A stretch of DNA of 37,600 nucleotides. Source: a virus. The stretch is taken from IMG/VR virus record IMGVR_UViG_3300047365_000335, positions 1 to 37,600 of that record, one strand, 5' to 3'. Both the position numbers and the translations under genes were made by a program. Shown here piece after piece: positions 1 through 37,600 of this stretch. The notes under the pieces were generated by a model, which did no database searches, was not told the DNA's origin, and worked only from the letters and a program-made list of their open reading frames with translations. Positions within the stretch are counted from its first letter, which is position 1. Each line of letters begins with the position of its first letter.

Positions 1-2
1 AA

Positions 3-80
3 ATAATACGAGTAGGATTTCCGCGATACTTTTTTGGATTGACTGGTTTATACAGTCCCGAGTATGCCATAAATATATAA
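3..80 (+). CDS. 3' end of an upstream gene (partial, possible tail protein)
   Basis: An open frame enters the window at position 3 and stops with TAA at 78-80. It gives 25 residues that include RYFFGLTGLYSPEYAINI, a composition plausible for a protein C-terminus. The next gene is a tail-tube-family protein, and in T4 the gp48 tube cap gene precedes gp54, so a gp48-like protein is a reasonable guess. The fragment is too short to prove this. A second open frame through the same bases is less protein-like. Confidence 0.35.
   Translation: MIRVGFPRYFFGLTGLYSPEYAINI
68..75 (+). promoter_or_regulatory. T4-like late promoter (CATAAATA)
   Basis: CATAAATA lies about 28 bases before the GTG start at 103. 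It differs from the T4 late consensus TATAAATA at one base. The same CATAAATA form recurs at 16796-16803 at a similar distance from a gene start, which supports a functional role. Confidence 0.55.
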
Positions 81-102
81 GATCCCACGATTATATTTAG
101 CA

Positions 103-750
103 GTGGCAGTAACAAGAATTGATCAATTCATGACACAAATCGGTGCTAAAGGCGGAATGTCGCTGACATCGGGATTTGATGTTGAATTTAATTTTGCTGG
201 CAAGAATTTAGAAGCAGTAAAACAATTTTATCAAGGTCAAGATAAAGAAATTGTAACAATGTTGTGCGATGAAGCACAACTACCCAATGTGCAATCTGCT
301 GTAGCACAAATTAATGGTAGGCATTTAGGAGAAGGTCCAGTATATTATCCACATACGAGAATTTTTACAGATATTAGTTTAGGATTTTTATTAGATGCAA
401 AAATGATACCATTAAAGTTTTTTACTGCTTGGTACAATACTATTTTTGGTGAGGGTCCAGATTTTCGACATGATGGCACGATCGATGGTGCCCTAAGTGC
501 AGATTTACCCGGTAAAAGTAATCGAATTAATAGAATTAATTACATGGATGAATATACATGTACGGCAAAAATTATTAAAACTGAACCAAATCAAAATGCT
601 GCTAATGGTAGAGCACCAATAGCATATTACTTGGAAAATTGTTACCCGTATTCTATTGACGCAGTTCCTTTGGCTTATGGAACATCTCAGGTAACAAGAG
701 CGACAGTTAATTTTTACTATACAAGGCATCAAGTTGCATACGGAAATTGA
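103..750 (+). CDS. tail tube / baseplate tube-initiator family protein (gp19/gp54-like)
   Basis: This 215-residue protein looks like the T4 gp19 tail-tube fold family, which also includes the tube-initiating baseplate protein gp54. The N-terminus MAVTRIDQFMTQI, the SLTSGFDVEFNF strand and the C-terminal strand ATVNFYYTRHQ fit a small beta-rich tube protein. Because a gp26-type baseplate gene follows, a gp54-like tube initiator at the baseplate-tube junction seems more likely than the bulk tube protein, but this is inference from context. The start is GTG at 103, since no ATG in frame precedes the conserved-looking N-terminus. A late promoter-like octamer lies just upstream. No catalytic motif, signal peptide or membrane segment is visible. 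Confidence 0.7.
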   Translation: MAVTRIDQFMTQIGAKGGMSLTSGFDVEFNFAGKNLEAVKQFYQGQDKEIVTMLCDEAQLPNVQSAVAQINGRHLGEGPVYYPHTRIFTDISLGFLLDAKMIPLKFFTAWYNTIFGEGPDFRHDGTIDGALSADLPGKSNRINRINYMDEYTCTAKIIKTEPNQNAANGRAPIAYYLENCYPYSIDAVPLAYGTSQVTRATVNFYYTRHQVAYGN

Positions 751-804
751 GTTTTTCAATTCTGTAAAAGTCGAAAAATTTTCCTCGCTTATTTTTAAGT
801 CAAA

Positions 805-831
805 AAGTCGCTATATATAAATATACGACTT
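805..831. repeat. inverted repeat enclosing the late promoter
   Basis: AAGTCG (805-810) and CGACTT (826-831) are perfect inverted repeats separated by 15 bases that contain the late promoter octamer. Another copy of AAAGTCG occurs nearby at about 766-772. This may be a protein-binding dyad or an RNA hairpin, or chance in AT-rich DNA. Confidence 0.4.
816..823 (+). promoter_or_regulatory. T4-like late promoter (TATAAATA)
   Basis: This is an exact match to the T4 late consensus TATAAATA, about 20 bases upstream of the ATG at 844, in the only sizeable gap (93 bases) between the first two genes. It would drive the gp26-to-spike run of genes late in infection. Confidence 0.7.
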
Positions 832-843
832 GAAATTGTTTTA

Positions 844-1557
844 ATGGCATTACCAACCCTTGGTTACCCAACTTATGAGTTAGAGTTACCATCTACAGGA
901 AAAACTATAAAATATCGTCCATTTTTAGTTAAAGAAGAAAAAGTTCTTTTAATTGCGCTTGAATCTCAAGATGAAAAGCAAATTGTTAGCGCAGTAAAAG
1001 ATTTAATTAAAAATTGCGTTATTTCTAGAGTTAAAGTTGATACACTTCCTAGTTTTGATCTTGAATATTTGTTCTTAAAAATTAGAGCAGCATCAATTGG
1101 CGAATCAATTGTTTTAACAGTTACTTGCCGTGATGATAATGAAACCAAGGTAGAGGCAATCATCAATATTGATGAAGTTGAAGTTATAAAACCTGAGGGG
1201 CATGATAAAAAAATTATGTTTGATGATAACTTTGGCATTATCATGAATTATCCGAGTATGAAGCAATTTATTGAACGTGAATTTCTTCAGAAAGATATGC
1301 AAACCGATGAAGTGTATAGTTTCATTTCTGAATCTATTGAGCAGATTTTTCAAGGTGAAGATGTATATGATTCTTCTACTACATCAAAAAAAGAGTTTCG
1401 TGAATTTGTCGATAGTTTGACTACAAAACAATTTGAAAAAATTCAACAATTTTACGCAACTGCTCCAAAATTGTCTCATACATTCACCGTAATTAATCCT
1501 AATACCGGTAAAGAATCTGATTACACAATTGAGGGACTACAGAGTTTTTTCGCATAG
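844..1557 (+). CDS. gp26-like baseplate protein (T4_baseplate family), likely frameshift donor
   Basis: The 237-residue product resembles the T4 gp26 / 'T4 bacteriophage base plate protein' family, which acts in baseplate hub assembly. Family-like features are the N-terminal strand LGYPTYELELPSTG, then YRPFLVKEEKVLLIALES, and a helical C-terminal half. The gene ends at a -1 slippery heptamer (T TTT TTC, 1545-1551) two codons before its stop. The -1 frame is open without a stop into the 49-residue frame that follows, giving a predicted 299-residue long form. That layout matches the G/GT tail-assembly chaperones of other phages, so the protein may be a chaperone for the tape measure rather than, or as well as, a hub part. 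The family assignment is fairly firm; the frameshift is inferred. Confidence 0.75.
   Translation: MALPTLGYPTYELELPSTGKTIKYRPFLVKEEKVLLIALESQDEKQIVSAVKDLIKNCVISRVKVDTLPSFDLEYLFLKIRAASIGESIVLTVTCRDDNETKVEAIINIDEVEVIKPEGHDKKIMFDDNFGIIMNYPSMKQFIEREFLQKDMQTDEVYSFISESIEQIFQGEDVYDSSTTSKKEFREFVDSLTTKQFEKIQQFYATAPKLSHTFTVINPNTGKESDYTIEGLQSFFA
1532..1551 (+). other. candidate programmed -1 ribosomal frameshift site
   Basis: In the gp26-like frame the codons read agT TTT TTC, which is a canonical X XXY YYZ slippery heptamer at 1545-1551. A Shine-Dalgarno-like AGGGA (1532-1536) sits 8 bases upstream, close to the spacing of the stimulatory element in E. coli dnaX. After slippage the reading continues through RIALFQNNLEGYYR directly into the ATG at 1593, in frame and without a stop. 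Confidence 0.65.
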
Positions 1558-1592
1558 CACTCTTTCAAAACAATTTGGAGGGGTATTATAGA

Positions 1593-1742
1593 ATGAACTT
1601 TGCTTTGATGCAGTATCATAAATATAGTTTGACTGAGATTGAGAATTGGTTGCCTTGGGAAAGGGAAATTTACACAACTTTCCTTATGCAATATCTTGAA
1701 GAAGTCAAACAAAAACAAGAACAAGCGAAAGCAAGCAGATAG
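1593..1742 (+). CDS. small frame downstream of gp26; probable C-terminal extension made by frameshift
   Basis: This open frame encodes 49 residues if started at ATG 1593 (MNFALMQYHKYSLTEIENWL and on to a Lys/Gln-rich end). It is predicted helical and carries a WLPWEREIY motif typical of the 'T' part of tail-assembly chaperone pairs. A good Shine-Dalgarno (GGAGGGG, 1577-1583) allows separate translation, but the frame stays open upstream to the slippery site at 1545. Both a free 49-mer and a 63-residue extension of gp26 are therefore possible. The stop overlaps the GTG start of the next gene (TAGTG). A gp51-type hub-assembly role is possible by position only. Confidence 0.65.
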   Translation: MNFALMQYHKYSLTEIENWLPWEREIYTTFLMQYLEEVKQKQEQAKASR

Positions 1743-4714
1743 TGGCAAATATCTCTAAAACATATAGTGGTGATTTTACTGGTTTTATTGCCGGTAAATT
1801 GTTGAATGCCGCTGGAATGGCGAAGGGAGAGAGTGATAGAAGGGAAGTAGATAATTTAGAAAAAGCAAAACCAGGATCTTTATTTGCAAAAGCACTACAA
1901 AGTGAGTTTGGTGGTGATTTGTATAGTAGAACTCTGGGTAATTTTGATCCCCGGAAAAGTGCGGGTGAAACAGATAGATCTTCATCTAAAGAAGGTAGAT
2001 ATAAAGCACAATTTAAAGATGTGCCATCAGAGACAAAATCTCAATTAGAAGATGCTGAACGTGAACTTTTTGCAGAAGATGATTCTATTCCAGTAAAAAA
2101 TGAAGATGCTAGAGAGCATATTTCAAAACTTATTGGTGTCGGGTTAGATGTAAAATTAATTCAGTTAGATTCTAGAATTGGTAAAATTACTAATCATGTA
2201 TCTGCTGTACAAGAAAATGCTGCTAATACACAAAAATTACTTGTAGATCAAACTGAATTACTTGAGTCAAAGTTTGATCAAATTTTAGAAATTTTTTCTG
2301 GTCAGGTAAATTACCAAAAAGAACTTTCTGATCAGGCGAAAGTAAAAAGAAGAGAAAGTGAATTAGAACAGGAGAAAGATTTATCTACTACAAAAGCAAT
2401 TGAAGGAATTGGTGGAACTGGAAGTAAAGGAAATTTAACTTCATCAATTTTTAATAAATTTTTTGGTAGATATTTAAAAAATTTAAGAAGGAGAGTTACA
2501 TCTAAAGTTTTTGGGAGAAAAGGAGCAAACAAACCAAGAGTAAGACCTCGTAGATCTTTAGGGAAGTCGTCTAAAACTGGTAAACAAGTTGCCAGTCAAA
2601 TTGGCGATAAAATTTCGGGTAAATCTGGAGCAAAACTTCTTTCAAAATCTGGAAAAACTGCAGCAACTAGAGGTCTAGGTAAATTTGCTAAATTTATTCC
2701 GGGATTGAATATAGCAGTTGGTCTTGGGGAAGCTGCTTATAGATTCTCAAGAGGTGATACAGTCGGCGGGATTATGAGTTTGGGATCTGCCATTCCTATT
2801 GTAGGATGGGGATTCACAATTGCTGATATTTCACGTGATCTTGGATATGATCCATTAAATACAATGCCATCAGGTCAACAATATGAGAGGGGAACATCAC
2901 TCACTGAACCTGGAACTGCAATGCTTCATGGCACTGAAGCAATCTTAGGTGAAAATGATAGGATGTCTTCGCAGCAGGATGCGATAAACCGAGTTGGATC
3001 TACGTTAGTTTCTTCATCGGTTTCCTTTGCTGAAGCTTCAGGAATGGGTTCAGAAGTTAAATCTCAACTTAAAAGTTCTGGATTATCATTTGACATTGTA
3101 AATTTTCCAGTTGTATCTAAAATTGGTCGTAAATCTGGTTCAATTTCGGCATTAAGAGATTCTAGTATTGAAGATCTGTTCAAAATAAAAAGAAATGAAC
3201 CAGAGATAGAAGATATAGAAGAAGATATAGAAGAAGAAGAAGAAGAAGATCCTAATAATCCTAGATCTGCCAGACCTAGACGGAGATCTCGAAGAAATAC
3301 TTCAGGACCTAGATTAACTCAGAGATTGGGAAATCAATCTCAAATATGGAATTCCAATATGGCAGCAACTGCTGTGACATTTGATGCTGCACAAGGAAGA
3401 GATCGATCTGGAGAACCGGGAGTTGACTTTAGTTATAATAATATTTACAAAAACTATGCTATGTTTGATGGTGAGGTTACATATGTGGGACCTTGGGGTG
3501 CGGGATATGGAGGAACCGTTCATATTAGAAGTGTAGACCCTTCTAATAATAATAAAGAATTTGATTCTTTATACGCACACTTTGCACCTGGAACACAAAC
3601 AGTTAACGTAGGAGATCAAATATCTGCTGGTCAATATCTTGGACCAGTTGGATGGGTAGGACCCTGGAACAGTGGTAAGGCAGCTTCTGGTGCTGGTAGT
3701 ATGGGCGGACCACACACTAGTTTAGATTTTTATGAACCAATTGATCAAAATACTGGTGAATTAGTAGATTATTCAAATTATAGATCATTACAGCAACATG
3801 TTCTAGACATGGAGGGAAAAAGTCCTACTTCTAGTTCAAAAGTTAAAAACTCTACTAATAAATCTGCTAAACAAACTACTCAAGGTGCGAATCAGAATGG
3901 TAATACTATGGGACTTAAAAGACGTAGTATTGGCGGATCTGCAAATCGAGTAAAGTTTAAAAATTCTATAGAAAGACGTACATATAATGCATTAAACAGC
4001 AAAGGGTTTACTGCAGCACAAATTTCTGCTATTATGGCAAATTTTGATATTGAAACTGGTGGATATCGTACAATGTATCAAGATAGCGGTGGTCCTGGTC
4101 GTGGTTTAGCACAATGGGAAACTCCTGGACGTTGGGATCAAGCTTTAGAATGGTATGAATCTCAAGGTAAAGATCCTAAAAAACTTATTGATGACGTTGA
4201 AGGTCAAATTGATTGGATGATGCATGAATTCACAAACCATCCAACTGATAGTGAAGGTAGACCATCTCTTCCATATGGGTTTTCGTATTCTTTAAATGAT
4301 TGGAAAAGTTCTTCTAAAGATCCAGTAGAACTGGCAAAATCGTGGATGAATTGGTACGAAGCACCTGGGACTCCTCATACAACGCAGAGATTTGCTAGTG
4401 CCGTCAGATATAGTAAAATGCTACCTAGATCTGGCGCTGAAATAGATGCCCAAATTAAAAAAAATGATGCGGATAAGTTGAAATATAAAAATGATCCGGC
4501 GGGATACTTTGGATCTATACCAAACACCCGTCCTAGTTCTCTTACTGCAAGTAGTAATATAGCAGAAGAAATGGAAGAAGATTCTATGGTTCAATTGGTT
4601 TACGTCATCAACAACACTATTGCGGCGTCTCCTCTTCCTCCTGTTATAACTAGTAGAAACGTAGCAAAAAATAATTACGTTGATCAATATCGCATGGCAG
4701 TTTTAGGGGCATAA
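1742..4714 (+). CDS. tail-associated lysozyme/structural protein with degenerate M23 domain
   Basis: This is a 990-residue virion protein. Its N-terminus (MANISKTYSGDFTG) is nearly the same as that of the next gene (MANISQTYSGDLTT), which supports the GTG start. Residues about 130-220 look coiled-coil, about 230-300 are very basic, and about 310-365 are Gly/Ala-rich and hydrophobic. An acidic run of Glu lies near 487-503. Residues about 543-667 resemble an M23/LytM peptidase (VDF, YAHF, GPHTSLDF), but the first metal His is replaced and the H-x-H motif is broken. Residues about 748-893 resemble the phage tail lysozyme family (ANFDIETGG, GLAQWE), with Glu771 the likely catalytic acid. Probable role: hub or tape-measure-linked protein that opens murein during DNA entry. 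Domain calls are by eye. Confidence 0.75.
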   Translation: MANISKTYSGDFTGFIAGKLLNAAGMAKGESDRREVDNLEKAKPGSLFAKALQSEFGGDLYSRTLGNFDPRKSAGETDRSSSKEGRYKAQFKDVPSETKSQLEDAERELFAEDDSIPVKNEDAREHISKLIGVGLDVKLIQLDSRIGKITNHVSAVQENAANTQKLLVDQTELLESKFDQILEIFSGQVNYQKELSDQAKVKRRESELEQEKDLSTTKAIEGIGGTGSKGNLTSSIFNKFFGRYLKNLRRRVTSKVFGRKGANKPRVRPRRSLGKSSKTGKQVASQIGDKISGKSGAKLLSKSGKTAATRGLGKFAKFIPGLNIAVGLGEAAYRFSRGDTVGGIMSLGSAIPIVGWGFTIADISRDLGYDPLNTMPSGQQYERGTSLTEPGTAMLHGTEAILGENDRMSSQQDAINRVGSTLVSSSVSFAEASGMGSEVKSQLKSSGLSFDIVNFPVVSKIGRKSGSISALRDSSIEDLFKIKRNEPEIEDIEEDIEEEEEEDPNNPRSARPRRRSRRNTSGPRLTQRLGNQSQIWNSNMAATAVTFDAAQGRDRSGEPGVDFSYNNIYKNYAMFDGEVTYVGPWGAGYGGTVHIRSVDPSNNNKEFDSLYAHFAPGTQTVNVGDQISAGQYLGPVGWVGPWNSGKAASGAGSMGGPHTSLDFYEPIDQNTGELVDYSNYRSLQQHVLDMEGKSPTSSSKVKNSTNKSAKQTTQGANQNGNTMGLKRRSIGGSANRVKFKNSIERRTYNALNSKGFTAAQISAIMANFDIETGGYRTMYQDSGGPGRGLAQWETPGRWDQALEWYESQGKDPKKLIDDVEGQIDWMMHEFTNHPTDSEGRPSLPYGFSYSLNDWKSSSKDPVELAKSWMNWYEAPGTPHTTQRFASAVRYSKMLPRSGAEIDAQIKKNDADKLKYKNDPAGYFGSIPNTRPSSLTASSNIAEEMEEDSMVQLVYVINNTIAASPLPPVITSRNVAKNNYVDQYRMAVLGA

Positions 4715-4717
4715 TAA

Positions 4718-7039
4718 ATGGCAAATATTTCCCAAACATATAGCGGCGATTTAACTACGTCTATTGCTAGTAAAATTTTTGATATCATTAGTGATGCCAG
4801 AGTAGAGAAAAGTAAAGCACAGGAAGAAGCAGACAAATATGGAGTAGATGTAAACTTTACTCCGGGTGAGTTTACTGCTAGGTCTGCTAGAAATGATTTA
4901 ATTAAAAATACTTTAGGTAGTAGGTTTGTTCCTAAAACAAAATATCCTGATTTACTTGCAAGAGGGCAGGCAACATCAGACCCTTTAATGGGAACTCCTG
5001 TTCACCTTAGAAAACTTCCGGAATATCAACAACTTGCTTCAGAAGAAGAGAAAAAATTTCGATCAAGATCTAAAGCAGTTCCTTCGAGAAAACCTTCTAC
5101 TTCACCTTCCGGTTCTTCATCTACAAAACCAGAATCTACTACTTCTGACCCTATAAAGGTTCAGGATAAAAAACTGGGTGTATTTCTTGCTGCAGTTGCG
5201 AAATCTTTAGCTGCAAATGTTGCTTCCATTAACTCCAGAATTGATGAAACTGAGTCTGGTGTTATAGAAGCAAAAGAAGGAATATTTGGAACAATCAAAC
5301 AATTAGAACAAAATTCTGAAATACTCGAAACAAAATTAGATGCAATTATTGACGCATTAAGAGAACAGAATACAAATGCTCAAAAATCGGAGGATAATGC
5401 ACAGTCTCAGCAAAGAGAAGGAGAACTAGAAAAAGAGTCAGATCTTTCTTCTGTTGAGCGCATTATCAAACCAGATGAAAAGCAATCTGATATTATTCAA
5501 TTAAATCTTTTAGATGATATAAGAGAGAATACACAAGAACAGCAGCAATCTATTCCCGATCCTTGGGGAGACGAGGGATTTGAGCGTGGTGGTATTGTTT
5601 CTGGTCCTGATAGTGGATACTTAGCTAAGTTGCATGGGGATGAAATGATCGTCCCACTTGATAATAATTATACTCAAGGACAACCTAGTGCTATTGATGG
5701 AAAAATTGCACAAAAACCAGGAATGCTGGGTAATTTGCCAAAATTTGAACGTGGCACACAAACACCTAGTTTTACTGAATTACCAAAAAATGATAAAATA
5801 AGTTTTTCAAATATCCCCAATAATAATGATAATAATAAAGAATCTGCAGAGATGATAAAATCATCTGAAGATTTAATGAAAGCGATGGATTTTACTATTC
5901 AATCGACTGGTATTATGAATATGATGGCAATGACTAGTGCTATCAATAATATGGGTGGATTAGCAGGCGAAGCAGCAGATCAATTAAAACAAATTATAAA
6001 TCCCATTGCTTCTCATTTTGGTGTAAGTAATAGGATTGCAACTTCTGTAATCCGACAAAAATCTGCTGAACAAAAAGCAGAAGAAAGAAAAGAGAAAACA
6101 AAATCATTTTCATCTGATGTAGAATCCAGAGGAAGAGCATGGTGGGATCCTCTTGGATTGTTTACTGGTCGTGATGGCACAGGAGGAAGTAATTCGGTAA
6201 ACTCAACCACTTATAATCGTACCGGCGGATATCGTGTTGGTGGGGATACCTATAATAGAAAATCTGGTACAGGTGGACCTCTTGGGTTCTTACCTGGAAC
6301 TGGTAGAGTTATGACTCCATCAGCTGGCGACAACGGTAGTTATATGCAAGATGGTAGAACGGTGCAAAAATTCCTTGGAATGGAAGTACCATTTTCTGCT
6401 AAGAGGAGTGGATATACTCCCGAAGACGTTCAAAGATATAACAGTCAGGATTCTGGAACTCAAATGCAGACATATGATGCAGTTCCTCATCCAAGTAGGA
6501 AAGAACTTGCAGAAAAAATGCGTCGGGAATATAATATTAATATAAGTGACCCTGCATATAGAACTCGTAGTGTACAACCACAGGTTACTCCCAGATCATC
6601 AAGACAATCAACAGGTAACAGAAGATTAGATGGTGCAATCCGCAACGCTCAAGATATTGGAGATATGACAGGCACTCGTGGGTTGATGGATCAAACTGCG
6701 ACAATCGCTGAGAAAACACAAAGGCGAAATGATATCTTAAGACAGTATATGCGTGATGCAGGTATGTCTGGTGCTGATGAAAGTATGAATATGTATGGTA
6801 AACCTATGGGAGATCAATCAAATTTAACTTCCCCGGATTATAAACGACAAACTATTGCTCAACTTGATCTTTCTTCTAAAGATCAAGCACTATCTAGATT
6901 GAATAAATCAAGTACTCAACCTGACCCCATCATCATAAATAATCAAACTGCGGAAGATTTCTCTGCTGACATTCCTCGTTCTCATATTGCAAATATGGGA
7001 GATTCTGGTTTATCTGAACTTTATCCTTCTCCTGCTTGA
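4718..7039 (+). CDS. tape-measure-like tail/baseplate structural protein
   Basis: This 773-residue protein starts 3 bases after the previous stop and shares that gene's N-terminal motif. A Ser/Thr/Pro-rich linker (about 120-150) is followed by a helical, coiled-coil-like region (about 150-240). At about 288-312 it carries FERGGIVSGPDSGYLAKLHG then DEMIVPL, a motif common in tail tape-measure proteins (GG-V-GP-x-G-Y-x-A-x-LHG-x-E-x-x-VPL). The rest is low in hydrophobics and rich in Gln, Asn and Ser. Placed between a gp26-type chaperone and a gp27-like hub, it may be the functional equivalent of T4 gp29 (tape measure), possibly sharing that job with the preceding protein. Function is inferred; its structural nature is likely. 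Confidence 0.6.
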   Translation: MANISQTYSGDLTTSIASKIFDIISDARVEKSKAQEEADKYGVDVNFTPGEFTARSARNDLIKNTLGSRFVPKTKYPDLLARGQATSDPLMGTPVHLRKLPEYQQLASEEEKKFRSRSKAVPSRKPSTSPSGSSSTKPESTTSDPIKVQDKKLGVFLAAVAKSLAANVASINSRIDETESGVIEAKEGIFGTIKQLEQNSEILETKLDAIIDALREQNTNAQKSEDNAQSQQREGELEKESDLSSVERIIKPDEKQSDIIQLNLLDDIRENTQEQQQSIPDPWGDEGFERGGIVSGPDSGYLAKLHGDEMIVPLDNNYTQGQPSAIDGKIAQKPGMLGNLPKFERGTQTPSFTELPKNDKISFSNIPNNNDNNKESAEMIKSSEDLMKAMDFTIQSTGIMNMMAMTSAINNMGGLAGEAADQLKQIINPIASHFGVSNRIATSVIRQKSAEQKAEERKEKTKSFSSDVESRGRAWWDPLGLFTGRDGTGGSNSVNSTTYNRTGGYRVGGDTYNRKSGTGGPLGFLPGTGRVMTPSAGDNGSYMQDGRTVQKFLGMEVPFSAKRSGYTPEDVQRYNSQDSGTQMQTYDAVPHPSRKELAEKMRREYNINISDPAYRTRSVQPQVTPRSSRQSTGNRRLDGAIRNAQDIGDMTGTRGLMDQTATIAEKTQRRNDILRQYMRDAGMSGADESMNMYGKPMGDQSNLTSPDYKRQTIAQLDLSSKDQALSRLNKSSTQPDPIIINNQTAEDFSADIPRSHIANMGDSGLSELYPSPA

Positions 7040-7042
7040 TGT

Positions 7043-8440
7043 ATGAATAATTCAAAACCGTATGCATCATCCTGCACAGTAAAACAAATTTCAATTTGGA
7101 AAGCGGGAGCAGAACAAGAAAAACCATATGCTAACTTGATTGGCATGGTTACTCATATGCAGTACCATGAAGATATTTTTCATCCAGCATATAGTGCTAC
7201 TATGGTTGTTGTTGATAATCAAGAATCATTAGTATCATCAATGCCTATTCAGGGATATGAAAAGGTTGTAGTTGAAGTTGAAGATACAAATTTAGAGAAG
7301 TATTCTTACGAATTTAGAGTTTGGAAAGTAGCAAATAGAACAAGTTCTGAAAGAACTCAAATTTATACTTTATGTTTAATTTCTGTTGAAGGTCTTTTGA
7401 ACGAAGGAATGCGTGTAAATACGATTCAAACTGGCACTCCAACTGAAATTGTTTCTCGCTTATTAAATCAGAAATTGGGGGTTTCTCCATCTCAAATTTT
7501 TGCACAACCTTCTGAAGGAAGAATTAAAAATCTTCCTATAAAGAAAAGTCCGTTTTCAGTCATCAGAGAATTGCAATCAAAAAGTGTTGCAATAAATGAT
7601 CCTGTTAAAAAAACTATTTCAAATACCACATCATCAAATTCTGCAACATATTCTGGAGTTAGTGATGTTGGATCTGGAGCTCAAAAAGCAAAAGGAACAG
7701 CAGGGTTTTTATTTTTTCAAAATAGAAAAGGATTTGTATTTAAATCTATTGACGAATTATGTTCTATAAAAAATATTCCGGTAGTAGGTGATGAATTTAC
7801 ATGGTCTCCTGGAAAAACTAATTATGAGTCGCGAAACAAAATTCAAGAAATTGTATATGGATCTGAAATTGATATAATGAAAAAAATGCGCGAAGGAACA
7901 TTTAGTTCAATCGTTTGTTATATGGACATAAATACTGGAAAATACGAGGAATTTGTTTATTCGTTAGAAGATACCTGGAAAGATATGACTCACTTAGGTA
8001 GTCAAACTGATTTACCTGTAGGTCAATCAGCACTCTCGGAATTTCCTTCCCGAGTCATGTCAACTATTGTTAATCATGAGTGCTGGTATAGTGGTTCTGG
8101 TGTCGCATCACAAGATTCGGAATATATAGATAATCAAAAAAGATACTTATCACAAGGTCTTTCTAGATTGGGACTTATTTTTAATCAGCAGTTAACAATA
8201 TCCTTAACTGGACATTTAGAATTATCTGCTGGTGACAAAATAGAAATTCGAGTTCCAAATCAAACTGTTGAAAGTCAAAGATTTAAAGAAGTGTGGGATC
8301 CTGAACATAGTGGAACCTATTTAATTAAACATTTGAACCATCAGATTGATGTTTTGGACGAAAACATGTATACTGTATTAGAGTTAGTTCGTGACTCTTA
8401 CGGAATTAAGAACAAAGAGAGTAAAGTAATTACCAAATAA
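7043..8440 (+). CDS. baseplate hub protein, gp27-like
   Basis: This 465-residue protein begins MNNSKPYASSCTVKQISIWK. The N-terminal half looks like a hub beta-barrel (YSATMVVVDNQESL, EKVVVEVEDTNLEKYSYEF, RTQIYTLCLISVEGLL), followed by a helix (TPTEIVSRLLNQKLG). The C-terminal part (ISLTGHLELSAGDKIEIRVP, GTYLIKHLNHQID) resembles the second barrel of gp27/gpD-type hub proteins. It lies between a tape-measure-like gene and the gp5-like OB-fold gene, as expected for the protein that joins tube to spike. The start is ATG 7043, 3 bases after the previous stop. It is longer than T4 gp27 (391 aa). The call rests on topology and context. Confidence 0.55.
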   Translation: MNNSKPYASSCTVKQISIWKAGAEQEKPYANLIGMVTHMQYHEDIFHPAYSATMVVVDNQESLVSSMPIQGYEKVVVEVEDTNLEKYSYEFRVWKVANRTSSERTQIYTLCLISVEGLLNEGMRVNTIQTGTPTEIVSRLLNQKLGVSPSQIFAQPSEGRIKNLPIKKSPFSVIRELQSKSVAINDPVKKTISNTTSSNSATYSGVSDVGSGAQKAKGTAGFLFFQNRKGFVFKSIDELCSIKNIPVVGDEFTWSPGKTNYESRNKIQEIVYGSEIDIMKKMREGTFSSIVCYMDINTGKYEEFVYSLEDTWKDMTHLGSQTDLPVGQSALSEFPSRVMSTIVNHECWYSGSGVASQDSEYIDNQKRYLSQGLSRLGLIFNQQLTISLTGHLELSAGDKIEIRVPNQTVESQRFKEVWDPEHSGTYLIKHLNHQIDVLDENMYTVLELVRDSYGIKNKESKVITK

Positions 8441-8447
8441 AAAGTTT

Positions 8448-8675
8448 ATGGAAAGCATCGAAAAGCACATCGAAAAGGATAAGGAAATCCTTGACAATCC
8501 TATGATCTCTCCCAATCAACGTCGCCACATTGAAGGTGAGTTGCATGAATTGGAAGATTACGTGGAACATCACAAAAAGGAGATTGAAGCAGGAGATCAT
8601 CATGATCCTACTTACCTAGAACTTTTCTGTGATCAAAATCCTTCAGAACCTGAATGTTTAGTATATGAAGATTGA
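8448..8675 (+). CDS. cp12: CP12-like Calvin cycle inhibitor
   Basis: The 75-residue product ends in ELFCDQNPSEPECLVYED, the hallmark C-terminal loop of CP12, with Cys61 and Cys70 in C-x8-C spacing. CP12 is a small redox-controlled linker that binds GAPDH and phosphoribulokinase and shuts down the Calvin cycle in cyanobacteria. Cyanophages are known to carry it, diverting host carbon flux toward NADPH and pentose for nucleotides. Here the N-terminal Cys pair and the classic AWD-VEEL core are missing, and a charged helix (RRHIEGELHELEDYVEHHKK) occupies that place. The gene sits between two baseplate genes with gaps of only a few bases, so it would be made with late structural genes unless a separate promoter exists; none was seen. 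Confidence 0.88.
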   Translation: MESIEKHIEKDKEILDNPMISPNQRRHIEGELHELEDYVEHHKKEIEAGDHHDPTYLELFCDQNPSEPECLVYED

Positions 8676-8680
8676 CTAAT

Positions 8681-11527
8681 ATGGATGCCCTGAATCATTT
8701 ATACCCAACAAACCAGATCGGAAAGGATGGATTTTTCTGGTGGGTTGGACAAATTGAATCTGATAAAACAGGTGATTTCAAACAATCTGGACGTTATAGG
8801 GTCAGGATTGTTGGGCATCACCCACAACTATGCAAAGATGTAAAAACAGAGGATCTTCCATTAGCACTTTGTATGATGCCTGTGACTAATCCTCACACTC
8901 CAGGTGGAGCAACATCGGTATCAGATCAACTTGGACCAGGGGTTTGGGTTATAGGATTTTTCTTAGATGGTCCCCAAAGTCAACAACCAGTAATTATTGG
9001 ATCTATTGGTAGAGTTGCAAATTCATTAGGGGAACCTGACGATGAAGATCCGACACCCGGAGAAACAGCATGTAAAGAGTTTACGACATTTGTTAATCCT
9101 GAAAATGTAAGTAATTTTGATCAGGATCCGGAAAGTCAACCTGCTCAACCTAGTGTTACTGCAACTGGAAATAGTATAAATGGAGTTGAGCAGGAAGGTA
9201 TTAGTTCAGGAAAAACCCGTGGGGTTGAAGCAAAATATCAAGCAAACACTACACTAAACCCTAGCGGAATTAATTTTTGTGTAGAGATTGCAGATAAGTG
9301 CGGCAAAGAAACCGATCTCAATAATACGTTTAAAAGATTGCTTTCGGAAATGCTTGCCGAAGTACAAAATACTGATGGAAAACTTGGAGATTATCTTGTA
9401 GCACCTCTATCGGGAGAACTTTATGATATAGCTGCTATTGGCAGAAAATATGTAAATAAGGCAGTCCTTGTTGTAAGAACTTTTGTCGCATCGGTGAAGG
9501 GATTTATTCTTGAAAAATTAAAAGCAGGTATTAAAGATTTAATCAATATGCTATTGTATCCATCGGATACTGGTAATTCATTATCATTTCTTACAAAATT
9601 TTTCAATGATATTTTAAATGAAGTTGGTTGTCAGATAGCAGATCTTGGTGATCGCTTGGCTTCCTTTTTAGAAGATCTTATTTTTGGATACTTATTTAAC
9701 ATCTATAAAGCAGCAGCTTGTCAGGTAGATAAATTTGTTGAGGGTATTTTAAATAAAATCCAATCATTGATGGAAGAACTTCTTTCAACAGTTTTAGGAC
9801 CATTGCAGGATATTCTTGGTGCTGTTGCATCAGTTATTAATATAATTGGAGATACAATTAACTATGTGTTAGATCTTCTTGGAATTTCTTGTGAAGGTCC
9901 TGGAAAGAAATGTTCCAAAACTACAAAAGTATGCACGGATTGTTCTACCGATAAAAGACCAGATTTCTTGGATAATTTATTGAAAGATATTACTGATGAT
10001 CTTTTTCCTGTAACTGGTGAGGACTGGTCTCAATATACTTGTGATGAAGCATATGAAGGAACAACTATTAGTGAAACTACAGTTACATTTATTGGTGGTA
10101 TTCAAGATCCACCAAAAACTCCCGTTATTGTATACAACGTAAATGATCTTGAAGTTGAGGAGGGAGATACTGCTGAATTTATTGTTACACGTTCTGGTGC
10201 TATTGACGTTTCTTCTAGCATAAAATATGCCACACGAAATGGATCTGCAAAATCTCCTAGTGACTATGAAATTTCTAGTGGAATATTAGGATTTGCTCCT
10301 GGAGAAACCTCAAAAACAATTTCAGTGAGAACTTTTGCAGATTCTGTTGATGAAGATCAAGAAGATTTTTTCATGCGTATTTTTAAAAATACTCCGGGCA
10401 CTGTAGCTTCTTCTGCAACATCAAATATCTCTAGATGTGTTATCACCGAATCCAGGACTACCACACCTACAGATACTAAACCTCCTTCTCCTAGTGATGA
10501 CACAAGCACACCTCCCCCACCAGAACCACCTGCACCTCCTTCATTTCCTCCTGGGACTATTCCCGACCTATTCCCTCCAGTAGTTCCCCCAGAGGGCACT
10601 GAGGAGGAAGATACGTCACAACCAACCTATGCTGTTGTATCGGATAAAAAAATAGTTAAAGAAGGTGGTTTTGTAACATATACTATTACAACTACAAATG
10701 TTGATACTGGTACAGTACTGTTTTATCGCTTGTTTGGTCCTGCTATCACACCGTCAGATATTGTTCAAAATTCTTTGTCTGGTTCCTTTGTCGTAAACAG
10801 TAACACTGCTATTGTTGTTGTTGGAATTGAAGAAGATTTAGAAAATGAAGATGATGAAGAATTAGTATTTGGTATCATAGGTACAGGAGCTCAGGCGAGT
10901 GTTATTATTGCTTCTTATAGTGATGGATTTACCGATGAGGAATTATTAGAAGAGGAAGATAGTTCATCTAATATTCTTCCGGAAGGTGGATCTGCCAAAT
11001 CTCCTACAATTGGCAGAACAATTACTGGTCCAGATGGTGGGTTTATTGAAATTCCAATTGATGATCCGGGAACACCATATGTCGAATCTCCCGTTATTAT
11101 TATTACCGGAGAAGGAAGGAGAGCAACAGCAATTCCTTTATTAGATTCTAATGGATTGTTGACTGAAATTCGAGTGACTGATCCAGGAGTTGGATATAAA
11201 TTAAACCCTCCAAGTAATTCTAGAAAAGAATGTATTATTGATTCCTTTACTATGCTAAGTCCTGGTAGGGAATATGCAACTGAACCTACAGTTTATATCA
11301 ATGGTGATCCTGATGTTGCAGAATCTGTAATTGAAAATGGTAAAGTTATTAGTGTTAGAATTAAAAATCGATCTATTGTTTTTGACAGCTATCCTAAAGT
11401 TATTATTATGGGTGGCGGTGGATATGGTGCTAGATTCATTCCATCTTTCGCTTGTCTTGATCAAGAAGCAAGAGTTGAAGTTGGTTCTGCCAAGATTGGA
11501 ACCGGTAAATACATTGATTGTCCTTAG
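8681..11527 (+). CDS. gp5-like baseplate hub/spike protein with OB-fold and Calx-beta domains
   Basis: Started at ATG 8681 this is 948 residues; a TTG at 8672 would add three. The N-terminus (FFWWVGQIESD, SGRYRVRIVGHHPQ, LALCMMPVTNP, GVWVIGFFLDG, PVIIGSIG) is a typical gp5/VgrG OB-fold. Residues about 200-400 are amphipathic helices. A Cys cluster lies near 400-425. A clear Calx-beta domain (EEGDTAEFIVTRSG, SDYEISSGILGFAPGETSKT, DEDQEDFFMRI) spans about 480-590. A Pro-rich linker (about 595-645) and a second weaker Calx-beta-like unit (about 648-743) follow. The C-terminus has GxGY-x-x-x-P strand repeats. No lysozyme domain is visible, unlike T4 gp5; that activity may reside in the 990-residue protein at 1742-4714. 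Confidence 0.7.
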   Translation: MDALNHLYPTNQIGKDGFFWWVGQIESDKTGDFKQSGRYRVRIVGHHPQLCKDVKTEDLPLALCMMPVTNPHTPGGATSVSDQLGPGVWVIGFFLDGPQSQQPVIIGSIGRVANSLGEPDDEDPTPGETACKEFTTFVNPENVSNFDQDPESQPAQPSVTATGNSINGVEQEGISSGKTRGVEAKYQANTTLNPSGINFCVEIADKCGKETDLNNTFKRLLSEMLAEVQNTDGKLGDYLVAPLSGELYDIAAIGRKYVNKAVLVVRTFVASVKGFILEKLKAGIKDLINMLLYPSDTGNSLSFLTKFFNDILNEVGCQIADLGDRLASFLEDLIFGYLFNIYKAAACQVDKFVEGILNKIQSLMEELLSTVLGPLQDILGAVASVINIIGDTINYVLDLLGISCEGPGKKCSKTTKVCTDCSTDKRPDFLDNLLKDITDDLFPVTGEDWSQYTCDEAYEGTTISETTVTFIGGIQDPPKTPVIVYNVNDLEVEEGDTAEFIVTRSGAIDVSSSIKYATRNGSAKSPSDYEISSGILGFAPGETSKTISVRTFADSVDEDQEDFFMRIFKNTPGTVASSATSNISRCVITESRTTTPTDTKPPSPSDDTSTPPPPEPPAPPSFPPGTIPDLFPPVVPPEGTEEEDTSQPTYAVVSDKKIVKEGGFVTYTITTTNVDTGTVLFYRLFGPAITPSDIVQNSLSGSFVVNSNTAIVVVGIEEDLENEDDEELVFGIIGTGAQASVIIASYSDGFTDEELLEEEDSSSNILPEGGSAKSPTIGRTITGPDGGFIEIPIDDPGTPYVESPVIIITGEGRRATAIPLLDSNGLLTEIRVTDPGVGYKLNPPSNSRKECIIDSFTMLSPGREYATEPTVYINGDPDVAESVIENGKVISVRIKNRSIVFDSYPKVIIMGGGGYGARFIPSFACLDQEARVEVGSAKIGTGKYIDCP

Positions 11528-11535
11528 GAGTAATT

Positions 11536-12639
11536 ATGACACAAAGATTTGAAGATAACGCTTTTAAGAATCTAGCAGCTGATAATTCTCAGAGAAGAAG
11601 AACCTTTGATGGGAAAACACCACCAGAAGTAAAAAATGAAGAGCAAAAAGTAGTAACTGACAGAAGAATTCGCGTTAAGATGGCTGATTCGGAAAACGCT
11701 ATAGTATGTGATGATGGTGGTTGTAGTTGGTCTAATAAAGACGGAATGTCTAGCATTAATATGCAGAAAAACGGCGACGTGATTATGTTGTCGGGATCTG
11801 GTGGAAATGGTAATGCATGTGGAGGAAGATTACTTATTAATGTTAAAAGTGGGCAGGTGACAAAATCTGGTGGACCTATCATTGTTGAGGCATCTGCAAG
11901 TGATACCGCTGCTCCAAACGGTGATGGATCTGGTACTACAGAATCTTCTGCTAAATCAAAAATAGCAAGTTCTAACATGTATTATGGTGATGCCATTACT
12001 GAGTGTCACGGTGAAGTAAGAATTAAGGGAACTAACATTGTTCTTGAGGCAACAGATGTTCTTTCTTTAATTGGAAAAACAAAAGTTTTAATTCAAGCAG
12101 GACCAAATGGTGGTGGAGAGATTCAACTTAATGCTGGACAGATTGTTCAGACATCAGATACTAGTATTGAAGAAGTTTTAGGACAAAAATCTACAACGGT
12201 CGCAGAAAAAACTGATGTTCAGTTCGATCCCAGAGCATCAGTAAATATTATTTCTCCTGGGCATGTTAATTGGCAGGTTCTCGGTGACTACCAGCAAAAC
12301 ATTGGTGGTGTTGCAAATATAACTGCTTTGGGAAAACCATCTGTCCCACCATTGGTTAAGGAAAGAACTAATTCCTATGCAATTAGAACAGTCGGAGCAA
12401 CTGGAAAGGGAATTTCTATAGATTCTGCTACCCTTGTATCAATAAATTCTGCTGCCGCTATGACAATAGGTTCTGTTGGCGCATTAAATGTAACTTCTGG
12501 TGCTGCTACTATTACCCCTGCTAGTATTAATGTACTATCGGGTACTGGTGCAAGCATTACAGCAACTACAGGAAATGTTGATATCACAGCAATTGCAGGT
12601 AACGTTAATGTTAAAGGATTGTTGATATACCTGAATTGA
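11536..12639 (+). CDS. beta-helical baseplate spike-like protein
   Basis: This 367-residue protein starts at ATG 11536, preceded by TAGGAG with good spacing; a longer frame from 11518 lacks such a site. After a polar N-terminus, the protein becomes a succession of short beta strands with V/I alternation (VRIKGTNIVLEATDVLSLIG, KVLIQAG, EIQLNAGQIVQ). It ends in a run rich in Ala, Thr and Gly (ASITATTGNVDITAIAGNVN). This resembles the C-terminal beta-helix of gp5/VgrG spikes and their gp5C-type partners. It directly follows the OB-fold protein, so it may be the membrane-piercing spike in a split gp5 arrangement. It is the last gene of the hub run; a terminator follows within 80 bases. Confidence 0.6.
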   Translation: MTQRFEDNAFKNLAADNSQRRRTFDGKTPPEVKNEEQKVVTDRRIRVKMADSENAIVCDDGGCSWSNKDGMSSINMQKNGDVIMLSGSGGNGNACGGRLLINVKSGQVTKSGGPIIVEASASDTAAPNGDGSGTTESSAKSKIASSNMYYGDAITECHGEVRIKGTNIVLEATDVLSLIGKTKVLIQAGPNGGGEIQLNAGQIVQTSDTSIEEVLGQKSTTVAEKTDVQFDPRASVNIISPGHVNWQVLGDYQQNIGGVANITALGKPSVPPLVKERTNSYAIRTVGATGKGISIDSATLVSINSAAAMTIGSVGALNVTSGAATITPASINVLSGTGASITATTGNVDITAIAGNVNVKGLLIYLN

Positions 12640-12688
12640 TAAGTTAAGGTTATTACATTCATCGGATATCCGTATCGCCAACTGGCAC

Positions 12689-12715
12689 AAGGGGGGGTTG
12701 AAACTCCCCTTTTTC
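12689..12715 (+). terminator. rho-independent terminator after the hub operon
   Basis: The G-run 12691-12696 pairs with CTCCCC 12704-12709 around a GTTGAAA loop, and AA/TT extends the stem into a run of T at 12710-12714. It closes the baseplate run and insulates the cassette that follows. Confidence 0.85.
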
Positions 12716-12773
12716 ATGCTAAATTACTCTTGTAGCGAATCAGGCGAGTGCCGCAACTACTTGCATAACCTGG

Positions 12774-12802
12774 TTGACGCATCTAGCGTCATGTGCTATA
12801 AT
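12774..12802 (+). promoter_or_regulatory. strong sigma70 promoter with dyad in spacer
   Basis: TTGACG (12774-12779) and a perfect TATAAT (12797-12802) are 17 bases apart, with an extended -10 TGC just before. The spacer holds a perfect 6-bp dyad, TGACGC (12775-12780) and GCGTCA (12786-12791), which could be a repressor or activator site. This is a host-RNA-polymerase promoter, unlike the T4-like late octamers elsewhere. Confidence 0.85.
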
Positions 12803-12810
12803 TCTATCAG

Positions 12811-12855
12811 CGACCAACGAAAGTCGGTCCTTCATCTGTGGGTAATCACTCCACA
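12811..12855 (+). promoter_or_regulatory. structured 5' leader of the barrel gene
   Basis: Two small hairpins can form in the predicted leader: CGACC/GGTCG-type pairing (12811-12815 with 12823-12829) and TGTGG (12837-12841) with CCACA (12851-12855). The weak Shine-Dalgarno AAGG (12866-12869) lies just downstream, so the leader could tune translation or mRNA stability. Confidence 0.45.
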
Positions 12856-12881
12856 AGTAAACTAAAAGGTAATTAAACAAA

Positions 12882-13253
12882 ATGATCAAATCTGTATTTG
12901 CAGCAACCGCTGCCCTGTCCATGTCCGCTGGTGCTGCTTTCGCAGGACCCTATGTTAACGTCGAAACCAATGCTGGTTGGACTGGATCCGAGTATAATGG
13001 TGCTGGAACAGACCTGCACGTAGGGTACGAAGGTGCTCTTGGTGAAGCTGGTTCTTACTACGTCCAGGGTGGCGCTACTGTGCTGACTCCCGATGGTGGT
13101 GATGCTGATACCGTCCCTTCAGGTAAGGCAGGTCTGGGTCTCGGTTTGACCGACAACCTCGGTGCATATGGTGAAGTATCCTTCGTAGGTTCAGGCGACG
13201 AAGATCTTGACCGTGGTTATGGAGCAAAATTGGGTGTTAAGTATAACTTCTGA
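12882..13253 (+). CDS. secreted small outer-membrane beta-barrel-like protein
   Basis: This 123-residue protein has a textbook signal peptide: MIKS, a hydrophobic Ala/Leu stretch, then AAFA before Gly22. The mature part is Gly-rich with alternating strands (YVNVETNAGWTGSEY, TDLHVGYEGAL, SYYVQGGATVL, KAGLGLGLTDNLGAYGEVSF) and ends KLGVKYNF. A terminal aromatic residue is typical of proteins inserted into the outer membrane by the BAM complex. At ~100 mature residues it would be only a small barrel or part of an oligomer. It has its own sigma70 promoter and is fenced by two terminators. Its codons are GC-richer (CTG, TCC, GCC, GTC) than its neighbours, suggesting host-like origin and high expression. 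Possible roles are altering host envelope permeability or blocking superinfection; neither is shown by the sequence. Confidence 0.7.
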   Translation: MIKSVFAATAALSMSAGAAFAGPYVNVETNAGWTGSEYNGAGTDLHVGYEGALGEAGSYYVQGGATVLTPDGGDADTVPSGKAGLGLGLTDNLGAYGEVSFVGSGDEDLDRGYGAKLGVKYNF

Positions 13254-13270
13254 TTTACTAACATAAATGA

Positions 13271-13295
13271 GAGGACCTTCGGGTCCTCTTTTTTT
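13271..13295 (+). terminator. rho-independent terminator after the barrel gene
   Basis: A perfect 7-bp stem GAGGACC (13271-13277) / GGTCCTC (13282-13288) with a TTCG tetraloop is followed by seven T. It lies 18 bases after the barrel gene's stop and touches the next gene's first possible ATG. Confidence 0.93.
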
Positions 13296-13643
13296 ATGCC
13301 TCTAAATAATATTGTTGATGAGAATGATATGTTATCTACTCAATATAGATTGCGATTAGAAGCAATTTGCAAAAAAATTGCCAACAAAGAAGATGTATCT
13401 TTAGATGATATGATATGGGTAGAGAAACTTGCGAAAGCACATACTACTGCTAGAGATTGGTTAAAGCAAGCAAGAAGACAATCTACTCAAGATATTGAAG
13501 AGGGCAGTACAGACGATTTTCTGAATAGGATGGGACTAGGAGATCCCGATCCATCCAACCATAAGAAGGGATTCACTGATGCTGACGATATTAAGAATTG
13601 GTTTCAGCAAGATAAACCTGATGACTGGAGGCAAAGAGATTAA
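13296..13643 (+). CDS. conserved-looking small protein of unknown function
   Basis: The 115-residue product is charged and mostly helical (YRLRLEAICKKIANK, MIWVEKLAKAHTTARDWLKQ), ending in an acidic DPDPSNHKKGFTDADD region. There is no membrane segment or catalytic motif. The ATG at 13296 abuts the terminator's T-run and has no Shine-Dalgarno. An internal ATG at 13329 (MLSTQYRLRL), preceded by GATGAGA, is an equally good start and would give 104 residues. Its last base overlaps the next gene's start (TAATG), so the two are probably co-translated. I do not recognise a function. Confidence 0.7.
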   Translation: MPLNNIVDENDMLSTQYRLRLEAICKKIANKEDVSLDDMIWVEKLAKAHTTARDWLKQARRQSTQDIEEGSTDDFLNRMGLGDPDPSNHKKGFTDADDIKNWFQQDKPDDWRQRD

Positions 13644-13870
13644 TGCCAAGTGAATTTGATTACGTCGAAGCACCTACGGAGGGTGAAGTTGACAAGTGGG
13701 GATTTACAATTAAACCATCCATTAGCGATGATTTGCTAATGCTTAGGTGCTTAGAAAATGCTCCATGTGGATCTGATAAGAAGCAAGTTCAAAGATTAAT
13801 AAGAGTCATAGAAGCAAAACTTGCAGCACCTACAGGTCATGCTAATATATTTCCACAGCCTAAAACATAA
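13643..13870 (+). CDS. small protein of unknown function
   Basis: 75 residues, starting MPSEFDYVEAPTEGEVDKWG, with a helical middle (DDLLMLRCLENAP, KKQVQRLIRVIEAKLAAP). It overlaps the genes on both sides by one base each, fitting a translationally coupled run of small cyanophage genes. Two Cys are present but form no recognisable metal site. Function unknown. Confidence 0.7.
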   Translation: MPSEFDYVEAPTEGEVDKWGFTIKPSISDDLLMLRCLENAPCGSDKKQVQRLIRVIEAKLAAPTGHANIFPQPKT

Positions 13871-13974
13871 TGACTAAGAAAGAATACAAACAATTGCTGC
13901 TAGATCATTTCACGGAGCGGTTAAATAAACTCACCGCAAAAGAACTCAAAGAACTTGCTGCGAGACACACATGA
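13870..13974 (+). CDS. 34-residue helical peptide gene
   Basis: ATG 13870 to TGA 13974 encodes 34 residues with a long amphipathic, basic helix (KEYKQLLLDHFTERLNKL, then KELKELAARH). The start overlaps the previous stop (TAATG) and the end overlaps the next ATG (ATGA). This head-to-tail packing, continuous with certain genes on both sides, is the main support. No function can be assigned. Confidence 0.55.
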   Translation: MTKKEYKQLLLDHFTERLNKLTAKELKELAARHT

Positions 13975-14102
13975 AGGATTATGTTTGTATCCCTATGTGG
14001 GACCCTATTTTTGAGATGATGCGCTATTATTGGGTACACAAGTCAGAAAAGGATCCTGAGCAATTCGTGAAAAATCTCAACCCAGAGCAAGAACGACTAT
14101 GA
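13971..14102 (+). CDS. 43-residue small protein
   Basis: ATG 13971 to TGA 14102 encodes MKDYVCIPMWDPIFEMMRYY and 23 more residues ending LNPEQERL. It is rich in Met and aromatic residues in its first half. It overlaps its neighbours by 4 bases at each end (ATGA). It is supported mainly by the unbroken coupling pattern and absence of any other gene here. Confidence 0.55.
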   Translation: MKDYVCIPMWDPIFEMMRYYWVHKSEKDPEQFVKNLNPEQERL

Positions 14103-14398
14103 GTAGTAAGATGATGTTCTTGGTTGCTAATGGTGATAATAAATGTATCACTCATGATGGATACATTCAACTCGGTAGTTTCTGTCATAGCGTAGAGGAA
14201 CATCTTAGATTATGTCCTGATCAAGAATGGCAGGTAACATACTGGATGCCTGACCCATTTAGTATCAGATATCCACGACCAAACTATCAGCATACTATGA
14301 AGGCAAACGAAGGTTCTCCTAAAACTGATAATGCTACTGATAGTAGACCAAGAGATTTCCCAGATCAAGCAACAAATAGATTAGAGAGAACATTATGA
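14099..14398 (+). CDS. small protein of unknown function
   Basis: 99 residues. The first half looks folded and beta-like (KMMFLVANGDNKCITHDGYI, QEWQVTYWMPDPF); the second half is polar and probably disordered (NEGSPKTDNATDSRPRDFPD). It is coupled by ATGA overlaps to the genes before and after. No known domain is recognised. Confidence 0.65.
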   Translation: MSSKMMFLVANGDNKCITHDGYIQLGSFCHSVEEHLRLCPDQEWQVTYWMPDPFSIRYPRPNYQHTMKANEGSPKTDNATDSRPRDFPDQATNRLERTL

Positions 14399-14547
14399 AA
14401 ATGTGGGAGACAAAATGCTCTAAGTGTGGTAAAATGACACCAGCGAATGAATGTCCTCAGGTTGGATGCTATATCCCATCTGAGAAAAAATATAAAAATT
14501 CACTATGTAAACCCTGTTGGTTAAAATCTAAGAATGGCACTATCTAA
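14395..14547 (+). CDS. 50-residue zinc-ribbon-like protein
   Basis: ATG 14395 to TAA 14547. Six Cys occur in three pairs: CSKC near residue 8, C-x4-C near residue 20, and CKPC near residue 38. C-x2-C pairs at both ends of a short chain suggest a zinc ribbon or knuckle. The tail (WLKSKNGTI) is basic. Such tiny zinc proteins can bind nucleic acid or act as transcription adaptors, but nothing here specifies a target. It overlaps the previous stop by 4 bases and the following start by 14. Confidence 0.65.
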   Translation: MKMWETKCSKCGKMTPANECPQVGCYIPSEKKYKNSLCKPCWLKSKNGTI

Positions 14548-14731
14548 TTCAGTTGAAGAATCTCTTGAAGAAGCAACAGCATCACTACGTAATGCGCTAG
14601 CATATGCTGCTAGACAAGAGCGTCCAATTGTTTGTACGCAGATTGCTAGTTTGATTGGTGAAATTGAACGTATTGGATCTTTTGACAATCTTCTTGATAC
14701 ACTTGATAGTACGATGAATGAAAAAAGTTAA
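14534..14731 (+). CDS. 65-residue helical protein of unknown function
   Basis: MALSNSVEESLEEATASLRN followed by two more helices (YAARQERPIVCTQIASLIGE, NLLDTLDSTM). It is amphipathic throughout and could form a helical bundle or oligomer. It overlaps both neighbours by 14 bases, continuing the coupled run. No function recognised. Confidence 0.65.
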   Translation: MALSNSVEESLEEATASLRNALAYAARQERPIVCTQIASLIGEIERIGSFDNLLDTLDSTMNEKS

Positions 14732-15032
14732 AATTACTCCAGAAACTTATCAAAAGATGGAAGATGAGTTCCGAGAAGAGGGACTTGCTTTCACTATTAC
14801 TATTCCTACACAGGAAGCAATTGATAAGTGGCAAAATGCTGCTCCTATACACCAACCAGTAAGACACCCTGTCGATATGGTTGCAGAGATGTGGAAGAAG
14901 CATAGAGAACAACCTGAGGCGGGTCCTGAAGCAGATAAAATTGCAGGACTTGCTCTCATCAGAAGAGCAGGTGGTTTACTGAATGCTGAAGTTGAATACC
15001 TAGACAACAAAATCGTGATTACTTATGGATGA
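14718..15032 (+). CDS. small protein of unknown function
   Basis: 104 residues beginning MKKVKITPETYQKMEDEFRE, with a strand (LAFTITIPTQEAIDKW), a Pro/His-rich linker (PIHQPVRHPVDM) and a C-terminal strand pair (LLNAEVEYLDNKIVITYG). The C-terminal KIVITY resembles KIVIEY at the end of the next gene's product. This may be coincidence or a shared ancestor. Coupled to the next gene by an 8-base overlap. Confidence 0.65.
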   Translation: MKKVKITPETYQKMEDEFREEGLAFTITIPTQEAIDKWQNAAPIHQPVRHPVDMVAEMWKKHREQPEAGPEADKIAGLALIRRAGGLLNAEVEYLDNKIVITYG

Positions 15033-15213
15033 CTTTAACCAACCTGGACAGAATAAGAGTTGGATGGATGAAGGTTTCAAAAAATTCGCAGTTGATACTC
15101 AACTACATAACGTATGTAATATATTGGGTGGTGAATTAAAGCATTATATTTGTACCAATAAAACCACAACTCATCAAAAAATTGTAATCGAATATAACCA
15201 CGAAAACAAATGA
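15025..15213 (+). CDS. 62-residue protein of unknown function
   Basis: MDDFNQPGQNKSWMDEGFKK starts a small mixed helix/strand protein with two Cys (N-V-C, Y-I-C) and a final strand QKIVIEY. It overlaps the preceding gene by 8 bases and the glutaredoxin-like gene by 4 (ATGA). No domain recognised. Confidence 0.6.
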   Translation: MDDFNQPGQNKSWMDEGFKKFAVDTQLHNVCNILGGELKHYICTNKTTTHQKIVIEYNHENK

Positions 15214-15455
15214 AAACAGCAGTAATTTATAGCAATGGAAGTCAAGAGTGTGATCGTATGGCAGCCCTTCTAAAAAATTTAGATGGTGTCGTAACATTTC
15301 TTGAATATAAAGTTGGCAATGATTTTACTGAACAACAATTTCAAATGGAATTCGGGTCTGATGCATCGTACCCTCAAGTTAATATTGGAACAAAACATGT
15401 TGGCAATATGAACGAAACACTCAAATATATGAGTGGGAGAGGAATGTTCTCATGA
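15210..15455 (+). CDS. glutaredoxin-like protein with a single cysteine
   Basis: The 81-residue protein has a thioredoxin-fold pattern: strand TAVIYSNGS, active-site-like SQEC with Cys14, helix DRMAALLKNL, strand VVTFLEYKVG, cis-Pro motif YPQV (Pro55) and G-x-K-x-VGN-x-x-ET near the C-terminus, the usual glutathione-binding region. Glutaredoxins reduce disulfides with glutathione and support ribonucleotide reductase, which fits phage DNA synthesis. The usual CPYC is replaced by SQEC: only the second Cys position is kept and it is the sole Cys, so a monothiol mechanism or a binding role is likely. Embedded in the coupled small-gene run. Confidence 0.75.
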   Translation: MKTAVIYSNGSQECDRMAALLKNLDGVVTFLEYKVGNDFTEQQFQMEFGSDASYPQVNIGTKHVGNMNETLKYMSGRGMFS

Positions 15456-15661
15456 ATCCAGTAGTTTTAATCGGTTGTTTTACGCCGCTGGTTTTAATTT
15501 TTATAGTAATGAAACTAGCTGTCTGGGTATCTGCTGTAAATACTGAATCTTCTTATGTCGGAAAAGAACCTTTACGAAAACGAGGACCCTTCGTGGACAA
15601 TCCATATGCGGATGTTGACGAGGAGGAAGAAGAGTTTGGAGATCGCACAGATTATCAATGA
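15452..15661 (+). CDS. small inner-membrane protein with acidic tail
   Basis: 69 residues. Residues about 3-29 form one hydrophobic segment (VVLIGCFTPLVLIFIVMKLA), probably a membrane anchor. The rest is polar with a basic patch (LRKRGPF) and a run of acidic residues near the C-terminus. The basic side suggests the tail faces the cytoplasm, but this is weak. It overlaps the glutaredoxin-like gene by 4 bases. The run coding DEEEEE also provides a Shine-Dalgarno-like GAGGAGGAAG for the next gene. Function unknown. Confidence 0.65.
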   Translation: MNPVVLIGCFTPLVLIFIVMKLAVWVSAVNTESSYVGKEPLRKRGPFVDNPYADVDEEEEEFGDRTDYQ

Positions 15662-15782
15662 AGCGATTAATGAATACTATTCGCTTCGTGGTTTACCAGT
15701 TCCGGAATGGAGACAGAAAAAAGATCCTGATTGGTGGGAAGAGTATCTTATTCAACTAGGACTTGACCCACGCAATCTTTAA
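15636..15782 (+). CDS. 48-residue protein of unknown function (start uncertain)
   Basis: The well-formed part of this frame is EIAQIINEAINEYYSLRGLP followed by VPEWRQKKDPDWWEEYLIQL. I chose TTG 15636, which follows a purine-rich Shine-Dalgarno-like stretch (15620-15634) and keeps the overlap with the previous gene to 26 bases. ATGs at 15612, 15606 or 15555 would extend it, but into sequence that looks like an out-of-frame copy of the neighbour. The 3' end of the gene contains a sigma70 promoter. No function recognised. Confidence 0.55.
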   Translation: MEIAQIINEAINEYYSLRGLPVPEWRQKKDPDWWEEYLIQLGLDPRNL

Positions 15783-15791
15783 TGCTATAAT
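15763..15791 (+). promoter_or_regulatory. strong sigma70 promoter upstream of the CpeT/tRNA region
   Basis: TTGACC (15763-15768), a 17-base spacer, and TATAAT (15786-15791) with an extended -10 TGC. It begins inside the preceding gene and its predicted start site lies only about 15 bases before the ATG at 15813. It is the second near-consensus host-type promoter in the window and probably drives 15813 onward, including the first CpeT and the RNA genes. Confidence 0.8.
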
Positions 15792-15812
15792 ACACATACT
15801 AAACACTTCATC

Positions 15813-16007
15813 ATGCACTACAAACCATATAGTCCAGAGTGGCATCGATACAGATATTTAAAAGAAGCAATTGATAAGTATCTTGATAACTATATTGAAA
15901 ATGATGTAATCATGGATGATATTCTCGACATTATTTGTGTTCGACAAGAAGAAGCACATGCAGAATATCATAAACTCGAAGATTTGGAACTGAAATTACG
16001 GCAATGA
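15813..16007 (+). CDS. small protein of unknown function
   Basis: 64 residues, MHYKPYSPEWHRYRYLKEAI onward; highly helical and charged, rich in Tyr and His in the first third. It is the first gene after the sigma70 promoter at 15763-15791, with almost no leader and no clear Shine-Dalgarno. It overlaps the following CpeT-like gene by 4 bases (ATGA). Function unknown. Confidence 0.65.
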   Translation: MHYKPYSPEWHRYRYLKEAIDKYLDNYIENDVIMDDILDIICVRQEEAHAEYHKLEDLELKLRQ

Positions 16008-16471
16008 TAACTGACTTTTGTGATAAATTAGAAGGATTCTATGATAATTGGCATCAAGCTGCTGGAAATCCAGCAAAGTATGCTCATATCAAACTTCGCT
16101 GGGAAAGAATAGGATCTAATGAGTTTACTTCAAAACAGTGGTATCATTATTTGGGTGAAGAAAAACCATACAGATATAAATGGCATAAGGTTTTTGAGCA
16201 GCAGGGCACTATCATAGTTCAGAACTGGACTCCAGAATGGGAAGAGCATAATCATTGCTGTGATATGATGTTCTTTGATGTGGGCGATCATTATGATGGT
16301 AAAGTTAAAACTGATGCTTGCATTATCAATGGGGGTGTGGTAAAATCTACAGTGAAGTTTAACGGAACTTACTATAAGAGTAGAGACCAGGGATGGAGAG
16401 ATGAAAAAGTTGTCTGGGGAAGTGAGGTAATATATGAATTTGCAAAATCGGATAAACCGATATGCGTTTAA
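16004..16471 (+). CDS. CpeT/CpcT-family phycobilin lyase-like protein (divergent)
   Basis: 155 residues. It shows the family pattern: N-terminal LEGFYDNWHQAAGNPAKYAH followed by I-x-L, then WYHY with KPYRYKWHKV, IIVQNW, a Cys pair before an acidic stretch, VKFNGTYYKSRDQG and final VVWGSEVIYEF. CpeT proteins attach bilin chromophores to phycobiliproteins, and cyanophages often carry one. This copy is more divergent than the one at 17105: the usual NR-x-QA is NWHQA and the PYRQR motif is PYRYK, so the ligand or activity may have changed. It ends one base before a tRNA gene. Assignment is by motif order. Confidence 0.65.
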   Translation: MITDFCDKLEGFYDNWHQAAGNPAKYAHIKLRWERIGSNEFTSKQWYHYLGEEKPYRYKWHKVFEQQGTIIVQNWTPEWEEHNHCCDMMFFDVGDHYDGKVKTDACIINGGVVKSTVKFNGTYYKSRDQGWRDEKVVWGSEVIYEFAKSDKPICV

Positions 16472-16472
16472 C

Positions 16473-16545
16473 GCTTCCTTAGCAATCTGGTGAATGCAGC
16501 AAACTCATAATTTGCCTAAGGTGAGTTCGATCCTCACAGGAAGCA
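16473..16545 (+). tRNA. tRNA with CAT anticodon (Met elongator or Ile2)
   Basis: Acceptor GCTTCCT (16473-16479) pairs with AGGAAGC (16538-16544). Anticodon stem GCAAA/TTTGC flanks loop CTCATAA with CAT at 16506-16508; T-arm GTGAG-TTCGATC-CTCAC. Discriminator A. The D-arm is short. The sequence does not decide between Met and a lysidine-modified tRNA-Ile reading AUA, which would suit this AT-rich genome. No CCA is encoded. Confidence 0.85.
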
Positions 16546-16690
16546 TGAGACGGGGAATGAGCTCGCCCGCGATGGTGCTAACCACACTGTGATCTAGAGA
16601 GTTGGTTACTTTCTTTTTGCTCCATTACAAACTGCCAGTATGTTAGGGTTGAAAAAATGCCCCATAGCAAGCATACTGGTAAGTGTAATG
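16546..16690 (+). ncRNA. unidentified structured stretch between tRNAs (candidate RNA)
   Basis: No gene is evident in these 145 bases. The 3' half forms a nested hairpin: CATTACA (16623-16629) with TGTAATG (16684-16690), then CCAGTATG (16635-16642) with CATACTGG (16672-16679), then GGG (16646-16648) with CCC (16660-16662). The 5' half holds TAACCA/TGGTTA and CGGG/CCCG inverted repeats. There is no GTTC T-loop, so it is not an ordinary tRNA. It ends 4 bases before tRNA-Leu. It may be a stable RNA or a processing element; it was not matched to a known family. Confidence 0.5.
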
Positions 16691-16694
16691 CTTT

Positions 16695-16779
16695 GGGAGT
16701 GTGGTGGAATCGGTAGACACACCAGACTTAAAATCTGTTGAGCATTACGCTCGTGGGGGTTCAAGTCCCCCCACTCCTA
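16695..16779 (+). tRNA. tRNA-Leu(TAA)
   Basis: Class II tRNA of 85 bases. It has GGGAGTG (16695-16701) pairing with CACTCCT (16772-16778, first pair G.U), the typical Leu sequence TGGTGGAATCGGTAGACAC, anticodon loop CTTAAAA with TAA, a long variable arm, and T-arm GGGGG-TTCAAGT-CCCCC. Discriminator A, the Leu identity base. Confidence 0.93.
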
Positions 16780-16795
16780 TTTGTCCTGATACAAA

Positions 16796-16803
16796 CATAA
16801 ATA
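16796..16803 (+). promoter_or_regulatory. T4-like late promoter (CATAAATA)
   Basis: CATAAATA lies 22 bases before the ATG at 16825, in the same form and spacing as at 68-75. It could drive the small gene and the second CpeT late in infection. Confidence 0.5.
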
Positions 16804-16824
16804 ATTTGAGTGAAGGCAGAAAAA

Positions 16825-17121
16825 ATGTCATTCCAAGGATATAAAATTACATCAAAATATGTTTTCTGTATTTTTCCTTTAAACTATAAAACTATAGTAA
16901 AAATGTATTTCATTGAAGGAATGCCATTTACTTTTGATACCATAGAAAAGGAAGATCTAGATGATTTATGGATCAATGCTGAGGCAGCACTTAATAATGA
17001 ATATACTTTAGATCAGGTAGATGATTGTTCATCATATTTAATTGAAGAAGAATGTCATCCATGTTTATTTGAAGTAGAAGTTATGAACCCAGAATTACTA
17101 CCTGATGACACTCTTTCATGA
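16825..17121 (+). CDS. small protein of unknown function
   Basis: Started at ATG 16825, 98 residues (MSFQGYKITSKYVFCIFPLN onward). AAGGCAG lies at a good distance upstream; a GTG at 16810 would add five residues. The N-terminal half is beta-like and hydrophobic, the C-terminal half acidic with three Cys. It overlaps the CpeT gene by 17 bases and follows a late promoter-like site. It may act with CpeT by position only. Confidence 0.65.
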   Translation: MSFQGYKITSKYVFCIFPLNYKTIVKMYFIEGMPFTFDTIEKEDLDDLWINAEAALNNEYTLDQVDDCSSYLIEEECHPCLFEVEVMNPELLPDDTLS

Positions 17122-17602
17122 TTATCTAGAGGGAACCTTTGATAACCGGTTACAAGCAATGCACTATCCTACGCGATATGCTAGGATTGTAATTAATCAT
17201 AAATGGATTGGCGGTGATTGGTTTGAAGGAACGCAAGCATATTATCATTCTCCAAAAGAACCTTATAGGCAATTTAGGATGCGTATATACCCAGAAGGGG
17301 AAAAATTTCGCGTCAAAAATTATGACTTGAAAGGTGACTATAAACTTGGATGTGATACTATATTTGAGTATGATTTAAAATACAAATTATTTTATGGTCA
17401 TAACACAGATTGCGATTGTTGGGTCAACTGGAAAGGAACTAAAACTTACTTGACAAATGATATCATTCTAGGTTATAATCTTTATAAGGTTATGGATTCC
17501 GGAATTGATCCTAAAACAGAACAGAAAATCTGGGGTTCTCAATGGGGACATCTAGAATTCATACGCCAAACTAGCTCAGCTGGTAGAGCAGGTCTTTTGT
17601 AA
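17105..17602 (+). CDS. cpeT: CpeT-family phycobiliprotein lyase; 3' end inside tRNA-Thr
   Basis: 165 residues with the family signature in order: YLEGTFDNRLQA, YPTRYARIVINHKWI, QAYYH, PYRQFRMRIYP, FRVKNYDL, CDTIFEYD, CDCWVNWKG, KTYLTNDIILG and DSGIDPKTEQKIWGSQWGHL. CpeT/CpcT proteins bind bilins and attach or chaperone chromophores on phycobiliproteins. Cyanophage copies are thought to keep host light harvesting running. Family proteins normally end shortly after the WGS-x-x-G-x-x-x-F motif. Here the frame continues 12 more residues (TSSAGRAGLL at the end), encoded by the 5' half of tRNA-Thr, and stops in its anticodon loop. This suggests loss of the original stop when the tRNA became juxtaposed. 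Confidence 0.85.
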   Translation: MTLFHDYLEGTFDNRLQAMHYPTRYARIVINHKWIGGDWFEGTQAYYHSPKEPYRQFRMRIYPEGEKFRVKNYDLKGDYKLGCDTIFEYDLKYKLFYGHNTDCDCWVNWKGTKTYLTNDIILGYNLYKVMDSGIDPKTEQKIWGSQWGHLEFIRQTSSAGRAGLL

Positions 17603-17637
17603 AGATCAGGTCGCAGGTTCAAGTCCTGTGTTTGGCT
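17565..17637 (+). tRNA. tRNA-Thr(TGT)
   Basis: GCCAAAC (17565-17571) pairs with GTTTGGC (17630-17636). D-arm AGCTCAGCTGGTAGAGC. Anticodon stem GGTCT/AGATC around loop TTTGTAA with TGT at 17598-17600. T-arm GCAGG-TTCAAGT-CCTGT. Discriminator T. The first 38 bases are also the end of the CpeT coding frame. Confidence 0.95.
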
Positions 17638-17704
17638 TTCCACTTTTGTGGAATAGGTTGCATCATCGACATTCTGGACAGGGGTTCGATTCCCCTCACT
17701 TCCA
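17638..17704 (+). ncRNA. ssrA: permuted tmRNA, acceptor piece
   Basis: This is the 3' part of a tmRNA, located upstream of its 5' part. It has ATTCTGGACA, as in bacterial tmRNA 3' ends, a T-arm AGGGG-TTCGATT-CCCCT (17680-17696), acceptor strand CACTTCC (17697-17703) and discriminator A. The acceptor strand pairs with GGGGGTG at 17795-17801 and T17701 forms the G3.U70 pair required for alanine charging. GGTT (17656-17659), TCATC (17663-17667) and ACATTC (17669-17674) pair with the coding piece at 17825-17840 to form P2. A TTCCAC-TTTT-GTGGAA hairpin starts the piece, directly after tRNA-Thr. tmRNA rescues stalled ribosomes; two-piece forms are known in marine picocyanobacteria. Confidence 0.9.
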
Positions 17705-17706
17705 TC

Positions 17707-17789
17707 GGGCAGGTGTCCGAGTGGTTAATGGAGACGGACTGTAAATCCGTTGGTTCTTACCTACGTTGGTTCAAATCCAACTCTGCCCA
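17707..17789 (+). tRNA. tRNA-Tyr(GTA), inside the tmRNA intervening segment
   Basis: Class II tRNA of 83 bases. GGGCAGG (17707-17713) pairs with TCTGCCC (17782-17788). Anticodon stem ACGGA/TCCGT around loop CTGTAAA with GTA. Long variable arm; T-arm GTTGG-TTCAAAT-CCAAC; discriminator A. It begins 2 bases after the tmRNA acceptor piece and ends 5 bases before the tmRNA coding piece, so it occupies the segment normally removed during maturation of a permuted tmRNA. Confidence 0.95.
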
Positions 17790-17794
17790 CTCCT

Positions 17795-18002
17795 GGGGGT
17801 GCCATGGTTTCGACAGGGTACACGGAATGTGACTGAAACCTGCTTGGATAAGCAAACCATAGATGCAAAAACATCTGACACCGCAGCGAATAATATCGTT
17901 GCATTCTCCCGCACTCGCGAACTCGCGACTGCCTGAATGGGAGATCGGGGTTAAACTAGCCTTGTTAACCAAGTAGTTCTGGGGGGTGAGATGCCCCCTG
18001 TT
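17795..18002 (+). ncRNA. ssrA: permuted tmRNA, coding piece with tag ANNIVAFSRTRELATA
   Basis: It begins GGGGGTG then CCATGGTTTCGACAGGGTA, the conserved tmRNA 5' end with its D-loop analogue. 17825-17840 forms P2 with the acceptor piece. Small hairpins follow (TGCTT/AAGCA, AGATG/CATCT). The tag reading frame runs 17886-17936: ANNIVAFSRTRELATA then TGA; the resume codon could be GCG 17886 or GCA 17883. TCTCCC (17905-17910) pairs with GGGAGA (17939-17944) as P5 around the stop. GGTTAA/TTAACC (17949-17970) with ACTA/TAGT can form a pseudoknot. A G5/C5 hairpin (17982-17998) ends the piece. The exact 3' end is unknown; tRNA-Asn starts at 18006. Confidence 0.92.
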
Positions 18003-18005
18003 CAA

Positions 18006-18077
18006 TCCCAAGTAGCTCAGCGGCAGAGCTGGTGACTGTTAATCACTCGGTCGCAGGTTCAAATCCTGCCTTGGGAG
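18006..18077 (+). tRNA. tRNA-Asn(GTT)
   Basis: TCCCAAG (18006-18012) pairs with CTTGGGA (18070-18076). D-arm AGCTCAGCGGCAGAGC. Anticodon loop CTGTTAA with GTT at 18038-18040. T-arm GCAGG-TTCAAAT-CCTGC. Discriminator G. It is the last RNA gene of the island. Confidence 0.95.
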
Positions 18078-18093
18078 TTATACATTTATAAAA

Positions 18094-18699
18094 ATGGAAT
18101 CTTTTACTGATAAACTAGTTTATACTGTTCCTTCTAAATTACCTGATGAACTTATTACTTCTATGGTTAAGTACTTAGGGGAAAAAAGTTATGAATCTAG
18201 CATGACTTCTGGCATGCTCAATGAAAGTTTTCGTGGTGCGCGGGATGCGAGTAATGCTGTCAGATCCTCTCAAACTAGTTGGTTAAATTGGGATGAATGG
18301 ATTCCTGGAATTATTCACAATATGATGATAACCGCAAATAAAGAATATTTTAACTACGATTTAACACATTTCGCAACTCAAATACAAGCAACTGTTTATA
18401 CAGGCGAATCTAAAGATCATTATACTTGGCATACTGATGGTGGAAGAGGAGTAATGAAAAGAGAAAATGATGTTATATTAGAAAGAAAACTATCTTGTTC
18501 TTTATTATTAAGTGGTCCAGAAGAATATACTGGTGGTGAACTGCAGTTTCATTATAATAGAAATTTTTTCTATTCAACAAGACCTTCAATAGGTGAGGCA
18601 ATTATATTTCCATCCTGGGTTCCTCATAGAGTAAGACCAGTAAAAACTGGAAAACGTATTTCTGTAGTTGCTTGGATGAATGGACCTTGCTTCAAATAA
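18094..18699 (+). CDS. 2-oxoglutarate/Fe(II)-dependent dioxygenase (PKHD/prolyl-hydroxylase type)
   Basis: 201 residues. The iron-binding facial triad is visible: His113 and Asp115 in WHTDGG, and His178 in PHRV. Arg188 (GKRISVVAW) is placed to bind 2-oxoglutarate. The EEYTGGELQFHY and GEAIIFPSWVPHRV segments are typical of the PiuC/PKHD-like fold. Such enzymes hydroxylate protein or small-molecule substrates; T4-like cyanophages carry several near tail genes, but their targets are unknown. It lies between the RNA island and the giant fibre gene, so modification of a virion protein is one possibility. It starts at ATG 18094, 16 bases after tRNA-Asn, without a clear Shine-Dalgarno. Confidence 0.85.
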   Translation: MESFTDKLVYTVPSKLPDELITSMVKYLGEKSYESSMTSGMLNESFRGARDASNAVRSSQTSWLNWDEWIPGIIHNMMITANKEYFNYDLTHFATQIQATVYTGESKDHYTWHTDGGRGVMKRENDVILERKLSCSLLLSGPEEYTGGELQFHYNRNFFYSTRPSIGEAIIFPSWVPHRVRPVKTGKRISVVAWMNGPCFK

Positions 18700-18714
18700 C
18701 TACCATAAGAGTTG

Positions 18715-18722
18715 TATAAATA
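18715..18722 (+). promoter_or_regulatory. T4-like late promoter (TATAAATA)
   Basis: An exact TATAAATA about 40 bases before the ATG at 18763, in the gap after the oxygenase gene. It is the expected promoter for the adsorption module that follows. Confidence 0.7.
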
Positions 18723-18762
18723 ATCTGAGATCAGATCTTAGATACCGCAGCGGTTGAGTAAT

Positions 18763-21700
18763 ATGGCTTTGACTAGACTTGATAACCTTATTAGTAGCAA
18801 AACTGGTAAGTATTTGTATGTCTCCCCCGATGATTTCAATGCTTCGGATGAGTTGAACAACAGGGGAAATTCTCCTATTAGACCATTCAAGTCAATTCAG
18901 CGAGGATTCTTGGAGATTGCAAGGTATTCATACCTTCCTGGTCCAGACAATGATCGTTTTGACCAGTTCACGATCATGTTGATGCCTGGTAATCATTATA
19001 TTGATAACCGTCCAGGTCTAGTTGATACTAATGGCATTGATGCCTTCTCATTTAATCAAGCATTAAACGAGTGGGAAGATAATTCCAACTTGGATATCTC
19101 TGATCCAAATAATAAATTATATCTTTTTAACAATACTGAAGGTGGTGCAATTCTACCTAGAGGTTCATCTCTTGTAGGTTATGACCTTCGTAGAACCGTT
19201 GTACGTCCTTTATATGTTCCAGATCCTGCAGATAGGTTAGAGAAGCGTTCTGCCATCTTCAATGTAACTGGTGCATGTTATTTCTGGCAATTTACCATCA
19301 AAGATGGTGATCTAGAACCTTCTTCTCCACTTTATGATAAGAATGAGGGTGTTGGTAAAGTATATTATCAGAATGGATATTGGGATCAATTAGCAGTTCC
19401 TAACTATTCTCACCACAAACTGACTGTGTTTGAATATGCAGACAAAGAAGAATTAGGACTATATTATAGAAAGATTGCTAAGGCATTCTCTGCATACCAA
19501 CCAACAATTGATGATCCAGGTGAATTCACTGAAAGAATTCAGGAGACCAGAATTGTTGGTCCTCTCTCAGACATTCGCTCTATTGAAAGTATTAAGTGCG
19601 TAGATTCCTCTCCTGCAGGAACTATCACTGTTGAGATTACAACAAAAGTAGATCATGGTTATTTTAAGAACCAGTTTATTGCTATTGAAGGTAATGGTCT
19701 AGATGAGCAACTTAACGGTACTTTCCCTGTTAGTGTAATTGATTTAGTCGATTCTAGAAAGTTTCAATATCAAATTGCTGGAACAGTTGCTGCTTTAGGA
19801 ACTACTGCTGGTCTTGTAAGCGGAACCACTTACACTTCTCAGAATGGACTAAGTGCAAACGCGGTAGTTAAAGCGGAAGTTGACTCAGTTGAATCCGCGT
19901 CTCCGTATGTCTTTAACTGTTCTATTCGCTCTACCTGGGGTATTTGCGGAATCTGGGCAAATGGACTGAAGGCAACTGGATTTAAATCCATGGTTATCGC
20001 TCAGTATACGGGCGTTTCGCTTCAGAAGGATGACAGAGCATTCATTCGTTATGACGAGTATACTAACACCTGGAATCAAGCATCACTAACTGATGCATTT
20101 GCAACTACTCCATATCACACCAAGGGTGATGCATATTGGAAGGATGATTGGAGAAACTTCCACGTTCGTGCATCAGATGACGCATTCATTCAGAACGTTT
20201 CTATCTTCGCTGTTGGTTTCGCAGATCACTTCCTAATGGAAAGTGGTGGTGATATGTCTATCACCAACTCCAACTCTAACTTCGGTAACACATCACTTCA
20301 TGCTATTGGTTTTAAAGGATTTGCCTTTAACCAAGACAAAGGTGGTTACATCACGGATATTGTTCCACCTCAGATTGTTCCTGAAACAACGGGAAATACT
20401 AAGAAAAACGCATACTACACTCTTGATGTTAAGGCATCTAACGATCCAAATAATCATAGTAAAATCTATATTGGTAATGATGATGGGTACGATCCTGCTA
20501 AGAGACCTGCAGCATCCATCGATGGATTTAGAGTTGGTGCAAGAACTGATGAGAAACTATATGTAAAACTAACTCCAAGATCTGCTGGTTCGGATAATAT
20601 CTTCAATGCAACCTTAACTCCTAACGGATTTAAGAAATTTACTGCTACTGCTGATATTTTAAATCCAAGTAACATCGCGATTAATAATAAAGATCTTGAT
20701 GCTGCCAATAGAATTGAAGAAAATAAAAACTTTATTGCCCATGAAGCATATGGGTATATTACTGGAAAATATCCAAGTATTACAATTAAAGAAAATATCA
20801 CGATTGAGAAATGTCGTCGTGATATTGGATATCTAATTGATGCTACTATTCAAGACCTTCGTCTTGGTGGTAATATCAATACGATTCAAGCAGCAGAATC
20901 TTATTACGTTGGTAATAATCTTTCTTATATTACTGGAGAACTCACAGAAACATTAGAAGGATATAACTACGCTAGAGATTTAGCAATCGCAGCAATGCGT
21001 AACTTCTCATATTTGCGTCAAGGTAGTGCATCTACTGCAGGGGCATCTCTCGTTGATGTTGGAGATACCTCAGGCATTGTTCAGGGTATGCTCATCGCAG
21101 ATTATGATCCATCTGAGTTTACCAATGGAAAATTGAATGTAAATGCAACTAGACCTGCATCTCCAGTAATTCCTGATGGCACATATGTAAAGAATATTGT
21201 CAATTCTTCTTTCATTGAAATTGGTCAGAAAGCAGTATTCTCGGAAAAGAAACTAGTATCTGATCGTTATGGTGATGCAAAAGACCAGATTCTTGCCAAT
21301 AAAAACTTTATCGCAGCAGAAGCAGTTGCTAGAATGCATCTGGATTTCCCTGGATTTTCTGTTGCTGGTGGCGACCAGAACTGTATTGACGACGTTGTAG
21401 ATGTTTTAGAAGCAGTTTCTGAAAACACAGCATTTGGCGGAAATGCTGAAACGTGGGATGCTGCTTATCTTTATGAAACTGGTAACCATATTGCAGGAGA
21501 AGAGCAAGAATCACTTCGCGTATTTAAATATGCCAGAGATATGGCAATTCAAGTACAACGTAATGAAGATGTATTTGTATTTGGTACACATGGTTTAACG
21601 CAAACTAAAGATACCACTATTACATATGAAGCACCTGAGGTAGTCACTGATCGTAATGGTGATGCTCGTAATCTAATTCTTGCTAACAAAGAACTTATTG

Positions 21701-24700
21701 CTGAAGAAGCAGTAGCAAGAATGCTCACTACTTATCCTTCATTTACGGTTACCGGTGGTAATCAAAACTGTATTGATGATGTTGTAGATCTTTTAGAAGC
21801 AATTGCTGACAACGTTGCTTATGGTGGTAATGATAAGACATGGGATGCAGCATATTCTTATGTAAAGGGTGCTCACGTATCTGGTGAAGAAGCAGAGACA
21901 AATTATGTTTTTGAGCAAGCAAAAGAAATGGCTGCTCAGGTAATGAGAAACCAGAAGATCCTTGCTATTGGATCTCATGGTGAGACACAGACATTTGACA
22001 CCACGATTACATATGATATCCCCGATCCGGTTATTGATCGTAATGGCGATGCTCGTAACTTAATTATTTCCAATAAAAATATTATTGCGAACGAAGCATA
22101 TGAAAGAATGCTTGCAGAAAATCCTGGATTTGTTAGTCCGTCAGGAAATTCACAAGATTGTATCGATGATATTTTAGATTTTGTAGAGGAAGTTTCATAT
22201 AATCTGGCATTTGGTGGCAATGATCGTGTATGGGACACTGCTAATCTATATGTTCAGGGTGCTCATGTAGCAGGCGAAGAAACACAAACAATTCAATGTT
22301 TTGAATATGCTAGAGACCTAATGGTCCAAGCAATGAGAAATGAGGTTATTCTATCAGTAGGATCTCATGGTTTAACTCAAGCATTTGATAATACAATTAC
22401 CTATGATCTTCCTGCACCTGTTGACAATAAATCTGGTGATGCTAAGAACTTAATTCTTGCAAATAAAGATTTTATTGCAGAAGTTGCATTTGGAAGAATG
22501 CAAGTTCAGTATCCAACTTTTGCTGTCCCAACAGGAAACAATGTTGATTGTATTGATGACATTAAAGATATAATTGAAGTTGTTTCTCATAACCTTGCCT
22601 TTGGCGGCAATGATCGTGTATGGGATGCTGCAAACTTATATGCAACTGGTCAACATGTTTCTGGTGAAGAAGCTCAAACTCTTTATGCTTTTGCTCAAGC
22701 AAGAGATATTATGGTTGAGGTTATGAGAAACGAAGATGTAACCGTTGATGGTCATACATCTTTAACTCAATCTAAAGATTTGACAATAACTGTTGATAGT
22801 GCTAATCCTACTTGTGCTTCGCAGGCATCTACGATTGCTTCATTAGTACAACTATTAACAAATACAATTTCTGCTGGAAGCACTCTTTATGGTGTTACCC
22901 GTACAGTATCGTTGGGATCTTGTAACGATGTGAGAGATGCATTAACAACTCTTACTAGTATCGTAACTACTGCAATTACTACTCCTGCTTCACTTAATGG
23001 TATTGTTAGATCTGTTTCTGTCGGATCTTGTGAGGATGTAAGATCAACAATCAATACTCTATTCGCAATTGTTCAAAATGCGGTCATTACTCCTTCTACA
23101 CTTTCAAATATTGGTAGAACAATATCTAATGGATCTTGTCAGAATGTAACTTCTGCAATCACAACGTTATTTAAAATTCTTACTGATACTATTGATAATC
23201 CTGGTTATCTGGAGTCCATTGAGAGACAAGAATCTCCACTTGGATTAGCATTTGGACCTTCTGTTAATGCTAATGCAACTAGCAGCAATTTGTATCTGTA
23301 CTTTACGATGACTTCTGGTACATATACCAGTGAGTATTCGCCAACAGTTGATGAAACTATTACTCAAGATACTGCATATCCCGAATGTGTTAATCAGGCA
23401 TCTGCCATTCGCCAGTATTTTGCTAATATTACGACTATTATTCAGACCGGTCTGAATACTATTCCTAGAAATGAACCAACCCAGTTGACTACAGAACTTG
23501 CTTCTAGATCAACTATATGGACACTAAGAGATTCTACTGGAACTAACCCACATAATCTAGAAACTGGTACTCCAGTAAGATTAGTTCCACGTCCAAGATA
23601 TGATACGGTAACTAATCAATATGTTGATGTTGATAAGAGAAAGGTTAGATTGCCTAGTGGATTTGATACTAATGAAAAATATTATGTAATTGCACCCGCA
23701 AGAACAACCAAACCAGAAGATTATTCTGGTGTTGGCGCATTCAATGGTAGCGACCAAACTAAATTGATGCTTGCAAGTAGCAAAGAGAATGCTGCTGCTG
23801 GTATCTACATCCACTCTGCTGAAGTTGAAGCAATTGACTCAGATATTGAAATTGATATCTATCAATTTGTTTTGGATGATAAGTACGATCTGCATCAATA
23901 CAATTGTATTTTAGATATATCTGTAAATTCGGGTATTCGTACTGATGTTCCTCATATTTTTGATGTTCCTTTTGCAAGTATTCCTGGACATAGAGTATTC
24001 TTTAGAAAAAATGAAGGCGGTAGTTTACCATTAGTTGGTGCTGCATATTCTCAAGATCCTAGTGTTGCTGATTCTAACGGCAGAATAAAGGAAGATGCAT
24101 CATTCTGGGCAAGATACCAGAACGAAAAAGTATTTACAATTCACTCTACGAAAGCGGATGCAATTGCAAATGTAAATCCAATTACATTCCAACCTGGAAC
24201 ATATGATTTTGCGACATTTGCTGATAAGCGTGAAGCGCCAATGCGCTTTGATCCGACATATCAAAACCCAGATACTAATCCTCAAATTTATGGTAAATGG
24301 TATTTGCAGTGTGAAAATCATTCAGAGAATTCTAACGATCCTGAATATAATTACAATATCCTCACAAGATTGCATGAGAATACTTATAGCGATTTATCTG
24401 GTCAAGATAAGACAAATGATACCTGGTTTGAAAGAATTAAGGATGAGCGAGATAAAGATGAGCGTATCTATCGCTTACGTTATGTTATCCCTAAGTATCT
24501 CCAGGCAGTTCGTGATCCTATCAACGGATTCTCGCTCAAAGTCCGTAAAGATGAAACTAGAAAACTTTTACCACAGAAACTTGTTCTCAGACCAGTCACT
24601 GGTTCTGTAACTAAAGCAAGATTCTTTAACCCTGTACAGGCAAATGAAGTAATTGGTTATACAAAACAAGATTTTCTTGATAATAGTTTAAATGAAGAAG

Positions 24701-27700
24701 CTGCATACGATCCATATAAACGTGACATTGTAGGTGGCACACAATATGCCAAGATTATTGAGACACAAAACTATGTTTCAATGACAATTCAATCTGCCAG
24801 ATACTTTATCGATGGATCTAGTGGTGATGAACTTCTGGAAATGGATGTCTATGATTTAGGTGTTACTAATTTAGGATTACTAAATGAGACATTTACAACA
24901 GTTAAAATTACTGCTCCTCAAGGTGGTAACTTTGTTGCTGATAGAACTCAATCTTTAGATGCTACTAATAGAATTGAATGGTTTGGTAATTCTTCCGGAT
25001 ATGGTTATCTGCATGCAGTACTTAATGTTCCTGGAACTTCCGAGTGGCACTTAATCATTAAGGGTATATCTGGTAAGATTGATTACTCTGAATTTGATAA
25101 TATCAGATTCTCACAGGATGCGGTATTTGCTGATCTACTTGCAGATGAAGATTTTGGTAAGTCACTCTATATTAAAGATCTTATTGCAAAAGGTTATCCT
25201 GAGTACTATTACAGACAAAAAGGAGCATCAATTTATACGGTAACTCCTGGTGATATCATTACTGATGATGCTAACATTCAATACTATGTTGAATCTGTAA
25301 CTGATGCAGGAGAACTAGATGATACTTTCTATGTCTTCGATTCTTTAGAAATTCAGCGTCGTATTTATGGTCAGCAAGATGGTATTTACTATCTAACTGC
25401 TATACGTGGTAATGTATCGCCATTCCCAACAGGTGCAGGTAATCAGGGCAACTTCAAAAATATGAAGTTCTCTCAACCAATTAGTAAATTATACCCACTA
25501 AACTATAAGAATGATCCTCTTTGGTTCAAGCAATTAGATGTTAATGCTATTGACCCACCGCAAACATATTCTGCTGCTGATAACTATACTCACGGTCTTG
25601 TAACAGTTAACGACTTCAAGGGTTCGATGACCCGAGAGATGGTTGAGGACTTTATCTCTCAAGGTGCATTGTCTAATAATACTTACACCCAAGTATCCTC
25701 TGTAGTAGACAATAGAATTAAAGCACAGAAAGGTAACGCAACTTCTGGTTCAGAAGATCGCCGCATTCCTATTGCTGGTGACAGCACTGTAATGTCAGAT
25801 ATGCGTCTCTATGTTGAACTTAGAAGACCCTCTATTGCTCGTGCAGGTAACCACACGTTTGAGTACCTTGGATTCGGTCCTGGTAACTATTCAACAGGTC
25901 TTCCTGCCCGTCAGGAGATCGTTTTAACACCAACTCAGGACTTCTATGCACAGTCCAAGAAGCAAGATGGTGGTTTAGTATTCTACACCGGTCTAAACTC
26001 TAATGGTGACCTATACATTGGTAACCGTAAGATTGATGCTATCACAGGTGAAGAAGAGTTCTTAGAATCTGCACAGTTAGTTGATTCGGATGATGATAAC
26101 GAGGATGTAGGAAATCTCGTTACTACTTTTGATACTCCAGTAACATTTAATGAGTATATCACTGTAAATGGCGGTGATCAACAAGATAAGACGAGTACAT
26201 TTAACTCACCTGTTACTATAAACGTTCTTGGTAGAGTTAGAGATTTTGCATTAAATGTTATCTCGAATGTATCACCAAGTGATGGTGATGATGGTTCACT
26301 TGATAAAACTCAGCAGTTCCTCAATCAAGATACTTTTGGTGATATTGTAATTGCAAGAAACCGAGTTGCTGCTTCTGTATTCCAGTTTAATCCACGTGGT
26401 TCAAATGGTGCTGCACAAGGTTACAAGATTCAAAATCATGTAGTTGGAACTGAAGGATCTAATTACACTCCAAACCAGAGTTCGCTTTATAGCACTGGAT
26501 TAGGAACTGCTCTTGATCCTCTTCAGGCAGTTCAGTATGGTAATGCTGGCGCACCTTTCTCGGGGGACATTCTTCTCAAAGGTAGTGAAGTCGGTGTTAC
26601 TGGATCTTTGGGGTGGATTTATTCAAACTTCTTTGAATCTATTCCTTCTGCCAACATTCAGAATCTATTCATGAATGGAAGTGTAGTTATTACAATTAAC
26701 TGGGGCAACAACCTTAAAAATAAGCAGGTTGGCGTTACTTCTGGTTCTCAAATTAGAATCTCTAACTTCAGTGATAGCGGATTTAACGGCAAATGGCAGA
26801 TAATCTCTAACGGATTTAATCCAGAAGCTACTAGTTGTCAGATTGCAATTCTTGAAAATAGAGGAAATGTAGCAAATGATAATCCACGTTTGTGGTCTTC
26901 TGAAATTGCTAATAATTCTGATGTAAGAATGGAATTTTCCAACTCTGCATGGAAGGAAGTAGGTGTTCTAGGATCCGAAACTTTAAGAACCGATACTAAT
27001 AATATTGGTAATTACAAGTTAGGTGTTAACACTGTAGCAAGATCCGAGCATGAGGCATGGAAAACTGGATTTGTTGATCCACTTACTGAACCACGTGCAA
27101 ACCTTGACGTTGTTGGTACTGCATTCATTAGTGGTAAGACAATCCCGAATTATCTTGACCACACTGTATATGCAAATAGAACAGAAACTGCTGAAAATAA
27201 TGCACTTCTAGTTGGTGGTGATAGTGCATCTCCGGATAATGAAGCAACTTTCCGCGTTGCTACCAGCAATGGTGGTCGTGTTGGTATTAACGTAACTAAT
27301 ATTGAATTAGATAGATCGTTGGTTGTTGATGGTCTATCTAGATTTACTGATGATGCTCGTTTTGAGCATGATATTGAAGTTAATGGTGATGACGGTGCAA
27401 CTGCTGAGATAAGAACTTCGCAGACAACAGGTACATTTAATCTAGTTACAGATTCTACATTTACTGGCACACTTAATATTGGTAACAAAGTAAGTGATCT
27501 GTATGTTCTTAATACTAGTACAGATAAGCAGAGAACTTATCTTGGAAATGCATCTACTGAAAGTTATATCTGGTTAGGAAATACTCCTGATACTAGTAGT
27601 AATATTTCTCAGATTATAGTTGGTGGTGCATATGATAATAACGAAACCTTATCATATACCCTAATTGGCAGTAAAGCATTCAAAACTGCTGGAGATTTCC

Positions 27701-30636
27701 AGTTAGGAACTAGAAGAGGTCTTACTGATACTGTTAAGTTGTCAACTACTGCAGGTATAGTTGAATTTTTCTCTGGTAACTCTGCTACAACTAAAATTGA
27801 TTTTGCTACCAATGCTTCTGACATTACCATTGCTGGTCAAGGTGGAGATACAAGAATTAGAAATAATCTAATTGTTGATTCTACTGCTACGTTCAACTCT
27901 GATGTTACTTTGTGTGGTGGAGTTGCTTCTTACTCATTTGTAGCAAATAGAGGACAAATTGGTTCTACTGTAATTGGTCACACTAGTGGCATTCTAGGAA
28001 ACAATTTGTTCAACTCTAATGTTGATATTATTAGTATTGCTAGGAAAAATACTGCTGATGCAGAATACAATGCTGTAGATACTTCCGGTAGCGGTACTTG
28101 GGGTGGTTCTGTATTCCAAAATGAAATCACTACGATTGGTGGAACACCAATTATTCAACCTCAGGTTCTACCTGCTCTATCTGGTAATCAGTATTACTTA
28201 CCAATTAAGAATAAACCAGTTGATGCTGCAGATGCTCAGTATTTTAACGAAAATGATATTTTATTGATTGATACGCCTACAGTTGGAGCTAGGCATCCAG
28301 AATTTGTTAAAGTTGTCTCTCTACCAAGAATCAATACTGCTCCATTCTTCTTAGTAGTTGAGCGTTTACCATTTGGAACATTTACTTCTACTAGAAGTGA
28401 TCATGGTGATACTACACCGATTTACAAGTGTAATGTTCAGTTTAATTCTACTTGGATTACTCAAAATATTGATAATTCTGGAAATGAAGACAATGTTTAT
28501 CTTGCTCAATTTGGTGGAACTATTGCCCTTGAAGATTATGTAATTATTTCTCGTGATGACGGAACTCCATCTGGAGATGGTGTTGATGATGCAGGTGAAG
28601 TACTTAAAGTTAAGACATTAATCGATCAAGTTGCTAAGAAATTTAGAATTTCTGGTGATTGTGATTCTTCTGATGGAGATGTGTTTGTAGTTAATTCTGT
28701 AACTGGAGACACCACTATTAAGGGTGATGTTATTATTAATAATGGTTTAACTATCAATGGTGGATGTGATTCTCCAATACGTGGAACAATTACTGGATCT
28801 ATCACTGGTACTTATAAGGATGTTGCATCAGAATTCATAACTGCAATTTCTGATGCTGATATTGCAAATATTGAAATTGGTGATTTAGTTAAATTTGATC
28901 CTGCCGAGAACTATACTAGATTTAGTATCTACCCAAGAACACGTATCAATGAGATTAGATATGCAACTGACAACAACACCATTGTATTAAATAGAAGATT
29001 AGAGGTTGATATAACATCTACTGTAAAGGTAATTGTTTATAAGAATGAAGAGTTTGTAATCACTAACAACAAAGGACAAACTGGTTTCTTCTATGATACT
29101 TGCAACTCTGAACTTGAAATTGGTAATCAGGCAAGGAGATTTGATATTAGTAGAGTATATCCAGATGATGAAACTCCCGCTACTACAGTATCTTCATATG
29201 AAAATATTACATCTGATGTTAGGGTATATTCTTATTGGGTAGATCCACTAACAACTAACGCAGGTGGTCCAACTAGCACTCTTAATGCATCTGCAGCAAC
29301 TGGTGCTATTTCTGGATCTGTTTATTTAACAGTTGCAGAACTTGGAAATGATAATGGTCGATTTGCTATTGATGATTTAATTATTGTTGGTGAAACTTCT
29401 GATATTAGTCAGAATGGATTGGATGGCAATACATGGGAGATCATGAAAATTGCTGCTGTTGATGCACCAAGTAATACTTTAAGATGTTTGCCTGCTCAAG
29501 AGGGAACAAGTGCCAGAGCATTGGGCGATTACCCTGCTTCAACTACAAGTGTCATAAGAATTCTCAAGCATCCTGAGAGTTCTGGTTTATATGATATTGA
29601 TCTAAGATCTCGTAGTGGAACTGGTAGTTTTGTATCAGCAATTATTAGTGACGGTCATATTGTACAACAGAAACTTGATTACTCCAACTGGGTACGTTTT
29701 GTTGATGTAAGAAACAATAGCAAAGATGAATGGTTCTTTGTTAATGGTGGATTGTTTGGTAAGTATCATTCACTAATAATGAATGATGCTATCCAGGTTG
29801 GAGATGTTCCATATAGAACTGGATCTCTAAAACTGAATGAGGATCTTAAATTACTTGGTGGTAGCATTCTTGTAAGTGATTCTGTTAATAAGACACCAAT
29901 TCTGTATGTTAACAATGATGATGGTCATGCTGATCACCCTGGAAACATTGAATTTAATGCTGGTATTGTTGGTAGAGGAGACATTAAACTCTACTCTGCT
30001 TCTTGTCCAGAAAGTGACTCAATCGGCGCATGTGATCCAACATTCGCTGTTGATCTTGACGGTGATGTTTTAGCTGGACAGAGTTTAACCATTCGTGGTG
30101 CAGCATTAGAAATTCCACCTAAAGTACCAAAACTTGATCTTTTAAATCTAGGACCCAATGGTGCTAATACATTTACTGTAAACCAAGATCAATCAATTGA
30201 TGCATTTGGACTTACAAACTTCTATACATCATCTGGTGGTAGACACGCTAGATATGTAGCGAGTGGATCTGATCCTTCTGCTAAGTTCTTAACTCCAAAT
30301 GTTCAATATTTTGCAAATGTCGATCAAGGTGATGCATTAATTCTATATCTACCAGAGAATCCTCAATCTGGTGATACAGTTTCTGTCATTGAAGTTGGTG
30401 GAAATCTAACTTATGATACATCACTAATCATGAGAGCACAGGGAATCGGAACTAGGGTTCAGGGAGATTCTACTGGTACTACAATTGGTATTGGTGGAAC
30501 TACACCTTATTCTGCTGGTGAATTGATTGTACAAACACCAAATGCTGGATTTACTCTTGTCTACCTTGGTGGCACAGATTCAAATGGAACAATTGTTTCT
30601 TCAGGAGTACAAGGTTGGTGGCTCAAGGAGGTTTAA
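18763..30636 (+). CDS. giant tail-fibre / baseplate structural protein
   Basis: Started at ATG 18763 (MALTRLDNLISSKTGKYLYV), 3957 residues; a TTG at 18754 would add three. The first ~500 residues look like a right-handed beta-helix (FTIMLMPGNHYIDNR, GGAILPRGSSLVGYDLRRTV). Residues about 645-760 hold a degenerate copy, and about 833-1346 four tandem copies, of a ~129-residue unit. Residues about 1346-1488 hold three ~45-residue GSC repeats. The rest is beta-rich with fibre-type strands (TTKIDFATNASDITIAGQGG, FAVDLDGDVLAGQSLTIRGA). No catalytic motif was recognised. Probable role: a long peripheral baseplate or side-fibre component. It is followed after 3 bases by collar-fibre genes and preceded by a late promoter. 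Confidence 0.75.
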   Translation: MALTRLDNLISSKTGKYLYVSPDDFNASDELNNRGNSPIRPFKSIQRGFLEIARYSYLPGPDNDRFDQFTIMLMPGNHYIDNRPGLVDTNGIDAFSFNQALNEWEDNSNLDISDPNNKLYLFNNTEGGAILPRGSSLVGYDLRRTVVRPLYVPDPADRLEKRSAIFNVTGACYFWQFTIKDGDLEPSSPLYDKNEGVGKVYYQNGYWDQLAVPNYSHHKLTVFEYADKEELGLYYRKIAKAFSAYQPTIDDPGEFTERIQETRIVGPLSDIRSIESIKCVDSSPAGTITVEITTKVDHGYFKNQFIAIEGNGLDEQLNGTFPVSVIDLVDSRKFQYQIAGTVAALGTTAGLVSGTTYTSQNGLSANAVVKAEVDSVESASPYVFNCSIRSTWGICGIWANGLKATGFKSMVIAQYTGVSLQKDDRAFIRYDEYTNTWNQASLTDAFATTPYHTKGDAYWKDDWRNFHVRASDDAFIQNVSIFAVGFADHFLMESGGDMSITNSNSNFGNTSLHAIGFKGFAFNQDKGGYITDIVPPQIVPETTGNTKKNAYYTLDVKASNDPNNHSKIYIGNDDGYDPAKRPAASIDGFRVGARTDEKLYVKLTPRSAGSDNIFNATLTPNGFKKFTATADILNPSNIAINNKDLDAANRIEENKNFIAHEAYGYITGKYPSITIKENITIEKCRRDIGYLIDATIQDLRLGGNINTIQAAESYYVGNNLSYITGELTETLEGYNYARDLAIAAMRNFSYLRQGSASTAGASLVDVGDTSGIVQGMLIADYDPSEFTNGKLNVNATRPASPVIPDGTYVKNIVNSSFIEIGQKAVFSEKKLVSDRYGDAKDQILANKNFIAAEAVARMHLDFPGFSVAGGDQNCIDDVVDVLEAVSENTAFGGNAETWDAAYLYETGNHIAGEEQESLRVFKYARDMAIQVQRNEDVFVFGTHGLTQTKDTTITYEAPEVVTDRNGDARNLILANKELIAEEAVARMLTTYPSFTVTGGNQNCIDDVVDLLEAIADNVAYGGNDKTWDAAYSYVKGAHVSGEEAETNYVFEQAKEMAAQVMRNQKILAIGSHGETQTFDTTITYDIPDPVIDRNGDARNLIISNKNIIANEAYERMLAENPGFVSPSGNSQDCIDDILDFVEEVSYNLAFGGNDRVWDTANLYVQGAHVAGEETQTIQCFEYARDLMVQAMRNEVILSVGSHGLTQAFDNTITYDLPAPVDNKSGDAKNLILANKDFIAEVAFGRMQVQYPTFAVPTGNNVDCIDDIKDIIEVVSHNLAFGGNDRVWDAANLYATGQHVSGEEAQTLYAFAQARDIMVEVMRNEDVTVDGHTSLTQSKDLTITVDSANPTCASQASTIASLVQLLTNTISAGSTLYGVTRTVSLGSCNDVRDALTTLTSIVTTAITTPASLNGIVRSVSVGSCEDVRSTINTLFAIVQNAVITPSTLSNIGRTISNGSCQNVTSAITTLFKILTDTIDNPGYLESIERQESPLGLAFGPSVNANATSSNLYLYFTMTSGTYTSEYSPTVDETITQDTAYPECVNQASAIRQYFANITTIIQTGLNTIPRNEPTQLTTELASRSTIWTLRDSTGTNPHNLETGTPVRLVPRPRYDTVTNQYVDVDKRKVRLPSGFDTNEKYYVIAPARTTKPEDYSGVGAFNGSDQTKLMLASSKENAAAGIYIHSAEVEAIDSDIEIDIYQFVLDDKYDLHQYNCILDISVNSGIRTDVPHIFDVPFASIPGHRVFFRKNEGGSLPLVGAAYSQDPSVADSNGRIKEDASFWARYQNEKVFTIHSTKADAIANVNPITFQPGTYDFATFADKREAPMRFDPTYQNPDTNPQIYGKWYLQCENHSENSNDPEYNYNILTRLHENTYSDLSGQDKTNDTWFERIKDERDKDERIYRLRYVIPKYLQAVRDPINGFSLKVRKDETRKLLPQKLVLRPVTGSVTKARFFNPVQANEVIGYTKQDFLDNSLNEEAAYDPYKRDIVGGTQYAKIIETQNYVSMTIQSARYFIDGSSGDELLEMDVYDLGVTNLGLLNETFTTVKITAPQGGNFVADRTQSLDATNRIEWFGNSSGYGYLHAVLNVPGTSEWHLIIKGISGKIDYSEFDNIRFSQDAVFADLLADEDFGKSLYIKDLIAKGYPEYYYRQKGASIYTVTPGDIITDDANIQYYVESVTDAGELDDTFYVFDSLEIQRRIYGQQDGIYYLTAIRGNVSPFPTGAGNQGNFKNMKFSQPISKLYPLNYKNDPLWFKQLDVNAIDPPQTYSAADNYTHGLVTVNDFKGSMTREMVEDFISQGALSNNTYTQVSSVVDNRIKAQKGNATSGSEDRRIPIAGDSTVMSDMRLYVELRRPSIARAGNHTFEYLGFGPGNYSTGLPARQEIVLTPTQDFYAQSKKQDGGLVFYTGLNSNGDLYIGNRKIDAITGEEEFLESAQLVDSDDDNEDVGNLVTTFDTPVTFNEYITVNGGDQQDKTSTFNSPVTINVLGRVRDFALNVISNVSPSDGDDGSLDKTQQFLNQDTFGDIVIARNRVAASVFQFNPRGSNGAAQGYKIQNHVVGTEGSNYTPNQSSLYSTGLGTALDPLQAVQYGNAGAPFSGDILLKGSEVGVTGSLGWIYSNFFESIPSANIQNLFMNGSVVITINWGNNLKNKQVGVTSGSQIRISNFSDSGFNGKWQIISNGFNPEATSCQIAILENRGNVANDNPRLWSSEIANNSDVRMEFSNSAWKEVGVLGSETLRTDTNNIGNYKLGVNTVARSEHEAWKTGFVDPLTEPRANLDVVGTAFISGKTIPNYLDHTVYANRTETAENNALLVGGDSASPDNEATFRVATSNGGRVGINVTNIELDRSLVVDGLSRFTDDARFEHDIEVNGDDGATAEIRTSQTTGTFNLVTDSTFTGTLNIGNKVSDLYVLNTSTDKQRTYLGNASTESYIWLGNTPDTSSNISQIIVGGAYDNNETLSYTLIGSKAFKTAGDFQLGTRRGLTDTVKLSTTAGIVEFFSGNSATTKIDFATNASDITIAGQGGDTRIRNNLIVDSTATFNSDVTLCGGVASYSFVANRGQIGSTVIGHTSGILGNNLFNSNVDIISIARKNTADAEYNAVDTSGSGTWGGSVFQNEITTIGGTPIIQPQVLPALSGNQYYLPIKNKPVDAADAQYFNENDILLIDTPTVGARHPEFVKVVSLPRINTAPFFLVVERLPFGTFTSTRSDHGDTTPIYKCNVQFNSTWITQNIDNSGNEDNVYLAQFGGTIALEDYVIISRDDGTPSGDGVDDAGEVLKVKTLIDQVAKKFRISGDCDSSDGDVFVVNSVTGDTTIKGDVIINNGLTINGGCDSPIRGTITGSITGTYKDVASEFITAISDADIANIEIGDLVKFDPAENYTRFSIYPRTRINEIRYATDNNTIVLNRRLEVDITSTVKVIVYKNEEFVITNNKGQTGFFYDTCNSELEIGNQARRFDISRVYPDDETPATTVSSYENITSDVRVYSYWVDPLTTNAGGPTSTLNASAATGAISGSVYLTVAELGNDNGRFAIDDLIIVGETSDISQNGLDGNTWEIMKIAAVDAPSNTLRCLPAQEGTSARALGDYPASTTSVIRILKHPESSGLYDIDLRSRSGTGSFVSAIISDGHIVQQKLDYSNWVRFVDVRNNSKDEWFFVNGGLFGKYHSLIMNDAIQVGDVPYRTGSLKLNEDLKLLGGSILVSDSVNKTPILYVNNDDGHADHPGNIEFNAGIVGRGDIKLYSASCPESDSIGACDPTFAVDLDGDVLAGQSLTIRGAALEIPPKVPKLDLLNLGPNGANTFTVNQDQSIDAFGLTNFYTSSGGRHARYVASGSDPSAKFLTPNVQYFANVDQGDALILYLPENPQSGDTVSVIEVGGNLTYDTSLIMRAQGIGTRVQGDSTGTTIGIGGTTPYSAGELIVQTPNAGFTLVYLGGTDSNGTIVSSGVQGWWLKEV
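20698..22800 (+). repeat. tandem ~129-residue coding repeats in the giant structural protein
   Basis: Four units at 21259-21645, 21646-22032, 22033-22422 and 22423 to about 22800 are each 387-390 bases. Each has GDA-(R/K)-(N/D)-x-I-(L/I)-(A/S)-NK, then NCIDD or DCIDD, FGGN-x-x-x-WD-x-A, G-x-H-(V/I)-x-GEE, A-(R/K)-(D/E)-(M/I)-x-x-Q/E-x-x-RN and a final T-x-TIT. A degenerate unit (20698-21014) precedes them. The spacing is almost constant, which suggests expansion by duplication. Confidence 0.85.
22801..23230 (+). repeat. three short Ser/Thr-rich GSC repeats
   Basis: Three units of about 45 residues with pattern GSC-x-(D/N)VR/T, TL-x-x-I, (I/T)-x-x-P-x-x-L-x-x-I-x-R-x-(V/I)-S. The Cys occurs once per unit (GSCNDV, GSCEDV, GSCQNV). 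They follow the 129-residue repeats in the same protein. Confidence 0.7.
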
Positions 30637-30639
30637 TAG

Positions 30640-32067
30640 ATGGCAAGTTATAATCGAATTAAATCAACAAAAATAGCCCCAATTGGCACAATTATGCCAT
30701 GGTGCGGGGGTTCTACATCAGGGCAAAATTTGGACAATGTTCCTCCTGGGTGGATTATTTGTAATGCAGCAGCAATACAATTAAATGCTGCAAGTTATCC
30801 TTTGCTTGCCAAGATAATTGGTAATACATATGGTCCTCCAGTGCCAGATACTAGTTATGAGATAGGAACTAATTGGGGACTAGTTAATGATTTTCCTTAT
30901 AATCCACCTGCTGGTCAAATTGGACACAATCCAAATAAGCATGTAGATAATTTTGCTTTACCAAACTTAAATCAATTATCCTTAATTGATATTGAATCTA
31001 ATAGAGGATCTGATAGCGAACCTGCAAATGATAGTGCTTTAACGGTTGGTGATTTGTCTGTTCTAACTACTACAGTTAGTAGAAATGGTAGTGAAGGAGA
31101 TCTTCCAGACGTTTTGCAAGATGCTAATGTAGATATCACATTTACTCTTGAAGTATCTCAAAATCTTGCTGGTAGAATTACTGGTATTGTGCTGGAAGAA
31201 CCAATTTATTTTGATACGGTTTACGTTTTGCCTAGGAAATTGGGCATTAATCACATACCACAACACACTCACAGACCAGCGTCTGATTCTGACTTTGATC
31301 AATTTTGGTCTGCTCAGCCAACGGGACAACATCTTTTAGAATTCCAACCAGGAAGAGGTGAAGAAGCATTGAATTCTGATGGTCAGATTACTGGTGTTAC
31401 TGCTATTGGTCAAAGAGGTTCACCTTTCCCTCATTCTTTTAAAAGTAATCCAGAAGCTAGTGTTACTTGGTATAATCCTGATAATCCATCTGACATTATG
31501 GTTCCTGGTGATTCTAGAGTTGTTATCGATGCGTCAAAATCATTAATTCCAGATAACGTTGCGGCCGCAGGGACCAGATCGATTGAGGAAAGAAACGGTA
31601 TTGAAGTTGCTTATACAGAAGATAATCGTGCTGTTGCTAATATTCAGCAACCTGCATACACTGGAACTTTTCCTCCTGCTGGTAAATATCAAGGTAAGAG
31701 AAATTATTATGCCTCTCCTGATATTCCATCTACTCATAGAGGATCTTCAATGCCAGCGGACTATATTGATGATGTTCCATATGAAGCGGGTGAGTCACAA
31801 CCTATAAATACTGCAGTAACTAATACTTTCACTACTACTCTTAATCATCCATATGAAAGATGGGTAGAAACTGGATTTGACTCACATACCCATGAGTCAA
31901 TGGAAATTATCATGACTAAAGGTAGTTTATCGACTCCAACCACTATATTGGTAAATGATATTGGCACGAGTTCTGCAATTCCTTTGAATGTAGATACTGC
32001 ATTGAGTATTCAAATGGATATTAACACACCATCTTTGACAATAATGTACATTATTCGGGCATTCTAA
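30640..32067 (+). CDS. tail-collar-domain fibre protein (gp12-like)
   Basis: 475 residues. The N-terminus carries a phage tail-collar domain: APIGTIMPWCGG, VPPGWIICNAAAIQLNAASY, PLLAKIIGNTYG and FALPNLNQ. This domain is found in T4 gp12 short tail fibres and related adhesins. The middle and C-terminal parts are beta-rich with His-containing motifs (GINHIPQHTHRPA, FDSHTHESMEI), reminiscent of metal-binding H-x-H sites that stabilise trimeric short fibres. It starts 3 bases after the giant protein and overlaps the next gene by one base (TAATG). The host receptor is not known. Confidence 0.8.
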   Translation: MASYNRIKSTKIAPIGTIMPWCGGSTSGQNLDNVPPGWIICNAAAIQLNAASYPLLAKIIGNTYGPPVPDTSYEIGTNWGLVNDFPYNPPAGQIGHNPNKHVDNFALPNLNQLSLIDIESNRGSDSEPANDSALTVGDLSVLTTTVSRNGSEGDLPDVLQDANVDITFTLEVSQNLAGRITGIVLEEPIYFDTVYVLPRKLGINHIPQHTHRPASDSDFDQFWSAQPTGQHLLEFQPGRGEEALNSDGQITGVTAIGQRGSPFPHSFKSNPEASVTWYNPDNPSDIMVPGDSRVVIDASKSLIPDNVAAAGTRSIEERNGIEVAYTEDNRAVANIQQPAYTGTFPPAGKYQGKRNYYASPDIPSTHRGSSMPADYIDDVPYEAGESQPINTAVTNTFTTTLNHPYERWVETGFDSHTHESMEIIMTKGSLSTPTTILVNDIGTSSAIPLNVDTALSIQMDINTPSLTIMYIIRAF

Positions 32068-33431
32068 TGGCAGTATTTTACAACAAAGAAAAATCAAAGA
32101 TGGGTTCTCTGACAGGGATGATTATATCATTCCCTGTTGAAATAACGTCAGATGATCCTTCTAGTTCTATTAACAAAGCATTAATACCAGCTGGTTATTT
32201 AAGGTGTGATGGTAGAATATTATTCGCTCCAGAATATCCTTTACTTGCAGAAGTTCTCGGTGTAGGCAATGAATGCAAATTTAGAAAAGAAAATCAAGCA
32301 TTAGGATTAAATCAAATACAATTACCTGATTTAAGAAGTAAAAATATCAGAGCAACAACATCCTCAAATATTGGACAATATAATGATTTGTTTGTGACAA
32401 CCGCTCAGGATGATGTGATCCCTAAAGCTGGTGTTGGTCTAGATGTTATTCAAAATATTGAAAGTCCGTATGAACTAACATATACAGGATCTTTTTATAT
32501 CCCTCCCCAAACATTAGATTTGCGCGGCGAACCAGCATTTAGTGTTAGTACAGGTGCCTATACCGAATTTATTGATGTTCCGCATACTGGATTCCAACCA
32601 CATATGCATAGAACTACAACAACACGTGCTAGACAGAGAGCAAGGGGAAATGCCGACTTTAGTGCATTTGCAGTCAATCATGCTAAATCTCCTAGTTCTT
32701 TAAATGTTTGTCAGTGGTGGGAAAATACGAGACAGGATTTATGCTATTGGAATATGAGTAGCATCTGGCTTAGTGGAAAGAAATCTGCTGGTAAATTCAT
32801 CAATGAACCAACATCATATTGTGAACAATATGGTGGTTGTTTTAATGATGTTTGTTCTGGATTTATCGGTACTGATGGATTCTGCTTATGGCCAGATGAT
32901 GGTTTATGTCCAGAAGTTGATAATAAAGATTGGTGTCAATCAAAGAATAAAGACAGTGCTCCAGAAGGTCCATCTGTATGTTCAAGCGGTACAGATTATG
33001 GAAACATTAATTATCCTCCTACATATACTCAATCATGTGAATGCACATTCGGTTTTTTTGGTGAATGTATAGGTGCTGCTGTTGGAAAGAGCAGAAACGA
33101 GAAAAATTCCGATCAATTGACAAACTGGACAGAAGATCAAGGTGTAAATCTTCCATGGACATCATACGATGATCAATACTATTTGACCGGAACACCTGGA
33201 GTTCAAAATATTACATCATTAACAGGTGAATTTGGTTATGATGGTACTCATAGACATAGAATGGATTTTAATGCAGATGATCCACATACATATCAATTGA
33301 AAACCAGAGCAGCTACTGCACAACCATCTGGTAGATTATCATCACGAATTACTATCAAAGTAAATACGTCAAGAAAGGCAGATAAATATATTCAGCCATA
33401 TATCATCACGGAATATTTAATTAAAATCTGA
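32067..33431 (+). CDS. tail-collar-domain fibre protein with Cys-rich insert
   Basis: 454 residues, a paralogue-like neighbour of the previous gene. A collar-type domain is visible at the N-terminus (SLTGMIISFPVEI, IPAGYLRCDGRILFAPEYPL, IQLPDLRSKNIRA). H-x-H-type sites recur (HTGFQPHMHRTTT, YDGTHRHRMDF). Residues about 215-335 form a Cys-rich insert with some 13 Cys (LCYWNMSS, YCEQYGGCFNDVCSGF, SCECTFGFFGEC), unusual for a phage fibre made in the reducing cytoplasm; it may bind metal. It overlaps both neighbours by one base (TAATG and TGATG-type joins). Confidence 0.75.
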   Translation: MAVFYNKEKSKMGSLTGMIISFPVEITSDDPSSSINKALIPAGYLRCDGRILFAPEYPLLAEVLGVGNECKFRKENQALGLNQIQLPDLRSKNIRATTSSNIGQYNDLFVTTAQDDVIPKAGVGLDVIQNIESPYELTYTGSFYIPPQTLDLRGEPAFSVSTGAYTEFIDVPHTGFQPHMHRTTTTRARQRARGNADFSAFAVNHAKSPSSLNVCQWWENTRQDLCYWNMSSIWLSGKKSAGKFINEPTSYCEQYGGCFNDVCSGFIGTDGFCLWPDDGLCPEVDNKDWCQSKNKDSAPEGPSVCSSGTDYGNINYPPTYTQSCECTFGFFGECIGAAVGKSRNEKNSDQLTNWTEDQGVNLPWTSYDDQYYLTGTPGVQNITSLTGEFGYDGTHRHRMDFNADDPHTYQLKTRAATAQPSGRLSSRITIKVNTSRKADKYIQPYIITEYLIKI

Positions 33432-36400
33432 TGGCAATTTACAGATCTACGTTACCGAATTACTATTCCGACAAGGGAGGATCCTATGTAAGTGTAGGTG
33501 CTATTGTTCCGACTCTTGTTGGTATTAATACTGATCCAATTGAAAATACCAGTGCAAAAGACCCTGAATTTGACTATAGGGGATATTTGTATTGTGATGG
33601 TGCAGAATATAATATCAGTGACTATCCAAATTTATACCAAGTAATTGGTGATGAATATAACAAAACAACTGATGTCCAAAGGAATTCAATTGTATATACA
33701 TATCATGGACAACCAGGATCTATCAACAGAACTTTTGTTGATAATGAGAATCTTTTTATTGAAGTATATGGTCGTAGTCAAAGAAAGGCAGATGGTACGC
33801 TATATTATGAACGAGTAATTCCAGATGGGGCAACAATTCAATTTCCTGAACTTGGTAGTTGGAATCCTGGAACCACCATTGAATCTGACGGAATATATCG
33901 TTTAAATTACACAGAGCAATTTCAATCTCTCGCTCAAGAAACTGATACTCATGTATACAGAATTCTTACTACTAATTTAGATACAAATCCTGGTGGAGGT
34001 GGTGGAGGAGAATCTCCTGGTGGAACTGTTACATGGCAAATTACATCTCCCAGTTTAATTAACGATGGTAGTACATATTTAAAATTACTCGCATCCCACG
34101 CCGGAACTGTTCCTGAATTTGACCCAGGGAATTTAATATATCCAACTGGATATCCAAATTATCCTGGAGCAAAAAATGATACAATAGCACTTAGTTGGGG
34201 ACAAATGTCTGGTCTTCCAGAGGGAGCTGTTATTGATCAATATGAAATTTTTTTAGAAGATCTTTCTACAATGGGAGGATCGCGAGATAATCCAGATACA
34301 ACTGAAACAGAAGTAGCATTTGTTCATTGGCATGTAAAAAATATTCCAGCAACTACTACTTTTATTGATGTGAATGGCACTTGGCCAAGTGGGGTTACTT
34401 TTGGTGATGTTGAGCAAAAATTTACTACTTGGGGATTAGATTCAGACTGGTACAATAATGGATATTCTGGTCCTCAACCACCTCAGGGTGAAGATCACCT
34501 TTATAGATTATATGTCAAAGCATATTTGACTGATGGTCAGTCATTGGTTGAATATATTGATTTTACTTTTGGTTTTGGAACATTTGTTTCTCAACTTTTT
34601 GTAAAAACACCATGGCTTGAACGTAATTTAGATGTTATTGGTGGAGGTTCTGGCGTGCCAGGTGGTGGCGGTGCTGGCGCTACAAATTTAGCAGCTGATT
34701 GGACTGCATTTAATGCTCAGGATATTAATGCAAATCCAGTAACAGGACACCCAACAGTTAGAATTAGAAAAGGATTTCAATTAAAGGACTATCCATATAT
34801 CTTGGGTAAATTCAGAGTGCCTGATTATAGGGATAGAAAACTAATTGGATTTGGTGAAGGTGTTGAGGGGTCAGGAACTCCACTGGTTGAAAGTAGAATC
34901 ACTATGAATATGGGTGATACTGGTGGTAGATGGTATATCTCAAGAGAAACTATCAATACGCCACAAGAATTTTTTGAAATTAGTGATGTGCTTACTACTG
35001 GTTATAGTAATGTAACCACACAAATCGAACCATATTTGATTGGTTCGAAAAAATACATTGTTGGACCAATCCAAGATTATATTTACCCAAAACCTCCAGT
35101 ACACCAACACCAAATATTGCATAGTACACCAGATCCGAGTACGTTTGCTACTACTGGTGGTGTTGATAATTATTCAACCGTATACATTCAACAAAGAGGA
35201 TCAGTAGTTTCATTTGTTCCAGACGGAGAAGAAGCATTAGGTCACTCGCATGGTTTATTTGGAACTAGACCAAGTAATTCTAGAATTTCAACATATGGCA
35301 ATACCGATGGCATAGGTTCTAATACAACAGATTCTTTGGGTTGTCCACAATATAGTATTACAGAAGCACCAGCTATAAACATTTCTAGTTGGACGGGAAA
35401 TGGAACTGTAATAACAATTGGTGCAACATCTGATCATGGACTTTCTAAAGGTGATACTGTTGTTGTACAAGGAACAGGAAACGCTTCTGTTGATGGTACA
35501 TATGAAGTTCTAGAAGATGGACTTACTGCTACATCAATAAACATTACCAACACTACTAGTGGCGGTGGTGCAGATGGACAAATAAGAGAAGCTGCTGGTT
35601 TTTTCGAGGAGCAAAAATATACTCCAGAACCAAGAGTATATGTAGTTGATAATGTTACTACTATTGGTGGAAAAGTTGTTCCTGGAGTTAACGTTGGTGT
35701 TGGTGAACTTCGTCTTGAGGGAAAATATGGTCCTGGATCACATACAATACCAGCTCTAGCTAGAACATCTTCTTTTGATATGCAGATTAGAGCTGGTGGT
35801 GGTGGTGGCGGTGGGTCATCAGGTAATGGTGTTGTTGGAGGAAGCACAAGTGTTTCTTTTCTTGTTGATGGTGTCTCTTATACCGTCACTGCTAATGGAG
35901 GAGCAGGTGGTAGATCTGGAAATGGTGGTGGCAATGGGGGAACACGTGGTACTACTGTAATTCCTGGAGCTCTTTTAAATGATGACAGATTTAGCATAAA
36001 TGAATACTTAGGAAGTAATGGTTCCAATGCTTCTTCTGGTGGTGATGGCGGAAGTGCTGGAACACTTGGATCAGAAGGTGGCGATGGTGGTTTTGACACT
36101 ACTACAATTGAAAATAATACTTCCAAAACTTTTACTTCTAGCGGTACTTTTAAACCAGGAGATTATATACCAGATGAGACTGCCGTTGAAAAGGTTGTCA
36201 TTGCTCTTTCCGGCGGTGCTGGTGGTGATGGTAACAGCAATGCTAACTCTGGATGTAGTGCTGGTAGAAGAGGAGGATATGGTGGCAATGGTGCAATTGT
36301 TCAGGGAACATATACTGGATCTACCACTTTTTCACATAAAATTGGAACAAAAGGCGGTAACGGATTTAACAACATTGGTCCATTTCCTAAAATTGCAGAA

Positions 36401-37600
36401 GCAACCAATTACTCTGTAGGCACTGGTGAAGTTAGTGGAGGAACTGGAGGTCGTGGCGCTCGCGGTAACGGAGCGACAGGTGGCGCTGGTGGTGGTGGAT
36501 CATCAGTTAGAACTGGAGTTGGTATTATTATGGGTGCTGGCGGCGGTGGCGGCGGTGGCGGATCAGGTGGTGGATGGAATGGTGGCACCGCACCAGCAGA
36601 CCCATGTTGGACTGGTGGAAGTGGTGTAGGTTATAATCAACTTGGAGGAATTAAATCCATATCTTCAGTAGGTACAGATCAAGGAGACGATGGAGAAACT
36701 TCTGGTTGTACCGCTGGAGGCGGTGGTGGTGGTGGAGGTGGTTTTGGACCATCTGGCGGCGGTGGCGGCGGCAAGGGCGGTGATGCTGGCGCTGGTCATG
36801 CTCTCACTGGATCTGGTGATGGTGGATATAGAGGTAGATCTGCAGTTAACTCAAACCACATAACTAGTCCAGTTGAGACAAGTGGATCTGGTGGAAATGG
36901 TTACGTCACATACAAAGTTTATTATAAGGGAGAAATAGAAAATGACCCAGGTGGTGGTGGCGGTGCTGGCGCTGGAATTGGTTTAAGTTTTGCTGTCAAT
37001 GATTATATTAATGAAGATATCTCAACCCAATTAGTTATTAGTGTTGGTGGTGGTGGTGCTGGTGGTGCTGGAAACGGTATGGCTGGTGCTGCCGGTGAAG
37101 TCAGTGTAGAAGCATATGAAATTATAGCAACAGAGGTTGGGGAAGCTGATCTTACAAGTCCTAAAGGTAGATATTATGAAGTTCCTGGAATGCCTACTAA
37201 CACTCCAGATTTCCCAGATACATTTTCAACTGGTAATATCTGGCATTCAGCGAGTCCTGGTGTAAATATTAAATCTCCAACGGGATCTAATTTCCCAGCA
37301 GCAACAACACTCTCTGATAGCAAAGCACAGAGATTTGTTGAATTTAAGGGTGCAGGGCATCGTTGGTTGCAAATAGGTCCACTTAATCTCACTTTTGTGG
37401 AAAAGTTGATATTTACAGTCATCAAAGGTAATGGATCTAATGGTGGCGATCTCCCAGAGGAAGATTTTCAGTTGTGGCTTAAAACTTCTTTAGATTCTCC
37501 TGGTGAAACTCAACTTGAGCGTATTGCTCCTGGCGGTGTTGGTGGTTCGGCAGGATATGAAAACTATATTCTTGAATTAGATGATGAGAATGATGCTCGT
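33431..37600 (+). CDS. glycine-rich tail-fibre/adhesin protein (3' end outside window)
   Basis: Open from ATG 33431 to the window edge, 1390 residues so far. The N-terminus (MAIYRSTLPNYYSDKGGSYV, FDYRGYLYCDGAEYNISDYP) repeats the collar-like layout of the two preceding genes. A middle section has fibre-type strands and His motifs (PPVHQHQILHS, LGHSHGLFG). From about residue 780 to 1220, long Gly-rich blocks alternate with ordinary beta segments (VVIALSGGAGGDGNSNANSG, IIMGAGGGGGGGGSGGGWNG). Such blocks resemble polyglycine-II sandwich tips of T4-like adhesins such as gp38 of phage S16. It is likely a receptor-binding or distal fibre protein. The coding frame was followed by eye to the last codon. 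Confidence 0.8.
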   Translation, partial: MAIYRSTLPNYYSDKGGSYVSVGAIVPTLVGINTDPIENTSAKDPEFDYRGYLYCDGAEYNISDYPNLYQVIGDEYNKTTDVQRNSIVYTYHGQPGSINRTFVDNENLFIEVYGRSQRKADGTLYYERVIPDGATIQFPELGSWNPGTTIESDGIYRLNYTEQFQSLAQETDTHVYRILTTNLDTNPGGGGGGESPGGTVTWQITSPSLINDGSTYLKLLASHAGTVPEFDPGNLIYPTGYPNYPGAKNDTIALSWGQMSGLPEGAVIDQYEIFLEDLSTMGGSRDNPDTTETEVAFVHWHVKNIPATTTFIDVNGTWPSGVTFGDVEQKFTTWGLDSDWYNNGYSGPQPPQGEDHLYRLYVKAYLTDGQSLVEYIDFTFGFGTFVSQLFVKTPWLERNLDVIGGGSGVPGGGGAGATNLAADWTAFNAQDINANPVTGHPTVRIRKGFQLKDYPYILGKFRVPDYRDRKLIGFGEGVEGSGTPLVESRITMNMGDTGGRWYISRETINTPQEFFEISDVLTTGYSNVTTQIEPYLIGSKKYIVGPIQDYIYPKPPVHQHQILHSTPDPSTFATTGGVDNYSTVYIQQRGSVVSFVPDGEEALGHSHGLFGTRPSNSRISTYGNTDGIGSNTTDSLGCPQYSITEAPAINISSWTGNGTVITIGATSDHGLSKGDTVVVQGTGNASVDGTYEVLEDGLTATSINITNTTSGGGADGQIREAAGFFEEQKYTPEPRVYVVDNVTTIGGKVVPGVNVGVGELRLEGKYGPGSHTIPALARTSSFDMQIRAGGGGGGGSSGNGVVGGSTSVSFLVDGVSYTVTANGGAGGRSGNGGGNGGTRGTTVIPGALLNDDRFSINEYLGSNGSNASSGGDGGSAGTLGSEGGDGGFDTTTIENNTSKTFTSSGTFKPGDYIPDETAVEKVVIALSGGAGGDGNSNANSGCSAGRRGGYGGNGAIVQGTYTGSTTFSHKIGTKGGNGFNNIGPFPKIAEATNYSVGTGEVSGGTGGRGARGNGATGGAGGGGSSVRTGVGIIMGAGGGGGGGGSGGGWNGGTAPADPCWTGGSGVGYNQLGGIKSISSVGTDQGDDGETSGCTAGGGGGGGGGFGPSGGGGGGKGGDAGAGHALTGSGDGGYRGRSAVNSNHITSPVETSGSGGNGYVTYKVYYKGEIENDPGGGGGAGAGIGLSFAVNDYINEDISTQLVISVGGGGAGGAGNGMAGAAGEVSVEAYEIIATEVGEADLTSPKGRYYEVPGMPTNTPDFPDTFSTGNIWHSASPGVNIKSPTGSNFPAATTLSDSKAQRFVEFKGAGHRWLQIGPLNLTFVEKLIFTVIKGNGSNGGDLPEEDFQLWLKTSLDSPGETQLERIAPGGVGGSAGYENYILELDDENDAR
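35790..37080 (+). repeat. clustered Gly-codon (GGT/GGC) tracts in the adhesin gene
   Basis: At least six tracts of consecutive GGT/GGC/GGA codons lie at about 35794-35822, 35900-35945, 36530-36580, 36715-36780, 36950-36975 and 37045-37085. They are separated by non-glycine beta segments. Tandem GGT/GGC tracts are prone to slippage and recombination and so could vary between strains. Confidence 0.7.

Follow-up and report, generated by a model that had tools for sequence, protein, structure and literature searches.

A translational frameshift in the tail genes was established as a general principle of dsDNA phages by Xu, Hendrix & Duda (2004), and a 2016 review stated that the principle holds in long-tailed phages "except T4" (PMC5009743). 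Of the two forms of the phage lambda tail assembly chaperone, the short one binds the tape measure, and the long one binds the tail tube protein with its extra domain (PMC5009743). Tail assembly chaperones of T4-like phages have since been identified (Vladimirov, Gautam & Davidson, 2022, Virology 566:9-15). The PRFect paper reports from that study that some T4-like phages use separate short and long genes, and a 2025 paper (PMC12846349) cites it for poly-T slippery sequences that lie in the TAC-N genes of T4-like phages. The latter paper also describes the Vandenendeviridae and Andersonviridae, in which a T-rich site ends TAC-N, the -1 frame is free of stops and the C-terminal domain has been wrongly annotated as a separate gene, all as in the locus treated here; unlike this locus, they have the motif GTTTTT and belong to different phage families (PMC12846349). 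Since T4-like chaperones and poly-T sites have already been published, the present locus adds a member to a known system, and the preliminary description went too far in suggesting that a frameshifted chaperone would be new for T4-like phages. Beyond what these citing papers report of the study of Vladimirov et al. (2022), the present analysis contributes evidence on how deep the conservation runs, on a GAG bias, on a 3' hairpin and on an exception in the Ackermannviridae.

The window, that is, the whole stretch of 37,600 nucleotides analysed (IMGVR_UViG_3300047365_000335), derives from a virus of the marine T4-like (cyanophage) type. It very probably specifies a tail assembly chaperone that exists in two forms, like lambda G/GT, and is produced by programmed -1 frameshifting, which would be a natural case of such frameshifting in phages of marine cyanobacteria. 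As in lambda, the -1 shift would occur late in the gene for the short chaperone and give a minor long form, and the gene order would be alike, with the chaperone following the tail tube gene and preceding long, possibly tape-measure-like genes. The slippery sequence of lambda differs. The tail tube gene (103–750, plus strand; PF23849, 1.2e-51) lies directly upstream of the gp26-like gene (844–1557, plus strand), the putative short form (TAC-N) of the chaperone, whose product of 237 aa falls in the T4 gp26 family (PF12322 T4_baseplate, 2e-71; phrog_150, 6e-76). Sequence searches matched no solved structure, and no Rfam family was matched. The PDB entry nearest to the AlphaFold model of the short form (pLDDT 86) is 2ob9, the HK97 tail assembly chaperone, a weak match (prob 0.94, E 0.41, TM 0.43 by target length). 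Weak when taken alone, this predicted likeness of fold points the same way as the chaperone reading, and together with the conserved signal and the homology to T4 gp26 and gp51 described below, it leads to a tail assembly chaperone of the G/GT type.

The 3' end of the gp26-like ORF reads GAG GGA CTA CAG AGT TTT TTC GCA TAG and contains the slippery heptamer T_TTT_TTC (1545–1551, plus strand) in a register that suits a -1 slip. The heptamer had been placed two codons before the stop; its presence stands, and the distance needs correction, as one codon (GCA) intervenes between it and the 0-frame TAG (1555–1557, plus strand) that closes the short form in the window. The -1 frame opens after TGA 1530–1532, and direct reading bears out the claim that it continues past the gp26-like gene, free of stops from 1533 to TAG 1740–1742. 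The C-terminal extension (TAC-C; 1552–1742, plus strand) comprises 63 aa, with CGC 1551–1553 as its first codon, and the predicted frameshift product reads ...QSFF|RIALFQNNLEGYYRMNFALMQYHKYSLTEIENWLPWEREIYTTFLMQYLEEVKQKQEQAKASR.

To assess conservation, 80 IMG/VR relatives were fetched, and 78 distinct gp26 genes, comprising that of the window and those of IMG/VR relatives (47–81% identical), were aligned by codon. The succession of NNT TTT TTC, one or two codons, a stop and then an open -1 frame is kept in all fetched relatives, and the 0-frame stop lies one or two codons past the heptamer in 77/77 distinct loci. The conservation of heptamer and open -1 frame, proposed earlier as a check, was found in 78/78 distinct gp26 genes and in distant groups as well. 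TTT and TTC, each present in 78/78, are the sole two invariant synonymous codons among 60 conserved columns, in which the median share of the major codon is 0.68; TTT and TTC are mixed in the other conserved Phe columns of the alignment. The wobble base before TTT TTC is also T in 78/78, across Ser, Asn, Asp, Ala and Gly codons, and the background frequency of T at the wobble position of the same codon families elsewhere in the gene is 65%. As the 78 genes are related, these counts are not independent trials, and the other columns of the same gene serve as the control. At the level of sequence, the comparison confirms that the conservation of the heptamer is not due to chance.

A run of six or more T, reaching T7 or more in some relatives, might also suggest transcriptional slippage there, rather than ribosomal frameshifting, as the source of the long form. 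Six T followed by C are, however, short for polymerase slippage, and position 7 is C in 78/78 cyanophage-type genes although a T there would leave the residue unchanged. The in-frame X_XXY_YYZ register, the SD-like element and the 3' hairpin likewise fit ribosomal slippage, and we regard a transcriptional origin of the long form as scarcely credible.

The signal for ribosomal frameshifting appears to extend to both sides of the heptamer. The putative SD-like 5' stimulator, GAGGGA (1531–1536, plus strand), is located 8 nt ahead of the slippery site; the AGGGA already recognized at this distance occupies 1532–1536. The Glu codon four places ahead of TTT is GAG in 64/72 cases, and GAG makes up 625/1914 (33%) of the Glu codons in the whole gene set, a bias at this column that an SD-like stimulator would require. 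On the 3' side, a stem-loop is predicted at 1559–1584 (plus strand), starting 7 nt past the heptamer and enclosing GGAGGGG (1577–1583), and the predicted fold of 1555–1624 reaches -15.4 kcal/mol (z -2.5). Over 77 loci, the 50 nt past the heptamer have a mean z of -2.5, with 68% below -2, and the other offsets tested gave mean z values of -0.0 to -1.5, except for the overlapping +4 offset. RNAalifold found no single RNA structure or register shared across all 77 sequences. Without a common structure, the hairpin was assessed by folding each sequence separately and by registers within lineages. Among the 13 closest sequences, hairpin register 41 pairs in 90% of cells and in at most 59% when slid, and the stem-loop carries a few compensatory changes. 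Acting as stimulators, the GAG-G element and the 3' hairpin would complete a standard -1 frameshift signal. The E. coli dnaX signal is generally known to be built in the same way, with an upstream SD-like stimulator, a heptamer and a downstream hairpin. The dnaX heptamer is A_AAA_AAG, the shift makes a shorter product and the protein is unrelated to the chaperone.

In all close relatives, the open -1 frame leads into a conserved domain of about 60 aa; with the slippery site, the open frame and the C-domain present in every distinct close relative, the initial proposal of a programmed -1 frameshift in a G/GT-like chaperone gains support. The core of the domain lies 21 codons past the shift in 76/77 distinct loci, the remaining one being on a truncated contig, and from 1593 onward the -1 frame of the window falls in phrog_634, "baseplate hub assembly catalyst" (2e-19). 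A possible independently started ORF of 49 aa (1593–1742, plus strand) begins within this frame at an ATG to which the preliminary description makes no reference. With GGAGGGG, a fair ribosome binding site, 9 nt ahead of this ATG, translation of part of the -1 frame could in principle start on its own in this phage. The two frames might be separate genes, the downstream one being translated from ATG 1593 through coupling or its own RBS as a small gp51-like protein and the slippery site being incidental. The small ORF does stand as a separate gene in public records (S-PM2 gp51, 57 aa; HTVC008M), a stop/start overlap occurs in the Vibrio phages K364 and D495 (see below), and some ATG precedes the core in 50/77 distinct loci. 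The positions of these ATGs are scattered, however, and one at the codon of 1593 is found in only 5/77 distinct loci, and for this reason it is not a conserved start; ahead of the core, 27/77 distinct loci have no ATG and 13 have no ATG, GTG or TTG. In Aeromonas 65.2, the first 22 codons of the -1 frame contain none of these three codons, which leaves a frameshift at the heptamer as the only evident route to the domain. Moreover, the conserved codons for Leu-Glu-Gly account for the GGAG, which is base-paired in the predicted hairpin, T4 gp51 carries a fused N-domain, and separate genes would leave both the frozen TTT TTC and the protein conservation from the heptamer onward unexplained. A separately translated small protein is thus highly improbable.

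The work on T4-like chaperones is said to have found frameshifting conserved in several T4-like groups, with T4 using genes 26 and 51, which are divergent neighbours in the T4 genome. In our profile comparisons, the joined (frameshifted) product matched T4 gp51 at 7e-10 in an alignment that crosses the junction, while the half profiles both gave weaker matches, 1.5e-5 for the C part (to the gp51 C-terminus) and 0.008 for the N part. The match to T4 gp26 (3e-20) involves the N-domain, or short form, only, and shuffled controls stay above 0.05. In PHROGs, T4 gp51 and gp26 are both members of phrog_150, gp51 extending to profile position 280 of 282 and gp26 to 235, and gp51 falls in phrog_634 as well. 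These matches indicate that T4 has one gene for the short form and another for the long one. The window and the T4-like chaperones share the protein family and its pairing of a short form with a long one that bears an extra C-terminal domain; the two forms are separate divergent genes in T4, whereas the window has one gene and a frameshift. T4 gp26 and gp51 have been counted among the chaperones of hub assembly, gp51 is needed for assembly and absent from the virion, and published accounts of the make-up of the T4 hub, including gp26, contradict one another (PMC3004832). The cyanophage "baseplate hub subunit gp26" and "hub assembly catalyst gp51" can be read as one frameshifted tail assembly chaperone, and many public two-gene annotations would then need joining. 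A further arrangement was observed in a Klebsiella Slopekvirus (L149:2501-3795), in which the long, gp51-like gene immediately precedes gp26 and overlaps it on the same strand, unlike the divergent genes of T4.

In the proposed mechanism, most ribosomes would terminate at 1555–1557 and release the gp26-like short form (TAC-N). A minority would slip back by one base with UUU and UUC of U_UUU_UUC in the P and A sites (UUU to UUU, UUC to UUU), aided by pairing of the SD-like GAGGG with 16S rRNA and by the hairpin just downstream, and would read on to 1742, giving the long form (TAC-NC) with its extra C-terminal domain. Given the binding roles known from lambda, the same roles are assigned by analogy to the chaperone of the window: the short form may coat the tape measure protein, the C-domain of the long form may recruit tail tube subunits, and neither form would be expected in the finished virion. 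The sequence itself shows the conserved signal, the open frame, the conserved domain and the homology to T4 gp26 (short) and gp51 (long); from these we infer the occurrence of the shift, its efficiency, the roles of the two stimulators and the binding partners of the chaperone.

The same organization extends to distant phages of the T4 superfamily. T_TTT_TTC/T/A with an open -1 frame occurs in the KVP40-like phi-pp2 group and further KVP40 relatives, Aeromonas 65.2, Pseudomonas Astolliot and pf16, Stenotrophomonas Marzo, Caulobacter Cr30, Pseudoalteromonas XG4, Pelagibacter HTVC008M, Synechococcus BUCT-ZZ01 and marine loci, and Otagovirus and Menderavirus likewise keep the heptamer T_TTT_TTC/T/A and the open -1 frame. 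In Aeromonas 65.2 and the marine loci L121, L125, L127, L128, L132, L136, L138 and L140, the -1 frame opens exactly at the heptamer. An IMG/VR search with a KVP40-like gp26 returned 2 loci only, and one with the gp26 of Vibrio K364 returned none. Relatives with both frames that lack a slippery site or have stops between the frames, which had been named as evidence against the frameshift, were sought: the canonical heptamer is lost only in the Ackermannviridae and some Vibrio phages, and no inter-frame stop was found there either. In Stenotrophomonas IME-SM1 (L148:1039-1881), the annotated gp26 appears to continue beyond the usual stop and to enter a different frame of the C-domain region; a sequencing indel near the T run may be the cause, and this phage was left out of the comparison.

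The Ackermannviridae have GAR or CAG followed by ATT TTC ATY TAA at the site (L090, L093, L097–L114, L144) and keep the -1 domain in 18/18 loci, as well as in May, S118 and Ea2809. In several of these loci, the opening of the -1 frame lies immediately ahead of TTC, which leaves only a few bases for any shift. An unusual slip at this non-canonical site, which takes the place of T_TTT_TTC, might yield the long chaperone, possibly through a single tRNA at T_TTC; we offer this tentatively, at somewhat less than even confidence. A -1 domain behind the non-canonical ATT TTC site is possibly the less known part of the system. The Vibrio phages K364, D495 and 1.255 have CTT TTY at the site, and in K364 and D495 (L091, L094) the ATG of the C-domain frame overlaps the gp26 stop (TAATG), which suggests that frameshifting has been replaced by coupled initiation. 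If the Ackermannviridae slip is real, it would stand with the T4 split and the Vibrio overlap as several solutions to making short and long forms within one chaperone family.

The genes following the chaperone locus encode long tail proteins with no clear match to a tape-measure family. The first of them (1742–4714, plus strand) encodes a 990-aa tail protein in the tape-measure/hub position, with phage tail lysozyme and peptidase M23 domains (PF18013, 9e-22; PF01551, 3e-7). Its only tape-measure family match covers the lysozyme domain, and a tape measure identity is not claimed for it. The annotated tape measure lies two genes on in the Cr30 and HTVC008M relatives, and it is plausible that the following genes of the window include the tape measure. 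The ORFs 1742–4714 and 4718–7039, the latter of 773 aa, specify tandem long tail proteins that have their N-terminal 250 residues in common (28% identity, E 6e-16), the Pfam M23 peptidase and phage lysozyme domains being present in the first of the pair only. Further along the window, a single ORF with a listed TTG start (18754–30636) encodes 3960 aa, which is very long for this genome region.
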